Assembly: GCA_021323635.1 (NCBI GenBank)
Contig: JAJPKQ010000036.1
Coordinates: forward strand, 62,001-126,000
Length of the DNA stretch: 64,000 nt
Direction: 5' to 3'
Origin: a bacterium
GTDB taxonomy: Bacteria; Actinomycetota; Thermoleophilia; Solirubrobacterales; Solirubrobacteraceae
Shown: piece after piece, positions 1-64,000 of the stretch
Layout of the letters: the number at the start of each line of letters is the position of its first letter
Numbering within the stretch: the first letter of the stretch is position 1
Made by a program: the position numbers and the translations under genes
The notes under the pieces: generated by a model
The model's input: only the letters and a program-made list of their open reading frames with translations
Told to the model about the DNA's origin: nothing
Databases searched by the model: none

Positions 1-1
1 T

Positions 2-973
2 CCCACCAATCGCGGGCGCCAAGAGCTCAGGGTGGCGGTTGCCGACTACTACATGCGACGCTTCGACGTGACGCTTGATCCCGATACCGAGGTGATCCCG
101 GCGATCGGGGCAAAGGAGGCGATCTTCAATCTCAACCTTGCCTTCCTGGACCCCAGCGACGTCGCGCTGGCCGCAGACCCCGGCTATCCGGTCTACACCG
201 CCGGCCCGCTGCTGGTCGGGGCCGAGGCGATCGTGATGCCGCTGGTGCCCGAGCTCGGCTTTGTGCCGGATCTCGACGCGATCGGCGCAGAGCTGGCCGG
301 CAAGGCGAAGCTGATGTACCTCAACTACCCGAACAACCCCACGGCGGCGACCGCGCCGGAGGGCTTCTTCGAGCGCGTGGTCGCCTTTGCGCACGAGCAC
401 CAGATCCTGGTGGTGCACGACAACTCCTACTCCGAGATCACCTTCGACGGCTACCGCGCTCCGTCGTTCCTCGCGACCCCCGGCGCCAAGGACGTCGGCA
501 TCGAGGTCTACTCGCTCTCCAAGGGCTACAACATGACCGGCTGGCGCTGCGCGGCTCTCGTCGGAAACGCCCAAGCGCTCGAGGCCTACTGGCGATTGAA
601 GACCAACATCGACTCCGGGCTCTTCGAGGCGATCCAGCTGGCCGGGGTGGCTGCGCTCTCGGCCGACGCAGATGCCGAGGTCGAGTCGATGCGCCTCCTC
701 TACGAGCGCCGGCGCGATCTGGTCTGCGATGCGCTGCGCAAGATCGGCGTCGCCGTCACCAAGCCGCGTGCGACGATCTACGTGTGGGCGCCGGTGCCCA
801 AGGGCTTTGCAAGCTCGATCGACTTCTGCGAGCACGTGCTCGAGCGCGCGGCGGTAGTGGTCTCTCCCGGCGGCGCCTACGGGCCCTCCGGCGAGGGCTG
901 GTTCCGCATCTCGCTGACCACCCCCGAGGAGCGGCTCGAGGAGGCGATCGAGCGGCTGGGGGCGCTTGCCTAG
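2..973 (+). CDS. PLP-dependent class I/II aminotransferase, 5' truncated by the window edge
   Basis: Fold-type I aminotransferase of the LL-diaminopimelate/aspartate aminotransferase group; family members move an amino group between amino acids and 2-oxo acids using pyridoxal phosphate. The frame is open from base 2, and 323 codons are visible. The GTG at 32 lies inside a conserved core stretch (ELRVAVADYYMRRF), so it is not the start; the true N-terminus lies outside the window. The PLP lysine is in SLSKGYNMTGWR (Lys codon at 521). NYPNNPT (from about 322) is the usual substrate-carboxylate loop, and the C-terminal arginine motif is WFRISLTTP. The exact substrate cannot be told from sequence; a DapL/DapC-like lysine-pathway role is only one possibility. 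The gene is intact to its stop. Confidence 0.85.
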   Translation, partial: PTNRGRQELRVAVADYYMRRFDVTLDPDTEVIPAIGAKEAIFNLNLAFLDPSDVALAADPGYPVYTAGPLLVGAEAIVMPLVPELGFVPDLDAIGAELAGKAKLMYLNYPNNPTAATAPEGFFERVVAFAHEHQILVVHDNSYSEITFDGYRAPSFLATPGAKDVGIEVYSLSKGYNMTGWRCAALVGNAQALEAYWRLKTNIDSGLFEAIQLAGVAALSADADAEVESMRLLYERRRDLVCDALRKIGVAVTKPRATIYVWAPVPKGFASSIDFCEHVLERAAVVVSPGGAYGPSGEGWFRISLTTPEERLEEAIERLGALA

Positions 974-990
974 CGCCCGCCCGTGCGCGC

Positions 991-1652
991 TCAGGCCACC
1001 AGCAGCGCCGCGCCAACCGGGATGTGGCGATAGAGCCGGGAGACGGCGGCGGGCAGCATCCTGACGCAGCCGTGTAAGGGGTTGCCGGTATCGCCTGCGG
1101 CGCGAAGTAAGGGCCGTGAATGCCGACGACGCCGCCTCCCGGCCATTCTGAGAGCGTCGAGTAGTCGGCGGTGCCCAAGGCATCCGGCCAGTAGCCGGAG
1201 GAGGGATCGGCGATCGGGAGCTTCTCGCGGATCCAGAAGCGACCGGCCGGCGTGGGCGTCTGGGGGGCGCCGACCCCGACCGGCGCCCGAAAGCGCAGGT
1301 GCCCGTAGCGGTATGCCGAGAGGGTGCGCGCCGCGCGATTGACCGCCAGCTGCCAGTGCGTCACCTGCAAGCGCCCGAGCGCTGCACGCGGAACCCACCC
1401 CGTGCGCCCATCCGGGCGCCCCGGTACGCGGATGCGCATCCACCTGCGCCCGCCGCGCCAGATGCGCTCGGCAAGCCGCATGTAGACCTCCGGGAAGCCG
1501 TCTTCTGTGAAGAGATGAAGCGTCGTCAGCCGCCGGCCGTCCGGGGTGGGGGAGGAGCGTACGAAAGCCACCTGCGCCGGGTGTGCCCAGACGGTGAGCG
1601 TGCGTTCGTTGGAGAGGACGAGCGTGCGGTAGCCGCCCGCGCTTGCCCCCGG
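991..1652 (-). pseudogene. L,D-transpeptidase (YkuD) fragment, frameshifted and lacking its N-terminus
   Basis: YkuD-family L,D-transpeptidases make 3-3 peptidoglycan cross-links or attach proteins to the wall outside the membrane. Here the catalytic domain is split between two minus-strand frames. One carries the domain up to GVVGIHGPYFAPQAIP. The active-site block HGCVRM with the nucleophilic Cys and the C-terminus (LYRHIPVGAALLVA, stop at 991) is in the neighbouring frame. Restoring one G near 1085-1090 joins them as AIPGNPLHGCVRM. The reading frame opens only at 1652 and no signal peptide is present; residues such as GGYRTLVLSNERTLTVWA run straight up to the break. It is either a decayed gene or an assembly/sequencing error. 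The head-to-head neighbour is truncated at the same spot. Confidence 0.7.
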
Positions 1653-3337
1653 TCAACTCACAGCCAGCGGCAACAGCGACCTCGTGGTGGCGCTTGCCGG
1701 CGGCTCAGGGGCCAAGGGTGCGCAGTGCCAGACGGGCGAAGGCTGCACAGCGATCCTCTATGGCAGTGGCAGCGGCGCCTTCTCAGCACCCGTATACCTG
1801 CCGCGCTCGGGCACCGAAGGCTCGACTCGAATCGCGCTGGAAGGGGAGCCACAGGCCTTAGCGATCGGCAACTTCACCGACAGCGGGCGCGCCGACATCG
1901 CCGTTGCGGCAACCGAGTACACCGCCGAGGAGCCCTCGACGCACATCTACGTCTACGAACACGAAGGCGAAGGCCCGGAAGGGCAAGCGTCCTTCAAGCT
2001 CGTGCAGGCGCTGGCGCTGGCCGACGGACCGCTCGGTCGCGCCGCCGGGATGGCCGTCGCCGATCTGAGCGGCACGGGCGAGCGCGATCTGGTCGTCTCC
2101 AGCGAACGCATTTGCACCGGCAGCGGCAGCTGCGCGACCAGCGACTGCGTGCAGACGCTTATCGACGAAGGCGGGCGCCTGGGGGCGCCGGTCATCTATC
2201 AGGTTGCCGGCGCCGGCCAGATCGCCGTCGATCTGCGCGGCAGCGGCCGCGACGACGTGCTCGTGCCCTCGGCGCACAAGGTCGAAGCCGAAGGAAGGCG
2301 TCGGTATGAAGAGGGCTTTGCGGTGCTCCTCAACGAGGGCGCCGGCAAGCTTAAAGCGCCGGTCCAATACCTGACTCCCAACAGCCATCCGGATATCGAA
2401 AAGTCCTGCGAAGCGCTTGCGGTCGGCGCCTTCGGCGGCGGCAGGCTCGATGTCGCCATCGGCGACCTCTACAGCGGCGAAGTCGCTCTCTTTGCCGGCA
2501 ACGGCGCGGGCGGCTTCACTTACGCCTCGCGCATCGGCGGCGGGGAATCCTCGTGCCAGGGCGGCGACCGCGCGCTTGCGACCGGCGCGTTCAGGGCAAA
2601 CTGCAAGCTTGACCTGGTTGTCAGCGGTTCCGGCTTCCCGGGGGATCGCCGAGTCCCTGCCCGCTGCCCGGCCGGCGCTGGAAACCGGCGCGAGCGCGTC
2701 GGCCGGGGGCGCGCTCGCGCTCTTCAACGTCACCGGCGGCGAAGGCTCAGCCTGCCCGCCGCCGCCACCACCGACCACGACAAGCACGACCACCACCTCG
2801 AGCGTCCTTGCCACAAGCGCCGCCAGCTCGAGCACGGCGAGCGCCACGATCACGACAAGCGCCAGCACATCAACCCCGCCGCCGGCGAGGATCGAAGTGA
2901 AGGCCAAGCACGAAGCGCAGCTTGCGCTGCGTCCAAGCGCGCGGATCGGCGGCCTGCCGCGCTCCTGCACGCGCAGCGCCCTGCATCTGCACGTGCATCT
3001 GACGCTCTGCCCGCGCCCGCTGCTCGCGCGCCTGCGCAAGCTGCACGGCTCGGCCCTGCTGCGAGCGGTGCTGCGCATCGATGGTCACCGGGTGGCGAGC
3101 CGCAGAGGCGCCAGCCTCACCGTCAGCGTGCCCGCAAGAGACTTCGGCATCGGGCGCGACCTCCTCCAGCTGGCGGTCAGCGTGAGCGGCAGGCACCTGC
3201 TGAGCCGCACTCGCATCTTTTGCACGGCACTTCTCCCGCTGCGCGCCGCAGCCGCTCTTCACCGGCTGAGAAGCGCCCTGCCCTGCGCCCGGGAGGGCGG
3301 CGGGAAGCGGCCCCTGCGGCGCCTAAACTGCGTCTGA
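1651..3337 (+). pseudogene. FG-GAP/VCBS-repeat secreted protein fragment with frameshift
   Basis: Beta-propeller FG-GAP repeats are visible as GNSDLVVALAGG, GRADIAVAAT, GERDLVVSS, GRDDVLVPS, GRLDVAIGDLYSGEVALFAGNGAG and CKLDLVVSGSG. Such repeats usually form extracellular propellers. The N-terminus (signal peptide and first repeat) is missing: the frame opens just after a TAG at 1630, with no plausible start before the first repeat. A second break lies at a five-G run at about 2640-2644. Upstream frame 1 encodes the repeats; after one extra G (or loss of two) the sequence continues in frame 3 with a Pro/Ser/Thr-rich linker and a C-terminal domain ending at 3337. The two lesions suggest low-quality sequence or real decay. 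The stop abuts the hflX start. Confidence 0.65.
3324..3329 (+). promoter_or_regulatory. -10 box TAAACT of leaderless hflX
   Basis: TAAACT ends 8 nt before the hflX ATG, the spacing at which transcription would begin at or next to the start codon. No Shine-Dalgarno sequence is present and no clear -35 box is seen. Confidence 0.45.
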
Positions 3338-4624
3338 ATGAGCGATCAGCGCACGCAACGTCCACGTGATCGGGCGCTCTGCGTTGCTGCTGCTCCCGAC
3401 GAGCAGCAGGATCTCGACGAGCTCTCTGAGCTGCTGCTGACGGCCGGCGTGGTAAGCGTCGGCAGACTGCACCAGCGGCGTACGCGAGCTGACCCCAACA
3501 CCTATCTGGGCCCAGGCAAGGTGCAGGAGGCAAAGGCGCTTGCCGAGCGCTGCGAGGCCAACCTGATCGCCTGCGACGACGAGCTCTCCGCGCGCCAGGA
3601 GCGTAACCTCGAAGCGGCGCTGGGACTGCCGGTCGTGGATCGCTCCGCGGTGATTCTCGACATCTTTGCCACGCACGCCGCAAGCGCGGAGGGCAAGCTG
3701 CAGGTCGAGCTCGCCCAGCTCGAATACAACCTCGCCCGCATGCGCGGTCTCTGGAGCCATCTCGAGCGCCTCGGTGGCGGCATCGGCACGCGCGGCCCCG
3801 GAGAGACCCAGATCGAGACCGACCGGCGCCTGGCGCGCAACCGCATCGCTGCGCTGCGCAGACGCCTGGAGCGGGTCCATGGCTCGCGCTCGGTCATGCG
3901 CTCGGAGCGTGAGCGCGCGGGGATCGCGCGCATCGCGCTCGCCGGCTACACGAACGCCGGCAAGTCGACGCTGCTCAACGCGCTCGTCGAGGCCTATGCA
4001 CCGACGAAGGGAGCGCACGGGGCGGGGGTGGCTGTCGCCGATCGCCTCTTCCACACCCTTGATCCGACGACCCGCCTGCTGCGCATCGAGGGGCGGCCGT
4101 ACCTGCTGACGGACACCGTCGGCTTCATTCGCAAGCTTCCCCACCAGCTCGTCGAGGCATTTGCGGCGACGCTGGAGGAGAGCACCCGCGCGGATCTGAT
4201 CCTGCACGTGCTCGACGCCTCCGCTGGCGCCGAGCAGATGGAGCGGATGCGCCGGTCCGTCGAGGGCACGCTCGCGGAGATCGGCGCCGATGAGATCCCT
4301 CGCCTGCTCGTGCTGAGCAAGGCCGACCTGCTCGATCGCGCCCGCGCTGAGGAGCTGTGCCTCACGCACCCCGACGCCGTGCTCCTCTCCGCCCGCTCAG
4401 GGAGCGGCATCGAGACGCTCGCGGCCCGCATCGACGCCTGGCGGCGTCCCGCGCTGCGCTCGCTGGATCTGCTCTTCCCGTATGCCGAGGGAACCAGCCT
4501 TGCCGAGCTTCACGCCCTCGGCACGCCGCTGATGCGCACCGACACGCCCGAGGGCGTCCGCGTCCGCGCCCTGCTGCCCGCCGCGCTGGTCGCGCGCTTC
4601 GCCCGTTTCGCGGTTGCGGTATAG
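3338..4624 (+). CDS. hflX: GTPase HflX
   Basis: Ribosome-associated GTPase that splits stalled or stressed 70S ribosomes. At 428 aa it has the usual length: an N-terminal HflX domain (about 1-190, with NTYLGPGK and GGGIGTRGPGETQIE) followed by the Era-like G domain. G1 is GYTNAGKST (203-211), G3 DTVGF (259-263) and G5 SAR (351-353). G4 reads SKAD (327-330) instead of the common NKxD, a substitution seen in some GTPases. The start follows a -10-like TAAACT by 8 nt, so translation is probably leaderless. It lies directly after a damaged secreted-protein gene and converges on a mazG-like gene; no operon partner is evident. Confidence 0.95.
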   Translation: MSDQRTQRPRDRALCVAAAPDEQQDLDELSELLLTAGVVSVGRLHQRRTRADPNTYLGPGKVQEAKALAERCEANLIACDDELSARQERNLEAALGLPVVDRSAVILDIFATHAASAEGKLQVELAQLEYNLARMRGLWSHLERLGGGIGTRGPGETQIETDRRLARNRIAALRRRLERVHGSRSVMRSERERAGIARIALAGYTNAGKSTLLNALVEAYAPTKGAHGAGVAVADRLFHTLDPTTRLLRIEGRPYLLTDTVGFIRKLPHQLVEAFAATLEESTRADLILHVLDASAGAEQMERMRRSVEGTLAEIGADEIPRLLVLSKADLLDRARAEELCLTHPDAVLLSARSGSGIETLAARIDAWRRPALRSLDLLFPYAEGTSLAELHALGTPLMRTDTPEGVRVRALLPAALVARFARFAVAV

Positions 4625-4690
4625 GCATTCTGCAGGCGAAAGCCCGCCGCCCAGAGCCGCTGCCTTCAGGGCGCAGGCGATCGACGGGCC

Positions 4691-5017
4691 TCAGCGATCG
4701 TCGCCGGAGCCGTGCAGGACGCCGCGCTGCTTGCGCGAGGCGAGCTTCTTTAGATTGGCGGCGGCCACCTCGTCGAGATCGAGCTCAAGCTCAGTGGCGA
4801 TCTGCGCGAGATACCAGAGCACATCGCCAAGCTCCTTGGCCATCGCCTCGCGGCGCTCATCGGTGAGCACGCCAGCATCATCGCGGAGCAGCTTCTTGGC
4901 GTGCTCGGCAACCTCGCCGGCCTCGCCGGCAAGGCCGAGAGTGGGGTAGTAGAGGGCGACATCACGCGGATAGAGGGCTGTCGCTCGTGAGCGCGCCTGA
5001 TACTCGGAGAGGAGCAC
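4691..5017 (-). CDS. MazG-like nucleotide pyrophosphohydrolase
   Basis: Small all-alpha NTP pyrophosphohydrolase of the MazG/dUTPase-like superfamily, thought to clear non-canonical nucleoside triphosphates. Metal-binding acidic motifs are visible: GEAGEVAEH near residue 30 and KELGDVLWYLAQI near residue 65. The frame extends to 5092, but that would overlap gatD; the GTG at 5017, preceded by AGGA, gives a compact 108-aa protein beginning MLLSEYQARSRA. It is the last gene of the dagK-murT-gatD unit, 10 nt beyond the gatD stop, probably by simple co-transcription rather than shared function. Only one MazG domain is present, unlike the double-domain E. coli enzyme. Confidence 0.8.
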   Translation of the reverse strand: MLLSEYQARSRATALYPRDVALYYPTLGLAGEAGEVAEHAKKLLRDDAGVLTDERREAMAKELGDVLWYLAQIATELELDLDEVAAANLKKLASRKQRGVLHGSGDDR

Positions 5018-5027
5018 GGCAGCGATC

Positions 5028-5816
5028 CTAGACCCATGCTCGGACGCCTGCGGCGCGCAGCGCGCAGGCATGCGCCGCGCGCTCGAGGTCATCCGTTAGC
5101 GCTTGAAGCTCGCGCGGGTCGATCCGCAACGCCCGCGCGATCAGGAGGTCGGCAAGCCAGGCGTTCTTGGGCAGCAGCGGCCCGTGCAGATAGGTGCCGA
5201 TCGCCCCCTCCCTGACAGCGCCCTCGAAGCCGCTGGCGCCGTCGTTGCCATGCCCGCGCACGACGCGCCCGAGCGGCGCCTGGCCGTCATCGAGCAGCGT
5301 GCGGCCAGCGTGGTTCTCGAAGCCCGCCAGCAGCCTGCCCCCACGTGAGAGCTGCCCGGCGCCCCCGAGCAGGCCGCCGAGCGCCTGCGGCTGCACCTCG
5401 ATCGCGATGTTGCCGATCAGGCGCTTGGCCGAGCGCACGGTGCGTGCGCCAAAGATTCCCACGCCCGGCAGCTCATCGCCGGGGGAGATCTCATAGGAGC
5501 GCCCAAGCAGCTGATAGCCGCCGCAGACCGCGAGCAGCACCGCACCCTGCGCAAGCGCCGCGTGCAGGCCGGCCGCCTTGTGCGCGAGCAGATCCTCCGC
5601 GCACAGCCGCTGGTCGCGGTCCTGCCCGCCACCGATGTAGATGATGTCGTAGCGCTCACCCTCGAGCGGCTCGCCGATCGTGCGGCGCTCGTAGCGCAGC
5701 TCGATGCCGCGCCAGGCGCACCGCCGCTCCAGGAAGATCAGGTTGCCCCGGTCGGCGTAGATGTTCATCAGCTCCGGATAGAGGGCGCAGAGCCGCAGCC
5801 TCGCACGGGCGCTCAT
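5028..5816 (-). CDS. gatD: GatD, glutamine amidotransferase subunit of lipid II isoglutaminyl synthase
   Basis: Class I (CobB/CobQ-like) amidotransferase that releases ammonia from glutamine and passes it to MurT for amidation of the alpha-carboxyl of D-Glu in lipid II, at the cytoplasmic face. The nucleophile is Cys98 in LAVCGGYQLLG and the catalytic His is 211 in GTYLHGPLLPKN. At 262 aa it is of normal GatD length. Its ATG overlaps the murT stop by 4 nt, the arrangement expected for a stoichiometric complex. An older CobQ annotation would mislead: no cobalamin genes are nearby and the MurT neighbour decides the role. Confidence 0.92.
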   Translation of the reverse strand: MSARARLRLCALYPELMNIYADRGNLIFLERRCAWRGIELRYERRTIGEPLEGERYDIIYIGGGQDRDQRLCAEDLLAHKAAGLHAALAQGAVLLAVCGGYQLLGRSYEISPGDELPGVGIFGARTVRSAKRLIGNIAIEVQPQALGGLLGGAGQLSRGGRLLAGFENHAGRTLLDDGQAPLGRVVRGHGNDGASGFEGAVREGAIGTYLHGPLLPKNAWLADLLIARALRIDPRELQALTDDLERAAHACALRAAGVRAWV

Positions 5817-7201
5817 TGGCCTCTCCGCAGGCTCCTGCCACCGCGACCGAGCAGCCGGCGCAGCTCGAGCATCGCGGTGTAGGTGGGCAGGGCGTAGAGG
5901 GTCGAGCCGGGGGGCACCTGCGCCAGGGCCTGCGCGAGCGCCCTGCGCAGATCGCTCTCAACTGCGATCCGCGAGCGCTCGACGCCGGCGTAGGCGAAGC
6001 GCAGCGCAAGCTCCGCAGCGCGGCTCCCCGAGCAGACGAGGGCGGTGAGGCGTCCCGCCAGCAGCTCGACCTCGGCATCCCAGATCCAGGAGACGTCGCG
6101 CCCGTCGGCGATGCGGTCGTTGAGGATGCCAAGCAGGCACAGCTGCTCTCCCGCGCCCGCCAGCGTGCGCAGGACCTCCGTTGCCCCGGCCGGGTTCTTG
6201 ACCAGCATGATCCGCAGCTCCTTGCCGTCGAGTGCGAGCGCCTCCGCACGGCCGAACGCCGGCACGAAAGAGCCAAGCCCGCGGGCGATCGTCGCCGGCG
6301 GCACATCCCTGATGTGCGCGATGGTGGCGGCCGCGAGGGCGTTGTAGATGTTGTAGAGGCCTGGCACGCGCAGGCTCACCGTGGCGCTCCCCGCCGGCGT
6401 GTGGAGCGTGAAGCGCGAGCCGCGCGCGCCGTCGAGGGCGATCTGCTGTGCGCTGATCTGCGGGCGAGGGCGCTTGGCGCCGCAGGATGGGCAGTCGTAG
6501 TGGCCGAGGTGGGCGACAAAGAGGCGCTCGAAGCGATAAGGCGCCCCGCAGCGGCGGCAATGGCGCGCGTCGAGCGCGTGAAAGGGCACCTCCGAAGCGG
6601 CCGTCGCGTCCTCGATTCCAAAGTATGTCGGCGGCCCCGCAGCGGCCTGGCCGAGGTCAGCGATCAGGGGGTCATCGGCGCACAGGCCGCAGTCGGCGGC
6701 GCTGCCCGGCGGCGTGCTCAGCGCTGTAGACCAGCGCGCGGCGATCTCCTCAAGCTCGCCATAGCGGTCAAGCTGGTCGCGAAAGAGGTTGACAAGCACG
6801 ATCTGGCGCGGCGCGAGGGCGTCCACGATCTGAGCAAGCCACATCTCATCGACCTCAAAGAGGCCGAGCAGCGGAGGCTGCGCGCCGTTGCTCCCAGGCA
6901 GCTCCAGCAGCGTGCCCGCCACGCCGCCTGCCATGTTGGCGCCGGAGCGGTTGAACAGCACCGGCTGCCCGCCGGCGGCGAAGATCGCAGCCGCCATCGC
7001 GGTTGCTGTCGTCTTGCCGTTGGTCGCCGAGATCACCGCCGAGCCGGCTCTCAGACGCTCCGCAAGGTGGCCCAGAGCGCTCGGCTCCAAGCGCAGCAGC
7101 AGCCGGCCTGGCAGGCTCGTGCCGCCGCTGCCGGCAAGGCGAGCGAGCGCATTGGCGGAGCGGGCAAGGGCCACCGCGGCCCTCGTGCGAGCGGCGCTCA
7201 T
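5813..7201 (-). CDS. murT: MurT, Mur-ligase subunit of lipid II isoglutaminyl synthase
   Basis: ATP-dependent Mur-ligase homologue that activates the D-Glu carboxyl of lipid II and uses GatD-derived ammonia to form D-isoglutamine. The P-loop is ATNGKTT (59-65). A four-Cys zinc ribbon (215, 218, 237, 240: CRRC and CPSC) is inserted in the central domain, as in other MurT proteins, and the C-terminal DUF1727 domain contains NPAGATEVL. At 462 aa it is full length. It sits between dagK and gatD with 4-nt overlaps at both ends. Amidated stem peptides are typical of Gram-positive walls and support 3-3 cross-linking, consistent with the L,D-transpeptidase remnant nearby. Confidence 0.93.
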   Translation of the reverse strand: MSAARTRAAVALARSANALARLAGSGGTSLPGRLLLRLEPSALGHLAERLRAGSAVISATNGKTTATAMAAAIFAAGGQPVLFNRSGANMAGGVAGTLLELPGSNGAQPPLLGLFEVDEMWLAQIVDALAPRQIVLVNLFRDQLDRYGELEEIAARWSTALSTPPGSAADCGLCADDPLIADLGQAAAGPPTYFGIEDATAASEVPFHALDARHCRRCGAPYRFERLFVAHLGHYDCPSCGAKRPRPQISAQQIALDGARGSRFTLHTPAGSATVSLRVPGLYNIYNALAAATIAHIRDVPPATIARGLGSFVPAFGRAEALALDGKELRIMLVKNPAGATEVLRTLAGAGEQLCLLGILNDRIADGRDVSWIWDAEVELLAGRLTALVCSGSRAAELALRFAYAGVERSRIAVESDLRRALAQALAQVPPGSTLYALPTYTAMLELRRLLGRGGRSLRRGQ

Positions 7202-8178
7202 CGGTTGGCGGGAAGCGTCCCGGAGCGCTCGACAGGGGCGCCTGCGCTCTCTCTGAGCGGAGGGGCGAGCACCTCGATGGCCTTCGGCAGCAGCCTGACG
7301 CGCGCCGGCAGCGGCGATATCGGGTCACCGTCGGCGTACATCACGAAGGGACGGTCGGCGCGCACCGTCGCCTCGGTGCAGCGCGCCATTTGAACCTCAG
7401 CAAGCTGCGCATGGGTGCCGTGGAAGACGCGCGGCAGGTTCGCGAGAAAGCGCCCGCGCGACATCCGCCCGACCGTGACCAGCTCGAGCGCGCCATCGTC
7501 CGGGCGCGCCCGGGGCGCGACGCGCATCCCGGATCCGTAGAAGGGAGTGTTGGCGAGCGCGACCGTGTAGCCCTCGAAGGAGAAGCGCTCCGCGCGGGCG
7601 CCCGTCTGGCTCGCGCCATCTGCGCCAAGCGGGGCCTCGCGATAGATGACTTCGAAATGAGCGGGCCGCCATCTTGCCAGCGCGCGCATTGCGCCATAGG
7701 CGTATGCGCCACCGCCGAGGAACGCAGGCGCTTCGTTGGCCGCCCGGTTCGCCTCGCTGTCGAAGCCGACGCTGGCGATGCCGATGAAGGCCCGGTCGCC
7801 GATGACGCCGAGGTCGAGAGCGCGCGTGGCCCCCGCAGCGATCACCTCGCAGGCCGCTGTCGGCTGACGCGGAATGCCGAGCGTGCGGGCGAGATCGTTG
7901 CCGCGACCGGCGGGGATGACGCCCAAGCGCCCGCCCCCTGCGCGGCGCAGGCCGTCGGCGGCAGCGGCGATGATCCCGTCGCCGCCGATCGCGACGAGCG
8001 TTTCGCCCTCAGCGCCCGCGCTCTCGGCGAGCGCGCTGACCTCCTCGCGGGCGACGACGCGCACGGTCCGCACGGCAAAGCCGCGAGCGCGCAGACGCTC
8101 CTGCACCGCCGAGGCGATGTTATGCGCCTGCCCGCTGCCCGCCTGCGGGTTACCGACTAAGCAGATCTGCTCTGCCAT
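7198..8178 (-). CDS. Diacylglycerol/lipid kinase family protein
   Basis: DagK/YegS-type lipid kinase: ATP-dependent phosphorylation of diacylglycerol or a related lipid, recycling it into phospholipid synthesis at the membrane. The nucleotide-binding GGDG motif is at residues 65-68 (LVAIGGDGII), followed by GVIPAGRGNDLARTLG. The C-terminal beta-sandwich ends with YADGDPIS, the second conserved acidic motif. At 326 aa it is of normal length. The start has an AAGGGG ribosome-binding site, and a TAGGCT -10-like box lies just upstream, so it is probably the first gene of the dagK-murT-gatD-mazG operon; its stop overlaps murT by 4 nt. The exact lipid substrate is not resolvable. Confidence 0.9.
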   Translation of the reverse strand: MAEQICLVGNPQAGSGQAHNIASAVQERLRARGFAVRTVRVVAREEVSALAESAGAEGETLVAIGGDGIIAAAADGLRRAGGGRLGVIPAGRGNDLARTLGIPRQPTAACEVIAAGATRALDLGVIGDRAFIGIASVGFDSEANRAANEAPAFLGGGAYAYGAMRALARWRPAHFEVIYREAPLGADGASQTGARAERFSFEGYTVALANTPFYGSGMRVAPRARPDDGALELVTVGRMSRGRFLANLPRVFHGTHAQLAEVQMARCTEATVRADRPFVMYADGDPISPLPARVRLLPKAIEVLAPPLRESAGAPVERSGTLPANR

Positions 8179-8323
8179 TGCCCACGTTCATCCCCTTAGC
8201 CTACCCGGACCTTCGCCGGCGCTCGAGACGCTGCGGATCGAGGGTGCTGGTGCGCCGATCGGCGCCCGCCCGTATGCTCTGCGCATGCCACGTCAAGCGG
8301 AAGTCGCGGAGGTCGGCCCCAGA

Positions 8324-9055
8324 ATGGAAGCAAGGGCGGCCGTGTGGCGGGCGCTGTGGGCGACGGCTTCGGCGTCAGCGGTGGCGCTCGCAGTGGGGGG
8401 CTGCGGCGGCGCGGGTCGCTCTCACGCCGGCGCCGCAGCTGCCACAAGCGCGACCGGCGACAGGGGTGCGCAGGTTGCCACAGGCGGCTGTCGCGAAGTG
8501 CCGCGACCGGCGCCGCGCAGAGGCGCGCACGAACCCTCGCCGCAGCTGCGCCTGAGCCCTGCCCACACCTACACGGTCAAGCTTGAAACCAACTGCGGCG
8601 AGATCAGGATCGCGCTTGCGGCCAAGAGCGCTCCGCGCACGGCAGCGTCCTTTGCTTGGCTGGTGAAGCGGGGCTTCTATAACGGCCTCACCTTTCATCG
8701 CATCGTCCCCAACTTCGTGATCCAGGGTGGCGATCCGCTCGGAAACGGCACCGGCGGACCGGGGTACTCGGTGGTGGAAGCGCCGCCGGCGGGCACCAGC
8801 TACACGCGCGGCGTGGTGGCGATGGCAAAGACACAGAGCGAGCCCGCAGGGACATCGGGCAGCCAGTTCTTCATCGTCACCGCCGCCAACGCAGGCTTGC
8901 CGCCCGAATACGCGCTCGTGGGCCACGTCGTCGGCAGCGACGCGGCCATTGAAGCGATTGCGCGCACTCCGCGGGTCTCGGGGCCCGAAGGCGAAGAAAG
9001 CACGCCCGCGCGGGCGATCGTGATCGAGCACGCGACGCTGGCCAGCGGCCAGTAG
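8324..9055 (+). CDS. Secreted cyclophilin-type peptidyl-prolyl isomerase, lipoprotein
   Basis: Cyclophilin fold PPIase anchored outside the membrane. The start chosen is ATG 8324, preceded by GGAGGT at 8308-8313; it gives a short n-region, a hydrophobic stretch and the lipobox VGGC. An alternative leaderless ATG at 8285 lies 6 nt after TATGCT. The PPIase domain (about 90-240) shows FHRIVPNFVIQGGDP, MAKTQSEPAGTSGSQFFI and YALVGHVVGSD, so the core substrate-binding residues are present. The mature N-terminus is a Gly/Ala-rich tether. A close paralogue is encoded 1.2 kb downstream. The role is probably folding of exported proteins. Confidence 0.9.
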   Translation: MEARAAVWRALWATASASAVALAVGGCGGAGRSHAGAAAATSATGDRGAQVATGGCREVPRPAPRRGAHEPSPQLRLSPAHTYTVKLETNCGEIRIALAAKSAPRTAASFAWLVKRGFYNGLTFHRIVPNFVIQGGDPLGNGTGGPGYSVVEAPPAGTSYTRGVVAMAKTQSEPAGTSGSQFFIVTAANAGLPPEYALVGHVVGSDAAIEAIARTPRVSGPEGEESTPARAIVIEHATLASGQ

Positions 9056-9065
9056 AGGATGCCGC

Positions 9066-9082
9066 GAGCGCTCTGAGCGCTC
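9066..9082. terminator. Possible bidirectional hairpin between convergent genes
   Basis: Two copies of the self-complementary octamer GAGCGCTC separated by one base lie between the stops of the PPIase gene and the convergent minus-strand gene. They can pair into an 8-bp stem, but there is no U-tract, so terminator function is uncertain. Confidence 0.3.
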
Positions 9083-9686
9083 AGCCGCCGCGACGCGCCT
9101 GCTCGGCACGCTCACGTCGTCTTCGGCCGACGACGGCGAGCACGGAGACGACGATGATCACAAGCACGATCCCGAACAGGACCGCCGGGGCGATCCCGAT
9201 GCCGCCCGCCGGGAGCGCAAAGAGCAGGATCAGGCCTGTGCCTAGCGCAAGCGCGCCTATAACAAGCGCGACAATCAGCACAATTCCGCGCACACGCGCC
9301 AGCATGCCCGCGCTCTTGGGCGGCACAAGCAGACCGATCAGTCGCAGCGCGAGCATCTGGCGCCCGCTCGGCGCAGCCTGCCCGAGGCGCTCGACGGCCT
9401 CCTTGAGGTCGCTTGGACGACGCTCGGCAAGCGCAAGCGAGGCATCTGCCATGCGCTTGATCTGCAGCCGTTCCTGCGGCCGTGCGGCGGTGATGGCGCG
9501 CTGAAAGTACTCGCGCGCGCGCTCGGCGTCGAAGCGCTCGGAGGCGCGCGCTCCGAGGATCGCAAGCGCGGCCGCCCGGAAGCGGGTCTCGGCCTCAAGC
9601 TCCTCGTCGGAGCGCTGGTCCAGCGCTTCCAGCGCGCGCACGGCGCCGCGCTGCTCAACCTTGATCTGTCGCTGCTTGGGCGGCAT
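9081..9686 (-). CDS. Hypothetical protein with C-terminal membrane hairpin
   Basis: Not recognised. The 201-aa product begins MPPKQRQIKVEQRG and has a charged helical region of about 120 residues, with a TPR-like segment (AREYFQRAITAARPQERLQI). Two hydrophobic segments follow (VLIVALVIGALALGTGLILLF and a second rich in Ile/Val) before a short Arg-rich tail. It probably forms a membrane-anchored cytoplasmic helical domain. The frame continues upstream to a GTG at 9710; neither start has a convincing ribosome-binding site, and the later ATG was chosen because it opens a typical N-terminus. The gene is convergent with the first cyclophilin gene. Confidence 0.55.
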   Translation of the reverse strand: MPPKQRQIKVEQRGAVRALEALDQRSDEELEAETRFRAAALAILGARASERFDAERAREYFQRAITAARPQERLQIKRMADASLALAERRPSDLKEAVERLGQAAPSGRQMLALRLIGLLVPPKSAGMLARVRGIVLIVALVIGALALGTGLILLFALPAGGIGIAPAVLFGIVLVIIVVSVLAVVGRRRRERAEQARRGG

Positions 9687-9734
9687 GGGGCGCCATTCTA
9701 GGGCCTTCACGCCGGAGAGGGCGCTGCAGCGTCC

Positions 9735-10022
9735 TCAGCTGCGCGAGGGATCTGCCTGCGGCGCGGGTGCAGGCGCGCGAACGCGCGGCGGAGCGGGCGG
9801 CTGAGGCTCACCGTGCGGTCCGCGTCGCGGCCGCGGGGCAGGACGACGTGGGCGATCGTCGTCCGGCGGACCCTCGTCAGGCGAGGGCTGATCCTCAGCG
9901 AGGCGCTCTTCGCCTGGCTCATCAGGCGCGTCTCGGTCGTTGCGAAACGGCGCCCAGATCATCACTGCCGCGATCGGCAGCTTCACGACTGCGATCAGAG
10001 CGATGAGAATCCAAACGGCCAC
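9735..10022 (-). CDS. Small single-span membrane protein with acidic/proline-rich tail
   Basis: About 95 aa: a hydrophobic N-terminal segment (VAVWILIALIAVVKLPIAAV) followed by an Asp/Glu-rich then Pro/Arg-rich tail of about 60 residues, probably disordered and cytoplasmic. The open frame extends to 10466, but its upstream part has no protein-like character and is antisense to the next lipoprotein gene, so the GTG at 10022 directly before the TM segment was chosen. The function is unknown. It lies between two paralogous cyclophilin genes transcribed from the other strand. Confidence 0.45.
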   Translation of the reverse strand: MAVWILIALIAVVKLPIAAVMIWAPFRNDRDAPDEPGEERLAEDQPSPDEGPPDDDRPRRPAPRPRRGPHGEPQPPAPPRVRAPAPAPQADPSRS

Positions 10023-10218
10023 TCCCGTGATGTTACTCCGAGGATGGGCGACCGGCAGAGCATCTGTGTCGCGGTAGTTTACATAATATATATTATCGAG
10101 CGTAGAGGGGCGGCGGGGCAGATAGGCCGCGCATTCGCTTTGGCAGCGCTGCTGCCTACGGCGGCCTGCTCCCCAATCGGGCCCGTTGCTTGTGGCACCA
10201 TCATCGCGCTCCTTGCCG

Positions 10219-10224
10219 TACACT
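10219..10224 (+). promoter_or_regulatory. -10 box TACACT before leaderless GTG
   Basis: TACACT ends 6 nt before GTG 10231 of the second cyclophilin gene; no ribosome-binding site is present, so this box supports the upstream GTG as a leaderless start. No -35 match at 17 nt is seen. Confidence 0.4.
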
Positions 10225-10230
10225 GCCCGC

Positions 10231-11100
10231 GTGCTAGAAGACCAACCCTCAAGCGAAGCCAGATCGAGCTGCGCAGCCTTGATCGGGCACAGCGGGGCTC
10301 GCGCCCGCGTGGGCAAGCCGGCGGGACTGATCCTGGTCGCCTTGGCGGTCGCCGGCTGTGGGTCGTCCAGCTCGCATGGCGCTGTCTCGTTGACGGGCAC
10401 TTCGGCGACCAGCACCGCGCTCGTCGAAGCATCGACCGCGACGCAGGCAACTGCGCCGGTGAGCACCAGCTCGTCGGCTGCAGCCTCGACGGCGACCGTC
10501 TCGCCGGCGGAAGCGGCGATCCCGACGCCCGGCTGTCGCCACGTTCCTCGCCCCGCCTCGCGCGCCGGCGAGCAGGCATCGAAGCCGACGGAAACGTTGG
10601 ATCCGAGCCACCGTTACACGGTGAGGCTCAGCACCAACTGCGGGCCGATCGTGATCGAACTTGCCGTGCGGGAAGCGCCGGAAACCGCCTCCTCCTTCGC
10701 ACACCTCGTTCAGACCGGCTACTACAATGACCTCACCTTCCACCGGATCGTGCCGAACTTCGTCATCCAGGGCGGCGACCCGAACGGGAACGGGAGCGGA
10801 GGGCCCAGCTGGCAGATCGTCGAGCCTCCTCCCTCCAACCTGCGTTATGTCAAGGGCATCGTCGCGATGGCGAAGAGCCCCTCGGCGCCCTCCGGCGCCT
10901 CGGGCAGCCAGTTCTTCATCGTCACCGGCAGCAACGTCAACCTGCCGCCCATCTACGCCCTGGTCGGGCACGTGATCAGCGGCATGAAGTCGGTCGAAGC
11001 GATCGCCGGTGTCCCCACCGAAGCCCCGCCCGAAGGCGGCGAAGCCAGCCGCCCGCGCGTGCCCGTGGTGATCGAAAAGGCGACGCTGCAGACGCACTGA
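10231..11100 (+). CDS. Secreted cyclophilin-type peptidyl-prolyl isomerase, lipoprotein (second copy)
   Basis: Paralogue of the cyclophilin at 8324. It has a lipobox LAVAGC after GLILVALAV, a Ser/Thr/Ala-rich spacer of about 60 residues, and then the PPIase domain with FHRIVPNFVIQGGDP, GIVAMAKSPSAPSGASGSQFFI and YALVGHVISG. The start is uncertain. GTG 10231 fits a leaderless transcript but gives a 43-residue signal region; GTG 10309 (MGKPAGLILVALAVAGC) gives a more usual signal peptide but has no ribosome-binding site. The two copies share the order signal-spacer-CHVPRPA/CREVPRPA-domain, which points to tandem duplication followed by divergence of the spacer. Confidence 0.88.
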   Translation: MLEDQPSSEARSSCAALIGHSGARARVGKPAGLILVALAVAGCGSSSSHGAVSLTGTSATSTALVEASTATQATAPVSTSSSAAASTATVSPAEAAIPTPGCRHVPRPASRAGEQASKPTETLDPSHRYTVRLSTNCGPIVIELAVREAPETASSFAHLVQTGYYNDLTFHRIVPNFVIQGGDPNGNGSGGPSWQIVEPPPSNLRYVKGIVAMAKSPSAPSGASGSQFFIVTGSNVNLPPIYALVGHVISGMKSVEAIAGVPTEAPPEGGEASRPRVPVVIEKATLQTH

Positions 11101-11141
11101 GGCCCGCCGATCGGAGCGCAGGCCGATAGCGCGCCGAGCCG

Positions 11142-12125
11142 ATGGATCCCTACCTGAGCGACAGACGCAGCGCCCGCTCCGCCGGCCTTCGCCGCCGCCG
11201 CATGCTTGCCGCGGGCGCGCTGCTTGCGCTCGTGATCGCGGTGGCGCTTGCGCTTGCCCTGCCTGGCGGCGCGCGGCGCACGGCAGTGAGCCGCTCGGCG
11301 CGTGCCGGTGCAGCGCCCGCGGCGGGCGCGGGCAGCGCGAGCGCCTCGGCGGGCAGGTCGCGCAGCGCCTCAGGCCAGAGCGCCAGTGCGCATCGCGCCG
11401 GCGGGCACAGCGCGCCTGAGGCAGCGCCGATCCTGATGTACCACGTCATCAATCCCCCGCCCGCGGGCGCTCCCTTCCCCGGCCTCTACGTCCCAGCAGC
11501 CGAGTTCGCCGAACAGATGCACGCGCTCAAGGCCGCCGGCTTTGTCGCCGTGACGCTAGAAGAGCTTGCCGCCAACTGGCGCGAAGGCGCGCCGCTGCCG
11601 CCTGGGCGACCGGTAGTGATCAGCTTCGACAACGGCTACCAGTCCCAGTACGACAACGCGCTGCCGGTGCTGGAGGCGCTGCACTGGCAGGCGATCGAGA
11701 ACATCCAGCTCTCCGGCCTGCCCCCCTCCCAGGGCGGGATGAGCGAAGCGGAAGTCAGGGGCCTGATCGCGGCCGGCTGGGAACTTGACACCCAGGGCTA
11801 CAGTCACGCCGAACTGCCGATCCTCTCCCCCGAAGAGCTCCACTTCCAGATCGCTGTAGCGCGCCAAACGCTGCGTCGGCGCTACCACGTCCCGGTGCGC
11901 TGGTTCTGCTATCCCTCCGGTCACTACACCGCAGCGGTCATTGCGGCGGTCAGGCAGGCGGGCTTCGTCGGCGCGACGACCGTCATCCCGGGTTGGGCGA
12001 GCGCCGCCAGCGAACCCTACCGCCTGCCCCGCATCCGAGTCCTCGGCGGCACCAACGGAGCGCAGCTGGTCGCGCTGATCGAAGGCTCGCGCAAGGAACC
12101 CGCGCCTCCCCCCTCCTACACCTAA
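11142..12125 (+). CDS. Polysaccharide deacetylase-family protein, exported, with altered metal motif
   Basis: NodB-type fold, family 4 carbohydrate esterase-like; family enzymes remove acetyl groups from chitin, peptidoglycan or similar glycans. An N-terminal TM/signal-anchor (about 20-43) precedes an Ala/Ser-rich stalk; the domain starts at APILMYHVI (about 100). Motif 1 reads SFDNGY, with Asp163 followed by Asn164 where active enzymes have a second Asp. Motif 2 reads DTQGYSH, with Gln218 where the first metal His is expected and His222 retained. The RWFCYPSG motif is normal. Loss of two of three metal ligands suggests an altered or absent esterase activity. The start has no strong ribosome-binding site. 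Confidence 0.8.
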   Translation: MDPYLSDRRSARSAGLRRRRMLAAGALLALVIAVALALALPGGARRTAVSRSARAGAAPAAGAGSASASAGRSRSASGQSASAHRAGGHSAPEAAPILMYHVINPPPAGAPFPGLYVPAAEFAEQMHALKAAGFVAVTLEELAANWREGAPLPPGRPVVISFDNGYQSQYDNALPVLEALHWQAIENIQLSGLPPSQGGMSEAEVRGLIAAGWELDTQGYSHAELPILSPEELHFQIAVARQTLRRRYHVPVRWFCYPSGHYTAAVIAAVRQAGFVGATTVIPGWASAASEPYRLPRIRVLGGTNGAQLVALIEGSRKEPAPPPSYT

Positions 12126-12186
12126 GCCCCTCCGGCGCCAGCCATAAGCCCCGTGGCCGCTGCGCCGGCTCCGCGCCGCGGCCGAT

Positions 12187-12192
12187 TAACCT
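12187..12192 (+). promoter_or_regulatory. -10 box TAACCT of leaderless groES
   Basis: TAACCT ends 7 nt before the groES ATG, and no ribosome-binding site is present. The spacing matches the other leaderless starts in this window. Confidence 0.4.
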
Positions 12193-12199
12193 TGGCTGT

Positions 12200-12532
12200 A
12201 TGAAGCAGCAGCTGCGACCGCTCTTTGACCGCGTGGTCATCAAGGAGCTCGAACCCGATCGCGTCCGCCAATCGGGCCTGCTGATCCCGCCCGGCTCGCA
12301 TGAGCCGCCCCCGCAGCACGGCATCGTGCTCGCAGTCGGCCCCGGGATGGACTGGTGGGCGCATGTCGGCATGGAGATGCCCGTCAAGCCGGGCGACCAC
12401 GTCGTCTTTCCCTACTCCGCCGGCACCTGGGTTGAAGTCGAGGAGGAGCGCCTGCTCGTCTGTCGCGTGGGCGAGCTGCTCGGCGTCATGGAGCCCGTCG
12501 AGGCGCTCGAGGGGCTTCGCGCAGGCGAATAG
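12200..12532 (+). CDS. groES: GroES-like co-chaperonin
   Basis: The 110-aa Cpn10-family protein would form the heptameric lid of GroEL. It shows LRPLFDRVVIKELEP, SGLLIPPGS, HGIVLAVGPG, VKPGDHVVFPYSAGTWVEVEEERLLV, i.e. the full beta-barrel with a mobile-loop region of usual position, plus a roughly 12-residue acidic C-terminal extension (VEALEGLRAGE). The start is ATG 12200; the -10-like TAACCT 7 nt upstream and the lack of a Shine-Dalgarno sequence suggest leaderless expression. No groEL or CIRCE/HAIR operator is seen beside it, so it is either one of several groES copies or an orphan in this genome. Confidence 0.88.
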   Translation: MKQQLRPLFDRVVIKELEPDRVRQSGLLIPPGSHEPPPQHGIVLAVGPGMDWWAHVGMEMPVKPGDHVVFPYSAGTWVEVEEERLLVCRVGELLGVMEPVEALEGLRAGE

Positions 12533-12547
12533 GCGCGACTCCCGCCC

Positions 12548-13879
12548 TCATTCTTCTTCTCCGCTTGGCGTGCTCTGCAGCTTCGGCAGCACCGGCACGG
12601 GCGCGACGTCGACCGTGAACGGCGGCGAGGCGGCACCGAGGTTCTCCGGTCCGCCGGGGATGTAGACACGGTAGACCTTCGTGCCCGCCGAGTGCAGCTG
12701 GTGGGAGAAGACGTAGCGAGAGCCGGCGCCGACATAGGTCGCCTGCAGCGTCTGGTAGTGGCCGGCGCTGTTGCGCAGCTGCAGGAAGACGACGTGGCCT
12801 TCGTGGGCGGGGGTGACCTGGCCTTCGACTGTGATGAAGCTGCCGACGGTGCCGGAGCTTGCGCTCGCCTGGGCGCTGATCGCGTCATGAACGCCCTCGT
12901 AGACAAAGGCGCTCCTGAGACCCCCCGCGCGCACCTGGTATGCGGTGTTGCGCAGCGGCGCCACGTTAAACGAAAAGCCTCCTTCCCCGTTGGTGGTCGA
13001 TTCCGCTACGGGGGTGAGCGGGCCGCCGTGCACCCGCTCATACAGGGTCACGCGCTGGGCGCCCGCAGACCCCGCGGACGGGCTGCTCAGCCTGCCGCTC
13101 AGATCGATCGATTCGCCGACCGTGATCGCCGGCGCCGAGGGCGAGAGCGTGAGGTCCGGGCGCTCGGCCTGCTGCACCGTCACGCTGACCGCTTCCGAGT
13201 AGGAGCGAATGTTGCGGGCATCACCGGGCAGCAGCGCGCGGATCGTCAGCGCCCCGCTTTCGGAGGGGCGGGCGAAGCTGCGCGTGAGCGCGTACCCGCC
13301 GCCGGCGTCGATGCGTGCGGCGCCGATGCGACGCCATGCGGTCCCCGTCGCCCCCACCTGGCGCTCGAGGATCACGCGCGCACCCGCGTGCGCCGGCGTG
13401 ACGGCTCCGCTGAAGGTGATCGGATGGCCTGTTTCGACGTCCGCCGCCGAGGCGCTGAGCGTCAGCTCCGCGTAGACGCGCTCGCGCACGATCGCAGAGC
13501 GCGCCAGCACGCGCCCGGATGGCGAGAGCGCAAGCGCATACCACGCGCGATTGGAGACGACCACGCCTTCGGCGCGGTTGAACTGAAAGAGCCCGCCGGC
13601 GCCCGTGCGACCCCGCTGCACGACCGTGAAGGTCGGCGCCGGGTTCACGCGGTGCATCAGGATGATGCGCACGTTGTCGACCGGCAGGCCCGCGCGATTG
13701 GAGAGCGTTCCATAGATCGTCAGCGGGTCGCCGCTGATGTCCGGGTTGGGTGCCACGCCGAGCGCCAGCCTGTAGCCGGACGCTGCAAGCGCGGGGTCGG
13801 GGGCGGCCGCGATCGCGGCGACGATCACAGCGACGCTGGCCAGCAGGCCGCCGAGCTTTGTCAACTTCCCTGACATCAT
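12548..13879 (-). CDS. Secreted Ig-like/beta-sandwich repeat protein
   Basis: 443 aa with a signal peptide (MMSGKLTKLGGLLASVAVIV, cleavage after ALAA). It is followed by about four repeats of roughly 100 residues with the recurring pattern LTLSxSAxxxxxGxxIxxSGxxxP.. and VTLYERV.., typical of Ig-like or carbohydrate-surface sandwich domains (for example DLTLSPSAPAITVGESIDL and ISAQASASSGTVGSFITVEG). There is no catalytic motif or cell-wall anchor and the C-terminus is acidic. AGGAGG lies 6 nt before the chosen ATG; a second ATG follows immediately. The same repeat style occurs in the N-terminal part of the RlpA-like protein encoded at 22347. Function is unknown; a wall-associated or matrix protein is inferred. 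Confidence 0.75.
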   Translation of the reverse strand: MMSGKLTKLGGLLASVAVIVAAIAAAPDPALAASGYRLALGVAPNPDISGDPLTIYGTLSNRAGLPVDNVRIILMHRVNPAPTFTVVQRGRTGAGGLFQFNRAEGVVVSNRAWYALALSPSGRVLARSAIVRERVYAELTLSASAADVETGHPITFSGAVTPAHAGARVILERQVGATGTAWRRIGAARIDAGGGYALTRSFARPSESGALTIRALLPGDARNIRSYSEAVSVTVQQAERPDLTLSPSAPAITVGESIDLSGRLSSPSAGSAGAQRVTLYERVHGGPLTPVAESTTNGEGGFSFNVAPLRNTAYQVRAGGLRSAFVYEGVHDAISAQASASSGTVGSFITVEGQVTPAHEGHVVFLQLRNSAGHYQTLQATYVGAGSRYVFSHQLHSAGTKVYRVYIPGGPENLGAASPPFTVDVAPVPVLPKLQSTPSGEEE

Positions 13880-14027
13880 TGAACGCCTCCTGTTCGCACT
13901 GTCGATCTGATTCGGCCCGCCCGTGCAAGCTTGGTGCGCGCGCGGTGCCTTTGCCTGCTCAACCACCGCCGCGCGCTGAAGTTGCGCCGCACCGATGCGC
14001 GCCGGCCTCCCCTTGCGCCGACTGCGC

Positions 14028-14771
14028 TCAGCCCTGTTGGCTTGCGGGCCTGATCAGGATCTCGTTGACCGCGACGTTTGCGGGCCTTGAGATCGCAAAG
14101 ACGATCGCCTCGGCGATGTCCTCGCTCTGCAGCGCCGTGACGCCCGCAAAGCGACGTGCCATCTGCTCGAGCACCTCCGGCGAGTTGTGGCCCGCCAGCT
14201 CCGTTGCGACCACCCCCGGCTCGATCAGGCTCACGCGGATGCCCGCGGGCGCAAGCTCCTGGCGCAGCGACTCGCAGAAGGCGCCGACGCCGAACTTGGT
14301 CAGGTTGTAGACGCCCGCGCCCGCGCGTGCGACCCGACCGGCGACAGAGCTAACGGTGACTATGTGACCGGAGCCCTGGGCGCGCATCTGCGGCAGGACG
14401 GCATGTGTGCAGTAGAGCACGCCGAAGACGTTCACAGCGATCATCCGCCGCCACTGCTCGGTGTCGGCTCCCTCGATCGCGCCCAGCAGCATCAGGCCCG
14501 CATTGTTCACGAGCACGTCGATGCGCCCAAGCTCCGCGCGCGTGCGCTGCACGAGCGCCTGCGCCTGGCCCTCATCGGCGACGTCCGCCTGGATCGCAAG
14601 CGCCCTCCCCCCTGCCGCTCGCAGCCGCTCTGCAAGGGCCTCCAGGCGCTCAAGCCGCCGTGCGCCGAGCGCCACCGCCGCGCCCTCGCGGGCGCAGGCG
14701 ATCGCGGTGGCCTCGCCGATGCCAGAGGAGGCGCCGGTGACGATCACGACCTTGCCCTCGAGCGATCCCAT
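14028..14771 (-). CDS. Short-chain dehydrogenase/reductase
   Basis: Classical SDR of 247 aa using NAD(P)(H). The cofactor motif is TGASSGIG (12-19), with the structural NNAG motif near 90. Catalytic Ser is in VTVSSVAG and Tyr/Lys in YNLTK, all present. ARR at 38-40 after the second strand suggests an NADP preference. The sequence resembles the YdfG/serine-3-dehydrogenase-like group, but the substrate is not identifiable. The start is ATG 14771, 7 nt after a TATCCT -10 box, so it is probably leaderless. It is transcribed alone, divergently from the sigma factor gene 0.4 kb away. Confidence 0.88.
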   Translation of the reverse strand: MGSLEGKVVIVTGASSGIGEATAIACAREGAAVALGARRLERLEALAERLRAAGGRALAIQADVADEGQAQALVQRTRAELGRIDVLVNNAGLMLLGAIEGADTEQWRRMIAVNVFGVLYCTHAVLPQMRAQGSGHIVTVSSVAGRVARAGAGVYNLTKFGVGAFCESLRQELAPAGIRVSLIEPGVVATELAGHNSPEVLEQMARRFAGVTALQSEDIAEAIVFAISRPANVAVNEILIRPASQQG

Positions 14772-15192
14772 CGCGTCGAGGATATCCGTCTCGCCCGCAT
14801 TTTCGCGCTACAATGGATACTTGGCCGTGGCGACGCTGCCACGATCACCGCGGCGCCTGGCGATCAGGGCTCAGAAGCGCGCGCTCGCGGCGGCCTGCGG
14901 ACGGGCAGGGCACAGCCTCCGCACTCTAAGCGCAGGCTAAGGCGAGCCGAAAGCAACTTTTCAGTGCCCGCTGATCCGCTGTTGAGGATCGTGCAGCAGA
15001 ATCGGCGGCAGCGTTCAGGGCAGAGATGAGCTCCGTTGAGCGCCTTCGCCGGCGGGAAGAGCCCAACTTGTGTCGAAGGTGATCAGGACGCCAGAAGCAA
15101 TATCAACGATTGGTCGAAAAAGTGGTTGACAAGGCAACTACCGGGGTATACAATGCCCCTGGAGGCGATGTCGCAGAAGAGAAGAAGGCACC
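14772..15192. other. Intergenic region between SDR and sigma factor genes
   Basis: It holds the minus-strand -10 box TATCCT (14779-14784) for the SDR gene, and at its far end the sigma factor promoter and leader. Between about 14800 and 15120 no gene, tRNA or clear structured RNA was recognised; the sequence is less GC-rich than coding DNA. A short ATG frame from 14814 has no supporting features. Confidence 0.5.
15126..15154 (+). promoter_or_regulatory. Sigma-70 promoter TTGACA-N17-TACAAT
   Basis: Consensus -35 TTGACA (15126-15131), 17-nt spacer and -10 TACAAT (15149-15154), one of the strongest housekeeping promoter matches in the window. Transcription would start near 15161, leaving a leader of about 30 nt with AAGAAGG before the sigma factor ATG. 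Confidence 0.8.
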
Positions 15193-16200
15193 ATGAACCG
15201 CAGAGAACAAGAGCAGACACACGAGCCTGAGGGCAAGGAGGAGCTTGAGATCGAGGCCTCCGAGCTCGACATCGACCCTGACGAGATCGATGGCGAGAGC
15301 GAGGAGCTGCAGGAGGCAGCCGAAGATGTCCTGCGCTCGCGCGAGGAGCTCGCGGTCTACCACAAGCACGACGAGGACTACATCCCCGAGTCGGTCGACC
15401 AGCTGCTGGCCCACTCCCGTCGCTACCCGCTGCTGACGCCCGATCAGGAGATCGAGCTTGCCAAGCGCATCGAGCGCGGAGACCTGCGCGCCAAGGAAGT
15501 GCTGATCAACTCCAACCTGCGCCTTGTCGCCTCCAACGCACGGCGCTACCAGAACCAGGGTCTTCCCCTCGCGGACCTCGTCCAGGAGGGCATGGTCGGC
15601 CTGATCCGCGCGGCGGAGAAGTTCGACTGGCGCAAGGGCTTCCGCTTCTCGACCTACGCCACGCTCTGGATCCGCCAGGCGATCCAGCGCGGGCTCGAGA
15701 ACTCGGCGCGCACGATCCGCCTGCCCGTCCACGTCGCCCAGCGCTCGCGCAAGATCGGGCGCATCGAACGCGAGCTCTCGGTGCGCCTTGGGCGCGACCC
15801 GACGATCGAGGAGATCGCCAAGGAGGCGGGCCTGACGATCGAAGAGATCGAAGAGGTCCACCACCAGCGCTCGGCGCTCGTCAGCCTCGACCAGCAGGTC
15901 GGCGAGGACGGCGACACGACGCTTGGCGAGCTCTTGCCCGCAGAGCAGGAAGCGCCGGAGAGCATCGTCTGGGACAACGAGCGCGACCGCATCGTGCACA
16001 AGGCGATCGCTCAGCTGCCCGAAACGGAGCGCACGGTGCTGGCGCTGCGCTTCGGCACCGGGCATGAGGAGCCCCAGACGCTCACGGCAATCGGCAAGCG
16101 CCTTGGCTTCTCGCCCGAGCGGGCCTCCCAGCTCGAGCAGCGGGCGCTCAAGCGGCTGGCCTCAATCCCCGAGCTTGCCGCCCTGCGCGAGGCCGCCTGA
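15193..16200 (+). CDS. RNA polymerase sigma-70 family factor (RpoD/SigA-like, short form)
   Basis: Primary-type sigma factor that directs RNA polymerase to -35/-10 promoters. At 335 aa it has an acidic N-terminal tail (1-65) in place of a full region 1.1. Region 1.2 follows (YIPESVDQLLAHSRRYPLLT). Region 2 (about 105-165) has the near-invariant GLIRAAEKFDWRKGFRFSTYA and WIRQAIQRGL. Region 3 has KIGRIERELSVRLGRDP. Region 4 ends in LGFSPERASQLEQRALKRLA. The region 4.2 helix-turn-helix is less canonical than RpoD (RASQLEQRALKRL versus the usual RIRQIEAKAL...), so it may be a group 2 factor rather than the essential one. The strong promoter upstream fits constitutive expression. Confidence 0.88.
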   Translation: MNRREQEQTHEPEGKEELEIEASELDIDPDEIDGESEELQEAAEDVLRSREELAVYHKHDEDYIPESVDQLLAHSRRYPLLTPDQEIELAKRIERGDLRAKEVLINSNLRLVASNARRYQNQGLPLADLVQEGMVGLIRAAEKFDWRKGFRFSTYATLWIRQAIQRGLENSARTIRLPVHVAQRSRKIGRIERELSVRLGRDPTIEEIAKEAGLTIEEIEEVHHQRSALVSLDQQVGEDGDTTLGELLPAEQEAPESIVWDNERDRIVHKAIAQLPETERTVLALRFGTGHEEPQTLTAIGKRLGFSPERASQLEQRALKRLASIPELAALREAA

Positions 16201-16203
16201 TCG

Positions 16204-17190
16204 GTGTCGGGCGCGGGAGGGCTCCTGCGCAAGCGCTTGACGGCGTTCTCGATCGGCGCCGGCGAACGGCTGCTGGCGCCGATCGAGCGCCATCTCGGGC
16301 GCCGCTCGCTCTGCGGCGAGGCGCCCTTCTTCGAGCCCTCCCGCTTCGGCTGGGTCGCTGAGCTTGAGCGTGGCGCTCCGCTGATGCGCGCCGAGCTCGA
16401 GCGGCTGCTGCGCCGACGCGAGCAGCTGCCGAGCTTCCAGGAGATCTCCTCCGACCAGCGCGCGCTGACCGATGATGACCGCTGGAAGACGTTCTTCCTC
16501 TACGGCTACGGCCACCGCACGGAGCTCGGCAGAGCGCTCTGCCCGCAGACCACGGCCCTGGTCGAGCGCGTGCCGGGGATGCTGACCGCGATGTTCTCGA
16601 TCCTCTCCCCCGGCAAGCGCATCCCGCCGCACCGCGGCCCCTACAAGGGCCTGCTGCGCTATCACCTCGGGCTGATCGTCCCGCAGCCTGCCGCCTCCTG
16701 CTGGATTCGCGTGGGGACGGAGGTCCGCCATTGGCAGGAGGGGGCGAGCCTCCTCTTCGACGACACCTACGAGCACGAGGTGGCAAATGAGAGCGATCAG
16801 CTGCGGGCGGTGCTCTTCCTGGACGTGATCCGCCCCCTCCCCCGCCCTGAGCGCGAGCTCAACCGTGCCGTGATCGCAGCAATCGCGCATTCGCCCTTCA
16901 TCGCCGAGGCACGGCGCAATCAGCGTGCCTGGGAGCAGCGCTTCCTGGCGACGGGAGGGCTGCTAGATGCTGGCCAAGCCGGTGCCGTGCAGCAGTTCGT
17001 TTGCCTGGGCGTTCAGGATCGTGAACTCGCCGGTCACGATCAGGACGCCGAGGGCGATCATCACCGCGCCGCCGGCGCCGATCACGACCGGGAAGTGGCG
17101 GCGCACGACCGCGAGCGCGCCGGTCAGGCGCTCGAAGGCAAAGGCAAGCGCGAGGAAGGGGATTGCGAGCCCGGCCGAGTAGCAGGCTAA
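16204..17190 (+). CDS. Aspartyl/asparaginyl beta-hydroxylase-family oxygenase with run-on C-terminus
   Basis: Fe(II)/2-oxoglutarate dioxygenase of the AspH/LpxO group; relatives hydroxylate Asp/Asn side chains or lipid acyl chains. The N-terminal part has FFEPSRFGWVAELE; the jelly-roll core has SILSPGKRIPPHRGPYKGLLRYHLGL (first metal His and 2OG-binding Arg) and LLFDDTYEHEVANES (second His). The recognisable fold ends near residue 255 (AWEQRFLATGG). The frame then runs on for about 75 residues of low-complexity, charged sequence antisense to ccdA (228-nt overlap). A stop exists in another frame at the expected end, so a lost stop or small indel is likely. The start is a GTG 3 nt after the sigma factor stop. 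Confidence 0.75.
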   Translation: MSGAGGLLRKRLTAFSIGAGERLLAPIERHLGRRSLCGEAPFFEPSRFGWVAELERGAPLMRAELERLLRRREQLPSFQEISSDQRALTDDDRWKTFFLYGYGHRTELGRALCPQTTALVERVPGMLTAMFSILSPGKRIPPHRGPYKGLLRYHLGLIVPQPAASCWIRVGTEVRHWQEGASLLFDDTYEHEVANESDQLRAVLFLDVIRPLPRPERELNRAVIAAIAHSPFIAEARRNQRAWEQRFLATGGLLDAGQAGAVQQFVCLGVQDRELAGHDQDAEGDHHRAAGADHDREVAAHDRERAGQALEGKGKREEGDCEPGRVAG

Positions 17191-17724
17191 GAGCAGCGCG
17201 CCGGAGCCCACCGAGCTTGAGATCGCAGCCTGCGTGAGGATCGCCCCCAGCGTGACGCTGGTGCAGGGCGTCCAGGCAAAGGCGAAGGCCGCGCCAGCCG
17301 CAAGCGGGCTGCCGCGGCCGGCGAGCCCGAGCAGCCGCCGCGAGCGCAGCTCGAAGTTGAGGAAGCCGACAAAGGGGCTTGCGAGAAAGACGACGCCGAG
17401 CGCGATGATCACAGCGCCGCCGCCCACGCGCAGCGCTTCCAGGTGCGAGTGCAGGGTCGCCCCCACGCTTGTCGCAACCAGCCCGAGCAGGATGAAGATG
17501 ATCGAGAAGCCCGCGATGAAGAGCAGGCTTGGCGGCAGCAGGCGCCTTGCTCCGGCACGCTCCATGTCCGCAGGCGCGACGCCGCAGACGGTCGAGAGGT
17601 AGCCGGGCACCAGCGGCAGCACGCACGGGGAGAGGAAGGAGACGAGCCCCGCGGCGATCGCGATCGGGATCCCCACGGTGGTGCCTGAAGCGCTTGCGGC
17701 GCCGATCAGCATCGCAGCTGCCAC
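16963..17724 (-). CDS. ccdA: CcdA-type thiol-disulfide transmembrane electron carrier
   Basis: Six-TM DsbD/CcdA-family protein that carries reducing equivalents across the membrane for cytochrome c maturation or extracellular thiol reduction. The paired redox cysteines are in the two pseudo-repeats: FLSPCVLPLVPGYL in TM1 and AWTPCTSVTLGAIL in TM4. At 253 aa the length is normal. No thioredoxin-like partner or resB/resC genes are adjacent in this window. It is encoded 9 nt beyond the stop of the alpha/beta hydrolase gene on the same strand. Its 3' end is overlapped by the run-on of the hydroxylase gene. Confidence 0.9.
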   Translation of the reverse strand: MAAAMLIGAASASGTTVGIPIAIAAGLVSFLSPCVLPLVPGYLSTVCGVAPADMERAGARRLLPPSLLFIAGFSIIFILLGLVATSVGATLHSHLEALRVGGGAVIIALGVVFLASPFVGFLNFELRSRRLLGLAGRGSPLAAGAAFAFAWTPCTSVTLGAILTQAAISSSVGSGALLLACYSAGLAIPFLALAFAFERLTGALAVVRRHFPVVIGAGGAVMIALGVLIVTGEFTILNAQANELLHGTGLASI

Positions 17725-17733
17725 CCGCGGCCG

Positions 17734-18576
17734 CTAGTGGGAGCGGCTGGCCTCGGCTGCGGCGAGGCGCCGATCGCTGTTGCTGTGAAGATGCTCGAGC
17801 ACAAGCTCGGCGGCACGCTCAGGCGCTTCCCAGAAGAAGAGATGGCCGGCTCCTTCCATCAGCTGCAGCTGCGCGCCGGGCATCGCGTCGGCGAGCGCAG
17901 ATGCGTTTGCGGGCGGCACCATCATGTCCTGCGTCCCGTGTAGCACAAGCGTCGGCGTCCGCAGCGCGGCCAGGCGCTCGCAGGCATCGTGTTCGGCGAT
18001 CGCGCGCATCTGCAGGAGCACGACCGCCATAGCCACGCGCCTCTCTGCGCCGATTGCGCAAAAGCGCTCGTAGGCATCGGCATCGTCGCTGTAGGGCTTT
18101 GCCGTGTTGACCTCCCAGGCGGCGCGCAGCGCCCTCTGACGGTCACCCGAGGACATCGCCCCGCCCAGGCGTTCGAGCACCTCCGGCGCGGTGTGCGCGC
18201 TGCGCGCGCCGCCGGCGCTCGTGGAGGCGAGCACAAGCGAGCGCAGGCGCTGCGGGGCGGCAAGCGCAAGCTCCTGGGCGACCATCCCGCCCATCGAGAA
18301 GCCGAGCACATCGACGCTTGGCAGATCGAGCGCCTCCAGCAGCCCAAGCGCGTCGGCGGCAAGCTCGGCGATCGTGAAGGGCGCCTCCGCTCTGCTCGAG
18401 CGCCCGACGCCGCGGTGGTCGTAGAGGATCAGCTCGCGCTCGCGGGCGAGAAGCTCCAAGAAGCGCATATCCCAGTGGTCGTAGGTGCCGCTCATGCCCA
18501 TGATCATCAGCAGCGGCGGTCCTTCGCCCTGGCGCCGGTAATCGAGCTCGATCGCGCCTACGCTTGCGCTTGCCAT
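17734..18576 (-). CDS. Alpha/beta hydrolase
   Basis: 280-aa alpha/beta-hydrolase fold enzyme. The oxyanion region is MIMGMSGTYDHWD, the nucleophile elbow is GFSMGG (Ser near residue 95), the acid Asp is in HGTQDMMVPP and the catalytic His is in GAGHLFFWEAPE. It resembles 3-oxoadipate enol-lactonase-like and general esterase members, but no pathway genes are nearby, so the substrate is unknown. Its start lies inside the dinB 3' end (19-nt overlap), consistent with co-transcription from the dinB promoter. Confidence 0.88.
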   Translation of the reverse strand: MASASVGAIELDYRRQGEGPPLLMIMGMSGTYDHWDMRFLELLARERELILYDHRGVGRSSRAEAPFTIAELAADALGLLEALDLPSVDVLGFSMGGMVAQELALAAPQRLRSLVLASTSAGGARSAHTAPEVLERLGGAMSSGDRQRALRAAWEVNTAKPYSDDADAYERFCAIGAERRVAMAVVLLQMRAIAEHDACERLAALRTPTLVLHGTQDMMVPPANASALADAMPGAQLQLMEGAGHLFFWEAPERAAELVLEHLHSNSDRRLAAAEASRSH

Positions 18577-19664
18577 CCGGCCTCTAAGGGTAGCGGCGGC
18601 TGGCGCTCCTGTGCCCGCACACCGCCGCGCTGCGCCTGATCCTCGCCGCGGGCGAAGTTCTCGACGCGTACCCCCAGCAGCCGCACGGGGGCGCTGATGG
18701 GCTCCCCTGCGAGCAGCTCCGCGGCAACGCGCGCGACCTGCGAGCGATCGGCGGTCGGACGCGGGAGGGTCCGCGCTCGCGTGATCGTTCGGAAATCAGC
18801 GAAGCGCACCTTGATCGCGATCGTGCGGCCGCGGCGATCGTGAGCGACAAGGCGCTCGCAGAGCTGCTCGCACATCTGCGCCAGCTCGCTGTGCAGGCGC
18901 TCAGGATCGCGGATGTCCTGCTCGAAGGTGCGCTCCCGCGACTCCGAGCGGGCGACTCTGACCGGCTGTAGCGGGCGCTCGTCGCGGAACTGCGCCACCG
19001 CTTCAAGCCAGGCACCGAGGCGCGCGCCGAAGCGTCGCTGCAGGTGGCCGGCAGGCGCAGCGCGCAGCTCCGCGATCGTGTGGATGCCAAGCTGCGCCAG
19101 TCGCTCGGTCGTCTTCGGCCCGACGCCGGGGATCAGCGCAGGCGAGCGCTGGGCAAAGCGCGCCGCCGCCTGCGCTCTTGTGAGCGTCAGAAAGCCCGCG
19201 GGCTTGCACTCGGCGGAGGCGATCTTCGCAAGCAGCTTGTTTGGAGCGATGCCAACCGAGCAGACCAGTCCCGTGCGCTGCCGCAGATCCGCCAACAGCC
19301 GTCGCATCGCGGCGCGCGGGAACGCCAGCGCACGCAGGTCGAGGTAGGCCTCATCCAGCCCGACCACCTCCACCTGCTCGACATGCGAGCGCACGATCGC
19401 CATCAGCTCTGCGGATGCGGCGCGGTAGGCGGGGAAGTCCGGCGCGATGAAGGTCGCCTGTGGGCAGAGCCGCCTGGCGCGCGCGGCGGGCATCGCCGAG
19501 TGAACGCCGAAGCGGCGCGCTGCGTAGCTTGCGGTTGTGACGACCGCGCGCGGCGAGCTGCCGGCGATCACCACCGGCTGGCGCGCGAGCTCGGGCCGGC
19601 GCAGGCACTCGACAGCTACATAGAAAGCGTCGACATCGAGGTGCGCGACAGCCATCTGCTCCAT
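18558..19664 (-). CDS. dinB: DNA polymerase IV (Y-family translesion polymerase)
   Basis: Error-prone lesion-bypass polymerase acting at stalled forks with the sliding clamp. Catalytic acidic residues are in HLDVDAFYVAVE (first metal site, steric gate Phe/Tyr) and VVGLDEAYLDL (second site). SVGIAPNKLLAKIASAECKP and the HhH segment LIPGVGPKTTERLAQLGI are typical, and the little-finger domain ends near residue 345. The C-terminal tail ends PLPLEAGWQAQA; no clear clamp-binding QxxL/F motif was seen. At 368 aa it is of normal length. A TACATT box 6 nt before the ATG suggests leaderless transcription; no LexA box was recognised. Confidence 0.93.
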   Translation of the reverse strand: MEQMAVAHLDVDAFYVAVECLRRPELARQPVVIAGSSPRAVVTTASYAARRFGVHSAMPAARARRLCPQATFIAPDFPAYRAASAELMAIVRSHVEQVEVVGLDEAYLDLRALAFPRAAMRRLLADLRQRTGLVCSVGIAPNKLLAKIASAECKPAGFLTLTRAQAAARFAQRSPALIPGVGPKTTERLAQLGIHTIAELRAAPAGHLQRRFGARLGAWLEAVAQFRDERPLQPVRVARSESRERTFEQDIRDPERLHSELAQMCEQLCERLVAHDRRGRTIAIKVRFADFRTITRARTLPRPTADRSQVARVAAELLAGEPISAPVRLLGVRVENFARGEDQAQRGGVRAQERQPPLPLEAGWQAQA

Positions 19665-19670
19665 CGCGCG

Positions 19671-19676
19671 AATGTA
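19671..19676 (-). promoter_or_regulatory. -10 box TACATT of leaderless dinB
   Basis: On the minus strand TACATT is followed by 6 nt and the dinB ATG. No -35 consensus is seen 17 nt upstream and no ribosome-binding site is present. Confidence 0.4.
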
Positions 19677-19841
19677 CCGGTGCGCGCGGCGAGAGCGGCT
19701 CGCTCATACAGCTGTCCAGCGCACCTCTTGGGCATGGGCGCGGCGCTCGAACGAACGTCGATCAGCAGGCGGCGTGATATGGCGCCGGCGAGCCCCAGTC
19801 GAAGCAGAGGGCAATCCACCATTTTGTGCAGGAGGCGGTGC

Positions 19842-21971
19842 ATGGCCACTACAAGCGAGCAGGTCGCAGGAGACGAGAGGGAGGCGTCTCGGCCCTCTGA
19901 TCTTGCCGACGGCGCCCATTTCACCGGCGACCTAGCCTCGGCGTTGCTTGCGACCGTGGGCGAGCTCTGCGGAGAGGCGGCGATCGAGACCGTGATCAGC
20001 CAGAGCGGCACACGCAAGTCGCGCAGCGTGCTTGAAGCAGGGTCGCAGTGGCTGTGCTTCGAGGAGGCGATCGGCCTGCTTGAAGCGGGCGCCAAGGTGA
20101 CCGGCGATGCGCTCTTTGCGCGCCGCGTCGGGGAACGCGCGATCCCGCTGCAGAAAGGCTCCCCGGTTCCGCAGATGCTGCGCGAGCTGGGCTGCCTCGA
20201 GGAGGTCTATCGGCAGATCTCGGCAACCTCGGGCAAGATGAACCGCGTCGCCTACAGCGAAGCTCGCGCCGTCGGGCCGGGGTATGCGGAGATCGTGATA
20301 AGGGCGCGCGGCGGCTTTCCGCGCGCTCGTCAGCACTGCGAGTGGACGCGCGGCCTGCTGACCCAGCCGCCGCTTGCCTTCGGGCTGCCGCCGGCGCTGG
20401 TCGAGCACGAGCAGTGCGCTGCCGATGGCGCGCCCTGCTGTGTCTACCGCGTGATCTGGCAGAGCGACGCGGCCGCCGGCCCGGACGAGGCCTCGCCTCA
20501 GCTGAAGGCGCTGCGCGAGCAGGTGCAGGCGATGAGCGAGCGGCTTGAGAGCCTCTTTGCAGCAGCCGCCGACCTGATCGAGACCGAGGACATCGATCTG
20601 ACGCTCTCACGGATCACCGATCGCGCTGTCCATGAGCTGCGCAACCCGCGCTGCCTGCTGGTGGTCAAGACCGATGAGCGCAGCGGGCCGCGGGTGCATC
20701 AGCGCGGCATGGAGCCGGCCGAGGTGAACGCAGCGCTCGCGCGGGTCACGCGCGATCCGCTCTCGCCGCCCGCCGAGTGGGTGCTTGCGCCGGTGCGCTC
20801 GCAGCGCCGCGACTACGGCGTGCTGGTCGCGATCTACGAACACGCAGGCCTGATCTACCCCCAGGAGCGGCGGATCCTTGAGATGTTCGCGCGCTTCGCC
20901 GCGGCGGCGCTCGACTCGGCAACCGCGCTTGCGGAGGCGACAGAGCGCCACCGCCATGCCTCCGCGCTGCTTGAGCTCTCGCGCGAGCTTGCCAGCGCGG
21001 CAGGCAGCACCGAGATCGCCGAGCGCCTGGTCGCAGCGGTGCCGCTGGTGATCGACTGCGACTTGGTCCAGGTCTACGTCTGGGAGGAGGCGGCGGGAGC
21101 GCTCGTGCGCAAGGCCTCCACCGGAGCGCGGTCGCTCGGCATCGAGATGGGCGAGCTGGCGCTGGATCCAAGCCGGGGCGCGCTGCTGCGCGATCACCTT
21201 GAGCGGCCGCGCTCAGAGCCGATCTACATCGACTCTGACAGCGGCGATCCCTGGGCGGCGCGGATGCTCGCGGCGATCGGCGCCGTCGCCTCGGTTGCCA
21301 TCCCGATCGCCACGCAGGAGCACCTGCTTGGTGCGCTGATTGTCTCGGTCGCTGAGCGCCCCGAGCGGCTGAGATCCTGCCCGGAGCTTGCCGATCGCCT
21401 CCTGGGTGTGGCCGCACAGGCGCGCTGCGCGCTGGAGAACGGCCGCCTCATGGACCAGATCACCCATCAGGCCCGTCACGACTCCCTCACGGGCCTCGTC
21501 AACCGCGGCCATTTCGGCGAGCACCTGCAGAGCGCGATCGCCGATCGCCCGGGTCAGGCGCCCGGCGCGACCGTCTTCTACCTCGACCTGGACTGCTTCA
21601 AGGCGGTCAATGACCGGCTCGGGCACGCCGCGGGCGATGAGCTGCTGCGGCAGGTGGCGGAGCGCCTCTCTGAGTCGATTCGGCCAGGCGACATCGTCGC
21701 GCGCCTGGGCGGCGACGAGTTTGCCGTGCTTGTGCAGGGCATCAGCGAGAGCCGCGAAGCGACGGCGGTCGCGGCGCGCCTTGAACGGGCCTTTGCAGCG
21801 CCGTTTGCGCTGGCGGGCGAGCTGCTGCAGGTCGCGGCCTCGATCGGGCGGGCGAGCTGGCCCGCGGATGCGGCGGCGATCGAGAGCCTTTTGCGGCGCG
21901 CGGACGCCGAGATGTACGCGGTCAAGCGCGCGCACAAGCAGGCGCTCAGCGCTGGAAGTAATCCGCGTTGA
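19842..21971 (+). CDS. V4R-like/GAF/GAF/GGDEF diguanylate cyclase
   Basis: 709-aa soluble signalling protein that would make c-di-GMP from two GTP. The N-terminal 210 residues resemble a V4R-type sensor, with a Cys/His cluster HEQCAADGAPCC near 189-200 that could bind a metal or small ligand. A short coiled coil (about 218-245) precedes two GAF-like domains (about 245-375 and 385-540). The GGDEF domain carries GGDEF at 623-627, with an RxxD product-inhibition site five residues upstream (RPGD, 614-617), so it should be active and feedback-controlled. GGAGG lies 6 nt before the chosen ATG; the frame is open much further upstream but antisense to dinB. Its end overlaps the ferredoxin gene by 26 nt. 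Confidence 0.88.
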   Translation: MATTSEQVAGDEREASRPSDLADGAHFTGDLASALLATVGELCGEAAIETVISQSGTRKSRSVLEAGSQWLCFEEAIGLLEAGAKVTGDALFARRVGERAIPLQKGSPVPQMLRELGCLEEVYRQISATSGKMNRVAYSEARAVGPGYAEIVIRARGGFPRARQHCEWTRGLLTQPPLAFGLPPALVEHEQCAADGAPCCVYRVIWQSDAAAGPDEASPQLKALREQVQAMSERLESLFAAAADLIETEDIDLTLSRITDRAVHELRNPRCLLVVKTDERSGPRVHQRGMEPAEVNAALARVTRDPLSPPAEWVLAPVRSQRRDYGVLVAIYEHAGLIYPQERRILEMFARFAAAALDSATALAEATERHRHASALLELSRELASAAGSTEIAERLVAAVPLVIDCDLVQVYVWEEAAGALVRKASTGARSLGIEMGELALDPSRGALLRDHLERPRSEPIYIDSDSGDPWAARMLAAIGAVASVAIPIATQEHLLGALIVSVAERPERLRSCPELADRLLGVAAQARCALENGRLMDQITHQARHDSLTGLVNRGHFGEHLQSAIADRPGQAPGATVFYLDLDCFKAVNDRLGHAAGDELLRQVAERLSESIRPGDIVARLGGDEFAVLVQGISESREATAVAARLERAFAAPFALAGELLQVAASIGRASWPADAAAIESLLRRADAEMYAVKRAHKQALSAGSNPR

Positions 21972-22206
21972 TCGCGATGAAGCGCGACCACTGCGGCGGC
22001 ACGGCCTCCTCGGAGGTGATCGCATCGACCGGGCAGACCTCGACGCAGGCGTCGCAGTCGATGCATTCCTCCGGGTCGATGTAGAGCTGCTCGGCCTCCT
22101 CGAACTCCGGCTCCTCGCGCGTGGGGTGAATGCAGTCGACCGGGCAGACCTCCGTGCAGGAGGCGTCCTTGATGCCGATGCACGGCTCGTTGATGACGTA
22201 GGTCAC
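21946..22206 (-). CDS. Ferredoxin, 7Fe/8Fe type
   Basis: 86-aa FdxA-like bacterial ferredoxin, a cytoplasmic electron carrier. The first cluster region is CIGIKDASCTEVCPVDC, with the long C-x7-C spacing characteristic of a [3Fe-4S] or seven-iron protein; the second is CIDCDACVEVCPVDAI, a normal [4Fe-4S] motif. The acidic loop and C-terminal WSRFIAINADYF are typical of actinobacterial FdxA. The start is a GTG preceded by GAGGTGATC, an unusually long match to the 16S 3' end, only 2 nt from the start. The gene is convergent with the GGDEF gene and stands alone; no redox partner gene is adjacent. Confidence 0.9.
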   Translation of the reverse strand: MTYVINEPCIGIKDASCTEVCPVDCIHPTREEPEFEEAEQLYIDPEECIDCDACVEVCPVDAITSEEAVPPQWSRFIAINADYFQR

Positions 22207-22290
22207 TTGATCACCTCGGCTCTGAAATCGGCTTGCGTCCCGTCCCTGGGCTCATGCTCTGCTCCTCTGTCGCATCGACGCCCATCGCGG

Positions 22291-22321
22291 GCACACCGCA
22301 ACCGTAGCGACTGCGGCGTGC
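22291..22321 (-). terminator. Hairpin after the RlpA-like gene
   Basis: Arms of 10 bases (22291-22300 and 22312-22321, one G-U pair) with an 11-base loop lie about 26 nt beyond the stop of the RlpA-like gene. There is no U-tract; a GC-rich terminator or 3' end-stabilising hairpin is inferred. Confidence 0.4.
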
Positions 22322-22346
22322 CCTGGCGCCAGTGCTGCCCGTGTGG

Positions 22347-23042
22347 TCAGTAGGTGCTCCAGACCACGCCGAGCGAGGGGAAGCCGAGCGCCTGCTTGGT
22401 CGCTTCGGTGAGGTCGTATTCGCGCCCTTCGACAAAGGGCCCACGGTCGATGACCGGCACGCGCAAAGACCGCGCGCCGTAGCGGAGGGTGACGATCGTC
22501 CCGCAGGGAAGCGTCCGGTTGGCCACGCCCAGCGTGGCGGCGGTGAGGTAGATCCCGCAGGCGGTGGTGCCGCCGCTTGAGTACCAGGACGCGACAACCG
22601 CCCGAAACACGTTCAGCGTGCCGAGCGGCCGCGCCCGCGCCCGCAGCCACAGTCGAGCCGCCTGCGCGGCCTGCGTGCAGGCTTCGAGGCATCCTGGCGG
22701 TGGGAACGCCGCGACGCTGCCGTCGCCCGTCGCGCGCAGACGCACGGCCGCGCTGCCGAGCGCCTGGGGTCGAAAGGCAAGCGCGAAGCGACCGTGGACG
22801 CCGGCGGTCGTGAGCGCGCGAGTGCGCCAGCGCCCGCCGATGCGCTCCTGCAGGCTCACCGCGTCGCCGGCGCCTGCTTCGCCGAGCGTGCCCGTCACGG
22901 TTGCGGGCTGTCCGCGCAGCACGTTGAGCTGCGCGGAGCGCACCCTGATCTGAGGTGGGCGCTGCGCGGGCATCCCGCCCTGAGGCAGCGCAGGCGCAAG
23001 CAGCGCAAGTGCGTGCGCGAGGGTATAGGTGACCGTCCTCAT
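22347..23042 (-). CDS. Secreted RlpA-like double-psi beta-barrel protein
   Basis: 231-aa exported protein: a signal peptide (MRTVTYTLAHALALLAPALP), a beta-sandwich domain (about 30-110: LNVLRGQPATVTGTL, VSLQERIGGRWRT), then an RlpA-type DPBB domain (about 145-231) with ASWYSSGGTTACG, TLPCGTIVTLRYG, VIDRGPF and YDLTEATKQALGF. Such domains bind or cleave peptidoglycan glycans. The Asp of VIDRGPF and the paired cysteines of the barrel are retained. AAAGGAGGT lies 9 nt before the ATG. The 5' leader contains a c-di-AMP riboswitch, which in actinobacteria often controls wall hydrolase genes, supporting a wall-remodelling role. Confidence 0.85.
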   Translation of the reverse strand: MRTVTYTLAHALALLAPALPQGGMPAQRPPQIRVRSAQLNVLRGQPATVTGTLGEAGAGDAVSLQERIGGRWRTRALTTAGVHGRFALAFRPQALGSAAVRLRATGDGSVAAFPPPGCLEACTQAAQAARLWLRARARPLGTLNVFRAVVASWYSSGGTTACGIYLTAATLGVANRTLPCGTIVTLRYGARSLRVPVIDRGPFVEGREYDLTEATKQALGFPSLGVVWSTY

Positions 23043-23059
23043 CCTGTGAGGACCTCCTT

Positions 23060-23235
23060 TCCTGCCAGGCGCCTACGGAGTTAGCTGTCGGGCTGGCAGG
23101 GAGCGCAAGAGCAACCAGTTCAAGCGTCCGCGCCGCGACCGCATCAGCGGCCGCTTCGCCCCGTCCGGGCGCTCCTGACGCGCTCCGGCATTGGGTCCCC
23201 CGTTCGCCCTCGTCCTAAGGGCGACTCGGCGCTTC
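23060..23235 (-). ncRNA. c-di-AMP riboswitch (ydaO/yuaA class)
   Basis: Read on the minus strand, the leader of the RlpA-like gene contains conserved blocks of the ydaO/yuaA class in the right order: GCCGAGTCGCCC, GAACGGGGGACCCAATG, a variable GC-rich helix, and the diagnostic 3' block GACAGCTAACTCCGTAGGCG, followed about 10 nt later by the AAAGGAGGT ribosome-binding site. This class senses cyclic di-AMP and usually switches expression off when c-di-AMP is high; actinobacterial examples precede resuscitation-promoting factors and wall hydrolases. Boundaries are approximate, and the pseudoknot pairing was not modelled. Confidence 0.75.
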
Positions 23236-23264
23236 TAAATGTCCGTGGGACCGTAGGGGCGGTG

Positions 23265-23297
23265 GTGTGACACTTCTGTGAGAAGGGTCACACTTGT
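23265..23297. repeat. Hairpin repeat, left copy at the island boundary
   Basis: Inverted arms GTGTGAC (23265-23271) and GTCACAC (23287-23293). Positions 23277-23297 are identical, over 21 bases, to 26557-26577. The similarity continues at roughly 70 percent into the 3' end of the 267-aa gene. It lies about 50 nt beyond that gene's stop, so it may act as its terminator; together with the right copy it brackets the low-GC island. Confidence 0.6.
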
Positions 23298-23342
23298 AAA
23301 GCCTTTGCAGAAGTGCCTGTAATCACTACGTACCGCCAGCAC

Positions 23343-24146
23343 TTACGGAAACAGTGGCTGAAATCGGCGCAGTACGCGCCCCTCAACGAAGTCACTGACG
23401 TATCGGGCGCACCGGGTCACATCCATCTGCCGGATGCACGGGACCTCCGCCTCATCAATAACTACCTTCAGGGATGGATGCGGGTCAAACTCGTTGGGCG
23501 CATTCTGGCCCCCGAAGTCGAACCGCGCTACTTCATCGCCATCTTTGAGCGGCTGCGGATTAAGCTCGCAACTCGGCGGAGCGACACCCTGAGGCAGCCC
23601 CCAATACATCCGGCCAATGTCGAGCACGCAGACCACGACAAGCAGGAGCCGATGCTTGTCGATATTGCTCAGCAACTTAAGAAGCCGGAGCGGGTGACGC
23701 TCGATGCCAGTGATCCCGTGCCCTTCCGTGTCGCTCCAGTAGTACGGCTGGCATTCGTTGAGAATCGTGAGGATAGTGCTATCTGTGACCTGCGGCATGA
23801 GCTGTCGCAGGCGCATTCGCTTACCGTTCTTGTCACGGAGCGACTCAAGGATGGGAAACTTCGTTTGCTTGTTCGGCGTCCCACCGTCATGCTCAACAAG
23901 CTGCCAGGCGAGATGATCAAGGGCGGAGCGGAGCTGGTAGAAAATCTCTCCGAGCAGGATCGACCATTCCGGATCGACGGTGGGGACGTGGCTGACCTTC
24001 AACACGTAGCACTTGCGTTGTCGATCGAACTCACCGACAAACTTACAATCTCCGTCGAGGGCTTCAGCAAGGGCATTCTGCAGCTCGACGAGATGGGCCT
24101 TGGCGCGACTGAGTTTTAGCTCTACCCCTGCGAGCGCGTCAGGCAT
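23343..24146 (-). CDS. Unrecognised 267-aa protein in low-GC island
   Basis: No family name can be given with confidence. Visible features are an N-terminal coiled helix (LKLSRAKAHLVELQNALAEAL), a beta strand segment (KCYVLKVSHVPTVDPEW), the motif GEIFYQLRSALDHLAWQLV seen in widespread hypothetical proteins, then LSNIDKHRLLLVVVCVLDIG and a mixed C-terminal half. It has no signal peptide or TM segment, so it is probably a soluble cytoplasmic protein. AAGGG precedes the ATG by about 6 nt. Base composition is clearly lower in GC than the flanks, a sign of transfer. The last 17 codons recur, decayed, at 26628-26678. Confidence 0.7.
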   Translation of the reverse strand: MPDALAGVELKLSRAKAHLVELQNALAEALDGDCKFVGEFDRQRKCYVLKVSHVPTVDPEWSILLGEIFYQLRSALDHLAWQLVEHDGGTPNKQTKFPILESLRDKNGKRMRLRQLMPQVTDSTILTILNECQPYYWSDTEGHGITGIERHPLRLLKLLSNIDKHRLLLVVVCVLDIGRMYWGLPQGVAPPSCELNPQPLKDGDEVARFDFGGQNAPNEFDPHPSLKVVIDEAEVPCIRQMDVTRCARYVSDFVEGRVLRRFQPLFP

Positions 24147-24163
24147 GGACTACCCTTGGAGAC

Positions 24164-24346
24164 GTGAGGGCGGAATCCCACGACCCAAAGCCTACGCAGT
24201 CCATCCCGACCAAGGACGGCAAGCCGCTCAGCGTCGGCATCCCGTCCCGCAAGGACTTTCTCAGCCTGCTTGAGAAGGTCGCCCCAGGGCTTCGTAGATC
24301 GCCTGCCGAGAAAGGCCGGCCACCTGAGCGATCCGAGTCGGACTGA
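24164..24346 (+). CDS. Possible small protein antisense to the HTH gene
   Basis: A 60-codon GTG frame. The first 40 codons have strongly GC-rich third positions and a protein-like sequence (KPTQSIPTKDGKPLSVGIPS, RKDFLSLLEKVAP). The last 20 codons are antisense to the small HTH gene and lose that codon bias. It is transcribed divergently from the 267-aa gene, 17 nt from its start. Either this is a real small gene whose end was replaced by the transposon unit, or the signal is chance. Function is unknown. Confidence 0.4.
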   Translation: MRAESHDPKPTQSIPTKDGKPLSVGIPSRKDFLSLLEKVAPGLRRSPAEKGRPPERSESD

Positions 24347-24476
24347 TGCCGGCATCGCGCGCTGCGTGAACGCAGCTGTGTAGCTCGGCGCTAGCAGCAT
24401 GGCGCTCCGCCTCCGCCTCCCGCCTTCTCTGGGCCGCTTGGCGCAGCGCGGCCAACGCTTGAGCTTCCGAGTTCAT
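24261..24476 (-). CDS. Small helix-turn-helix protein coupled to transposase
   Basis: 71 aa: an N-terminal charged helix (LRQAAQRRREAEAERHAAS) and a C-terminal HTH (GISPTRIAQVAGLSRQAIYEAL), resembling small DNA-binding proteins with Cro/resolvase-type HTH. Its ATG overlaps the transposase stop (ATGA), so the two are translationally coupled and expressed from the same promoter. A perfect 8-bp inverted repeat sits on that promoter, making this protein a plausible autorepressor of transposition; that link is inference. It could also be an accessory DNA-binding subunit of the transposase. Confidence 0.65.
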   Translation of the reverse strand: MNSEAQALAALRQAAQRRREAEAERHAASAELHSCVHAARDAGISPTRIAQVAGLSRQAIYEALGRPSQAG

Positions 24477-25441
24477 CGTGCAAGCTCCGAGGCGCGCGAG
24501 ACAAGCTCGTGGAACATCGACGGCTCCCGCTGGTTGCGGTGGTCATAGCGCCACGTGAACTCGTTGAGGTAGCCCTGCAGCCAGCGGTGCGAGACCTTGC
24601 GGTAGGTGCCCTTGATCGCAGGCTTTACGAGACCGAAGAAGCCCTCGACGGTGTTGGTGTGCGTGTCGCCCACGACGTACTCGCCCGCCGCATGGCGAAC
24701 TCGACTATGCGAGATGAAGTGCAGATCGAGACCGTTGTAGGCAGGCCACTCATCGGTGAAGACGATCGACGCTGGATCGACCCACTCGATGACCTGGCGC
24801 TTCAGCCCCGGACCCCGCCGTGAGGGCAGTACGGTGGCCTTGATGCGTCCGCCGCGCTCGACCGCTGCGAAGACCGTTGCTCTACTACGTTCGCGCAGCT
24901 TGGCCGCCTCTGAGCGACGCCCCGGTACCGATCCCGGCCGCATCTGCGGCTTGCGCGGCTTGCCGTCCACTGAGGTCTCGTCAACCTCCACGTCGCCGCG
25001 AAGGCTCGCGCCATCGTCGGCCATGAGCTCGTTGCGGATGCGGTTGAGCATCCGCCAGGCAGTCGGGTAGGACACGCCGATCGCCCGCTCAAGCTGCTTC
25101 GCGGAGAGCCCGCATCGAGTGCTGGCCATCAGATAGCAGGCAAAGAACCACAGGTGCAGCGAAGTTGACGACTTGTGGAAGATCGTTCCCGCAGTCGGGT
25201 AGATGTGATGCCCGCAGCCTGTGCAGCACCACGACTGCCGTCCCGTGGCGTAGCGGCGGAAGGTCCGCTCCCGATCACACTTCGGGCAATGCGCGTGCTC
25301 GCCGTCGGGCGCATAGCGCTCACGCCACAGGTGCTCAAGGCACGCGGCGTCATCCGGGAACTCGCGCATGAACTCCATGAGCGAGTAGGTGGACTGCGAG
25401 CACGCGGTCCGCTTCGGTTCGTTGCGGTTGACCGGAGGCAT
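24473..25441 (-). CDS. IS1595-family (ISXO2-like) transposase
   Basis: 322-aa DDE transposase. An N-terminal zinc ribbon (CPKC 52-55, CCTGC 72-76) is followed by a HTH-like segment (GLSAKQLERAIGVSYPTAWRM) and the ISXO2 catalytic domain: Asp154 in VEVDETSVDGK, Asp230 in FTDEWPAY, and N263/E266 in HTNTVEGFFGLVK. All catalytic residues are present, so the protein looks functional. No terminal inverted repeats or target-site duplications could be picked out by eye. The start is preceded by a TTGACA-N17-TAGCCT promoter with only 6 nt to the ATG. The next gene downstream is a coupled small HTH protein. Confidence 0.92.
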   Translation of the reverse strand: MPPVNRNEPKRTACSQSTYSLMEFMREFPDDAACLEHLWRERYAPDGEHAHCPKCDRERTFRRYATGRQSWCCTGCGHHIYPTAGTIFHKSSTSLHLWFFACYLMASTRCGLSAKQLERAIGVSYPTAWRMLNRIRNELMADDGASLRGDVEVDETSVDGKPRKPQMRPGSVPGRRSEAAKLRERSRATVFAAVERGGRIKATVLPSRRGPGLKRQVIEWVDPASIVFTDEWPAYNGLDLHFISHSRVRHAAGEYVVGDTHTNTVEGFFGLVKPAIKGTYRKVSHRWLQGYLNEFTWRYDHRNQREPSMFHELVSRASELAR

Positions 25442-25442
25442 A

Positions 25443-25461
25443 CCGTAAGGCTACCTTACGG
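25443..25461. promoter_or_regulatory. Palindromic operator candidate CCGTAAGG-CTA-CCTTACGG
   Basis: A perfect 8-bp inverted repeat with a 3-base centre covers the transposase -10 box, the start point and part of the spacer, ending 1 nt before the transposase ATG. It is ideally placed for steric repression, possibly by the HTH protein encoded at the end of the same unit. Confidence 0.6.
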
Positions 25462-25476
25462 AGCGGCAATTGTCAA
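25448..25476 (-). promoter_or_regulatory. Transposase promoter TTGACA-N17-TAGCCT
   Basis: On the minus strand -35 TTGACA (25471-25476), a 17-nt spacer and -10 TAGCCT (25448-25453), then 6 nt to ATG 25441: a leaderless arrangement. The -35 region also serves the divergent gene, since read on the plus strand it is TTGTCA. Confidence 0.7.
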
Positions 25477-25491
25477 GTACCCTGACGCCGA

Positions 25492-25497
25492 TAGACT
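25492..25497 (+). promoter_or_regulatory. -10 box TAGACT of the divergent SLATT-like gene
   Basis: TAGACT ends 8 nt before ATG 25506. TTGTCA at 25470-25475 lies 16 nt upstream and overlaps the transposase -35 on the other strand, so the two promoters face away from a shared core. Confidence 0.5.
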
Positions 25498-25505
25498 GGA
25501 GCCCC

Positions 25506-26069
25506 ATGCCACCGACGCGGGCCGAGGCAGCCACCAAAAACCTACCGTTGGTGCTTGATGCTGCGCGAGCCGCCGTGGACGCCGAGTGGCAGCTATCGGA
25601 CCGATTAGACGAAAAGGCTCGTGGACAAGCCACCCTGGCTGGCGCATGGTTCGCGGTGACTCAGGCTGTCGCTGCGGCGGCGCTAGCGGCAGGCCATGTT
25701 TCCAAGGGATGGCCGATCGGCTTAGCGGTGGGCCTCGGCTTGCAAGCAGGCGCCGTGTTGCTGCTGTTTCGCGCATCCGCGAAGGTCTGGGGGCTGCGCA
25801 CGGAGCGCGGCGTGGGAGCTAACAGCGTACGCGCCATGCAGGCAGATGTAGAGGCCGATCCAACGGCGGTCGCTCATAAGGTGATCGACTTCTACTGCGA
25901 ACTCCTCGATAAGGCCCGAGCCGCGAATAGGGCACGCGCCACTGCCTTCGACAACGGCCGGGATGGCCGCAGTCCGTCTCGGGGCTGCGCAGTGTACTGG
26001 TGGTGGTGGGTGCTGGCGCTTGGCGTAGTCGAGGTCGCTGCTGCCCTACTGAGCCACGCGATCCGTTGA
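25506..26069 (+). CDS. Three-TM protein resembling SLATT/2TM effector-type proteins
   Basis: 187 aa, leaderless start. The N-terminal helix (AEAATKNLPLVLDAARAAVDAEW, then SDRLDEKARGQ) leads into two closely spaced TM segments (TLAGAWFAVTQAVAAAALAA and WPIGLAVGLGLQAGAVLLLF). A cytoplasmic helical region of about 70 residues follows, and a final TM (WWWWVLALGVVEVAAALL). The layout of a charged helix with D..EKA just before a TM hairpin resembles the SLATT/Pycsar-TM class of membrane effectors found in defence islands, but the match is by eye only and no nucleotide cyclase is beside it. It lies on the low-GC island, head to head with the transposase; its 3' end overlaps a small convergent ORF by 24 nt. 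Confidence 0.6.
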   Translation: MPPTRAEAATKNLPLVLDAARAAVDAEWQLSDRLDEKARGQATLAGAWFAVTQAVAAAALAAGHVSKGWPIGLAVGLGLQAGAVLLLFRASAKVWGLRTERGVGANSVRAMQADVEADPTAVAHKVIDFYCELLDKARAANRARATAFDNGRDGRSPSRGCAVYWWWWVLALGVVEVAAALLSHAIR

Positions 26070-26282
26070 CTCGCGGCCGCCGCTCTCTTCACGCTCGATC
26101 GGTGTGGCCGGATATGGGTCGGAGCTGGGCATCGGCGCTGGCGCATCCGGTTCCGGCATCGGCGCGGGAAGTGCTTCGGACGGCTCGTTCTCGTTTCGGA
26201 GCGTTTGCATGGCGCGGATCGTATGTGATCTTGTGCGCATCCGCACTTCTTGCCTGCGCTTAGTTTTCCTGGGGGTTGCCAT
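26046..26282 (-). CDS. Small proline/acidic-rich hypothetical protein
   Basis: 78 codons from ATG 26282, overlapping the end of the zinc-ribbon gene by 23 nt: MATPRKTKRRQEVRMRTR, then a Pro/Glu/Asp-rich tail (EALPAPMPEPDAPAPMPSSD). The sequence is low-complexity and probably disordered, and there is no recognisable domain. Translational coupling to the upstream gene is plausible, but composition alone cannot exclude a chance frame. Confidence 0.35.
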   Translation of the reverse strand: MATPRKTKRRQEVRMRTRSHTIRAMQTLRNENEPSEALPAPMPEPDAPAPMPSSDPYPATPIEREESGGRESTDRVAQ

Positions 26283-26493
26283 GAGGTGGAGCGAGCTGCA
26301 GCATGACGTGCCCGCAGGTCGTGCAAACCATCGGCGAGAGGTTGACACCCTTGTCCGGGTCGAGGGCGCCAGCCATGCGGACTTCGGGCGCCCGTGCCCA
26401 GTTGCCCGGACCTTCACGGCCACATGCCCCACACTTGACTGGAACGAGCTTGCCGCCTTCGCCAGGGACAAAGAACCCTTCTGGGTTGCTCAT
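26260..26493 (-). CDS. Small zinc-ribbon protein
   Basis: 77 aa beginning MSNPEGFFVPGEGGKLVPVK. Two CxxC knuckles (CGAC near 22 and CTTC near 56) frame a loop containing ARAPEVRMAGALDPDKGV, a rubredoxin-like zinc ribbon with no other domain. A TAGGCT box 7 nt before the ATG and the lack of a ribosome-binding site indicate a leaderless start. Similar tiny zinc ribbons occur as mobile-element cargo; no function can be assigned. It lies at the inner edge of the island, next to the right copy of the hairpin repeat. Confidence 0.65.
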   Translation of the reverse strand: MSNPEGFFVPGEGGKLVPVKCGACGREGPGNWARAPEVRMAGALDPDKGVNLSPMVCTTCGHVMLQLAPPHGNPQEN

Positions 26494-26500
26494 GGATTGA

Positions 26501-26506
26501 AGCCTA
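26501..26506 (-). promoter_or_regulatory. -10 box TAGGCT of the zinc-ribbon gene
   Basis: Minus-strand TAGGCT, 7 nt before ATG 26493; no Shine-Dalgarno sequence is present. Confidence 0.4.
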
Positions 26507-26553
26507 TCGCGAGTGGCAGTTAGTGACGTTCCGTTCTTCTGCAATGAATGACG

Positions 26554-26577
26554 AAGTGTGAGAAGGGTCACACTTGT
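26554..26577. repeat. Hairpin repeat, right copy at the island boundary
   Basis: Perfect stem AAGTGTGA (26554-26561) / TCACACTT (26568-26575) with loop GAAGGG. Bases 26557-26577 are identical to 23277-23297, in direct orientation, 3.28 kb apart. Confidence 0.65.
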
Positions 26578-26593
26578 GAGGCAGTTGCAGAAG

Positions 26594-26740
26594 CCGGATG
26601 GGCACCACACGCCAGGCGCGCCCACAGAAACGCTGGCCGAAAGCAGCGCAGCAGGCTCCCTTCGGCGAAATTGCTCACGAGTCGTTGCGGGTCGCGACGC
26701 TGCAGATCATGGCCTCCGTCAAACGCGAGATCGCTCAGCC
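26594..26740 (-). pseudogene. Decayed 3' end of a paralogue of the 267-aa gene
   Basis: The minus strand at 26678-26628 encodes VSNFAEGSLLRCFRPAF, matching VSDFVEGRVLRRFQPLF at the C-terminus of the protein encoded at 23343-24146. DNA similarity extends from the shared 21-bp repeat through about 100 further bases. The stop that ends the intact gene is absent here, and an upstream stop interrupts the frame near 26765; no further homology was found by eye. It is interpreted as the remnant of an older copy of the same gene, or as a partial duplication created when the island inserted or recombined. Confidence 0.45.
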
Positions 26741-27329
26741 GCTCCTGAATCTCGCTCGACGTCCATCAGCGAGGAAGGCGACGCCGTCACTCGGTATGCC
26801 CGCGGCATGGTTGACCGAGTCGAAGCAAGCGCGACCAAGCTGCGCCACACGGTGCTGCAAGCTGCCAGGCTCATCGGCCGCCCGGCCAACACGGTGCGGC
26901 GGCGGAGTCTCGGCCATCGGCGCACCGACCAGGGCAAGCAACATTTCGAGCAGCCGCTGATCGAAGCGGAAGGAGGCTGCGCCCTGCCACTGTCCTTAAT
27001 CAAACTTCTCGAGCTCGAGCTGCTCTCCTCCCACCGCAGCGAAGCGGCGTAGCAGGCCATCGGCCTAGCGCTGCAGTTTGCAGGCAAGCAACCTGGGCAT
27101 GCTCGCCCGCCGATCGCTTCAGTTTTGAGGCGACTGCGGTGACCGGCTTCGTCCAGCCTGAAGCGGCGGAAGTCAATCTGAGCGCGATCGCATCGCCGCC
27201 GCCGTACGCGCACGGGCAAGCTGAGCGGCGCCCGCTCCGCCTGCTGGACGGATGTTCGAGCAATCGGCCTTCAGTTCGGGGCAATTACTAGACGCGCGTC
27301 CTAGCAATGTGACAAAGCCTCCTTCCCTG
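26741..27329. other. Gene-free stretch right of the island
   Basis: Several long frames exist on both strands, but none has protein-like sequence, a ribosome-binding site or domain motifs. It probably holds degenerate island sequence on its left and the untranslated leader of the following cyclase gene on its right. No RNA gene was recognised. Confidence 0.4.
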
Positions 27330-28457
27330 ATGATTTCTGACGATGCAGAGCACATGGAGGACGTCTCAGGCAACCGATCCTGGCTTATCCGCGACGGCAT
27401 GGACCGCGAGCGCATGCTTGACATGGACCGGCGCCTGCAGCCAGTGCGCCGCCTCTCCTTCCTCGTGCTGGCAGGCTCGCTGATCCTGCTCGGGCCATGG
27501 CTCGGCTGGTGGACCATGGTGCCGCTCGTGGCCACCGCCGGGCTCTTTGCCGCGGCGGACAAGCACACCGAGCGCGCACGCCGCCCGGAGTACTTCATGT
27601 TCGGGGCCTGGGTCGGCACGCAGGTGGTGCTCGCGATCGCCGTCGCGCTCTCCGGCGGCCCGAAAGTCGCAACGATCTCCTGGTTTGGCATTGCCGTGGT
27701 CACGCTAGCCTCGCGCTTCTCCGACCGCGGTATCGCCATCGGCGTAGCCATCACCTACGTGCTGATGCTTGCGGTCGCCTTCGGCGTCAACGCCCACGCG
27801 GTGATCGAAAACCCGACCCGCGTCGTTGCCCCGGCTGCGCTGATTGCCTCGGTGACGATGTTCTCGCTGGCGCTGATGCGCTCCGACGTCGAGCACCGCT
27901 CGCGCGCTGTCGTCGACACGCTGACCGGCATGCTCAACCGCGCTGCGCTCGCCGGGCGCGCAGAGGAGCTGGCACAGCAGTCGGCGATCACAAGCCAGCC
28001 GGTGGGGTTGATCGTCGCCGACATCGACCACTTCAAGGAGACCAACGACACCTACGGCCATGCGATCGGCGACGCCGTGCTCAAGGACGTCGCCTACATC
28101 ATCCGCAAGCAGCTGCGCGCCTTCGACCTCGCCTACCGCCTAGGCGGCGAGGAGTTCCTGGTCCTGCTCCCCGGAGCCGACAGCGCCCAGGTCCAGGTGG
28201 TTGCGGAGGGCCTGCGCACCGCGGTTGCCGAGCGGCCGCTCGGCGGCGGCATCGCGGTCACGATCTCCTGTGGCGTCGCCGCGTCAAAGCCGCCCGAGCG
28301 CTTCGACTACGAGGCGGTCTTCGAGCGCGCCGATAGGGCGCTATACGCAGCAAAGCGCGGCGGGCGCAACCGCGTCTGCGTCGCAGGGGATGCCGCGCAA
28401 GGCGAGCAGCCTGCAGCTGGCGATGGCGCCGGCCCCGTGCTCGGCCTCGCCGCCTGA
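27330..28457 (+). CDS. Six-TM diguanylate cyclase (GGEEF)
   Basis: 375-aa membrane c-di-GMP synthase. An N-terminal cytoplasmic segment is followed by six hydrophobic segments between about residues 45 and 190 (for example LSFLVLAGSLILLGPWLGW and IAIGVAITYVLMLAVAFGV) with no recognised extracellular domain. The cyclase domain then has DTLTGMLNRAAL, VADIDHFKETNDTYGH and the active GGEEF (272-276). An RxxD inhibition site (RAFD) precedes it by five residues, so the enzyme should be competent. The start is uncertain: ATG 27330 was chosen, but the frame opens at 27252 and ATG 27354 is also possible. An Ala/Gly-rich tail ends the protein. Confidence 0.88.
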   Translation: MISDDAEHMEDVSGNRSWLIRDGMDRERMLDMDRRLQPVRRLSFLVLAGSLILLGPWLGWWTMVPLVATAGLFAAADKHTERARRPEYFMFGAWVGTQVVLAIAVALSGGPKVATISWFGIAVVTLASRFSDRGIAIGVAITYVLMLAVAFGVNAHAVIENPTRVVAPAALIASVTMFSLALMRSDVEHRSRAVVDTLTGMLNRAALAGRAEELAQQSAITSQPVGLIVADIDHFKETNDTYGHAIGDAVLKDVAYIIRKQLRAFDLAYRLGGEEFLVLLPGADSAQVQVVAEGLRTAVAERPLGGGIAVTISCGVAASKPPERFDYEAVFERADRALYAAKRGGRNRVCVAGDAAQGEQPAAGDGAGPVLGLAA

Positions 28458-28473
28458 GCGCCCCTTCCTCGTG

Positions 28474-28498
28474 CAACTACTCCACGCCGGTGTAGTTG
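28474..28498. promoter_or_regulatory. Inverted repeat CAACTAC-N11-GTAGTTG before DUF2892 gene
   Basis: Seven-base arms with an 11-base centre lie immediately upstream of a TACTGT -10-like box (28502-28507). The placement suggests an operator for a repressor of the ArsR/CsoR kind that often controls sulfur-handling DUF2892 genes, but no cognate regulator gene is seen. Confidence 0.35.
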
Positions 28499-28544
28499 TG
28501 CTACTGTCTGACGGTCCCTGCAAACGAGCAACTGGAGGACTCAG

Positions 28545-28811
28545 ATGAAACAGAGACTTCGCCCACCGCTCGAGCGCGTGCTGTTCGCGCTCGCCGGCAG
28601 CGTCACCCTGCTCAGCGCCCTGCTTGCGGCCCTCGTCTCGACCTGGTTCCTGCTGCTCACCGCGTTCGTGGGCATCAACCAATGGCTTTTCGTGCTGCTC
28701 GGCGACTGCCCGACATCGCTGATTCTGCGGCGCTCCTGCGGCCTGCGGTCGGCGCTTGCCAGCAGCGCGTCTGAGCTCTCCTGCGCCTCCTCGAGTCGGC
28801 AGAGCGCCTGA
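28545..28811 (+). CDS. DUF2892 inner-membrane protein
   Basis: 88 aa with two TM segments (RVLFALAGSVTLLSALLAAL and TWFLLLTAFVGINQWLFVLL) followed by GDCPTSLILRRSCGL, the conserved Cys-Pro signature of DUF2892/YgaP-type membrane domains, often fused or adjacent to rhodanese. Here it stands alone, without a rhodanese gene. GGAGG lies 7 nt before the ATG. The C-terminal Ser/Ala-rich tail is unusual in length. A role in sulfur or persulfide handling is possible by family association only. Confidence 0.75.
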   Translation: MKQRLRPPLERVLFALAGSVTLLSALLAALVSTWFLLLTAFVGINQWLFVLLGDCPTSLILRRSCGLRSALASSASELSCASSSRQSA

Positions 28812-28881
28812 GCGGCGCCGCCCACCGCGCCACCCACCCCGCGCTCTGAAGCGCCTGCGGCTGGGCGCTCGCTGCCGCCTG

Positions 28882-28910
28882 TTGACGGATTGCGCGCAAA
28901 CCGCGAGAAT
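28882..28910 (+). promoter_or_regulatory. Promoter TTGACG-N17-GAGAAT of WS/DGAT gene
   Basis: -35 TTGACG (28882-28887), a 17-nt spacer, -10 GAGAAT (28905-28910), then 6 nt to ATG 28917. A good two-box match that fixes the start codon as leaderless. Confidence 0.6.
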
Positions 28911-28916
28911 GTGCAC

Positions 28917-30422
28917 ATGGATCGTCCCGTCCGCCTCTCCTCGCTTGACACTGCGCTTCTCTATCACGAGTCCTCGGGCCCCTCGCACATGCATGTCGCA
29001 TCGGTGATGACCTTTCGCGGTCGCGCCCCCGCCTACAGCGCGCTGGTCGAGCACGTCGAGCGGCGGCTGCACCTGGTTCCCCGCTACCGGCAGCGCCTGG
29101 CCTTCGTTCCGCTCGGGCAGGGTCGCCCGGTCTGGATCGACGACACACACTTCAACCCCTACTACCACATCCGGCAGGTTGCGCTGCCCGCGCCGGCCGG
29201 TGAGAGCAAGCTGAAGGCGCTGGCGGGAGAGATCTTCTCCCAGCGTCTCGCGCGCCATCGGCCGCTGTGGGAGCTTTGGCTGGTCGAGCACCTTGCGGGC
29301 GGGCGCTTCGCGCTGATCGCAAAGGCCCACCACGCACTGGTCGACGGCCTCGACGGGGTCGATCTCACAACCGTGCTGCTGGACCGCAGCGCGGCGAGCG
29401 CCGCAGCTGAGAACGGTCGGCCGCCGCGTTGGGACGCCCGCCCAGAGCCGCGCCCGGTCAAGCTTTTGACCGATGCGCTGCTCGAGCGCGTGAGTACCCC
29501 GAGCGAGCTGGCGCGCAGCGCCAACGCGCTGCTGCGAAGGCCCCGCCGCCTGCTGCGCGCCGCCCGCGAGTCGCTTGCCGAGAGCGGCGCCCTCGCCTTC
29601 GCCGGCCTTGCCTCCCCCGCACCGCCCTCCCCCTTCAACGTCGACATCGGCCCCCACCGCCGCTACACCTTCCTCGACGTCCAGCTTGCGCTCTTGCAGG
29701 GTGTCAAAGACCGTTTGGGCGGGACGATCAACGACGCTGTGCTGGCCGCGATCGCGCATGCGCTCGGCCGGTACCTGCGCGCGCACGGGCATGAAACCGA
29801 AGGGCTCGAGCTGCGGGCGATGGTGCCCGTGAGCGTCCGCGTCGGCGCAGGCGACGCGCGCGCGGTCGGTGAGCTGGGCGCGATGTGGGTGCCGCTGCCG
29901 GTGGGTCTCGAGGACATACGTGCGGTCCACGCCCTGATCGCACGTGCCACACGAGCTGAGAGCAGCCGCACGCATGCGGTGCGCGCGCGCGCCCTCACCG
30001 GCCTGCCGGGCTTCGCGCCGCCGACAATCCTGAGCCAGGCCGCGCGGCTGCAGGTCCGCCAGCAGTACTTCAACCTCGTCGTCACCAACGTGCCCGGCCC
30101 TCAGCTGCCGCTCTACCTGCTGGGGCGCAGGCTCGAGGCTGTCTACCCCGTGCTGCCGCTCGCCGGCCGGCAGGCGCTCGGGATATCGCTGATGAGCTAC
30201 AACGGGCGCCTGCACTTCGGCCTGCTCGGCGACTACGACGCGCTGCCCGATCTCGAGCAGATCGCAAAGCTGCTCGAGGACGCGATCAGCGAGCTGGCGC
30301 GCGCAGCCGCAGCGCAGCGGGGTGTCCGCAGACCCCGGCAGGCGGCCGCGGCCGGTGGGCGAAGCGCTTCAAGCGCAAGGGCGCGCCGTCCCGCCGCGCG
30401 CGATCGCGCGGGCGCGACGTGA
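28917..30422 (+). CDS. Wax ester synthase/diacylglycerol acyltransferase (WS/DGAT)
   Basis: Acyl-CoA-dependent enzyme of storage lipid synthesis, esterifying diacylglycerol or fatty alcohol at the membrane surface. The 501-aa protein has the N-terminal LSSLDTALLYHESS, PLWELWLVEHL and the catalytic HHALVDG (138-144). The C-terminal half shows NDAVLAAIAHALGRYLR, LRAMVPVSVR and NLVVTNVPGPQLPLYLLG, all family signatures. A low-complexity Arg/Ala tail of about 35 residues follows. The start is ATG 28917, set by the leaderless promoter; an in-frame GTG lies 6 nt earlier. Its stop overlaps the next gene's GTG (GTGA), indicating coupling to a lipoprotein gene. It suggests triacylglycerol or wax storage. 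Confidence 0.9.
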   Translation: MDRPVRLSSLDTALLYHESSGPSHMHVASVMTFRGRAPAYSALVEHVERRLHLVPRYRQRLAFVPLGQGRPVWIDDTHFNPYYHIRQVALPAPAGESKLKALAGEIFSQRLARHRPLWELWLVEHLAGGRFALIAKAHHALVDGLDGVDLTTVLLDRSAASAAAENGRPPRWDARPEPRPVKLLTDALLERVSTPSELARSANALLRRPRRLLRAARESLAESGALAFAGLASPAPPSPFNVDIGPHRRYTFLDVQLALLQGVKDRLGGTINDAVLAAIAHALGRYLRAHGHETEGLELRAMVPVSVRVGAGDARAVGELGAMWVPLPVGLEDIRAVHALIARATRAESSRTHAVRARALTGLPGFAPPTILSQAARLQVRQQYFNLVVTNVPGPQLPLYLLGRRLEAVYPVLPLAGRQALGISLMSYNGRLHFGLLGDYDALPDLEQIAKLLEDAISELARAAAAQRGVRRPRQAAAAGGRSASSARARRPAARDRAGAT

Positions 30423-31090
30423 GCAGGGTGTCGCTGCGGCAAGCGCCTGCGCTGGTCGTGGGCGCCGCGCTCGCGGTGCTGGCGCTCGGCGCCTGCGGCG
30501 CCCAAGTCGCTGTTCGCCCCCTGCCGCCCGACCCGCTGCTTGAACTGGTTGCGCTGCAGAAGTTCCCCGTCTACTGGCTGGGGGGCAGCTTTGCCGGTCT
30601 GCCGCTGACGGAAGTCAGTCGCGACACCGGCGGGGCGGTCAGCCTCCAGTACGGCGCCTGCCTGCGCGGGGGCCAGTATGAGTGCGTCGCGCCCCTGACC
30701 GTCGTGACCTCGCCCGAAGACAGCTTCCTGCCACATGGTCGCGAGCCGCTGCACGTGCACAGGCTGCGCGGCGTGGATGCCTTCATCGCAAGCTCGGGGC
30801 GCACCTATGAGATCCCCACGGGCGCCGTTGTGGTCTCGATCTACGCTCGTCAGAGCGCGCTGGCGGCGGCCGCGGCACGCTCGCTGGCGACGCTCAACAG
30901 CGCCCGCTTCCCCAACAGCGCGCTGGCGGCGCCGAGCGCAGGCGGAGACTACGCGCGGCTGCCGCTCTCCGGCCAGATGGTGCGGATCGTATCGCCGGCG
31001 CGCAGAGCGCAGCGTCCGCTTAGCCGGGCGGTTGCGCGGGCTCGCCCTGGGGCGGGCTGCCGGGGCGCACAGCGATCGTCATGCGCGTGA
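30419..31090 (+). CDS. Lipoprotein of unknown function, coupled to WS/DGAT
   Basis: 223 aa with signal peptide and lipobox LGAC (LVVGAALAVLALGACGAQ). The mature domain has VYWLGGSFAGLPLTEV, VSLQYGACLRGGQYECVAPLTVVTSPED and FIASSGRTYEIPTGAVVVSIY, a small alpha/beta domain with two cysteines that could form a disulfide. The family is not recognised. The GTG start overlaps the WS/DGAT stop. The last 25 residues (Arg/Ala-rich) are antisense to the thioesterase gene (71-nt overlap) and probably represent run-on past the original domain end near MVRIVSP. Confidence 0.65.
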   Translation: MSRVSLRQAPALVVGAALAVLALGACGAQVAVRPLPPDPLLELVALQKFPVYWLGGSFAGLPLTEVSRDTGGAVSLQYGACLRGGQYECVAPLTVVTSPEDSFLPHGREPLHVHRLRGVDAFIASSGRTYEIPTGAVVVSIYARQSALAAAAARSLATLNSARFPNSALAAPSAGGDYARLPLSGQMVRIVSPARRAQRPLSRAVARARPGAGCRGAQRSSCA

Positions 31091-31466
31091 GCGCGCAGAG
31101 GCGCTCGCGATCGTCGCGGCACTCGACCTCCCACACCCAGGTCGTGCGGCCGCGGTGCAATGGGCGCGCGCAGGCGTTGACGGCGCCAGCGACGATCGGC
31201 CGCAGGAAGTTCGTGCTGTTGGCCAGTCCGACCGCGTAGCTGCCCTCTGCAGCGACGGCGAGCGCGGTGCCCAGCGAGGCAAGGCTCTCGGCGATCGCGG
31301 CGTAGAGGCCGCCGTGGATGAGGCCGTAGGGCTGCTTGACCTCCTCGCGCACGCGCACTCGCCCACGCACCTCTTGGGGCGTCAGCGCCAGCAGCTCAAG
31401 GCCATAGAGGCGGTCAAAGCCGCTCACGTGCTCATTGATCTGCGCAAGGTCCAGAGCGTCATCCAT
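31020..31466 (-). CDS. PaaI-family hotdog thioesterase
   Basis: 148-aa hotdog-fold protein, expected to hydrolyse acyl- or aroyl-CoA thioesters. The signature QPYGLIHGGLYAAIAESLASLGT carries the catalytic-region HGG and Glu/Ser of the YbgC/PaaI type, followed by GLANSTNFLRPIVAGAVNA. The start is ATG 31466 with GAGGGCG upstream; an in-frame start 12 nt earlier is possible. The gene is divergent from the membrane protein gene at 31522 and convergent with the lipoprotein gene. The substrate is unknown; the nearby lipid storage gene makes a fatty acyl-CoA role conceivable. Confidence 0.85.
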   Translation of the reverse strand: MDDALDLAQINEHVSGFDRLYGLELLALTPQEVRGRVRVREEVKQPYGLIHGGLYAAIAESLASLGTALAVAAEGSYAVGLANSTNFLRPIVAGAVNACARPLHRGRTTWVWEVECRDDRERLCALTRMTIAVRPGSPPQGEPAQPPG

Positions 31467-31521
31467 CGGCGCCCTCACGATAGACGAGAGGCTAGGCTTG
31501 CTCGGAGAGGATGCAAAGCAG

Positions 31522-32700
31522 ATGAGAGCAGCCGACCTGCCGCCCGATCAGCTTGCTGCCCTCTCCCTGCTGCTGCGCCGCGGCCGCTCGCCCGAGCAGA
31601 TCGCAGCTGCCCTTGGCATCGACGCCGAGGCGGTGCGCGCGCGGGCACGCACGGCGGCGCTTGCGCTGGCGCCAGCGGGCGCGGGGCTTGCAGAGCGCGA
31701 GCGCGAGCGGGTTGCGGACTTCCTGCTCGGCTTTGGCGATGAGGCGCAGCGGCTGGTAACGCTCGAGGAGCTCCATGGCTCCGAGCCGCTGCGCGCACTT
31801 GCAAGGGAGCTTGCAGGGGCGCTTGCGGAGCTCTCGCCGCGTCCGCTCGCGCTGCTGGGGGTGATCGAGGGCGGCGGGGCGCCGGCGCCGGCGGCCGCGT
31901 CTGCGGAGCCGATCGCCGTGGCCGCTCCGGGCTTTAGCGCTCCGCCCAGCCGAGCGCGCACGCATGCCAGCAGGGAGAGCGCGGCGCGCCCGCCGGGTAG
32001 CGCCGGCGCGCCTGGGCGCGCGCGCCCGCAGCAGCTGCGCGCAGCCGCAGCCCAAGCGCTTGCAGCCTCAGCGCAGGGCGTGCGCTCCGGAGGCTCCCGC
32101 CTGCGGCGGCGCGCCGCTGCGGCGTGGGCTGGGCGGGCCACCCCAGCGGCGCCCGTGCAGGCCTCGCGGCTGGGCGGAGCGCTGCTGCTGACAGCGATTC
32201 TCGGCGGCCTGATCGCGGCTCTGGCGCTGAGCGGGGCGCTCGGCGGCTCCGGTGAATCCGCATCGGCGCCAGGCACCTCCAGCACCTCCGGCTCAGGCGT
32301 TGCCACCCGCACCTCAAGCAGCGCCGCAGCTGGCGAAGCGCATCCGGAAGCGGTGGTCAAGCTCGCCAGCCCCAACGGCTCGGGCGCACACGGCGAAGCG
32401 GTGATCGCGCGCGTGGGCAGCGCGCTTGAGATCGCGATCGAAGCACACGGGCTCTCGCCTGGCAAGGGCGCCACCTACATCGTCTGGCTCTACAACTCCC
32501 CCGGCTCCTTCCTCGCGGTCGGCCGCGCGCCGGCGGTCGAATCCAACGGCCGCCTGCCGGGCTCGGCAAGCACGCTGCCCGAAGGCGCAGCCGGCTACCA
32601 CAAGCTGATCATCACCCGCGAGAGCAGCGCCCTGCCGACCCATCCGGGCGAGATCGTCCTTGAAGGTAAGCTGAGCCTGGGGACGCGGGGCGGCGGCTGA
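31522..32700 (+). CDS. Sigma-region-4-like HTH joined to a membrane anchor and RskA-like outer domain
   Basis: 392 aa. An N-terminal helix-turn-helix resembles sigma factor region 4 (LSLLLRRGRSPEQIAAALGI, then DAEAVRARARTAAL). A helical segment follows, a long Ala/Pro/Arg-rich linker, one TM (GGALLLTAILGGLIAALAL near 225-245) and an extracytoplasmic domain. That domain (LEIAIEAHGLSPGKGATYIV, WLYNSPGSFLAVGRAP, GYHKLIITRES) resembles the C-terminal sensor part of RskA-type anti-sigma factors. So the order is cytoplasmic DNA- or sigma-binding head, TM, outside sensor. A direct membrane-bound regulator is inferred. A TAGGCT box and GGAGAGG lie upstream of ATG 31522. Confidence 0.6.
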   Translation: MRAADLPPDQLAALSLLLRRGRSPEQIAAALGIDAEAVRARARTAALALAPAGAGLAERERERVADFLLGFGDEAQRLVTLEELHGSEPLRALARELAGALAELSPRPLALLGVIEGGGAPAPAAASAEPIAVAAPGFSAPPSRARTHASRESAARPPGSAGAPGRARPQQLRAAAAQALAASAQGVRSGGSRLRRRAAAAWAGRATPAAPVQASRLGGALLLTAILGGLIAALALSGALGGSGESASAPGTSSTSGSGVATRTSSSAAAGEAHPEAVVKLASPNGSGAHGEAVIARVGSALEIAIEAHGLSPGKGATYIVWLYNSPGSFLAVGRAPAVESNGRLPGSASTLPEGAAGYHKLIITRESSALPTHPGEIVLEGKLSLGTRGGG

Positions 32701-32705
32701 GCGGC

Positions 32706-33704
32706 ATGGCGCAGCGGCAAGACAACGGCAACCATCACACGCGGGCGCAGCGCAGCGCGCAGAGCGGCGCTGCTGCGATCGAGGCCACCCTTTACACCGA
32801 CCCCGGCTGCCCCTGGGCCTACTCCGCAAATCCGGCGCTGCGCGTGCTCGAATGGCGCTACGGCAGCCAGCTCTCCTGGCGGGTGGTGATGATCGGGCTG
32901 ACCGAGCGCGCGGAGGAGTACACCGAGCGCGGCTTCACGCCCGCCCGCATGGCGCTTTCGGCGCTGCACTTTCGTCGCTACGGCATGCCCTTTGCGCTGG
33001 CGCCGAAGGAGCGCGTCTGCGCCACCGCGCGCGCCTGCCGAGCGGTGGTCGCCGCGCGTCTGCTCTACCCCGGCCGCGAGCTTGCGGTGCTGCGCGCGCT
33101 GGCGTTTGCGCAGTTCACCAGTGGCCTGCTGCTTGACGACGACGCGCAGCTCCAGCGCGTGCTCGAGCCGCTCGATCGGGTTGACGCCGCAGCGCTGATC
33201 GCCCAGCTTGACTCAGACGTGGTCACCGCCGCCTATGAGCAAGACCGCGCCGACAGCCGCAGCGCCGCCGGCAGCGCCGCGGAGCTGCAGGAGAAGACAG
33301 CCGCAAGCGCCGGCCAGGTGCGCTTCACCGCGCCGACCGTGCGCTTCAAGGGCGCGCACGGCGAGCTGCTTGCGGGCGGCTTCCAGCCGGTCGAGGCCTA
33401 TGACGTGCTGATCGCAAACCTCAACCCGGCTCTGCGGCGGCGCCCGCCGGCGGCAAGCGCGCTCGAGGCGCTGGCTGCCTTCCCTGAAGGGCTCTGCACG
33501 CAGGAGGTAGCCGCGATCATGGCTGTGGGCAATGAGCCCCCCGACCGCCGGAGCGCGGAGGCGCAGCTGATCGGCGCCTTGGCCGAGGGTGCCGCGCGCA
33601 GGCAGCCGCTGGGGGATGACGCGCTCTGGAGCTGCTCAGGCCAGGCGCAGGAGGGCGTGAGCCTCGCGGCCGGCGAGCCGCTCGCGGCCGCCCAGGGCGG
33701 GTAG
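32706..33704 (+). CDS. DsbA-family/FrnE-like thioredoxin-fold protein
   Basis: 332 aa. The segment IEATLYTDPGCPWAYSANPALRVL matches the DsbA/FrnE (2-hydroxychromene isomerase-like) active site, but only Cys35 is present (C-P-W-A), so it cannot form the usual CxxC disulfide. The helical insert and the APTVRFKGAHGELLAGGFQP segment (cis-Pro loop region) support the fold. No signal peptide is present, so it should be cytoplasmic. It probably acts as a monothiol reductase/isomerase or glutathione-dependent enzyme. The C-terminal 23 residues are antisense to apt (69-nt overlap). The start lies 5 nt after the preceding gene's stop. Confidence 0.75.
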   Translation: MAQRQDNGNHHTRAQRSAQSGAAAIEATLYTDPGCPWAYSANPALRVLEWRYGSQLSWRVVMIGLTERAEEYTERGFTPARMALSALHFRRYGMPFALAPKERVCATARACRAVVAARLLYPGRELAVLRALAFAQFTSGLLLDDDAQLQRVLEPLDRVDAAALIAQLDSDVVTAAYEQDRADSRSAAGSAAELQEKTAASAGQVRFTAPTVRFKGAHGELLAGGFQPVEAYDVLIANLNPALRRRPPAASALEALAAFPEGLCTQEVAAIMAVGNEPPDRRSAEAQLIGALAEGAARRQPLGDDALWSCSGQAQEGVSLAAGEPLAAAQGG

Positions 33705-34151
33705 CTCCACCAGGAAGGAGCAGCCGGCAACGGTCGCGTCGGCCGACTCGACCAGACGGCAGAGCGCCTCCGCGGTGCCGCCCGTCGCCAGCAGATCGTC
33801 GTGCACGAGCACGCGTGCCCCGGGGGTGATCGCGTCGGCGTGAAGCTCGAGGCCGTCGTTGCCGTACTCCAGCTCGTAGGAGACGGCGATCGTCCGGTGC
33901 GGGAGCTTCCCGGGCTTGCGTGCGAGCACGAACCCGGCCTGCAGCGCAAGCGCAAGCGCTGGCCCCAGCAGGAAGCCGCGCGCCTCGGCGGCGATCACGT
34001 AGTCGGGGCGCAGCGGCGCCGCCAGCTTCGCCAGCTGTGAGACGGCCTGGCGCAGCGCGTCGGCATCGGCAAGCAGCGGGGTGATGTCCTTGAAGTCGAT
34101 GCCTGCGCGCGGGAAGTCGGGAATCTCGCGAATCAGCCCGGCAAGATCCAT
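33636..34151 (-). CDS. apt: Adenine phosphoribosyltransferase
   Basis: Purine salvage: adenine + PRPP to AMP. At 171 aa it is of standard length. Motifs are IREIPDFPRAGIDFKDITPLL, VIAAEARGFLLGPALA and the PRPP loop RVLVHDDLLATGGTA. It starts 3 nt after the ftsR stop, so it may be read from the rsiG-garA-ftsR promoter. In many bacteria apt adjoins relA or secDF, which are not seen here. Its 3' end overlaps the convergent DsbA-like gene. Confidence 0.95.
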   Translation of the reverse strand: MDLAGLIREIPDFPRAGIDFKDITPLLADADALRQAVSQLAKLAAPLRPDYVIAAEARGFLLGPALALALQAGFVLARKPGKLPHRTIAVSYELEYGNDGLELHADAITPGARVLVHDDLLATGGTAEALCRLVESADATVAGCSFLVELPALGGRERLAGREAHALLRLA

Positions 34152-34154
34152 CGT

Positions 34155-34925
34155 CTATGCCAGCGAGCGACGCAGATCGGCGATCAGCAGCAGGTGCTTC
34201 AACCGTGCGGTGACCGCGGCAAGGTTTTCAAGCGTCTCCAGCGCCTCGCGGCGGCGCTCGCTGTTGCGCGAGCGCAGCGCCGGGGCGAGGATCTGCTCCA
34301 GCAGGCTCGCCTCGCGGTCTGCGGAGGAGCGGAAGAGGCGCAGATTGCGCCCGCCCACCCCGAAGCGCGCCAGCTCGGCGACGGCGCGCACGATCTCACG
34401 CTCGGTTTCATCGAAGTAGCGCCGGCCCGATCTGACCGTCCCCTTGATGATCCCGTATTCGACCAGCTCCTCCACCAGCGCCTGATCCACCTGGGTCTCC
34501 TCGGTGACGCTCTGCAGCGAGAAGAGCGGCCCGGCGGCGTCCTTGGGGTCGATGCTCGCGCGCAGGATGCGCCGCCCGTCGCTGCGTGCAGAGCCTTCTG
34601 GCAGCTCGCCGCCGCGCCCGGCGGCAAGCTCCTGGCGGATGACCCGCAGCGGCAGGAACTCATCGCGCTGCAGGCGCAGGATCGTGCGCAGGCGCTCGAC
34701 GTCTGAGGTGCTGTAGAGGCGGTATCCGCCGGGGGTGCGCCGCGGGCTGATCAGCTTCTGCTCCTCCAGGTAGCGGATCTTTGAGATCGAGAGGTCGGGA
34801 AACTCCTGAGCTAAGGTCTTGCAGACGGCGCCGATGCGCAGCGTCCGGCCGCCGGGACCGCTCTGCGCCCTGGCCTCGGCGCCGCCGGCAGTCGCCGCGT
34901 CGCTGTCGTTGGCGATCGTGCTCAC
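34155..34925 (-). CDS. ftsR: MerR-family regulator, FtsR-like
   Basis: 256-aa DNA-binding protein. The N-terminal MerR-type winged HTH (about 28-105) has GAVCKTLAQEFPDLSISKIR, YLEEQKLISPRRTPGGYRLY and DVERLRTILRLQRDEFLPLR. The C-terminal half (about 130-256) lacks metal-binding cysteines and has a second helical domain (LVEYGIIKGTVRSGRRYFDE, AELARFGVGGRNLRLFRSS). This layout next to an FHA protein gene matches FtsR of corynebacteria and streptomycetes, which activates ftsZ. Its ATG overlaps the FHA gene stop by 4 nt. The assignment rests on domain layout and synteny. Confidence 0.8.
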   Translation of the reverse strand: MSTIANDSDAATAGGAEARAQSGPGGRTLRIGAVCKTLAQEFPDLSISKIRYLEEQKLISPRRTPGGYRLYSTSDVERLRTILRLQRDEFLPLRVIRQELAAGRGGELPEGSARSDGRRILRASIDPKDAAGPLFSLQSVTEETQVDQALVEELVEYGIIKGTVRSGRRYFDETEREIVRAVAELARFGVGGRNLRLFRSSADREASLLEQILAPALRSRNSERRREALETLENLAAVTARLKHLLLIADLRRSLA

Positions 34926-35386
34926 CGGCCCAGAAAGGTCAGCTTGTACTTGCCGATCTGCAGCTCATCGCCCTCCCCGAGCAGCGCGGAGTCGATCCGC
35001 ACCCGGTTCACATAGGTGCCGTTGAGCGATCCGCAGTCCTGGATCCTCCACCCCTCCTCGCCGTGCAGGAGCTTGGCGTGATCGCGCGAGACCGTCACAT
35101 CGTCAAGGAAGATGTCGGATTCCGGGCGGCGTCCGATCCGCACCTCCTCCCCCGAGAGCGGGAAGCTCTCTCCCTCGCGCCCGCCGCCGGCGCGGATCAC
35201 CAGCGCCGGCCCGGCCGTCGCCCGCAGCCGTTGCGGCGCCAGCGGCTCAGCGGGATCCTCGTCGATGCGCCAGGCCGCTGTCGGCGGCTCTGCGGTGGTC
35301 GCCTGCGCAAGCGGCGCCCCGCACTGAGCGCAGAAGTTCGCCTCCTGCGGGTTGACAGCACCACAGCTAGCGCAGCGCTGCGACAC
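34922..35386 (-). CDS. FHA-domain protein, GarA/OdhI-like with zinc ribbon
   Basis: 154 aa. The N-terminal zinc ribbon (CASC near 5, CAQC near 19) is followed by a variable linker, then an FHA domain (about 60-150) with RIGRRPESDIFLDD, VSRDHAKL and GSLNGTYVNRVRI, the phosphothreonine-binding residues. GarA/OdhI proteins bind and inhibit 2-oxoglutarate metabolism enzymes under Ser/Thr kinase control. Here the N-terminal kinase-target ETTSV-type motif is replaced by the zinc ribbon, so the partner may differ. It is the middle gene of the rsiG-FHA-ftsR unit. Confidence 0.8.
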   Translation of the reverse strand: MSQRCASCGAVNPQEANFCAQCGAPLAQATTAEPPTAAWRIDEDPAEPLAPQRLRATAGPALVIRAGGGREGESFPLSGEEVRIGRRPESDIFLDDVTVSRDHAKLLHGEEGWRIQDCGSLNGTYVNRVRIDSALLGEGDELQIGKYKLTFLGR

Positions 35387-35416
35387 GCGCCTCGCGACCT
35401 CTCCGCGGCCGGACGC

Positions 35417-35677
35417 TCAGGCGCCCTCGGGCCGCTCCTCGGCGCCGCGCCCGGCCAGGATGTCGGTCAGACGCCTGACATCCTCGCCGGAGATCACCTC
35501 CTGGCCGCCGTCGTGTCGCTTGCGCAGACGGTTGACCAACTCGGCACGCAGGATGTCGATCTTCCCGTGGAGGATGCGCCTCTGGTAGGAGATCTCGTGC
35601 TCTTCCTTGGTCAGCTCGCCGATCAGCTCCTTGAGCTCGATGTCCGACAGCGACCCGAGATCCGGGAAATTGTCCAT
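35417..35677 (-). CDS. rsiG: RsiG-like c-di-GMP-responsive anti-sigma factor
   Basis: 86-aa coiled-coil protein starting MDNFPDLGSLSDIELKELI. The helix TKEEHEISYQRRILHGKIDI carries the RsiG c-di-GMP signature E-x3-S-x2-R-x3-Q-x3-D, as Glu26, Ser30, Arg33, His37 and Asp41: Gln is replaced by His. In streptomycetes RsiG holds sigma WhiG inactive when c-di-GMP is bound; single-motif RsiG proteins from deep actinobacteria act as dimers, and this short protein fits that form. Its partner sigma is not in the window. It is first in an operon with an FHA protein and FtsR-like regulator, behind a strong promoter. The frame extends upstream to 35740, but the family start is at 35677. Confidence 0.75.
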   Translation of the reverse strand: MDNFPDLGSLSDIELKELIGELTKEEHEISYQRRILHGKIDILRAELVNRLRKRHDGGQEVISGEDVRRLTDILAGRGAEERPEGA

Positions 35678-35745
35678 GGCGTCTTTAGCTCTCCTCTCGC
35701 GGATGACTGAAGGCAGCCTACGCGCCACCGCCCTCTGCACGGCGG

Positions 35746-35778
35746 GCGCCTGCCTGGAGGAAGTATAGAGGCAGGCGC
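35746..35778. promoter_or_regulatory. 10-bp inverted repeat framing the rsiG promoter -10
   Basis: Perfect arms GCGCCTGCCT (35746-35755) and AGGCAGGCGC (35769-35778) with a 13-base centre that contains the -10 box; the predicted start point lies in the left arm. A symmetrical regulator bound here would block initiation. No similar site was seen elsewhere in the window. Confidence 0.55.
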
Positions 35779-35790
35779 TGGCAACGTCAA
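35762..35790 (-). promoter_or_regulatory. Promoter TTGACG-N17-TATACT of rsiG operon
   Basis: Minus-strand -35 TTGACG (35785-35790), a 17-nt spacer and -10 TATACT (35762-35767); the leader to the rsiG ATG is about 75 nt. Confidence 0.75.
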
Positions 35791-35791
35791 G

Positions 35792-36289
35792 CTAAGGCTG
35801 AGCGTGAGGCGGCAGCGTCACGATCCCCAGCCAGTACTCGTCAATTGTGTAAACAACACGCATGAACTCCTTCAGCCGGACCGGCTTGCGGATGTAGGAG
35901 CTGACATGGTGCTTGTAGGCATAGAGGATGTCCTGGTCGGCTGCCGAGGTCGTGAGCACGACGACGGGGATCGCGCGCAGGTTGGGATCCCCTTTGAGCT
36001 CGAGCAGCACCTCACGCCCGTCCTTGCGCGGCAGGTTGAGATCAAGCAAGATCAGGTCGGGGCGGGGAGCATCGGCGAATGTGCCCTCGCGGCGCACGAA
36101 GGCAAGCGCCTGCTCGCCGTCGCGGGCAACGTGAACCTGGTTTGCGAACTTGCCCTCCGCAAGCGCCTGGCGCGTGAGCTCGATGTCGCCTGGAGAGTCC
36201 TCGACGAGCAGAATCTGCACTAGGTGCACCTGCGCTCCGGCGCCCTGGTCCGCCCAGGCAGGCGAGGCACGCTGTGGCGGCTCGCTCAT
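35792..36289 (-). CDS. Single-domain response regulator (Rcp1/CheY-like)
   Basis: 165 aa: an N-terminal tail (about 30 residues) then one receiver domain, ILLVEDSPGDIELTRQAL (acidic pocket), LILLDLNLPRKDG (phospho-acceptor Asp), VVLTTSA and YIRKPV (Lys). There is no output domain. Rcp1-like receivers pair with phytochrome-type or PAS-containing kinases. The ATG overlaps the kinase stop by 4 nt, so the preceding sensor kinase is the likely phosphodonor. It is the last gene of the three-gene signalling operon. The downstream target is unknown; a role in a phosphorelay is possible. Confidence 0.9.
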   Translation of the reverse strand: MSEPPQRASPAWADQGAGAQVHLVQILLVEDSPGDIELTRQALAEGKFANQVHVARDGEQALAFVRREGTFADAPRPDLILLDLNLPRKDGREVLLELKGDPNLRAIPVVVLTTSAADQDILYAYKHHVSSYIRKPVRLKEFMRVVYTIDEYWLGIVTLPPHAQP

Positions 36290-37476
36290 CGGCGCTCCCT
36301 GCCGTTGCCCGCCGCGCCGGCCAGAGCCGCTGCGAACGTGGCTGCGTCCGCGCCTGCGAGCGGCGGTCGCCCGCCCGCTGCTGCGGCGACCTCGTCGGGG
36401 ATTGTGAAGCTGAAGCGCGTGCCTCCGCCTGGCGCCGGCTCGCAGCGGATGCGGCCGCCGTGGCGCTCGACGATGCGCTTGACGATCGCCAGCCCGATGC
36501 CGGTGCCCGGCACCTCGCGGCCGTGCAGGCGTCGAAACATCATGAACACCTGCTCGGCATGGGCGGGGTCGATGCCGGGGCCGTTGTCGATCACATCGAA
36601 GCGCCACGCTGCGCCCTCCCGCTGGGAGGTGACCGACACCCGTGGGGGACCCTGCTCGCAGAACTTGATCGCGTTCCCGATCAGGTTCTGGAAGACCTGG
36701 CGCAGGAGCGTGGGCTCGGCGGTGATCACGGGCAGCTCGCCGGTCTCAAGCGTCGCCGCGCTTTCGGTGATGATCGCAAAGAGCGAGTCGGCCACTTCCC
36801 TGATCAGCGCGCCGACGTCCACGGCGCAGAGGGCGAGCTCGACGCGGCCGGCGCGTGAGTAGGCAAGCAGGTCGTCGATCACCGCCTGCATCCGCTCGAC
36901 GCCGCCGATCGTGAAGTCGATGAAGCGCCTGGCCTCCTCGTCGAGGCGCTCGCCGTAGCGCTCGCCAAGCAGCTCGACGAAGCCGGCGATCACGCGCAGC
37001 GGCTCGGAGAGATCGTGCGAGGCGGCGTAGGCGAACTGCTCCAGCTCTTCGTTGGAGCGCCGCAGCTCCGCTTCGGCACGCATGCGCGCCGTCACGTCGC
37101 GGGAGATCGACAGGAAGGCGGCGATCTCCTGATTGCGCCCGCGCACGGGCGTGATCGTCGACTCCACGTCGATCAGCTGCCCGTCCTTGCGCACCAGCCT
37201 GGCTACGTAGGGGTCGATGCTCTCTCCGGCGCGAAGGCGCTGGTTGAGCATCGCCCGCTCCTGCTCGCGCCCGTCAGCGGGAATCAGGATGGCCGCGCGT
37301 TGGCCGAGCATCTCATCTGCGCTGTAGCCGAAGAGCTGCTGCGCCCTCTGGGTCCAGGCGATCACGCGCCCCTCTAAATCCGTGCAGATCAGCGCGTCGG
37401 GACTTGACTGCGCAAGAGCGGTCAGGATCGCCTGCGGATCGCCAAGCAGCTCGCTCGCGGCGCGGAAGGGGCTCAC
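36286..37476 (-). CDS. PAS-domain sensor histidine kinase
   Basis: 396 aa, cytoplasmic. A PAS domain (about 15-135: SSPDALICTDLEGRVIAWTQ, FGYSADEMLGQ and a PAC segment FLSISRDVTARMRAE) is followed by HisKA with phospho-acceptor His in YAASHDLSEPLRVIAGF. HATPase_c has NLIGNAIKFCEQG (N box), DNGPGIDPAH (G1) and GTGIGLAIVKRIVERHGG (G2). The sequence resembles phytochrome-like/bacteriophytochrome kinases lacking the chromophore module. The start is GTG 37476, overlapping the stop of the REC-GGDEF-EAL gene. It probably phosphorylates the receiver protein encoded next and perhaps the REC domain of the preceding gene. Confidence 0.9.
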   Translation of the reverse strand: MSPFRAASELLGDPQAILTALAQSSPDALICTDLEGRVIAWTQRAQQLFGYSADEMLGQRAAILIPADGREQERAMLNQRLRAGESIDPYVARLVRKDGQLIDVESTITPVRGRNQEIAAFLSISRDVTARMRAEAELRRSNEELEQFAYAASHDLSEPLRVIAGFVELLGERYGERLDEEARRFIDFTIGGVERMQAVIDDLLAYSRAGRVELALCAVDVGALIREVADSLFAIITESAATLETGELPVITAEPTLLRQVFQNLIGNAIKFCEQGPPRVSVTSQREGAAWRFDVIDNGPGIDPAHAEQVFMMFRRLHGREVPGTGIGLAIVKRIVERHGGRIRCEPAPGGGTRFSFTIPDEVAAAAGGRPPLAGADAATFAAALAGAAGNGRERR

Positions 37477-39248
37477 CGCGAGGCCTCCCCGCCGCCCACC
37501 AGCTTGCTCACGCGCCGCGGCAGCTCGGCGGCGCTCAGCGCCCGTGCAAAGAGGAAGCCCTGGACGAGCTCGCACCCTGCGGCGCGGACGAGCGAGAGCT
37601 GCGCCTTGCTCTCGACGCCCTCCGCCACCGCGTGCAGGCTTGCGGCATGCACCACTCCCAGCACCGCGCCAAACATGCGCGCGAGGTCTTCGTCGTCGGC
37701 CGCCTGGCGCAGAAAGGCACGGTCGATCTTGACCGCCTGCACCGGCAGCGAGCGCAGCATCGAGAGCGAGGAGTAGCCGGTGCCGAAGTCATCGAGGGCG
37801 AGTGAGACGCCGAGCTCGCGCAGCTGCGAGAGCGCCCGCACGGTCGCTCGCTCATCGCCGGCGATCGACGTCTCGGTCACCTCCAGGCAGATGTTGCGCG
37901 CCGGCAGCCCGCTCTCCGCAAGGGTCTCCTCGAGCGCCCGCCGCGCCGCCTGGGAGGCAAGCTGCGCGCCTGAGAGGTTGACGGAGAGCAGCGTGCTTGG
38001 CGGCAGCACGCCCGTCTTGATCCACTCCGAGAGCTGGCGGGCGCCCTCCCTGAGGACCCAGGCGCCGATCGGCACGATCATGCCCGTTTCCTCGGCGATC
38101 GGCACGAACTCCTCGGGCGCCAGCAGCCCGCGCCCGCTGTGGCGCCAGCGCAGCAGCGCCTCGAGCGCGAAGAGCTGCGGCCGCTCACCGACCTGCACGA
38201 CCGGCTGGTAGTGGAGCTCGAGCTCGCCGCGCTCCAGCGCGCCGCGCAGCGCGTGCTCGAGCTCCAGCGCGGCAAGCGCCGCCTCGTGCAGGGCGGCCTC
38301 GAAGAGGGCGATGCCGCTGCCTTCGCGCTTGGCCCGATACATCGCCGAGTCGGCATGGCGCAGCAGCGCCTCAGCGCTCACCTCCGGGCCGCCGAAGGCG
38401 ATGCCGATGCTGGCGTCCACCGCGATCTCGCGGCCGCGCAGGACGATCGGGGCCGAGAGCACGCTGCGTGCCCGCTCGGCGACGTGGATCGCCTCATCCT
38501 GGCCGTGGAGCTCCTCGCAGAGGATGACGAACTCATCGCCGCCGAAGCGGGCGACGGTGTCGCTCGGCCTGACCATGCGCCGCAGGCGACCGGCGAGGGC
38601 GACCAGCAGCTCGTCGCCGGCCTCATGCCCGAGCGAGTCATTGATCGTCTTGAAGCGGTCGAGATCGATGAACATCAGCGCCAGCGCGCGGCGTTGGCGG
38701 TGGTAGCGGGCCAGCGCGCTCTCCAAGCGGTCGAGCAGGAGCATGCGGTTGGGGAGCCCCGTGAGCGCGTCGTGCAGCGCCTGGTGAGAGAGGCGCAGCT
38801 CGGAGCGCTTGCGCTCGATCGCATAGCGCATGCAGCGCACGAGCAGCTCGCCGTCTGCGCGTCGCTTGGCGATGAAGTCCTGCGCTCCCTGCTGGAGCGC
38901 GCTGATCGCAAGCTCCTCGTCCTCGTTGCCGGTCAGCACGATCACGGGCACGCTCGGGCTGAGCGCCTGCACGACCTCCAGCGCTTGCAGGCCATGGGCG
39001 TCGGGCAGCGAGAGGTCGAGCAGCACGCAGTCGATGTTGTGGGAGCGCAGCGCGCTGCGTGCCTCCGCGAGGCTTGCCGCGGCGTGCACGGAGAGCGCCC
39101 CGCCCAGCGCCTGGCGGAGCATCGCGTCCACCAGCGTGGCGTAGGCCGCGCTGTCCTCAACGACAAGCAGGCTGAGCACCTTGCGTGAGAAGCGTCCTTG
39201 GCCCTTTGGCTGCGGGGGTGTTGCTCTCAGGGCTGCACGGACTCTCAT
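37473..39248 (-). CDS. REC-GGDEF-EAL c-di-GMP signalling protein
   Basis: 591 aa. The receiver domain (about 25-145) has LLVVEDSAAYATLVDAML and the phospho-Asp in VLLDLSLPDAHG. GGDEF (about 165-325) has the intact RFGGDEF motif, with an RxxD site (RPSD) before it. EAL (about 340-585) has EALLRWRH, VNLSGAQLAS, EVTETSI, DDFGTGYSSL and KIDRAFL, the residues needed for metal and c-di-GMP binding. Both enzymatic halves look active, so net activity is probably set by phosphorylation. ATG 39248 was chosen; the frame is open further upstream, but that sequence is not protein-like. It is first in the operon with a PAS kinase and a receiver protein. Confidence 0.9.
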   Translation of the reverse strand: MRVRAALRATPPQPKGQGRFSRKVLSLLVVEDSAAYATLVDAMLRQALGGALSVHAAASLAEARSALRSHNIDCVLLDLSLPDAHGLQALEVVQALSPSVPVIVLTGNEDEELAISALQQGAQDFIAKRRADGELLVRCMRYAIERKRSELRLSHQALHDALTGLPNRMLLLDRLESALARYHRQRRALALMFIDLDRFKTINDSLGHEAGDELLVALAGRLRRMVRPSDTVARFGGDEFVILCEELHGQDEAIHVAERARSVLSAPIVLRGREIAVDASIGIAFGGPEVSAEALLRHADSAMYRAKREGSGIALFEAALHEAALAALELEHALRGALERGELELHYQPVVQVGERPQLFALEALLRWRHSGRGLLAPEEFVPIAEETGMIVPIGAWVLREGARQLSEWIKTGVLPPSTLLSVNLSGAQLASQAARRALEETLAESGLPARNICLEVTETSIAGDERATVRALSQLRELGVSLALDDFGTGYSSLSMLRSLPVQAVKIDRAFLRQAADDEDLARMFGAVLGVVHAASLHAVAEGVESKAQLSLVRAAGCELVQGFLFARALSAAELPRRVSKLVGGGEASR

Positions 39249-39411
39249 GGAAGCTTCGCGGCGGCGGTGCGCACGACAGGTGCTCGGGCGCAGCGCCGCG
39301 ACCCGATCGCCCAATTGTGCCACGACGTACATGAAAGCTGAAGTGCCCCTGCGGGCCGAGTGCATCGGCCCTCGCGGGCAGCCCGGCTGCCCGCCGAGGG
39401 CCGCTGCGCGC

Positions 39412-40056
39412 TCAGGCTCCAGTGGCGCGGCGCGCACCGGGAAGCTGGCGCAGCCCGCCGCGCAGATAGATGGCGCTTGCGCCATAGGCGAGCGCCAGCG
39501 CGCAGTAGAGGAAGCCGGTGCCGACGCTGCGCAGGCCCGCGAGCGCGAAGAAGACCGCCGCCCCGGCCCCGGCGAGCGCCGCGCGGCCGAGCACGTTGAC
39601 CTTCAGAGCGATACCGCGACGCTGGGCGAGCCGTCCGAGCGCGATCATCGCAAGCTCGCGCGCTGCCAGCAGCGCCAGCGGGGCCAGCGGCAGCAGCGAC
39701 CAGCGCAGGCAGACGGCGACCGCCGCTAGCACGAGCAGGCGATCGGCAAGCGGGTCCACAAGCGCGCCCAGGCGGCTGTACTGCCCGGTGGCGCGCGCAA
39801 GCGCGCCGTCGGCGATGTCCGAGAAGGCGATCAGCGAGAAGAGGATCAGCGCGAGCGTCGACCGCGTGGGGTCTTCAAGCAGGTAGAGGGCACAGAAGGC
39901 AGGGATGCCGAGCAGACGCGCGAATGTGATTAGGTTGGGCAGCGTGAGCGGCCGCAGCGGCGCCTGCGCTCCCGCCGTGCCCGATGGCTCCTCCCCCCGC
40001 CTGATGCCGAGCAGGAGCGCCCATCGCTGCAGCGCGCTCAGGGAGCCTCCTGCCAA
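39412..40056 (-). CDS. CDP-alcohol phosphatidyltransferase (PgsA-type)
   Basis: 214-aa integral membrane enzyme that transfers a phosphatidyl group from CDP-diacylglycerol to an alcohol such as glycerol-3-phosphate. The family motif D-x2-DG-x2-AR-x8-G-x3-D-x3-D is complete in DIADGALARATGQYSRLG followed by ALVDPLADR. There are four to five further TM segments. The start overlaps the proS 3' end by 19 nt. It is close to PgsA in layout, but the acceptor (glycerol-P, inositol-P or another) cannot be settled. It uses the CDP-DAG made by the CdsA encoded at 47798. Confidence 0.85.
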   Translation of the reverse strand: MAGGSLSALQRWALLLGIRRGEEPSGTAGAQAPLRPLTLPNLITFARLLGIPAFCALYLLEDPTRSTLALILFSLIAFSDIADGALARATGQYSRLGALVDPLADRLLVLAAVAVCLRWSLLPLAPLALLAARELAMIALGRLAQRRGIALKVNVLGRAALAGAGAAVFFALAGLRSVGTGFLYCALALAYGASAIYLRGGLRQLPGARRATGA

Positions 40057-41786
40057 CGCTCGCGCAGCGCCCGCACGAGCTCCTCGCCCTCCAGGCTCAG
40101 CGGCAGCGGCGCGCCCTCGAGCAGGCCGCGGCGCACCTGGACCTCGACCTCGCCGCGCTGAAGCGCTCTGCGACCGACCGTCAGCCGCAGCGGGCAGCCG
40201 AGCAGCTCGGCCACGGTCAGCTTCTCGCCGGTGCCGAGGTCGCGGTCGTCGTAGAGGACGTCGATGTGCTCGGCGCGCAGGGCCTCGCTGGCGCAGATGC
40301 GCTCATAGAGATCCTCGGCGGCGGCGCGCTCCTCGCTGCCTGGGCGCCCGAGCGAGACGAGGTGGATCGCAAAGGGTGCGAGCGCGCGCGGCCAGGAGAT
40401 GCCACGCTCGTCGGCAAGCTGCTCGACCGCGGCCGCCGCGATTCGCGCCGGGCCGATGCCGTAGGAGGCCATCCACAGCGGCTTGGCGCGGCCGTCCTCA
40501 TCGAGGTAGCTTGCCTCCAGCGGGGTGGAGTAGCGCACACCGAGCTTGAAGATGTTGGCGACCTCGATCGCGCGCTCGATCACGATCGGGTGGCCGGCGA
40601 CGGTGTCGCCCTCCTGCACCATCCTGATGTCGGCGCTGATGTGCTGAAAGTCGCGGCCGGGTCGCACGCCGCGCAGGTGCGCGCCGGGCCGGTTTGCGCC
40701 CGTGACGTAGCATCCCGCAGGCACCGCTTGATCGAGCACGATCCTGACATCGCCGCTCCTGGGATCGACCGGCCCGATGAAGCCGACCGGCCCGATCTGC
40801 GCCTCGATCTCCTCGGGGCGAGCGGGACGCACCGGCCCGCCGAGCGCGCGCGCGAGCTTGACCTCGTTGACGCGGTGGTCGCCGCGCACGAGCGCAAGCC
40901 AGAGCGCCGGACCCTCCAGAGCGCCCTCGCCCGCTGCCGCGCGCACGACCGGGTAGGCCTTGAGCAGCGCGCTCGGATGCACGCCGAGCAGCTGCGCGAC
41001 CTCCTCGACGCGGGTCAGGCCGGGGGTCGACACCTCCTCGGGCGCCGCGCGCTCGGCGTCCGGGGAGGCCGGGCGCGCCTGGGCGCTTGCAACCTCGACA
41101 TTCGCGGCATAGCCCGGTGCGAGGGCGATCTCGTTCTCGCCCGCTGCGCACGGTGCCATGTACTCGTGTGCGCCGAGCCCGCCCATCATCCCGACATCGG
41201 ACTGCACGCGGTACCAGCGCAGCCCTGTGCGCTCCATGATGCGGTCGTAGGCGCCCACGAAGCGCTCGTAGGTCGAGTTCATCCCCGCTTCGTCGCGGTC
41301 GAAGGAATAGGCGTCCTTCATGATGAACTCGCGCGTGCGCAGCACTCCGGCGCGCGGGCGCGGCTCATCGCGCTCCTTGACCTGGAAGTGGTAGAGGGAA
41401 AGCGGCAGGTCGCGGTAGGAGCGGATCAGCTGCGCGGCGTGGTAGGTGACGATCTCCTCGTGGGTCATCGCCAGCACCAGCTCCGCCTCGCGGCGATCGC
41501 GCAGCTTGAAGAGCTCGGGGATGTCGTAGCGGCCGGTGCGCCGCCAGGGCTCCGCGGGCCCGAGCACGGGCATCAGCACCTCCTGGGCGCCGATCGCCTC
41601 CATCTCGGCGCGGATCAGCGCCTCGATCTTGCGATGCACGCGCCAGCCGGCGGGCAGCCACGTCCACAGCCCCGCGCCCAGCTGGCGCACCAAGCCGGCG
41701 CGCACCATCAGGCGGTGGGAGAGCGCCTCGGCGTCGGCCGGCGCCTCACGCTCGGTGGGCAGCAGATATTCAGAGAGCCTTGTCAT
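40038..41786 (-). CDS. proS: Prolyl-tRNA synthetase, bacterial type
   Basis: Class II synthetase charging tRNA-Pro, 582 aa. The catalytic domain has motif 1 (QLGAGLWTWLPAGWRVHRKI), motif 2 (FQVKERDEPRPRAGVLRTRE then FIMKDAYSFD) and motif 3 (ASYGIGPARIAAAAVEQ). The INS editing domain (about 245-400) that clears Ala-tRNA-Pro lies between motifs 2 and 3. The C-terminal anticodon domain runs from about 470 (HLVSLGRPGSEE, DVLYDDRDLGTGEKL). ATG 41786 begins the conserved MTRLSEYLLPT; the longer upstream frame is not protein-like. It is transcribed with pgsA. Confidence 0.95.
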   Translation of the reverse strand: MTRLSEYLLPTEREAPADAEALSHRLMVRAGLVRQLGAGLWTWLPAGWRVHRKIEALIRAEMEAIGAQEVLMPVLGPAEPWRRTGRYDIPELFKLRDRREAELVLAMTHEEIVTYHAAQLIRSYRDLPLSLYHFQVKERDEPRPRAGVLRTREFIMKDAYSFDRDEAGMNSTYERFVGAYDRIMERTGLRWYRVQSDVGMMGGLGAHEYMAPCAAGENEIALAPGYAANVEVASAQARPASPDAERAAPEEVSTPGLTRVEEVAQLLGVHPSALLKAYPVVRAAAGEGALEGPALWLALVRGDHRVNEVKLARALGGPVRPARPEEIEAQIGPVGFIGPVDPRSGDVRIVLDQAVPAGCYVTGANRPGAHLRGVRPGRDFQHISADIRMVQEGDTVAGHPIVIERAIEVANIFKLGVRYSTPLEASYLDEDGRAKPLWMASYGIGPARIAAAAVEQLADERGISWPRALAPFAIHLVSLGRPGSEERAAAEDLYERICASEALRAEHIDVLYDDRDLGTGEKLTVAELLGCPLRLTVGRRALQRGEVEVQVRRGLLEGAPLPLSLEGEELVRALRERWQEAP

Positions 41787-41959
41787 CGTCGGTCGCGATC
41801 CTCTGCGCGAGCGAGCGTACACGCTTGTGGTCATCGCCGAGCCTGAGGGCGCCTGCGCGTCGGATGGACGCCGGCCTGGGGCAGGCGACGACCGGCGCCC
41901 CGTCTGCGCCCGTCGCTGCCGCGCCTGGCCGCATCGCCCGCCGGCGGTCTCTGCTGAGG

Positions 41960-43180
41960 CTAGAGGAAGAAGCGCTGCCGGAGGCTGTAGACGAAGGACT
42001 GCAGGCGCACGTCGAGGACGAGGTTGCCGAGCGCGACATTGACGTCGACGAGGTGCGTCCCCCACTGCGGGCCGAGCGTTTCCCGCAGCTGTTCGCGGAC
42101 GTCGCCGGGCGCGCCCACGTAGCTGAGCTGCAGCCAGCTGGCGCCGTTTTCGTTGCGGCAGCGGGCGTCGTACTGGCCCGGGTAGGAGACCCAGGGCGTC
42201 GGCGCCTTGGGAGTCTGGGTGACAATCCCAAGCAGGCCTGGGAAGGGGCGCGTGGGGTAGTCGGGCAGCAGCGGCCCTTCAGAGCCGCTCTGGAAGAAGA
42301 GCGTCGGGTTCACGCACAGCACCTGCGGGTGTTCGACGCCTTCTGTGCCCGTGCCCAGCCCGAGCAGCGGGCTCTGCGGCCGCCCGAAGAAGGATGGGTT
42401 CGGCGGTTCGTGCAGGAAGCTCGAATAGGCGATCACACACCCCGTCTGCCAGATCGCTCGGCAGGCTGGGACGTTCTTGAAGGAGCCGCCCACGTTCCTG
42501 CCTTCCGGCACGATCACATTGCCCCCCAGCAGGATCGAGGAGACCATCTGCGCCCGCAGCGCCGGGTTGGGGTCGATCAGTTCCCTGATCAGCTGGATCA
42601 GCATCGCCGCGCCCTGCGAGTGGCCGATCAGCACGAAGCCGCGTCCGTGGTTGTAGCGCTCAAGATATTCGAGGAAGGCGGCGCGCACGCCCAGGTAGGC
42701 CTTGATCGCCCCTTCCGGCGAGATCCCGCCGGGGTTGTTGATCGCCTGAAGCGTCAGCTGCGGGTAGATCGGCGCGTAGAGCTTGCAGTCCTGCGAGAAG
42801 CGCGAGGCCTGCGCTTCGGCGATCGCTTCCTCTTCGGGGTCGATTTCAAGGCTTGCGTTCTCGGCGCCCTGCGAGCTGACGGTCGGGTAGACGTAGAAGC
42901 AGTCGATCGGCGGGTTGCCGGCCGGCCGCGGGTTGGTCACAAACGAGCTGCCGTCGGCAAGCTCAACGGTCGTTTCCTCGCTTGCCAGACAGGGGTTGTG
43001 GGCAAGGCCGGGCTTGCACAGCCAGACTGCTTCGGGCGTGCCTTCGACAGCCGCCGCAGCGCTGCCCGCCCCGCCGCCGAGGGCAAAGAGCGCGGTGGCG
43101 CAGAGCAGGGCGATGCCCCTGCAGCGCACACGCCCTGCGGCCAGCGACCCCATCGATCGAGCGGTTGCAAGCATCTTCAT
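41960..43180 (-). CDS. Secreted DUF3089 alpha/beta hydrolase
   Basis: 406-aa exported lipase/esterase-like protein. The signal peptide (GIALLCATALFALGGGAGSAAAA) is followed by a DUF3089 domain: VWLCKPGLAHNPCL, DCFYVYPTVSSQ, the nucleophile elbow GHSQGA (Ser), then paired cysteines (CRAIWQTGC) and HLVDVNVALGNLV at the C-terminus with the likely catalytic His. GGAGG lies 7 nt before the ATG. A TTGACA-N17-GAGAAT promoter drives it. The substrate is unknown. An extracellular ester-cleaving role is inferred from family and export. Confidence 0.85.
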   Translation of the reverse strand: MKMLATARSMGSLAAGRVRCRGIALLCATALFALGGGAGSAAAAVEGTPEAVWLCKPGLAHNPCLASEETTVELADGSSFVTNPRPAGNPPIDCFYVYPTVSSQGAENASLEIDPEEEAIAEAQASRFSQDCKLYAPIYPQLTLQAINNPGGISPEGAIKAYLGVRAAFLEYLERYNHGRGFVLIGHSQGAAMLIQLIRELIDPNPALRAQMVSSILLGGNVIVPEGRNVGGSFKNVPACRAIWQTGCVIAYSSFLHEPPNPSFFGRPQSPLLGLGTGTEGVEHPQVLCVNPTLFFQSGSEGPLLPDYPTRPFPGLLGIVTQTPKAPTPWVSYPGQYDARCRNENGASWLQLSYVGAPGDVREQLRETLGPQWGTHLVDVNVALGNLVLDVRLQSFVYSLRQRFFL

Positions 43181-43232
43181 CTCATAACCTCCGTGGGCGC
43201 CGGAGATCGCGCTGCGCAGCGCCTTTGACCCC

Positions 43233-43261
43233 ATTCTCGCGCGGTCGATCGCCGTTGTCAA
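43233..43261 (-). promoter_or_regulatory. Promoter TTGACA-N17-GAGAAT of DUF3089 gene
   Basis: Minus-strand -35 TTGACA (43256-43261), 17-nt spacer, -10 GAGAAT (43233-43238); the leader to the ATG is about 46 nt. The same GAGAAT -10 is used for WS/DGAT. Confidence 0.65.
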
Positions 43262-43371
43262 GCCGAGGAGGGCAGGCACCCCCCGACCGGCGGGTCACCG
43301 CCGCCTGCGCGCCCGACCAGCTTTGATAGAACCCTCCCGTCCACCACCAACCGAAGGAGAAGGAGCGAAAG

Positions 43372-43974
43372 ATGGCCTTTACGGTTCCCCCCCTCCCCTA
43401 CCCCTATGACGCGCTCGAGCCGCACATCGACAGGCAGACGATGGAGCTGCACCACGACAAGCACCACCAGGCCTACGTCGACAACGCCAATGCCGCGCTT
43501 GCGGGCACCGCGCTTGAGCAGGCAAGCGTCGAGGAGGTGCTCAAGCGCCTCTCAGAGCTGCCCGAGGCGGTACGCCAGAAGGCCGCCAACAACGCCGGCG
43601 GCCATTACAACCACACGCTCTTCTGGGAGCTGATGAGCCCGCAGGGCGGCGGCTCCCCGGAGGGGGCGCTCGCGGAGGCGATCAACGCGACGTTTGGCTC
43701 CTTCGATCAGTTCAAGGAGCAGTTCAAGGCCGCCGGCGTGGCGCGCTTTGGCTCCGGCTGGGCGTGGCTGATCCACGACGGGTCGGGCCTCGCGATCACC
43801 TCCACCCCCAACCAGGACAACCCGATCTCAGACGGCAAGACACCGCTGCTGGGGGTCGATGTCTGGGAGCACGCCTACTACCTCCGCTACCAGAACCGCC
43901 GCCCCGAATACATCGACGCCTGGTGGAACACCGTCAACTGGGCGAAGGTGGCCGAGCTCTTCAGCGCCTGCTGA
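43372..43974 (+). CDS. sodA: Superoxide dismutase, Fe/Mn family
   Basis: Cytoplasmic enzyme converting superoxide to peroxide and oxygen. The 200-aa protein has all four metal ligands: His in [13 protein letters not shown], His in HYNHTLFW, and Asp and His in [35 protein letters not shown] and the Gly/Gln pattern suggest an Mn or cambialistic enzyme, but metal choice is uncertain from sequence. AAGGAG lies about 7 nt before the ATG. It is transcribed alone; its 3' end overlaps the convergent ispG by 14 nt. Confidence 0.95.
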
Positions 43975-45280
43975 AGCGCCGGCCAGCCACCCGCTGAGAG
44001 GCCGCAGCCGTCGCGCTCGGCGGCTGCCGCCCCGCCTCATCGTCGGCCGTCGGGGCGCCCTGGGCGAAGGCGCCGGCGAGCACCGCCTCCGCCTCGGCGT
44101 CCTGCTTGGCCGCCTCCGCCTCGAGCGCTGCCATGCGCTCGGGCGTCATCGCGCCCGAGTCCTCGTTCTCCGCAAGCCAGGCACGCGCCGCCGCGGCCTG
44201 CTGCTCGTCGCGCTGCACGACCCGGCCGGCCGCGTAGTAGCGGTCGATCTCCTTGAAGAGCTCCTCGACCAGTCGCTCCGTCGGCACCTTGCGCAGCGGC
44301 TCGCCCTTGCAGTAGATCATGCCCATGTCCTTGGCGCCGGTGATGCCGAAGTCGGCGTGTCTGGCCTCCCCGATGCCGTTGACCGCGCAGCCGAGCACTG
44401 AGACCACGATCGGGTCCTCGTAGGCGCGCAGGCGCTCCTCGATCTCCGCGACGACGGAGTCCATGTCGAACTGCAGGCGCCCGCAGGTCGGGCAGGCGAT
44501 CAGCACGGGCCCGCGCTCGCGCAGCTTCAGCGCCTTCAGGATCTCCCAGGCCACCTTGACCTCCTCCTCGGCGTGGAAGGTCGAGAGCGAGATGCGGATG
44601 GTGTCGCCGACCCCGTCGGCAAGCAGCGTGCCCAGGCCTACAGCCGACTTGAGCGACCCCGACCACTTGGTGCCGGCCTCGGTTATGCCGATGTGCAGCG
44701 GATAGGGGATGCGCTCGGAGAGCAGGCGGTTGGAGGCGATCGTGTCCGGGACCGATGTCGACTTCATCGAGACCTTGAAGTTGGTGAACTCCAGGCGCTC
44801 CATCAGCTCGACCGTCTCGACCGCCGCGCGCACGAGCGCCTCGACGGGGTCGCTGAACTCAAGCTCGCGCAGGTGCTTGGGGAGCGAGCCCGAGTTGACG
44901 CCTACGCGCAGCGGCGTCCCCAGGCGCTTGGCCTCGGCGACGACCTGGGCAACCTTCTCGGGGCCGCCGATGTTGCCGGGATTGATGCGCACGCAGTGCG
45001 CGCCCGCAGCAAGCGCCTTGAGCGCAAGCGTGTGGTTGAAGTGGATGTCGGCGATCACCGGGATCGGCGAGCGCTTAAGGATCTCCTTCAGCGCTTCAGC
45101 GTCCTGCTCGCGCGGCACCGCCACGCGCACGATGTCGGCGCCCGCCTCAGCGACGGTCTCAATCTGCGCGAGCGTCGCGCCGACGTTCGCGGTCTCGGTC
45201 TTGGTCATCGTCTGGACCGCGACCGGCGCGCCGCCGCCGATCGGCACGCTGCCGACCATGATCTGATGCTTGGAGGCCAT
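43961..45280 (-). CDS. ispG: 4-hydroxy-3-methylbut-2-en-1-yl diphosphate synthase
   Basis: [4Fe-4S] enzyme of the MEP isoprenoid pathway converting MEcPP to HMBPP. The TIM-barrel N-terminal part has [37 protein letters not shown]-type segments and [10 protein letters not shown]. The cluster cysteines are in [10 protein letters not shown] and [12 protein letters not shown], with the last at [11 protein letters not shown]. At 439 aa it carries about 75 extra C-terminal residues (Ala/Glu-rich) beyond the usual end near EIDRYY. The start is ATG 45280, 7 nt after TAGAAT, so it is leaderless. It is the third isoprenoid-linked gene here with dxr and uppS. Confidence 0.95.
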
Positions 45281-45287
45281 CGGGGCA

Positions 45288-45293
45288 ATTCTA
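45288..45293 (-). promoter_or_regulatory. -10 box TAGAAT of leaderless ispG
   Basis: TAGAAT on the minus strand, 7 nt before the ispG ATG. It gives ispG its own start point, separate from the upstream rseP-dxr run. Confidence 0.45.
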
Positions 45294-45395
45294 CGCCCCC
45301 GGCGGCCCACACCACGCAGCGACCGTGATCGTGCCCCTCACGGCGGCGTGGCGGGCTGCGATCGCCGGCGGGCGTCGGGACGCTGCGCGAGCGCC

Positions 45396-46571
45396 CTAGC
45401 GGTGGATCGAGAGGCTCCCGTTGGCGAGCGAGTGGATGTCGTTGGAGAGGCCGATCGCCGCGAGCAGGACCACCAGCAGGACACCCACCATCGAGGCGCG
45501 TTCCATCACCCAGTAGGGGATCGCCTTGCCGCGCACCTTCTCCGCAAGCGCCCAGAAGAGGTGCCCCCCGTCGAGGGGCAGGAAGGGAAAGAGGTTGATG
45601 ATCGCCAGCGAGAGCGAGAGCAGCGCAAGGATGAAGAAGGCCGCCGAGACGCTGTAGCTGAAGGCTTCGCTGGTGACCGCGGAGACGCCCACGATGCCGT
45701 GCAGCTGCGCACGCGCCTTTTCGCTGGTGAAGATTTCGCCGATCTTCGACACCGTGACGGTGGTCACGTGCCACATCTCGCTCGCGCTCGATGCCATCGC
45801 TTCGCTGGCGCTTTCGCTGCGCCGCGCGGCCAGGAAGTCGAAGCCCACGAGCATCCGCCCTTCCTTGGCGTTGTAGCGCGGCCGCAGCGAGACCGTCAGC
45901 GAGCGCCCGCCGCGCTCGATCGTCAAGCGCACCGGCGTGGCCGCCGGGCAGCCTTCCACCGGCGCGCCCGCGCAGCGGTGGGAGGCGATCTCCGAGACGA
46001 AGCTGGCGCTGCTTCCGTGCAGGCGCACCGGGTGGCCGTCGACGGCGATGATCTCATCGCCCCTGCGCAGCACGCCCGCTGCGGCCGAGCCCGGCAGCAC
46101 GGCCGCAACGCGCGCCTGGTGGGCGGTGGCGGGCTTGTAGGCGGAGAATGCATATACCCCCCACAGGATCAGGAAGGCCATGAGCACGTTCATCGCGGGG
46201 CCCGCCGCGATCACGGCCATCCGCTTCCATACCGGCTGGCTGAAGTAGCCGCGCGGGTCATCCTCGTCGACGATGCCGCGCGGGCCGGACGCGCTCGCCG
46301 CGTGCCTGGCGGGCGCATCGGCATCGGCGCCTGACGCCCTGCCGGGCACGCGTTCCAGCGGCGCCATGCCCGCGATCTTGACGTAGCCGCCGAGCGGGAT
46401 CGCGCCGATCATGTATTCGGTCTCGCCGAAGCGCACGCCCACCAGCTTGGGCGGGAAGAAGAGCGAGAAGCGTTCCACGCGCATGCCCACCGCCTTTGCC
46501 ACCGCGAAGTGGCCGAGCTCGTGGACGACGATGAGGATGATGATGCCGATGAATGTGAGCGCCCAGCTCAT
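45396..46571 (-). CDS. rseP: Site-2 protease, RseP/M50 family
   Basis: 391-aa intramembrane zinc metalloprotease that cleaves anti-sigma factors or signal-peptide remnants within the membrane. The active site HELGHF is in the first TM (IILIVVHELGHFAVAKAVG), and the third zinc ligand region LFPFLPLDGGHLFWAL is near the C-terminus. A PDZ-like domain (about 190-270: VAAVLPGSAAAGVLRRGDEI) lies between, preceded by a long acidic/Ala-rich insertion (about 75-105). ATG 46571 begins MSWALTFIGIII. It follows dxr at a 49-nt gap. Clustering with dxr, cdsA and uppS is common in bacteria. Confidence 0.93.
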   Translation of the reverse strand: MSWALTFIGIIILIVVHELGHFAVAKAVGMRVERFSLFFPPKLVGVRFGETEYMIGAIPLGGYVKIAGMAPLERVPGRASGADADAPARHAASASGPRGIVDEDDPRGYFSQPVWKRMAVIAAGPAMNVLMAFLILWGVYAFSAYKPATAHQARVAAVLPGSAAAGVLRRGDEIIAVDGHPVRLHGSSASFVSEIASHRCAGAPVEGCPAATPVRLTIERGGRSLTVSLRPRYNAKEGRMLVGFDFLAARRSESASEAMASSASEMWHVTTVTVSKIGEIFTSEKARAQLHGIVGVSAVTSEAFSYSVSAAFFILALLSLSLAIINLFPFLPLDGGHLFWALAEKVRGKAIPYWVMERASMVGVLLVVLLAAIGLSNDIHSLANGSLSIHR

Positions 46572-46620
46572 GTGCTCAGTCTGCCAGGAGGAACGGTGCG
46601 CGCCGCCGGGCCCTCGACCC

Positions 46621-47805
46621 CTAGGCCAGCGCCAGCACCGCCTCGCGCGCCAGCGCGCGCGCTCTGTGGTCTGCGGCATAGAGGTCCTCGAAGGAGTGCA
46701 CCGGCTCGGCGCCGGCGCGCTCGAGCGTCTGCGCGATCACCGCATCGATGGCCAGAAACCCCAGCGCGCCCTCCAGAAAGGCGTGAACTGCGACCTCGTT
46801 GGCGGCATTGAGCACGCACGGGCCGCTGCCGCCCGCAAGCGCGGCCTCGCGCGCCAGGCGCAGGCAGGGGAAGGCCTCCTCGTCGGGAGCCTCGAAGTCG
46901 AGCCTGCCGACCTCGACTAAGTCGAGCGTGCGCACGGGCAGGGCGCCGCGCTCGGGATAGTGGAGCGCGTAGGAGATCGGCACGCGCATGTCCGGATAGC
47001 CCAGGTGCGCAAGCGTGGCCCCGTCGCAGAGGTCGATCAGCGCGTGCACGATCGACTGCGGGTGCACGAGCACCGCGATGCGCTCGTAGGGGACGCCGAA
47101 GAGGTGATGGGCCTCGATCACCTCCAGCCCCTTGTTCATCAGCGTCGCCGAGTCGACCGTGATCTTGCCCCCCATCGACCAGGTCGGGTGCGCCAGCGCC
47201 TGCTCCACGCCCACCTCCGCCAGCTGCGCGCGGAGCCGCCCGCGGAAGGGTCCGCCGGACGCGGTCAGCACCAGCCGCCTCACCGTCCCGGCGCGTGGCG
47301 GCGCAGCCGATTGCGCGCCGGCGTGCGCCTCGCCGGCGAGCAGCTGGTGCAGCGCGGAGTGCTCGGAGTCGACGGGGATAATGCGCGCCCCGGTGGCCTC
47401 GGCCAGCGCGCCGACAAGCTCGCCTCCCACCACCAGCGACTCCTTGTTGGCGAGCGCGAGGTCGATCGACTCGCCGAGCGTCGCGACCGTCGGCCCCAGG
47501 CCCGCCGCGCCGACGAGGGCGTTGAGCACCAGGTCGGGCTCAGTGGCCTCGATCAGCTCCACCAGGCCCGCCGCGCCGCTGTGAACCCGCCCGGCAGTCC
47601 AGGACTCCGCGGCGCGCGCGGCCGCATCGGCATCCGCCAGCGCGATCGCGCTCACGCCAAAGCTCGCCGCGAGCTCAAGCAGGGCAGCCCAGGAGCGCTC
47701 CGCCGCCAGCCCCACCACGGCAAGCCCCTCGGAGCGCTCGACCACGTCGAGCGCCTGGCGACCGATCGAGCCGGTCGCCCCGAGGATCAGGAGCCGCTTA
47801 GGCAT
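46621..47805 (-). CDS. dxr: 1-deoxy-D-xylulose 5-phosphate reductoisomerase
   Basis: First committed enzyme of the MEP pathway: DXP to MEP using NADPH and a divalent metal. The 394-aa protein has the cofactor motif LILGATGSIGRQALDVV, ALANKESLVVGGE, metal/substrate site PVDSEHSALHQ and the flexible loop TASGGPFRG, then HPTWSMGGKITVDSATLMNKG, VHPQSIVHAL and NAANEVAV. ATG 47805 (MPKRLLILG) overlaps the cdsA stop by 8 nt. It sits with ispG and uppS, linking isoprenoid supply to undecaprenyl carrier synthesis. Confidence 0.96.
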   Translation of the reverse strand: MPKRLLILGATGSIGRQALDVVERSEGLAVVGLAAERSWAALLELAASFGVSAIALADADAAARAAESWTAGRVHSGAAGLVELIEATEPDLVLNALVGAAGLGPTVATLGESIDLALANKESLVVGGELVGALAEATGARIIPVDSEHSALHQLLAGEAHAGAQSAAPPRAGTVRRLVLTASGGPFRGRLRAQLAEVGVEQALAHPTWSMGGKITVDSATLMNKGLEVIEAHHLFGVPYERIAVLVHPQSIVHALIDLCDGATLAHLGYPDMRVPISYALHYPERGALPVRTLDLVEVGRLDFEAPDEEAFPCLRLAREAALAGGSGPCVLNAANEVAVHAFLEGALGFLAIDAVIAQTLERAGAEPVHSFEDLYAADHRARALAREAVLALA

Positions 47806-48622
47806 ACGCCTGCCAAATGTAGTAGCCGACGACAAGCGCGAACATCAGGGCGTCGAGACGGTCCAAGACGCCGCCATGCGGGCCAAAGATGCGCCCGGAG
47901 TCCTTGACATGCGCATCGCGCTTGATGAAGGACTCAAAGAGGTCGCCGAGCGGGGCGAGCGCAGCTATCCCCACACCCAGCACCAGCGCGTGCTCGGAGG
48001 GCAGCCATTCCTGGAAGCGGCCCGCCAGCCAGACCCCGCCGACGGCGCAGATCATGCCGATCAAGAGGCCCTCGACGGTCTTCCCGGGCGAGATCCGCGG
48101 CGCGAGCGCGTGCTCGCCGAAGAGATGCCCGCCGATGTAGGCGCCGGTGTCCGACGCGAGCGTTCCGATCAGGACGTCAAGCACCAGGCCGCCGCCGTGG
48201 CTGCGGTCGCGCAGCAGCACCGCGTGGGCAAGCGCGAGCCCGATCCAGAAGATCGCCAGCAGGGTGAGGCCGAGCGCGCCCGCGCGGGGGCGCTCCTGAA
48301 GCAGCGTCAGCAGAAAGAGCACCGGCAGCGAGGCGACTGCCGCCAGCAGCACCGCCGAGGGGCCGCCGTAATAGGCGCCCAGCAGCAGCCCTGCCAGCGA
48401 GAGGAAGCCGGCCAGGCGCACGGGGTGCGCGCGCGGGTACATCGCAAAGAGCTCGTGCATGCCGATCACACCGACCACGAGCACGCCGATCACGAACACC
48501 AGCCCGCCTGAGCCGATCAGGGCAAGCGCCAAGAACAGCGCCGGAACGGCGATCAGGATGCGTCCCAAAAGCTCCGAGCGCTGATTGCGGCGCGCGTGGC
48601 GGCGCGCGCGGGGCGTGCTCAT
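47798..48622 (-). CDS. cdsA: Phosphatidate cytidylyltransferase
   Basis: Multi-TM enzyme making CDP-diacylglycerol from CTP and phosphatidate. The 274-aa protein has seven to eight hydrophobic segments and the C-terminal signature SDTGAYIGGHLFGEHALAP with RISPGKTVEGLLIG and APLGDLFESFIKRDAHVKDS ending GGVLDRLDALMF. The Arg-rich N-terminus is cytoplasmic. The start overlaps the uppS stop by 4 nt. Its product is the substrate of the PgsA-type enzyme encoded at 39412. Confidence 0.95.
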   Translation of the reverse strand: MSTPRARRHARRNQRSELLGRILIAVPALFLALALIGSGGLVFVIGVLVVGVIGMHELFAMYPRAHPVRLAGFLSLAGLLLGAYYGGPSAVLLAAVASLPVLFLLTLLQERPRAGALGLTLLAIFWIGLALAHAVLLRDRSHGGGLVLDVLIGTLASDTGAYIGGHLFGEHALAPRISPGKTVEGLLIGMICAVGGVWLAGRFQEWLPSEHALVLGVGIAALAPLGDLFESFIKRDAHVKDSGRIFGPHGGVLDRLDALMFALVVGYYIWQAYA

Positions 48623-49314
48623 CGCCCGCCGAACCGCCGACTGCGCGCACGGAACTCCTCCAGGCAGGCGACGAGATCCGCGCGCGAGAAGTCCGGCCAG
48701 AGCTCATCGCGAAAGATCAGCTCGGAGTAGGCGGCCTGCCAGAGCAGATAGTTGGAGATGCGATGCTCCCCAGAGGTGCGGATGATCAGGTCCGGGTCGT
48801 GCATCTCCGGCGCGTAGAGCCCCCGGCGGAACGCCTCCTCGCCGCCGCCCGCATAGCGCTCTGCCGCGTCGAGGATCTCCGCGCGCCCGCCGTAGTTGAA
48901 GGCCACATAGAGGGTGATGCGAACATCCTTCGCGGTCGCCGCTTCCGCGCTTGCCATCTTCTCCACCAGCCCCGCGGGCAGACCCTCGCGGCGGCCGATG
49001 AAGCGCAGCTGCGCGCCCTGGGCGATCAGGTCGGGCAGTTCGCTGTCCAGGCGGCGCTCGAACATCGCAAGCAGCTGATCCACCTCCTCGCGGGGGCGCG
49101 ACCAGTTCTCCGTCGAGAAGGAGTAGACGGTCAGCTCGCGGATGCCCAGCTCGAGCGCGTCTTCCAGGCGCGCCCTGACGGCATCGGCGCCCGCCTCGTG
49201 TCCGCGCCAGACGGGCAGGCCGCGAGCGCGGGCCCAGCGCCCGTTGCCATCGGTGATGATCGCAACGTAGCGGGCCATCTGCTCCTGCGCCTGCTCCCGC
49301 TGCGCAGCGCCCAT
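48619..49314 (-). CDS. uppS: Undecaprenyl diphosphate synthase (cis-prenyltransferase)
   Basis: Builds the C55 lipid carrier for peptidoglycan from farnesyl-PP and IPP. At 231 aa it is of normal length. YVAIITDGNGRWARARGLP contains the essential Asp22 (the common preceding His is Tyr here). Further motifs are GHEAGADAVR, LTVYSFSTENWSRP, and the C-terminal PDLIIRTSGEHRISNYLLWQ with AYSELIF. The start codon overlaps the frr stop by 1 nt. The alternative, a decaprenyl-type cis-prenyltransferase, cannot be excluded. Confidence 0.94.
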   Translation of the reverse strand: MGAAQREQAQEQMARYVAIITDGNGRWARARGLPVWRGHEAGADAVRARLEDALELGIRELTVYSFSTENWSRPREEVDQLLAMFERRLDSELPDLIAQGAQLRFIGRREGLPAGLVEKMASAEAATAKDVRITLYVAFNYGGRAEILDAAERYAGGGEEAFRRGLYAPEMHDPDLIIRTSGEHRISNYLLWQAAYSELIFRDELWPDFSRADLVACLEEFRARSRRFGGR

Positions 49315-49886
49315 CAGATCTCGAGGATCTCCGCTTCCTTGTGCTTCAGGAGCCGGTCGATCTCGGCAACATGCTCGTCGGTGAGCTGCTGCAGCCCGCC
49401 CTCCGCACGGTGCTCGTCATCCTCAGAGACGGCGCCCTCGCCCTTGCGCCGACGCAGCTCGTGCATGATGTCGCGGCGGATGTTGCGCACCGCGACGCGG
49501 CCCTCCTCGGCCAGCCCCTTGACGACCTTTACGAGCTCCGTGCGGCGCTCCCCGGTCAGCTCCGGGATCACGAGGCGGATCATGTTGCCGTCGTTGGAGG
49601 GGGTCAGCCCGAGGTCGGACTCGCCGATCGCCCGCTCGATCGCGGCAATCGCGGAGCGGTCGTAGGGCTGGATCGTGAGCAGGCGCGCCTCGGGCGCGGC
49701 GACGCTCGCAAGCTGACGCAGCGGCGTCTGGGCGCCGTAGTAATCGACGGTCAGGCGGTCTAGCAGCGCCGGGCTCGCGCGCCCGGTGCGCACGGTTGCA
49801 AGCTCGTGCGCCACCGACTCGACGGACTTGGACATGCGCGCGCGCGCGTCGGCGAGCAGCTCGGCGACGCCACCCTCGGTGCTCAC
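49314..49886 (-). CDS. frr: Ribosome recycling factor
   Basis: Splits post-termination ribosomes together with EF-G. The 190-aa two-domain protein (three-helix bundle plus small beta domain, about 30-105) has TVRTGRASPALLDRLTVDYY, TPLRQLASVAAPEARLLTIQPYD, IPELTGERRTELVKVVK and RNIRRDIMHELRRR. It is slightly longer than E. coli RRF owing to an N-terminal extension of about 5 residues. It lies 36 nt from pyrH, in the conserved rpsB-tsf-pyrH-frr order. Confidence 0.96.
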   Translation of the reverse strand: MSTEGGVAELLADARARMSKSVESVAHELATVRTGRASPALLDRLTVDYYGAQTPLRQLASVAAPEARLLTIQPYDRSAIAAIERAIGESDLGLTPSNDGNMIRLVIPELTGERRTELVKVVKGLAEEGRVAVRNIRRDIMHELRRRKGEGAVSEDDEHRAEGGLQQLTDEHVAEIDRLLKHKEAEILEI

Positions 49887-49922
49887 GCGCGCCCCCCCGC
49901 GACGTGCCTAGTGCCGAGCACC

Positions 49923-50660
49923 TCAGGCTGTCCTATCCGGCTTGCTCTGAACGATCGTCCCAACACGCTCGCCGGAGATTATCCGAGTGATGTTCTCGGC
50001 ATCGTCCATGTTGAAGACCCGCAGCGGCATCTCGTTCTCCATGCAGAGCGCAAGCGCGGTGGAGTCCATCACGCGCAGGCGTCGCTCGATCGCCTCCATG
50101 TGCGTGATCTCAGGGATGAAGGTGGCGCTGGGATCGAGCGCGGGGTCGGCGCTGTAGACGCCCTCGACGCCGTTCTTGGCCATCAGGATCACCTCTGCGC
50201 GGATCTCCGCCGCGCGCAGCGCCGCGGCGGTGTCGGTGGTGAAGAAGGGATTGCCGGTGCCGGCGGCAAAGATCACGACCCGACCCTTCTGCAGATGGCG
50301 GATGGCGCGCCGGCGGATGTAGGGCTCGGCGACCTCGGCGACGCCGAGCGCCGACTGAACGCGCGTGTCGGTGCCCATGCGCTCGAGCGTGTCCTGCAGC
50401 GGCAGCGCATTGAGCAGCGTGGCGAGCATCCCCATGTAGTCGCCCGTCGCGCGCTCCATGCCCTCAGCGGCGGCGCTGATGCCGCGGAAGATGTTCCCCG
50501 CGCCCACGACGATCGCCACCTCGACGCCTGCGGCATGAACCGCGCTGACCGCGCCCGCGACCGCCTGCAGGCGATCGAGGTCGGTCCCGTAGGGACGCTC
50601 GCCCATCAGCGCCTCGCCGGAGAGCTTCAGCAGGACGCGCTTGTAGACGGCCGCGCTCAC
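49923..50660 (-). CDS. pyrH: UMP kinase
   Basis: Hexameric amino-acid-kinase-fold enzyme phosphorylating UMP to UDP, allosterically regulated by GTP/UTP. At 245 aa it shows [63 protein letters not shown] and [18 protein letters not shown] 50660 was chosen: it lies 1 nt after the tsf stop and gives the conserved N-terminus. ATG 50678 would overlap tsf. It is part of the rpsB-tsf-pyrH-frr run. Confidence 0.96.
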
Positions 50661-50661
50661 A

Positions 50662-51261
50662 TCATGAGCCGATCGCAAAGCGCGCGAAGCGGCGGATCAC
50701 GATGTTCTCGCCCGTCTTCGCCGCAAGCTCGGCGCGCAGCTCCTCGATCGTCTTCTTGCCGTAGCGCTCGCTGTTGATGTGCTGCTGGTCGAGCAAGACG
50801 ATCTCCTCGAGCCATTTGCGCAGGCGTCCCTCGGTGATGCGCTCGCGAACCTGCTCGGGCTGATCGGCCGCCTGCTCCTCGAGCACGCGACGCTCGCTGG
50901 CGATCTCCTCCTCGGGCACTTCCGATGCGGCGATGTAGCGCGGGTCCGCGTGGGCGATGTGGGCTGCGAGGTCGCGAGCAAAGGCGATCAGCTCCTCGTT
51001 GCGGGCGACGAAGTCGGTCTCGCAGCCCACCTCGACGAGCACGCCGACGCGACGGTTGAAGTGCAGATAGCACTCGATCGCTCCCTCGGCCGCCTCGCGC
51101 TCGGTGCGCTTTGCGGCCTGCGCGCGCCCCTTCACGCGCAGGATCTCCGTGGCGCGCTCCATATCGCCCTGCGCCTCCTCCAGCGCGCGCTTGCAGTCCA
51201 TCATGCCGGCGCCGGTGCGCTCGCGCAGGGCCTTGACGTCAGCTGCCGCAACCTGGCTCAC
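50662..51261 (-). CDS. tsf: Elongation factor Ts
   Basis: Nucleotide exchange factor for EF-Tu. The 199-aa protein is the short form (as in Thermus and many actinobacteria), lacking much of the second core subdomain. The N-terminal domain has [21 protein letters not shown]. The core has [32 protein letters not shown] and [10 protein letters not shown]. The C-terminal part shows [29 protein letters not shown]. The ATG overlaps the rpsB stop by 4 nt. Confidence 0.96.
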
Positions 51262-52241
51262 TCGCGACCTCCTTCCTGTTGTGGGGTGGCATCGCCGCCG
51301 CCGCTGCGCATCGCCGGCTCCGCTCCTGCGGGCGCAAAGGCGCCGGGTCCTTGCTCTGGCTCGGGCGAGAAGGAGCGGCCGGAGGGCTCGCCGCCGCCCG
51401 GCGCCTCACTGGGCTGCGCCTGTGCTTCGGCGGCGCGCTTGGCCGCATCCTCCTCTTCACGACGCGCCTGCTCTGCCTCGCGGGCGCGGGCGCGCTCCTC
51501 GGCTTCGCGGCGCTCCTGCTCGGCGGCTTCGCGGCGGGCCTGCTCCTCCTCGCGGCGGAATGCGCTTGCGCCCTCGGCGACCGCTTCGCCGATCGCGTGG
51601 GCGATCAGCGAGCAGGAGCGGATCGCGTCGTCGTTGCCGGGGATCACGTGGTCGATCGGGTCCGGGTCGCAGTTGGTGTCCACGAGCGCGATGATCGGTA
51701 TGCGCAGGCGGCGCGCCTCGCGTACGGCGATCTCCTCGGTGTTGACGTCGATCACGAACACCGCATCCGGAACGCGCTGCATGTCCATCACCCCGCCGAG
51801 GTTTGCGCGCAGCTTCTCGAGGTCCGCTTCGGCGGTCATCCGCTCCTGCGTGGGCAGCAGCTGCAGCTGGTCCTCGCGCGCGTAGCGCTCGAGCTCGTGC
51901 AGGCGGCGGATGCGCTGGGAGATGGTCTGGAAGTTGGTCAGCTGCCCGCCCAGCCAGCGGTGGTTGACGAAGGGCATGCCGGCATCTCGCGCGACCTCCG
52001 CGATCACGTCGCGGGCCTGCTTCTTGGTGCCGACGAAGAGCACCACCCCGCCGCGCCGCGCGAGCTCTGAGGCAAAGCGCTGCGCTTGCGCCAGCAGCTC
52101 CTGCGTCTTGAGCAGGTCGATCAGGTAGATGCCGTTGCGCTCGCCGAAGATGAAGCGGCGCATCTTCGGGTTCCAGCGGCGGGTCTGATGGCCGAAGTGG
52201 ACGCCCGCTTCAAGCAGCTCCGCAATGCCGACCTCCTTCAT
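51258..52241 (-). CDS. rpsB: 30S ribosomal protein S2 with charged C-terminal extension
   Basis: Small-subunit protein at the head-platform junction. The S2 core (about 1-225) has [50 protein letters not shown] and [20 protein letters not shown]. At 327 aa it is about 90 residues longer than usual: a Glu/Arg/Ala-rich helical stretch (about 235-275) and a Pro/Gly/Glu-rich tail follow the core. AAGGAGG within the first codons is not a start signal; instead an 11-codon leader ORF ends on the rpsB ATG. Confidence 0.95.
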
Positions 52242-52273
52242 CGGAGCCCGCCCTCATCGATCTGAATGTGCAT
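52238..52273 (-). CDS. 11-codon leader ORF coupled to rpsB
   Basis: [11 protein letters not shown] followed by TGA, which overlaps the rpsB ATG as ATGA. GGGAG lies 6 nt before its ATG, whereas rpsB itself has no good ribosome-binding site at the right distance. Ribosomes finishing the leader would reinitiate on rpsB. The peptide sequence shows no obvious stalling motif; coupling is the likely role. Too short to prove by sequence alone. Confidence 0.5.
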
Positions 52274-52307
52274 GTATGTCTCCCTTTTGGTCGTTGTCTT
52301 TGATGCC

Positions 52308-52321
52308 GCACGTGCACGTGC
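52308..52321. promoter_or_regulatory. Palindrome GCACGTGCACGTGC in the rpsB leader
   Basis: A perfect 14-base palindrome about 35 nt upstream of the leader ORF on the minus strand. It could be an operator or an RNA hairpin of the rpsB autoregulatory leader; no partner sequence is identified. Confidence 0.3.
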
Positions 52322-52385
52322 GCCGACCCGGGCTGAGCCGGGCAGGGAGGCGCCGCACACGAGGGGTGGTGGATCTGCGATGCGA

Positions 52386-53114
52386 TCAGTGGCCGCGGAT
52401 TCTAGCTGTCGGCTGCCGAGCCTGGGCAAGCGCCCTGCTGAGATCCTCCGGGAGATCGGACTCGATCTCGATGCGCCTGCCGTCCACCGGGTGGGTGAAG
52501 GCGAGCCTGCGGGCGTGCAGGAACTGTCGCTGCAGGCCGCTCAGCTGGGGGCCGCCGTAGCGACGATCGCCGACCAGCGGATGCCCGATCGCCTGCATGT
52601 GCACGCGCACCTGATGGGTGCGCCCGCTCTCCAGGCGCACCGCAAGCAGGGCCGTCTCGGCCAGCAGCTCGATCACGCTGAAGTGCGTGCGCGCGGGGCG
52701 CCCGGAGGCCAAGCGGACGCTCATGCGCGTGCGATCGCGCGGGTCGCGGCCGATCGGAGCGTCGATCGTGCCGGTGCGTGCCGGCGGGTGGCCTGCGATC
52801 AGCGCGAGATATTCGCGCTCCAGCCGGCGCTGCTTGAGCGCCTGCTGCAGGCTTCGGTAGGCCTCCTCCTGACGTGCCACGACAAGCAGCCCCGAGGTGT
52901 CGCGATCGAGACGATGCACGATGCCCGCGCGGCTCTCCTCCTCGCCGCCGGCGGCGACGCCCGCGAGCAGCTGCGCAAGCGTGCCTTCAGGATTGCCCGC
53001 ACCGGGGTGCACGACCAGCCCGGCGGGCTTGTCGATCACCAGCAGGAAGGGGTCCTCGTAGCGGACGATCGCCGCAAGCTCGGCGCCGAGCTTGCTCTTT
53101 TGGCGGTCGCTCAA
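52386..53114 (-). CDS. RluD-type pseudouridine synthase lacking the S4 domain
   Basis: 242-aa RNA pseudouridine synthase of the RsuA/RluA group, modifying uridines in rRNA or tRNA. The catalytic motif is GIVHRLDRDTSGLLVVA (Asp nucleophile). VIDKPAGLVVHPGAG at the start of the domain and SGRTHQVRVHMQAIGHPLVGD complete it. RluC/RluD proteins usually begin with an S4 RNA-binding domain; here only about 15 residues precede the catalytic domain, so specificity may resemble RluA. The start overlaps the lspA stop by 4 nt, a common pairing. Confidence 0.9.
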   Translation of the reverse strand: MSDRQKSKLGAELAAIVRYEDPFLLVIDKPAGLVVHPGAGNPEGTLAQLLAGVAAGGEEESRAGIVHRLDRDTSGLLVVARQEEAYRSLQQALKQRRLEREYLALIAGHPPARTGTIDAPIGRDPRDRTRMSVRLASGRPARTHFSVIELLAETALLAVRLESGRTHQVRVHMQAIGHPLVGDRRYGGPQLSGLQRQFLHARRLAFTHPVDGRRIEIESDLPEDLSRALAQARQPTARIRGH

Positions 53115-53605
53115 AGCGCGGACGCGCGGGCCTCGGCGCGCTCAGAGCGCCGCTCGGCTCGCAGCAGCATGAGCACCAGCAGCAGCACGCCCACGGTGAT
53201 CGCGGCATCGGCGATGTTGAATGGAGGCCAGCCGAGCGGCAGCTTGATGAAGTCGGTGACCGAGCCGGTGCGCACGCGGTCGATCAGGTTCCCGAGCGCC
53301 CCGCCGAAGATCAGCCCGCTCACGAGCCAGGTCGGGCCGCTGGTGAAAGAGCGGGCGAAATAGAGCGCAAGCACGATCAGCACCAGCGCAATCAGCACCG
53401 CGACCACGACCGAGCCGCCGGGATCGATTCCGAAGGCGACGCCGCGATTGCGCGTGTGCACGAGCGCAAGCACCGACCCGAGCAGCCGTTCTTCGCCACC
53501 GAGAGGGATCGATTCGGCCACCAGCGCCTTGGTCAGCTGGTCGGCTGCTAGCACCAGCAGCGCGATCGCCGCCGCCCACGCACGCCGCGCAGCTGCGCCC
53601 CTCAC
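53111..53605 (-). CDS. lspA: Lipoprotein signal peptidase II
   Basis: Membrane aspartic protease that removes signal peptides of prolipoproteins after diacylglyceryl transfer. The 164-aa protein has four TM segments and the catalytic Asp pair: GALGNLIDRVRTGSVTDFI and PPFNIADAAITVG, plus HTRNRGVAFG. The C-terminal tail is Arg/Glu-rich. It serves the several lipoproteins in this window (two cyclophilins and the 30419 product). It lies between yggT and the RluD-type gene with 4-nt overlaps. Confidence 0.94.
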   Translation of the reverse strand: MRGAAARRAWAAAIALLVLAADQLTKALVAESIPLGGEERLLGSVLALVHTRNRGVAFGIDPGGSVVVAVLIALVLIVLALYFARSFTSGPTWLVSGLIFGGALGNLIDRVRTGSVTDFIKLPLGWPPFNIADAAITVGVLLLVLMLLRAERRSERAEARASAL

Positions 53606-53925
53606 GCGATCAGCCCCTGCACGATCAGGCTGTTGATCAGCGCAAGCAGGATGATCGCGATCAGCGGCGAGAGGTCGATCGCGCCGAGTGGCGGCACAAC
53701 GCGGCGAATCAGGCGCAGGAGGGGCTCGCAGACGTCACGCAGGAAGGTGAGGAGCGCATCGGTGGCGCGGTTGTAGGGGATGCGCATGCCCAGCTGGAGC
53801 AGCAGCTGGAGCACCACGTACAGGAAGATCAGAAGCGTGTAGATGTAGATGACCGTGGAGAGGAAGTCCGCCACGCCGGTGCGCACGCTTGCAAGGATAA
53901 GCAACGCGGCCACAGGCCCGATCAC
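53602..53925 (-). CDS. YggT-family membrane protein
   Basis: 107 aa with two TM segments (IYIYTLLIFLYVVLQLLLQL and LSPLIAIILLALINSLIVQ) separated by LLTFLRDVCEPLLRLIRRVVPPLGAIDLSP, the conserved YggT loop. The function is not firmly known; family members cluster with division genes (sepF, divIVA) in Gram-positives and are linked to cell shape or osmotic stress. Start and stop overlap proC and lspA by 4 nt. Confidence 0.9.
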   Translation of the reverse strand: MIGPVAALLILASVRTGVADFLSTVIYIYTLLIFLYVVLQLLLQLGMRIPYNRATDALLTFLRDVCEPLLRLIRRVVPPLGAIDLSPLIAIILLALINSLIVQGLIA

Positions 53926-54677
53926 CCTCTGCGCTCGAGCGCGGCGTCGAGCGCCGCGCTGAATGCGCCCCGCAGGCCACCGCGCTCCAGCGCGTCAAGC
54001 CCGCGCGCTGTCGCCCCGCCCGGCGAGGAGACCTCGCGGCGCAGCGCGAGCGTGTCCATGCTGCGCTCCGCAAGCAGCGCCGCGCTGCCTTCAAGGGCCG
54101 CCAGGACAAGTCGCGACGCCGCTGCGGGCGCGATGCCGCGGCGCACCCCCGCATCGACCTGGGCCTCCGCCACCAGCGCGAGGTATGCGGGCGCGCATGA
54201 CATCAGGGCCATCGCGCAGTCCAGCTGCGAGTCCTCGAGCACGACAAGCTCGCCGAGCTCAGCAAAGGCCTCGGCGACGGCGCGGTCGAGCTGCTCCTGC
54301 TGCGGAGCGTCGGCAGCCTGCACGACCGCCCCCTTGCGCAGCGCGACGGCCAGTGAGGGAATGAAGCGGTAGACCGGACATCCCGGGTAGGCCTCCTTGA
54401 GCGCGGAGAGCGGTGTCAGCGCAAGCAGCGATGCGACCGCACGCGGTGCTCCTGCGAGCTCTTCGGCCACCGCGCGCAGCTGCGGCGGCTTGTGCGCAAG
54501 CACGATCAGGTCCGCGCGCTCCGCGACGGCGCGGTTGTCGGGGAGCGCCTCGCCGCCGCACTCGGCGGCAAGCGACGCGGCGCGCTCCGGGATCGGATCT
54601 GCGATCAGCAGCGGACGCCTCCAGCCGCGCGCCATCGCGCGTGCCATTGCGCCCGCGCCGATCAGACCGATCTGCAT
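53922..54677 (-). CDS. proC: Pyrroline-5-carboxylate reductase
   Basis: Last step of proline synthesis: P5C to proline with NAD(P)H. The 251-aa protein has an N-terminal Rossmann motif GLIGAGAMARAMARGW and the middle segment VLAHKPPQLRAVAEEL. The C-terminal dimer domain shows MSCAPAYLALVAEAQVDAGVRRGI and EVSSPGGATARGLDALERGG. Its place between sepF and yggT is conserved in many Gram-positive division clusters, although the enzyme has no division role. Confidence 0.94.
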   Translation of the reverse strand: MQIGLIGAGAMARAMARGWRRPLLIADPIPERAASLAAECGGEALPDNRAVAERADLIVLAHKPPQLRAVAEELAGAPRAVASLLALTPLSALKEAYPGCPVYRFIPSLAVALRKGAVVQAADAPQQEQLDRAVAEAFAELGELVVLEDSQLDCAMALMSCAPAYLALVAEAQVDAGVRRGIAPAAASRLVLAALEGSAALLAERSMDTLALRREVSSPGGATARGLDALERGGLRGAFSAALDAALERRG

Positions 54678-54701
54678 CGTGTCACTTTGCCACGCCAGCC
54701 T

Positions 54702-55238
54702 TTAGGCCTGGTTGAAGAAGCCCTTCTCGATCAGACGCGCACGCTCCTCCGCGGAGATCTCGACATTGCGCGGCGTGAGCATGAACACCTTGTCGGCGAT
54801 CTTCTGCATGCCGCCGTCCAGCGCGTAGGTGAGCCCGCTGGCGAAGTCGATCAGGCGCTTGGCGAGGTCGGTCTCGGTCCCCTGCAGGTTGAGGATCACC
54901 GGCACGGACTCCTTGAAGCGGTCGGCGACCTGCTGGGCGTCGTTGAAGGACTTAGGCACGACCAGGTGCACGCGGACATCGCCGTTGCCGCGGCTGGCAA
55001 CCGGGCGCAGCGTGGCCGCTGCGCGGCGCGCGCCGATCACCTGCGTATGGTCCTCCTCGGCAAAGATCTCGTCGATCTCGTCGCGGCGACGGCGCAGGCG
55101 GCGCACGTTCGGACGCTCGCGGTAGTGGCTTTCGAGCTCCTGCTCGCTGGTGGCTTCCTCCTCGTAGAGCTCCTCCGGATACTCCTCCGCGAAGCCGAAG
55201 TAGACGAGCGCGCGATGCCAGGAATCACGAAGTGCCAT
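54702..55238 (-). CDS. sepF: Cell division protein SepF
   Basis: FtsZ-binding, membrane-associating protein that anchors and aligns the Z ring. The 178-aa protein has an N-terminal amphipathic start (MALRDSWHRALVYFGFAEE), an acidic/Arg-rich linker (about 20-75) and the SepF core (about 85-165): VHLVVPKSFNDAQQVADRFK, VPVILNLQGTETDLAKRLID, FASGLTYALDGGMQKIADKV and FMLTPRNVEI. No strong ribosome-binding site is seen at the start. The 50-nt gap to yggS contains AT-rich sequence (TATAGTATGTACGAT) that may hold a promoter. Confidence 0.95.
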   Translation of the reverse strand: MALRDSWHRALVYFGFAEEYPEELYEEEATSEQELESHYRERPNVRRLRRRRDEIDEIFAEEDHTQVIGARRAAATLRPVASRGNGDVRVHLVVPKSFNDAQQVADRFKESVPVILNLQGTETDLAKRLIDFASGLTYALDGGMQKIADKVFMLTPRNVEISAEERARLIEKGFFNQA

Positions 55239-55289
55239 TTCAAATACGCGTTTTCGCGCCGGAGCGCCCTTTACCTGCCATCGTACATA

Positions 55290-55958
55290 CTATACATAGA
55301 GTCTGGTGCCGATTCGCACGATAGTCGCGCCCTCCTCGACCGCCACGGCGAAGTCCTGGCTGGTGCCCATCGAGAGCTCGCTGAGCCCGTGTGCGTGGGC
55401 GAGCTCGCGCAGGGCGCGGAAGTGGGCGCGGCTCGCCTGCGGGTCGGCGCTTGCCGGCGGCATCGTCATCAGCCCGTGAACCGGGCAGGGGGCCTCAGCG
55501 AGCAGCGATCGCAGCTGTCCAGGCGCGATCCCCGCCTTGCCGGGCTCGCCGGCGATGTTGACCTCGATCAGGATGCCTGCCGCAGACGCGGGCGGGTGCG
55601 CGGCAAGCGCGCGCAGCGCGGAGCTGCTTGCAACGGAGTGAATCAGGTGGACGTAGGGGGCGATCTCGCGCACCCTGCGGCTCTGCAGCACGCCGATGTA
55701 GTCAAAGCGCGCACGGTCCCCGTAGCGCTTCGCCTTTGCGATCAGCTCGCCGGCGCGGTTCTCCCCGAAGGTCCGCAGTCCCGCCGCCAGCAGCACCTCG
55801 ATCTGGTCGATCGCCACGTACTTGGTTGCCGCCAAGATCTCGACCGCAGATGGATCGCGCCCGCTGCGCGCGGCGGCGGCGGCGATCTCCTCGCGCACGC
55901 GCGCAATGTTCTCCTGCACGCGTGCGAGCGAGAACTCGCTTAGGACTGCTCTCGCCAC
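55290..55958 (-). CDS. yggS: YggS-family PLP homeostasis protein
   Basis: PLP-binding single-domain TIM-barrel protein that buffers pyridoxal phosphate and affects amino acid pools; it is non-catalytic as far as known. The 222-aa protein has [13 protein letters not shown] with the PLP Lys, [42 protein letters not shown] and [23 protein letters not shown]. The start overlaps the pgeF 3' end by 19 nt. It keeps the usual pgeF-yggS-sepF order of Gram-positive division regions. Confidence 0.94.
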
Positions 55959-56686
55959 ACGATCACCCCCTGCCGCGCCGCCTTGCCGCCTTCGCGGCGA
56001 TGGGAGAAGAAGCTCCGATCGCAGATCGTGCAGCGCTCCAGCGCCCGCACGTGCGCCACCCCGGCCTCGAGCGCTCGCCGGCGAGCGATCGCAGCAAGGT
56101 CCAAGCGTCCCGCGCCGTCAAGCCCGAGCGCGCGCCCCACCTCGGCGCCTACCTCGTAGCAGCAGGGACCGGCGCCGGGGCCGATCACGGCCCTCAGCGC
56201 TCCCCGCTCTCCGAGCGCGCGCAGTCGCGCCACGGCCGCCTCGATCACGCCCGCCGCAAGCCCGCGCCAGCCGGCGTGGATTGCGCCCACGATGCGCCTG
56301 CCGGAGAGCGCGATCGGCAGGCAGTCGGCGGCGAACACGGCGACGCCGCAGAGCGCCTCGGCGCAGAGCAGCGCATCGCCTGCCTCAGCCTGCCGTGGCG
56401 CCGCCCGTGAGCGCCCTCCTGCGGGCACGCGCAGCGCCCCCGCGACGACGCGCACCTCGGCGGCGTGCACCTGGCGCAGCGTGTGCAGCTCGCGCAGGCC
56501 AAGCGTCGCCGCCAGCGCAGCGCCGGTGCGGCGCAGATCTCCGTCTGCGCGTGCGCTGAAGTAGGCGTGGGCGCCGCTGCCGAGCGCGATCATGCATCCG
56601 GCCAGCTGCGCAGGCTGCCCGCCCGCATCTGTGGAAGTCGGCACGCGCTCCATTTTGAAGGGCTGAGGCGATGAGCGTGTGCTCAT
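55940..56686 (-). CDS. pgeF: PgeF/YfiH multicopper-like purine nucleosidase-editing protein
   Basis: Family linked to peptidoglycan editing (removal of mis-incorporated amino acids on UDP-MurNAc in E. coli) and to purine nucleoside phosphorolysis in related proteins. The 248-aa protein has the zinc-site signature ADCLPIALSGRRIVGAIHAG with HAGWRGLAAGVIEAAV, LRQVHAAEV and GPGAGPCCYEVG; the conserved His and Cys residues are present. Its ATG overlaps the preceding gene's stop by 4 nt; a later in-frame ATG at 56653 is possible. Reported laccase activity is generally considered secondary. Confidence 0.9.
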   Translation of the reverse strand: MSTRSSPQPFKMERVPTSTDAGGQPAQLAGCMIALGSGAHAYFSARADGDLRRTGAALAATLGLRELHTLRQVHAAEVRVVAGALRVPAGGRSRAAPRQAEAGDALLCAEALCGVAVFAADCLPIALSGRRIVGAIHAGWRGLAAGVIEAAVARLRALGERGALRAVIGPGAGPCCYEVGAEVGRALGLDGAGRLDLAAIARRRALEAGVAHVRALERCTICDRSFFSHRREGGKAARQGVIVWREQS

Positions 56687-57930
56687 GGCGCGCGATCGGG
56701 CGCGCGCTTGCGCAGCGCGGCCCTGGCGCCGGCGAGCGCGCGCTGCAGCTCGGCCTCCGCATCCGGCTCGATCTCGTTGTCAAGACGGGCGGCGAGCGCC
56801 GCGCGCAGCCCGGCACCCACCGCCGGGCCCTCTGGCACCCCGGCGGCGATCAGGTCGCCGCCGCCGATCTGCAGCTTGATCGCGCTCAGCTCCGTAAGGT
56901 AGCGCCGCGCGCGCTCTGCGGCATCGCTCCCGCCGAGCGCGCCCGCAAGCGCGATCGCCTCCGGCGGGGCGGCGGCCAGCAGCGCGTGCAGCTGCGAGCC
57001 GCTGCGCGCGCGTGCGAGCTCTCGCGCCAGCTCCGTGCAGCGCTCGGCTGCTGTCAGCACGCGCGTGCGCTCCCTGGCGGTGAGGGCCGCCCCGGCGAGG
57101 CGGCGGCGCAGGCCTCCCTTGCCGGCAAGCAGCGCGCCTGCCAGCAGCAGCTCCACCGAGCCCTCGCTCCCAAGCAGCGCCAGCGCGCGCTCGAGCTCTG
57201 CGTTTGCGGCTGCAGGCAGCAGGTCGAGGGCTGAGAGGGCCCCCAGCTCACGGAGGCTGTCGATCTGCCCGATCGGATCGGGCTCGCGCAGCGCAAGGCG
57301 CAGCTCAGCGGCGAGCCGAGCGCAGCTCACGGTCTCAAACGCCCCGCCCGCGATCGCGTCTGTGGCCAGCTCAAGCGTGCGCGGCTCGATCTCAAAGCGC
57401 AGTCGCGCCCTGTAGCGGGCCAGGCGCAGCAGCCGTGTGGGGTCGTCCACGAAGCTTGCGCTGTGCAGCACGCGCAGCTGCCCGGCGGCAAGATCCTCAA
57501 GCGCTCCCTCGACGTGTGTGAGGCGCCCGCGCGCGCGGCCGGCCAGACCGAGCGCGATCGCATTTACGGTGAAGTCGCGCCGGCGCAGGTCGCTTGCAAG
57601 CGGCGCAGGCCAGACCTCGGGCAGCGCGCCAGGATGCACGTAGCGCTCTGAGCGCGAGCGCGCCAGGTCGATGCGCGCCTCCCCCAGCTGCACGCTGGCG
57701 GTCTCAAAGCGGCTGTGGCGCGTGCAGCGCCCCCCGAGGCGCTCGAGCAGCCCCTGCAGTGGCCCCTCGACGACCACATCGAGCTCGCGGGGGCGCTCTG
57801 CGCGCAGCAGGTCGCGGACGCTGCCGCCCACCAGGTGGGTGCGCTGATCGGCGGCGGCCAGCAGCTCGCGCCCGCCCGGGATCTCCTGCAGGCGCTCAAG
57901 CAGGTCGGATCGGGACGCCTGCGCGGGCAA
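56683..57930 (-). CDS. CCA-adding enzyme/poly(A) polymerase family nucleotidyltransferase
   Basis: Class II tRNA nucleotidyltransferase/PcnB-family head domain: [26 protein letters not shown] supplies the GGxVRD motif and catalytic acids, [18 protein letters not shown] and [18 protein letters not shown] the following signatures. The C-terminal half (about 220-415) is helical and divergent, with no HD domain. The start is taken as TTG 57930 with AAGGAG 4 nt upstream, overlapping hisF by 35 nt; no ATG/GTG is better placed. At 415 aa it is a normal size. Whether it adds CCA or poly(A) cannot be decided from sequence. Its place between hisF and pgeF is unusual. Confidence 0.85.
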
Positions 57931-58663
57931 GGTACTCCTTGACCTCCGGGATGGTGTGGGCGCCGTAGTGGAAGATCGATGCGCACAGCACCGCATCGGC
58001 GCCGGCACGCAGCGCTTCCAGCAGGTGCGAGGGCTCACCGGCGCCGCCGGAGGCGATCACCGGCACCGGCACGGCAGCGCTCACCGCCTCCGTCAGCGCG
58101 AGATCGTAGCCGGCGTTTGTGCCGTCGCGGTCCATGCTCGTGAGCAGGATCTCGCCCGCCCCTCGCTGCACTCCCTCACGAACCCACTGCAGCACATCGC
58201 GCCCGCTCGGATGCCGGCCGCCTGCGACATACGCCTCCCAGCCGCCCCCCTGCTCTGGCGGGCGTGCTCTGGCGTCCACCGCGAGCACGACGCACTGGGC
58301 GCCGAAATGCCCCGCAAGCTCGTCGATCAGCTCAGGGCGGGCGAGCGCAGCGGAGTTGACCGACACCTTCTCGGCGCCTGCGTCAAGGACCTCCTGCGCG
58401 TCGGCGGTGGAGCGGATGCCGCCACCAATCGCAAACGGGATGAAGACGTCCTCGGCGCTGCGGCTGGCAAGCTCGACGATCGTCTCGCGCCGCTCATGGG
58501 TCGCGGTGATGTCGAGGAAGACGATCTCGTCCGCGCCCTCGCGCTCGTAGTGGGCGGCAAGCTCGACCGGGTCGCCTGCGTCGCGCAGATCGACGAATTC
58601 AATGCCCTTCACGACGCGTCCGCCCTCGACGTCAAGGCAGGGGATGATCCGGCGCGGGTGCAT
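57896..58663 (-). CDS. hisF: Imidazole glycerol phosphate synthase, cyclase subunit
   Basis: TIM-barrel subunit that uses ammonia from HisH to form IGP and AICAR from PRFAR. The 255-aa protein has [19 protein letters not shown] with the catalytic Asp, [35 protein letters not shown] (second catalytic Asp), [16 protein letters not shown] and [13 protein letters not shown]. It lies 3 nt from hisA. The HisH partner is encoded two genes upstream in the same operon. Confidence 0.97.
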
Positions 58664-58666
58664 CGC

Positions 58667-59434
58667 TCAACCGTAGCGGGGCGCGGCGGGCGGCTGAGAG
58701 TCGCCGGCGCCGGCGAGGATGCTGAGCGCCTCGGCGACGCTCAGGCGCCGCTCATAGAGGGCCTTGCCGACGATCACGCCGGAGGGGCCATCGGCGCCCA
58801 GCGCCACCAGCAGCTGCAGGTCGGCAGCGGAGGCAACCCCGCCGGAGACGATGATCCGGGCGCTGCGCGCGCTCGCACAGACGGCGCGCACAGCCTCCTG
58901 GTCGATGCCGGTCAGCAGCCCGTCGCGGGCGACGTCGGTGTGGAGCAGGTGCTCGACCCCGACCTCCTCCATCGCCGCGATCGCCTCCTGCACCGGCACG
59001 CCGCTGCGCTGCTGCCAGCCGGCGGTGAGGACCACGCCCGCGCGGGCATCGAGGGCGACGGCCACCCGCTCTGGACCGTGCGTGGCAAGGGTCGAGCGCA
59101 GCAGCTGCGGGCTCTGCAGCGCCGCGGTTCCGAGCACCACGCGCGTGGCGCCCGCCGCAAGCGCCTGCGCGATCGACTCGGAGCTGCGCAGGCCGCCGCC
59201 AAGCTGGATTGGAAGATCGCAGGCGGCGGCGATCGCGCGCACGTGCTCGAGGTTGCGCGGGGCGCCCGTGCGCGCGCCGTCCAAGTCGACTACGTGCAGC
59301 CACTCGGCGCCTTCACGCGCAAAGCGCGCCGCCGCGCTTGCGGGCTGCTCGTAGGCGCGCTCGCGCTTGAAGTCGCCCTCCTCCAGGCGCACGGCGCGGC
59401 CGCCGCTGATGTCGATCGCGGGGTAGAGGATCAT
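58667..59434 (-). CDS. hisA: Phosphoribosylformimino-5-aminoimidazole carboxamide ribotide isomerase
   Basis: Amadori isomerase of histidine synthesis (ProFAR to PRFAR). The 255-aa TIM barrel, homologous to HisF, has LYPAIDISGGRAVRLEEGD with the catalytic Asp, LHVVDLDGARTG, LGGGLRSSESI, HTDVARDGLLTGID with the second Asp, and VSGGVASAADL. In some actinobacteria the same protein (PriA) also does the TrpF reaction in tryptophan synthesis; the sequence alone does not settle that. The ATG overlaps the hisH stop by 4 nt. Confidence 0.96.
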   Translation of the reverse strand: MILYPAIDISGGRAVRLEEGDFKRERAYEQPASAAARFAREGAEWLHVVDLDGARTGAPRNLEHVRAIAAACDLPIQLGGGLRSSESIAQALAAGATRVVLGTAALQSPQLLRSTLATHGPERVAVALDARAGVVLTAGWQQRSGVPVQEAIAAMEEVGVEHLLHTDVARDGLLTGIDQEAVRAVCASARSARIIVSGGVASAADLQLLVALGADGPSGVIVGKALYERRLSVAEALSILAGAGDSQPPAAPRYG

Positions 59435-60159
59435 CTGCGGCTGAGCTTCGCGCTGTCGGTGGCCTCAGGTTGCCGCGCGGCGGCCGCGCAGATGGCGAGA
59501 AAGCTCTCAAGCAGCCGCAGGCCCTGGGCGGAGGACTTCTCCGGGTGCGACTGGGTGCCGAAGATCCTGCCGCTGCCGACGACGGTCGGGAAGACCTCGC
59601 CATGCTCAGCTTCTGCAAGCACGATCTGCGGGTCGCCGACCTCCGCGACATAGGAGTGGACGTGGTAGAGAAAGGTCCGCGCAGGAAGGCCAGCCGAGAG
59701 CGGCCAGCCTGCGGGCGCGTCAGTCGGCGTGGCGTAGGCGCCGGCGGCATCGTGCGCCCGCCCGCTCCAGAAGACCTCGCACCAGCCGATGTGCGGCAGC
59801 TTCAGATCGCCGGCGCGCAGCTCGCGCACATGCCCTGGGAGCAGCCCCAGGCCCTCAGCGCCACCCTGCTCGTCCGAGCGCTCGAAGAGCAGCTGCATCC
59901 CCAGGCAGGCGCCGAGAATCGGCTTGCCGGCGGAGGCCAGCTGGCGCAGCACCTCGACGAGGGACAGCGCGCGCAGCGCGCGCATCGCCGCCGGAAAGGC
60001 GCCGACGCCCGGCAGGTAGAGGCCGTCGGCGCCCGCCAGCTGCTCCGGCGCCGCGGTCACAACAACCTCGGCGCCGACATGCTCGAGCGCCTTCTCCACC
60101 GAGCGGCGATTGCCGATGCCATGATCGACGATCGCAACCCGCACCGCCGTCTGGCTCAT
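59431..60159 (-). CDS. hisH: Imidazole glycerol phosphate synthase, glutaminase subunit
   Basis: Class I amidotransferase that feeds ammonia to HisF. The 242-aa protein has VAIVDHGIGNRRSVEKALEH, LYLPGVGAF, the nucleophile GACLGMQLLFERSDE (Cys), and the triad end IFGTQSHPEKS (His, Glu). It is longer than the usual 200 aa because of an insert near AHDAAGAYATPTDAPAG and a C-terminal tail. The start is ATG 60159, overlapping the hisB stop by 4 nt; the longer open frame is antisense or off-frame sequence. Confidence 0.95.
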   Translation of the reverse strand: MSQTAVRVAIVDHGIGNRRSVEKALEHVGAEVVVTAAPEQLAGADGLYLPGVGAFPAAMRALRALSLVEVLRQLASAGKPILGACLGMQLLFERSDEQGGAEGLGLLPGHVRELRAGDLKLPHIGWCEVFWSGRAHDAAGAYATPTDAPAGWPLSAGLPARTFLYHVHSYVAEVGDPQIVLAEAEHGEVFPTVVGSGRIFGTQSHPEKSSAQGLRLLESFLAICAAAARQPEATDSAKLSRR

Positions 60160-60767
60160 GCGGTGAGCGTTCCCTTCGTGCTGGGGACGCCGCTGCGGCG
60201 CATGTCCGCCTCGACGGCGTCGCGCAGCGCGAGCGCGAGCGCCTTGAAGGCAGCCTCGATCATGTGGTGCGCGTTGCTGCCGGCCTCGATGCGTACGTGC
60301 AGGGTCAGCCGCGCGGCACCGGCAAACGCGCGCATGAACTCCTCGGCGAGCTCGACTTCGAAGTTCCCGATCGAGCCGGGCGGCAGCGCGCCCTCGAAGC
60401 GCGCATAGGGGCGACCGGAGATGTCGATCGCCACGCTCGCGCGCGCCTCGTCCATCGGCACGCAGGCAAAGCCAAAGCGCCTGATCCCGCGCCGCTCGCC
60501 GAGCGCCTGGCCGAGCGCCTGGCCGAGCGCGATGCCGCAGTCCTCGACCGTGTGGTGCGCCCCCCGCTCCAGGTCTCCCTCCGCCTGCACGCTCAGATCG
60601 ATGCGGGCATGGTCGGCAAGCAGATCGAGCATGTGGTCGAAGAAGCCGACGCCACTGCGCCGCTCTCCCGCCCCGGAGCCCTCCAGCGCCAGCGCCAGCC
60701 GCACGTGTGTCTCGCCGGTGCGCCGCTCGATCTCCGCGTGGCGCAGAGGCACGTAGCGCTCGCTCAC
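60156..60767 (-). CDS. hisB: Imidazoleglycerol-phosphate dehydratase
   Basis: Mn-dependent dehydratase converting IGP to imidazole acetol phosphate. The 203-aa monofunctional form (no phosphatase domain) has RRTGETHVRLALALEGSG, GVGFFDHMLDLLADHARIDL, AHHTVEDCGIALGQAL with the metal-binding HHxxE, and the second copy SNAHHMIEAAFKALALALRD. The phosphatase step (HisN) and the HisC aminotransferase are not encoded between hisD and hisF. Start and stop overlap the neighbouring his genes by 4 nt. Confidence 0.96.
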   Translation of the reverse strand: MSERYVPLRHAEIERRTGETHVRLALALEGSGAGERRSGVGFFDHMLDLLADHARIDLSVQAEGDLERGAHHTVEDCGIALGQALGQALGERRGIRRFGFACVPMDEARASVAIDISGRPYARFEGALPPGSIGNFEVELAEEFMRAFAGAARLTLHVRIEAGSNAHHMIEAAFKALALALRDAVEADMRRSGVPSTKGTLTA

Positions 60768-62089
60768 AGGCGCTCCTGCTCCCGGGCGCGCAGCCCTGGA
60801 CGCACGCTGCGCGCGAGCATCGAGCGCGCGTGCAGCGGGAAGCCCTCCGCGAGCGCCAGCGGCGCCGCCAGCTCGGCCAGGGCACCGGCGGCCTTCGCGT
60901 CCATCTGCACCTCGTACATCCGCCGGCGGAACGCGGCGGTTGAGAGAGCGGAGGCAAAGCGGGCGGCGCCGGCGGTCGGCAGGATGTGGTTTGAGCCGGC
61001 GATGTAGTCGCCGAAGGCGGTCGCGGCGTACGGGCCGAGGAAGAGGCAGCCGGCAGCGCGCACCTGCGGCGCGCGCTGCTCGAGCGCGGCGCCGATCAGC
61101 TGCAGGTGCTCGGGCGCGAGGGCATTGGCCAGCTCGATGCCCTCGGCGCTGCCGGCGATCTGCGCCAGAGCGCAGGCGCTGGGCTGCAGCTGCCTCTGCG
61201 CGCCGATCTGCTCCAGCTCCAGGGCGAGCCGCTCGAGCGCCTCACGCTGCGGGCTTGCGGCGACGATCAGCGTGCCGTGGCCGTGCTCAGCCTGGGCGGC
61301 CAGATCGAGGGCGATCGAGCCCAGGTGCTCGTCGCCTTCAAAGAGGATGAGCAGGTCGGAGGGGCCGGCGAAGAGGTCGATGCCGACCGTACCCGCGCAC
61401 TGGCGCTTGGCCTCCTGGACGTAGAGGTTGCCGGGGCCGACGATCACGTCCACCGCAGCGACGCGCTCGGTCCCATAGGCAAGCGCGGCGATCGCCTGAG
61501 CGCCGCCCATGCGGTAGACGCGATCCACGCCGCACATGCGGCAGGCGGCCAGCACGGCCGGGTCGATGCGCCCGTCGGGGCCGGGCGGCGTGCAGACGGC
61601 GACGTCGAGCACGCCCGCCGCCCGTGCGGTGACGGTGCCCATGACGACCGTCGAGGCGTAGGGCGAGCGCCCGGCGGGCACGTAGACGCCCGCAGAGGCG
61701 ACGGGCAGCTCGCGCACCGCGATCCGCTGCCCCTCCGCGAGGCGGATCGCGACATCATCGGCGGTTGCCGCCGCCGCCACCTGCGCGACGTTGCTGATCG
61801 CGCGCTCGAGCGCCGCGTAGACGTCAGGCGCAAGCGCGCCGATTGCCTCATCGAGCTCGTCCGTGGCCACGATCAGCCGCTCAGCGCTCGCATCGGGCCA
61901 GTCGAGGCGCCGGGTGTGCTCGATCAGCGCCGGATCGCCTTCGCGCCGTACGTCGGCCACGATCGCCCGGACCTGCTCCTCCACGTCGGCGCCAGAGGGG
62001 ACCAGCGCGCGCAGGTGGGCGGCAAGGGCGCGCGCGCCGCCCAGCTCCTGCACCGCCGCGCCGTCGATCAGCTCAACCTTGAAAGCCAT
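60764..62089 (-). CDS. hisD: Histidinol dehydrogenase
   Basis: Zn enzyme carrying out the last two oxidations (histidinol to histidine) with NAD. The 441-aa protein has VYVPAGRSPYASTVVMG, GADRVYRMGGAQAIAALAYG-like segment (MGGAQAIAALAYGTERV), VGPGNLYVQEAKRQ, FAGPSDLLILF, AQAEHGHGTLIVAAS (catalytic His and Zn ligand) and APEHLQLI. ATG 62089 (MAFKVELIDG) overlaps the hisG stop by 17 nt. The longer upstream frame lacks homology. Confidence 0.96.
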   Translation of the reverse strand: MAFKVELIDGAAVQELGGARALAAHLRALVPSGADVEEQVRAIVADVRREGDPALIEHTRRLDWPDASAERLIVATDELDEAIGALAPDVYAALERAISNVAQVAAAATADDVAIRLAEGQRIAVRELPVASAGVYVPAGRSPYASTVVMGTVTARAAGVLDVAVCTPPGPDGRIDPAVLAACRMCGVDRVYRMGGAQAIAALAYGTERVAAVDVIVGPGNLYVQEAKRQCAGTVGIDLFAGPSDLLILFEGDEHLGSIALDLAAQAEHGHGTLIVAASPQREALERLALELEQIGAQRQLQPSACALAQIAGSAEGIELANALAPEHLQLIGAALEQRAPQVRAAGCLFLGPYAATAFGDYIAGSNHILPTAGAARFASALSTAAFRRRMYEVQMDAKAAGALAELAAPLALAEGFPLHARSMLARSVRPGLRAREQERL

Positions 62090-62762
62090 TGCTCTCCCCA
62101 TCCTTGCGCAATCGCTGCACGAGCTCATCGAGCGCCTGCGCCTTGAGCTTGTGGGATACCGGATTGGCGATCAGCCGCGCGGTGCAGACGACGATCTCCT
62201 CGCGCACTACGAGGTTGTTCTCCTGCAGCGTCCGCCCGGTGGCGGTGAGGTCGACGATCGCCTCTGCCAGCCCGGCGATCGGCGCAAGCTCGGTTGAGCC
62301 CTTGACCTCCACGATCTCGGCCTGGCGCCCCGTGCGCTCGAGGTGGCCGGCGGCGATGCGCGGGTATTTCGTGGCGACGCGCATCACGCCCAGACGCCGC
62401 AGCGCCCGCCGCGCGGGGTCTTCGCCCTCGCTGCGCGCGCTCGCGAGCACCATCACCGCGCGCCCGAAGCCCAGGTCCAGAAGCTCATAGACGGCTCGTC
62501 CCTCGCGCCCGGCAAGCTCGGACTGCTCCAGCAGGACGTCGCGACCGGTGATGCCGACATCGGCGGCGCCGGCCTCGACGTAGGTGGGGACGTCGGAGGG
62601 ACGCATAGTGATCACGCCGATCTCGGGGAAGATCAGCCTCCGCTCGTTGCTCTCCAGCTCGTGCGTGTCGATGCCCAGGCGCTGCAGCAGGGCGAGCGCG
62701 GGCGCAAAGAGCGCGCCGCGTGGAAGCGCGATCGTCAGGCCGAGCGGTGGGGGCCCGCTCAC
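62073..62762 (-). CDS. hisG: ATP phosphoribosyltransferase, short form
   Basis: First step of histidine synthesis: ATP + PRPP to PR-ATP. The 229-aa protein is the short form without the C-terminal histidine-binding regulatory domain; it therefore needs HisZ, encoded directly upstream. Visible motifs are LTIALPRGALFAPALALLQR, RPSDVPTYVEAGAADVGITG, VEVKGSTELAPIAGLAEAIV-type segment (KGSTELAPIAGLAEAIVDL) and RLIANPVSHK. The start is GTG 62762, overlapping the hisZ stop (GTGA). Confidence 0.95.
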   Translation of the reverse strand: MSGPPPLGLTIALPRGALFAPALALLQRLGIDTHELESNERRLIFPEIGVITMRPSDVPTYVEAGAADVGITGRDVLLEQSELAGREGRAVYELLDLGFGRAVMVLASARSEGEDPARRALRRLGVMRVATKYPRIAAGHLERTGRQAEIVEVKGSTELAPIAGLAEAIVDLTATGRTLQENNLVVREEIVVCTARLIANPVSHKLKAQALDELVQRLRKDGESNGFQG

Positions 62763-63742
62763 GGCAGGCCTCCGTTCTCGCCCCGCTCCTCGCCGGCGAG
62801 CGCGATGTGGAGGCGTTCCAGCCCCAGCGCGAAGCCGACCGCGGGGAGCGGTCGCCCGAAGCGCCCAAGCAGGTCGTCGTAGCGGCCGCCGCCGCCGATC
62901 GGATGTCCGAGCGCCGGGTCGTAGACCTCGAAGATCGCCCCGGTGTAGTAGCCGAGCTCCCGCACCAGGCCGAGGTCGAGGATGACGCGCTCGGCGACAT
63001 CGCCCTCGAGCAGCGCGAGGATGGCCGACAGCCCCTCGGCGGCCGCTGCAGCCCGCGCTGGCAGCGCGGAGAGCAACGGCTGCGGGTCCCCGCGTCGCTG
63101 GGGAAGGTCGCGCAGCAGCTCGCGTGCGGGCTCCGGCAGCGTCGATCGATCGAGCTCCTCGGAGAGGGCGACGAAGTTGCGCCGCGAGAGCGCATCCAGG
63201 AGGCGCTCCGCGAGCAGGGCAGGCACCTCCAGCTCGCTCATCAGCTGCGGGTAGAGGGCGGCATCGCCCAGCCCGATGCGGAAGCGCTCCAGGCCGCACG
63301 CGCGCAGGGCGCGGACGAGCACCGTCAGGACCTCCGCTGTGCCGGCGGGGGCCGGTGAGCCGATCAGCTCGATCCCGGCCTGCAGAAGCTCACGCGGGCG
63401 TCCGCGCTCGGGGCGCACCCGCCGATAGCAGTGGGCGAAGTAGCAGAAGCGCAGCGGTGGCTCCGAGTCGGCGTAGCGGGTTGCGACGACTCGCGCGATC
63501 GGCACGGTCATGTCGGTGCGCAGGACGAGCGTCTGGCCGCTGTGGTCAAAGAGCCGGTAGGCGGGCTCCAGCGCGCGCAGATCCCCCCGCGCGAGCACCG
63601 ACTCGTACTCCAGCGCGGGCGTGTAGATCTCGCCGTAGGAGAAGTCGGTGAAGGTGGCGCGCAGCGCCTCGCTGATGCTCCGCAGCTCAGCTGACTCTTC
63701 GGGCAGGACATCGCGCGTCCCGCTGGGGATCGGATGGATCAT
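62759..63742 (-). CDS. hisZ: ATP phosphoribosyltransferase regulatory subunit HisZ
   Basis: HisRS-like protein that activates short HisG and gives it histidine feedback. The 327-aa protein has class II synthetase motifs (IPSGTRDVLPEESAEL, YTPALEYESVLARGD, LVLRTDMTVPIARVVATR and GGGGRYDDLLGRFG) but ends at about 327 without the anticodon-binding domain of true HisRS. With the adjacent short hisG this identifies HisZ. The start is ATG 63742; TAGCCT 8 nt upstream suggests a leaderless operon promoter. It is the first gene of hisZGDBHAF. Confidence 0.93.
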   Translation of the reverse strand: MIHPIPSGTRDVLPEESAELRSISEALRATFTDFSYGEIYTPALEYESVLARGDLRALEPAYRLFDHSGQTLVLRTDMTVPIARVVATRYADSEPPLRFCYFAHCYRRVRPERGRPRELLQAGIELIGSPAPAGTAEVLTVLVRALRACGLERFRIGLGDAALYPQLMSELEVPALLAERLLDALSRRNFVALSEELDRSTLPEPARELLRDLPQRRGDPQPLLSALPARAAAAAEGLSAILALLEGDVAERVILDLGLVRELGYYTGAIFEVYDPALGHPIGGGGRYDDLLGRFGRPLPAVGFALGLERLHIALAGEERGENGGLP

Positions 63743-63750
63743 CGCCCTGC

Positions 63751-63756
63751 AGGCTA
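63751..63756 (-). promoter_or_regulatory. -10 box TAGCCT of the his operon
   Basis: Minus-strand TAGCCT, 8 nt before the hisZ ATG in the 53-nt gap to murA. No attenuator hairpin or His-rich leader peptide is present in that gap. Confidence 0.4.
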
Positions 63757-63795
63757 GAGCCTGGGTCGCTGCGCCGGCATTCGCGCTGCGTGACC

Positions 63796-64000
63796 CTATG
63801 CGAAGACGGGCTCCTCCGCCACGCGCTCGATGCGCGCCCCGAGCGTGCGCAGCCGCTCGTCGATGCGCTCGTAGCCGCGGTCGATCTGACCGATGTTGCC
63901 GATCTCCGAGCGACCCTCGGCGCAGAGCGCGGCAAGCAGCATCGCCATGCCGGCACGAATGTCCGGCGACTCCACACGCTCGCCGCGCAGCTTGCGCGGG
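63796..64000 (-). CDS. murA: UDP-N-acetylglucosamine 1-carboxyvinyltransferase, C-terminal part
   Basis: The EPSP-synthase-fold enzyme of the first peptidoglycan step. Only the last 67 residues are in the window; the start lies beyond the edge. [20 protein letters not shown] and [20 protein letters not shown] match the conserved MurA C-terminus, and the protein ends RVAEEPVFA. The typical HHIDRGY is GQIDRGY here. The stop at 63796 is 53 nt from hisZ. A paralogous MurA2 is possible. Confidence 0.88.

What the first reader, a model, noticed from the sequence alone, without database searches (positions are those of the whole stretch)
35417..35677. RsiG-like protein with His in place of Gln in the c-di-GMP motif, amid many c-di-GMP enzymes
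E26-x3-S30-x2-R33-x3-H37-x3-D41 differs from the described E-x3-S-x2-R-x3-Q-x3-D signature at one ligand-contacting position. Within 20 kb lie three GGDEF proteins, all with intact RxxD sites. This suggests a local c-di-GMP to sigma-factor circuit, perhaps with changed affinity or specificity; the cognate sigma is not in the window.
Basis: partly seen in the sequence, partly recalled or inferred. Interest (0 to 1): 0.75.

Follow-up and report, generated by a model that had tools for sequence, protein, structure and literature searches.

The report
Ordinary c-di-GMP anti-sigma factor RsiG
The gene encodes a normal member of a known bacterial switch protein (RsiG) that uses the signal molecule c-di-GMP to hold back the sigma factor WhiG; the "odd" histidine is the normal residue in this bacterial class, although the gene's fixed place in front of a metabolic and a cell-division regulator seems not to have been described.

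Summary
In detail: window 35417-35677 (minus strand) encodes an 86-aa RsiG (PF22802, 68 bits) with E26-S30-R33-H37-D41. The reading of His37 is not. Histidine here is the class norm: 80 of 80 nearest named relatives have it, and most distant ones. A published study measured c-di-GMP binding by the His-bearing RsiG of Conexibacter woesei: about two-fold weaker than a Gln-bearing RsiG, still specific. The cognate sigma exists: a WhiG-equivalog gene on another contig keeps its c-di-GMP-contacting K/G/R; the genome's second sigma-28 factor, in a flagellar cluster, lacks K and G. RsiG and WhiG co-occur across the class (Fisher p about 1e-35). The nearby c-di-GMP enzymes are not a conserved part, and rsiG has its own conserved sigma-70-type promoter. 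What is conserved is an operon rsiG-garA-like FHA-ftsR(-apt), seen at nearly every single-motif rsiG locus examined with enough flank. Sigma-28-type promoters sit 5-8 nt before some GGDEF genes, in line with the regulon proposed for Rubrobacter. Verdict: new member of a known kind, with an apparently undescribed gene neighbourhood. Binding, dimerisation and sigma capture are inferred, not shown.

The parts
35417..35677 (-). [quoted passage not shown]
35762..35790 (-). predicted sigma-70-type promoter TTGACG-N17-TATACT of rsiG
   Evidence: Only promoter-like site in 33500-40500 (shuffles 0.2 +/- 0.4); TTGACCC-N16-18-TATACT type sites in front of rsiG in relatives
34922..35386 (-). zinc-ribbon plus FHA protein, OdhI/GarA-like (below the OdhI equivalog cut-off), second gene of the operon
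   Evidence: adjacency
34155..34925 (-). ftsR: MerR-family regulator, third gene of the operon (overlaps the FHA gene by 4 bases)
   Evidence: NF050798 FtsR 225.9 bits, cut-off 150
33636..34151 (-). apt: adenine phosphoribosyltransferase, probable fourth gene
   Evidence: TIGR01090 193.8 bits, cut-off 185.85

Best explanation
This is an ordinary single-motif RsiG of the class Thermoleophilia. By analogy with the solved Rubrobacter complex, two copies form an antiparallel coiled coil that binds a c-di-GMP dimer through the two E-S-R-H-D motifs, His37 stacking on guanine in place of Gln. The armed dimer sequesters WhiG, encoded on another contig of the genome. When c-di-GMP falls, WhiG is released and transcribes from sigma-28-type promoters, probably including c-di-GMP-enzyme and type IV pilus genes. 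rsiG is transcribed from its own sigma-70-type promoter as first gene of an rsiG-garA-ftsR(-apt) operon. Shown by computation: family, motif, partner gene, co-occurrence, conserved gene order, promoter-like sites. Inferred: dimerisation, binding, sigma capture, co-transcription, regulon.
For: Pfam RsiG; sequence match to solved RsiG chains. Motif E/S/R/D invariant and H nearly invariant in 26 class members; His in 80/80 named relatives. One WhiG equivalog, NF004935 349.6 bits vs cut-off 343, keeps the K-G-R residues that contact c-di-GMP in solved WhiG; the flagellar-cluster paralogue has R-Y-R (contacts from PMC8325347). RsiG and WhiG/FliA co-occur in 219 genomes, both absent in 55, discordant in 25. 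Perfect sigma-28 promoter matches: 451 vs 114 for the reversed-pattern control in genomes with both, 16 vs 16 in genomes with neither. 4 of 26 GGDEF genes have a site of at least 10/12, shuffled motifs 0.01 on average. rsiG-FHA-FtsR order in 79/79 loci with room and in other families.
Against: No binding, dimerisation or expression data for this protein. WhiG lies on a different contig, so no linkage supports the pairing. The genome also has a FliA-like sigma with presumably similar promoter preference, so individual promoters cannot be assigned to WhiG. NCBIfam has no RsiG model hit. 16 genomes have RsiG without a WhiG match and 9 the reverse; some are incomplete assemblies.
Confidence: 0.87

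Rival explanations
1. His37 changes ligand affinity or specificity, making a distinct sensor.
For: His replaces a ligand-contacting Gln. The one His-bearing homologue measured binds about two-fold more weakly (25 vs 12 uM alone; 1.7 vs 0.9 uM with WhiG; PMC8325347).
Against: His is the norm in the class and frequent in motif 1 of twin-motif RsiGs; the measured His protein still rejects c-di-AMP. That comparison is between two species, not a point mutant.
Confidence: 0.07
2. rsiG and the upstream REC-GGDEF-EAL, PAS histidine kinase and REC genes form one local c-di-GMP signalling operon.
For: All lie on the minus strand in a row, 33636-39485.
Against: A sigma-70-type promoter stands between them and rsiG, of a type conserved in relatives. 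Tblastn of these three proteins finds none of them next to rsiG in congeners L215-L217 (L218 has less upstream sequence). GGDEF ORFs lie within 4 kb upstream in only 2 of 74 relatives, both on the opposite strand.
Confidence: 0.08
3. RsiG restrains the FliA-like sigma (C30) instead of, or as well as, WhiG.
For: Both sigmas are FliA/WhiG family and score over its cut-off.
Against: The FliA-like copy has R and Y in place of the c-di-GMP-contacting K and G and lies beside a flagellar rod gene. Of five congeners with RsiG, three (G186, G214, G244) carry a single sigma-28 gene, with scores like WhiG.
Confidence: 0.07

Closest known systems
Single-motif RsiG of Conexibacter woesei, Patulibacter medicamentivorans and Thermoleophilum album (Schumacher et al. 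2021, PMC8325347)
   Same: Short single-motif protein of Thermoleophilia; C. woesei RsiG has the same E-S-R-H-D motif and binds c-di-GMP and WhiG. The Patulibacter protein, with the same motif, is locus L142.
   Different: No difference of kind found. The main text of that paper mentions neither FHA nor MerR neighbours.
Rubrobacter radiotolerans (RsiG)2-(c-di-GMP)2-WhiG, PDB 7lq4
   Same: Homologous sequence and motif; proposed regulon of pilus and c-di-GMP-enzyme genes.
   Different: Gln instead of His; the Rubrobacter protein is longer.
Streptomyces venezuelae RsiG, PDB 6pfj
   Same: Same family and motif chemistry.
   Different: Two motifs in one chain, monomeric; the Streptomyces-like twin-motif loci examined lack the FHA and FtsR neighbours.
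odhI/garA-ftsR cluster of Actinobacteria (PMC6683498)
   Same: FHA gene directly followed by ftsR.
   Different: Here rsiG precedes it; that paper says the region upstream of odhI varies.

Membership tests
RsiG (PF22802) | Profile match over the curated cut-off | tested here: met
   68.2 bits vs 27
RsiG (PF22802) | E(x3)S(x2)R(x3)[Q/H](x3)D c-di-GMP motif | tested here: met
   E26 S30 R33 H37 D41; His accepted in PMC8325347
Single-motif RsiG | One motif only, short protein | tested here: met
   86 aa, one motif
Single-motif RsiG | WhiG homologue in the genome | tested here: met
   C21:23846-24526, NF004935 349.6 vs 343
Single-motif RsiG | Antiparallel homodimer | not testable with these tools
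   Needs a complex structure or a two-hybrid assay
Single-motif RsiG | Binds c-di-GMP and, with it, WhiG | not testable with these tools
   Needs biochemistry; shown for C. woesei RsiG (PMC8325347)

The most novel reading that the evidence does not exclude
The conserved rsiG-garA-ftsR(-apt) operon is a functional unit in which one transcript, and perhaps protein contacts, couples the c-di-GMP/WhiG switch to central metabolism (GarA-like FHA protein) and cell division (FtsR). This would be the ancestral arrangement, lost in the twin-motif lineages examined outside Thermoleophilia.
Probability: 0.3. Interest if true: 0.5.

Novelty: new member of a known kind. Interest (0 to 1): 0.25.

Why it matters
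The given finding is ordinary: it adds one member to a described family, and its unusual residue has already been measured in a close relative. The wider survey extends the known switch: RsiG in 235 of 299 genomes sampled in the class, a sigma-28-type promoter whose excess follows the presence of RsiG and WhiG, and a rsiG-garA-ftsR gene order that I found in no paper of the library. If that operon is functional it would link c-di-GMP-controlled sigma release to metabolic and division control, which is directly testable.

Tried and rejected
Rejected: His37 as a lineage-specific novelty. Rejected: local operon with the GGDEF-EAL, kinase and receiver genes. Rejected: the window's own sigma-70 gene as partner. 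The first motif regular expression had a wrong spacing and returned nothing, corrected. The window's three GGDEF genes themselves have no good sigma-28 site (6-7 of 12). A structure prediction was not run: a single helix would not test dimerisation.

Full report
Observation. The minus strand of 35417-35677 encodes the 86-aa protein as described, with E26, S30, R33, H37 and D41. It matches Pfam RsiG at 68.2 bits, cut-off 27, and solved RsiG chains 6pfj and 7lq4. The three GGDEF ORFs within 20 kb have intact RxxD sites. The window holds no WhiG; its sigma-70 gene at 15193-16200 is a different type.

The histidine. Schumacher et al. 2021 (PMC8325347) already describe single-motif RsiGs in Rubrobacter and Thermoleophilia. 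They report that Gln is frequently replaced by His in motif 1 of the homologues and that His can make the same stacking contact. The C. woesei RsiG, with His, bound c-di-GMP with Kd 25 uM alone and 1.7 uM with WhiG, against 12 and 0.9 uM for the Gln-bearing R. radiotolerans protein, and neither bound c-di-AMP. In my survey, His is present in 80 of 80 nearest named loci (one of the two search peptides ended in H, the other did not contain the position). Of loci L010-L039, two (L011, L025) have Gln and the other 28 His. In a sample across further families most have His, with Gln in L182 and L184. His37 is therefore a class trait, not a variant of this genome.

The partner. The genome has two genes over the FliA_WhiG cut-off. 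The C21 gene follows a XerC/D-type recombinase gene (named from its sequence, not by a profile) and reaches the WhiG equivalog cut-off, 349.6 vs 343 bits; the C30 gene does not, 223.9 bits, and lies next to what reads as a flagellar rod gene. WhiG residues K57, G61 and R62 of S. venezuelae, which contact c-di-GMP, align with K, G and R in the C21 protein and with R, Y and R in the C30 protein. In 299 genomes of the class, 219 have both RsiG and a FliA/WhiG match, 16 only RsiG, 9 only the sigma, 55 neither (Fisher p 8e-36, not corrected for phylogeny).

The neighbourhood. Downstream of rsiG, on the same strand and tightly packed, lie a zinc-ribbon FHA gene, ftsR (NF050798, 225.9 bits, cut-off 150) and apt. 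The FHA protein is OdhI/GarA-like but below the OdhI cut-off. FHA and MerR genes follow rsiG in 79 of 80 named loci, the 80th having only 172 bases of flank. In L010-L039 and L166-L192 all 57 loci have the FHA gene and 54 a MerR match; L193 and L194 (family f5, genus g77) gave no match at all for RsiG or its neighbours, and L195 is at a contig end. The order also holds in f23, but not in the twin-motif loci outside Thermoleophilia examined. No paper in the library contains both RsiG and FtsR; the FtsR paper describes odhI/garA-ftsR as conserved and the upstream region as variable. I claim only that this arrangement was not found in the library.

The upstream c-di-GMP genes. A REC-GGDEF-EAL gene, a PAS histidine kinase and a REC gene lie upstream on the same strand. 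The only promoter-like site in the 7-kb region stands between them and rsiG, TTGACG-N17-TATACT at 35790-35762. Upstream regions of relatives carry good matches more often than shuffled ones, typically TTGACCC-N16-18-TATACT. Congeners L215-L217 lack those neighbours. So a local circuit is not supported, although any c-di-GMP enzyme can act on RsiG through the shared pool.

The regulon. For Rubrobacter the switch was proposed to control type IV pili and c-di-GMP enzymes. Here, 4 of 26 GGDEF genes have a site matching at least 10 of 12 positions of TAAA-N14-16-GCCGATAA at 4-12 nt before an in-frame start, against a mean of 0.01 for 300 shuffled motifs. Among the best other genes are a probable prepilin peptidase on the pilus contig and a probable motA (named from their first residues, not by a profile). 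Class-wide, exact TAAA-N14-16-GCCGATA sites number 451 against 114 for the reversed pattern in genomes with both proteins, and 16 against 16 in genomes with neither. In other genomes several sites end 8-9 nt before a start codon, and one lies 17 nt before a gene whose start resembles PilT. Which of the two sigmas reads a given site in this genome is open.

Conclusion. A new member of a known kind, with a known residue. The rsiG-garA-ftsR gene order and the promoter data are additions worth recording. Organism: Solirubrobacterales, probably Solirubrobacteraceae, inferred from the nearest named relatives.

Noticed in passing
L186 (G015 C78:11606-12046), L189 (G181 C35:31481-31942): RsiG proteins with two motifs in one chain in family f10 of Thermoleophilia, at the rsiG-garA-ftsR locus; read by eye, both motifs fit E-x3-S-x2-R-x3-H-x3-D in both proteins. 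The 2021 paper reported only single-motif RsiGs in this class.
   Followed up: partly
L163, L164, L270, L272-L274, L276, L280: Sigma-28-type promoter sites ending about 7-9 nt before the start codon, which suggests near-leaderless transcripts.
   Followed up: partly
L156:13006-15612: The pilus assembly ATPase PilB carries an MshEN domain, a domain known to bind c-di-GMP in some relatives, so c-di-GMP may act on pili at a second level.
   Followed up: no
window 35792-39485 minus: REC-GGDEF-EAL, PAS histidine kinase and REC genes in a row, a possible two-component c-di-GMP module not found next to rsiG in the congeners examined.
   Followed up: partly
G083 and G125 (L193, L194): RsiG profile matches in genus g77 of family f5 that are weak, lie in longer frames and lack the FHA and FtsR neighbours.
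   Followed up: no
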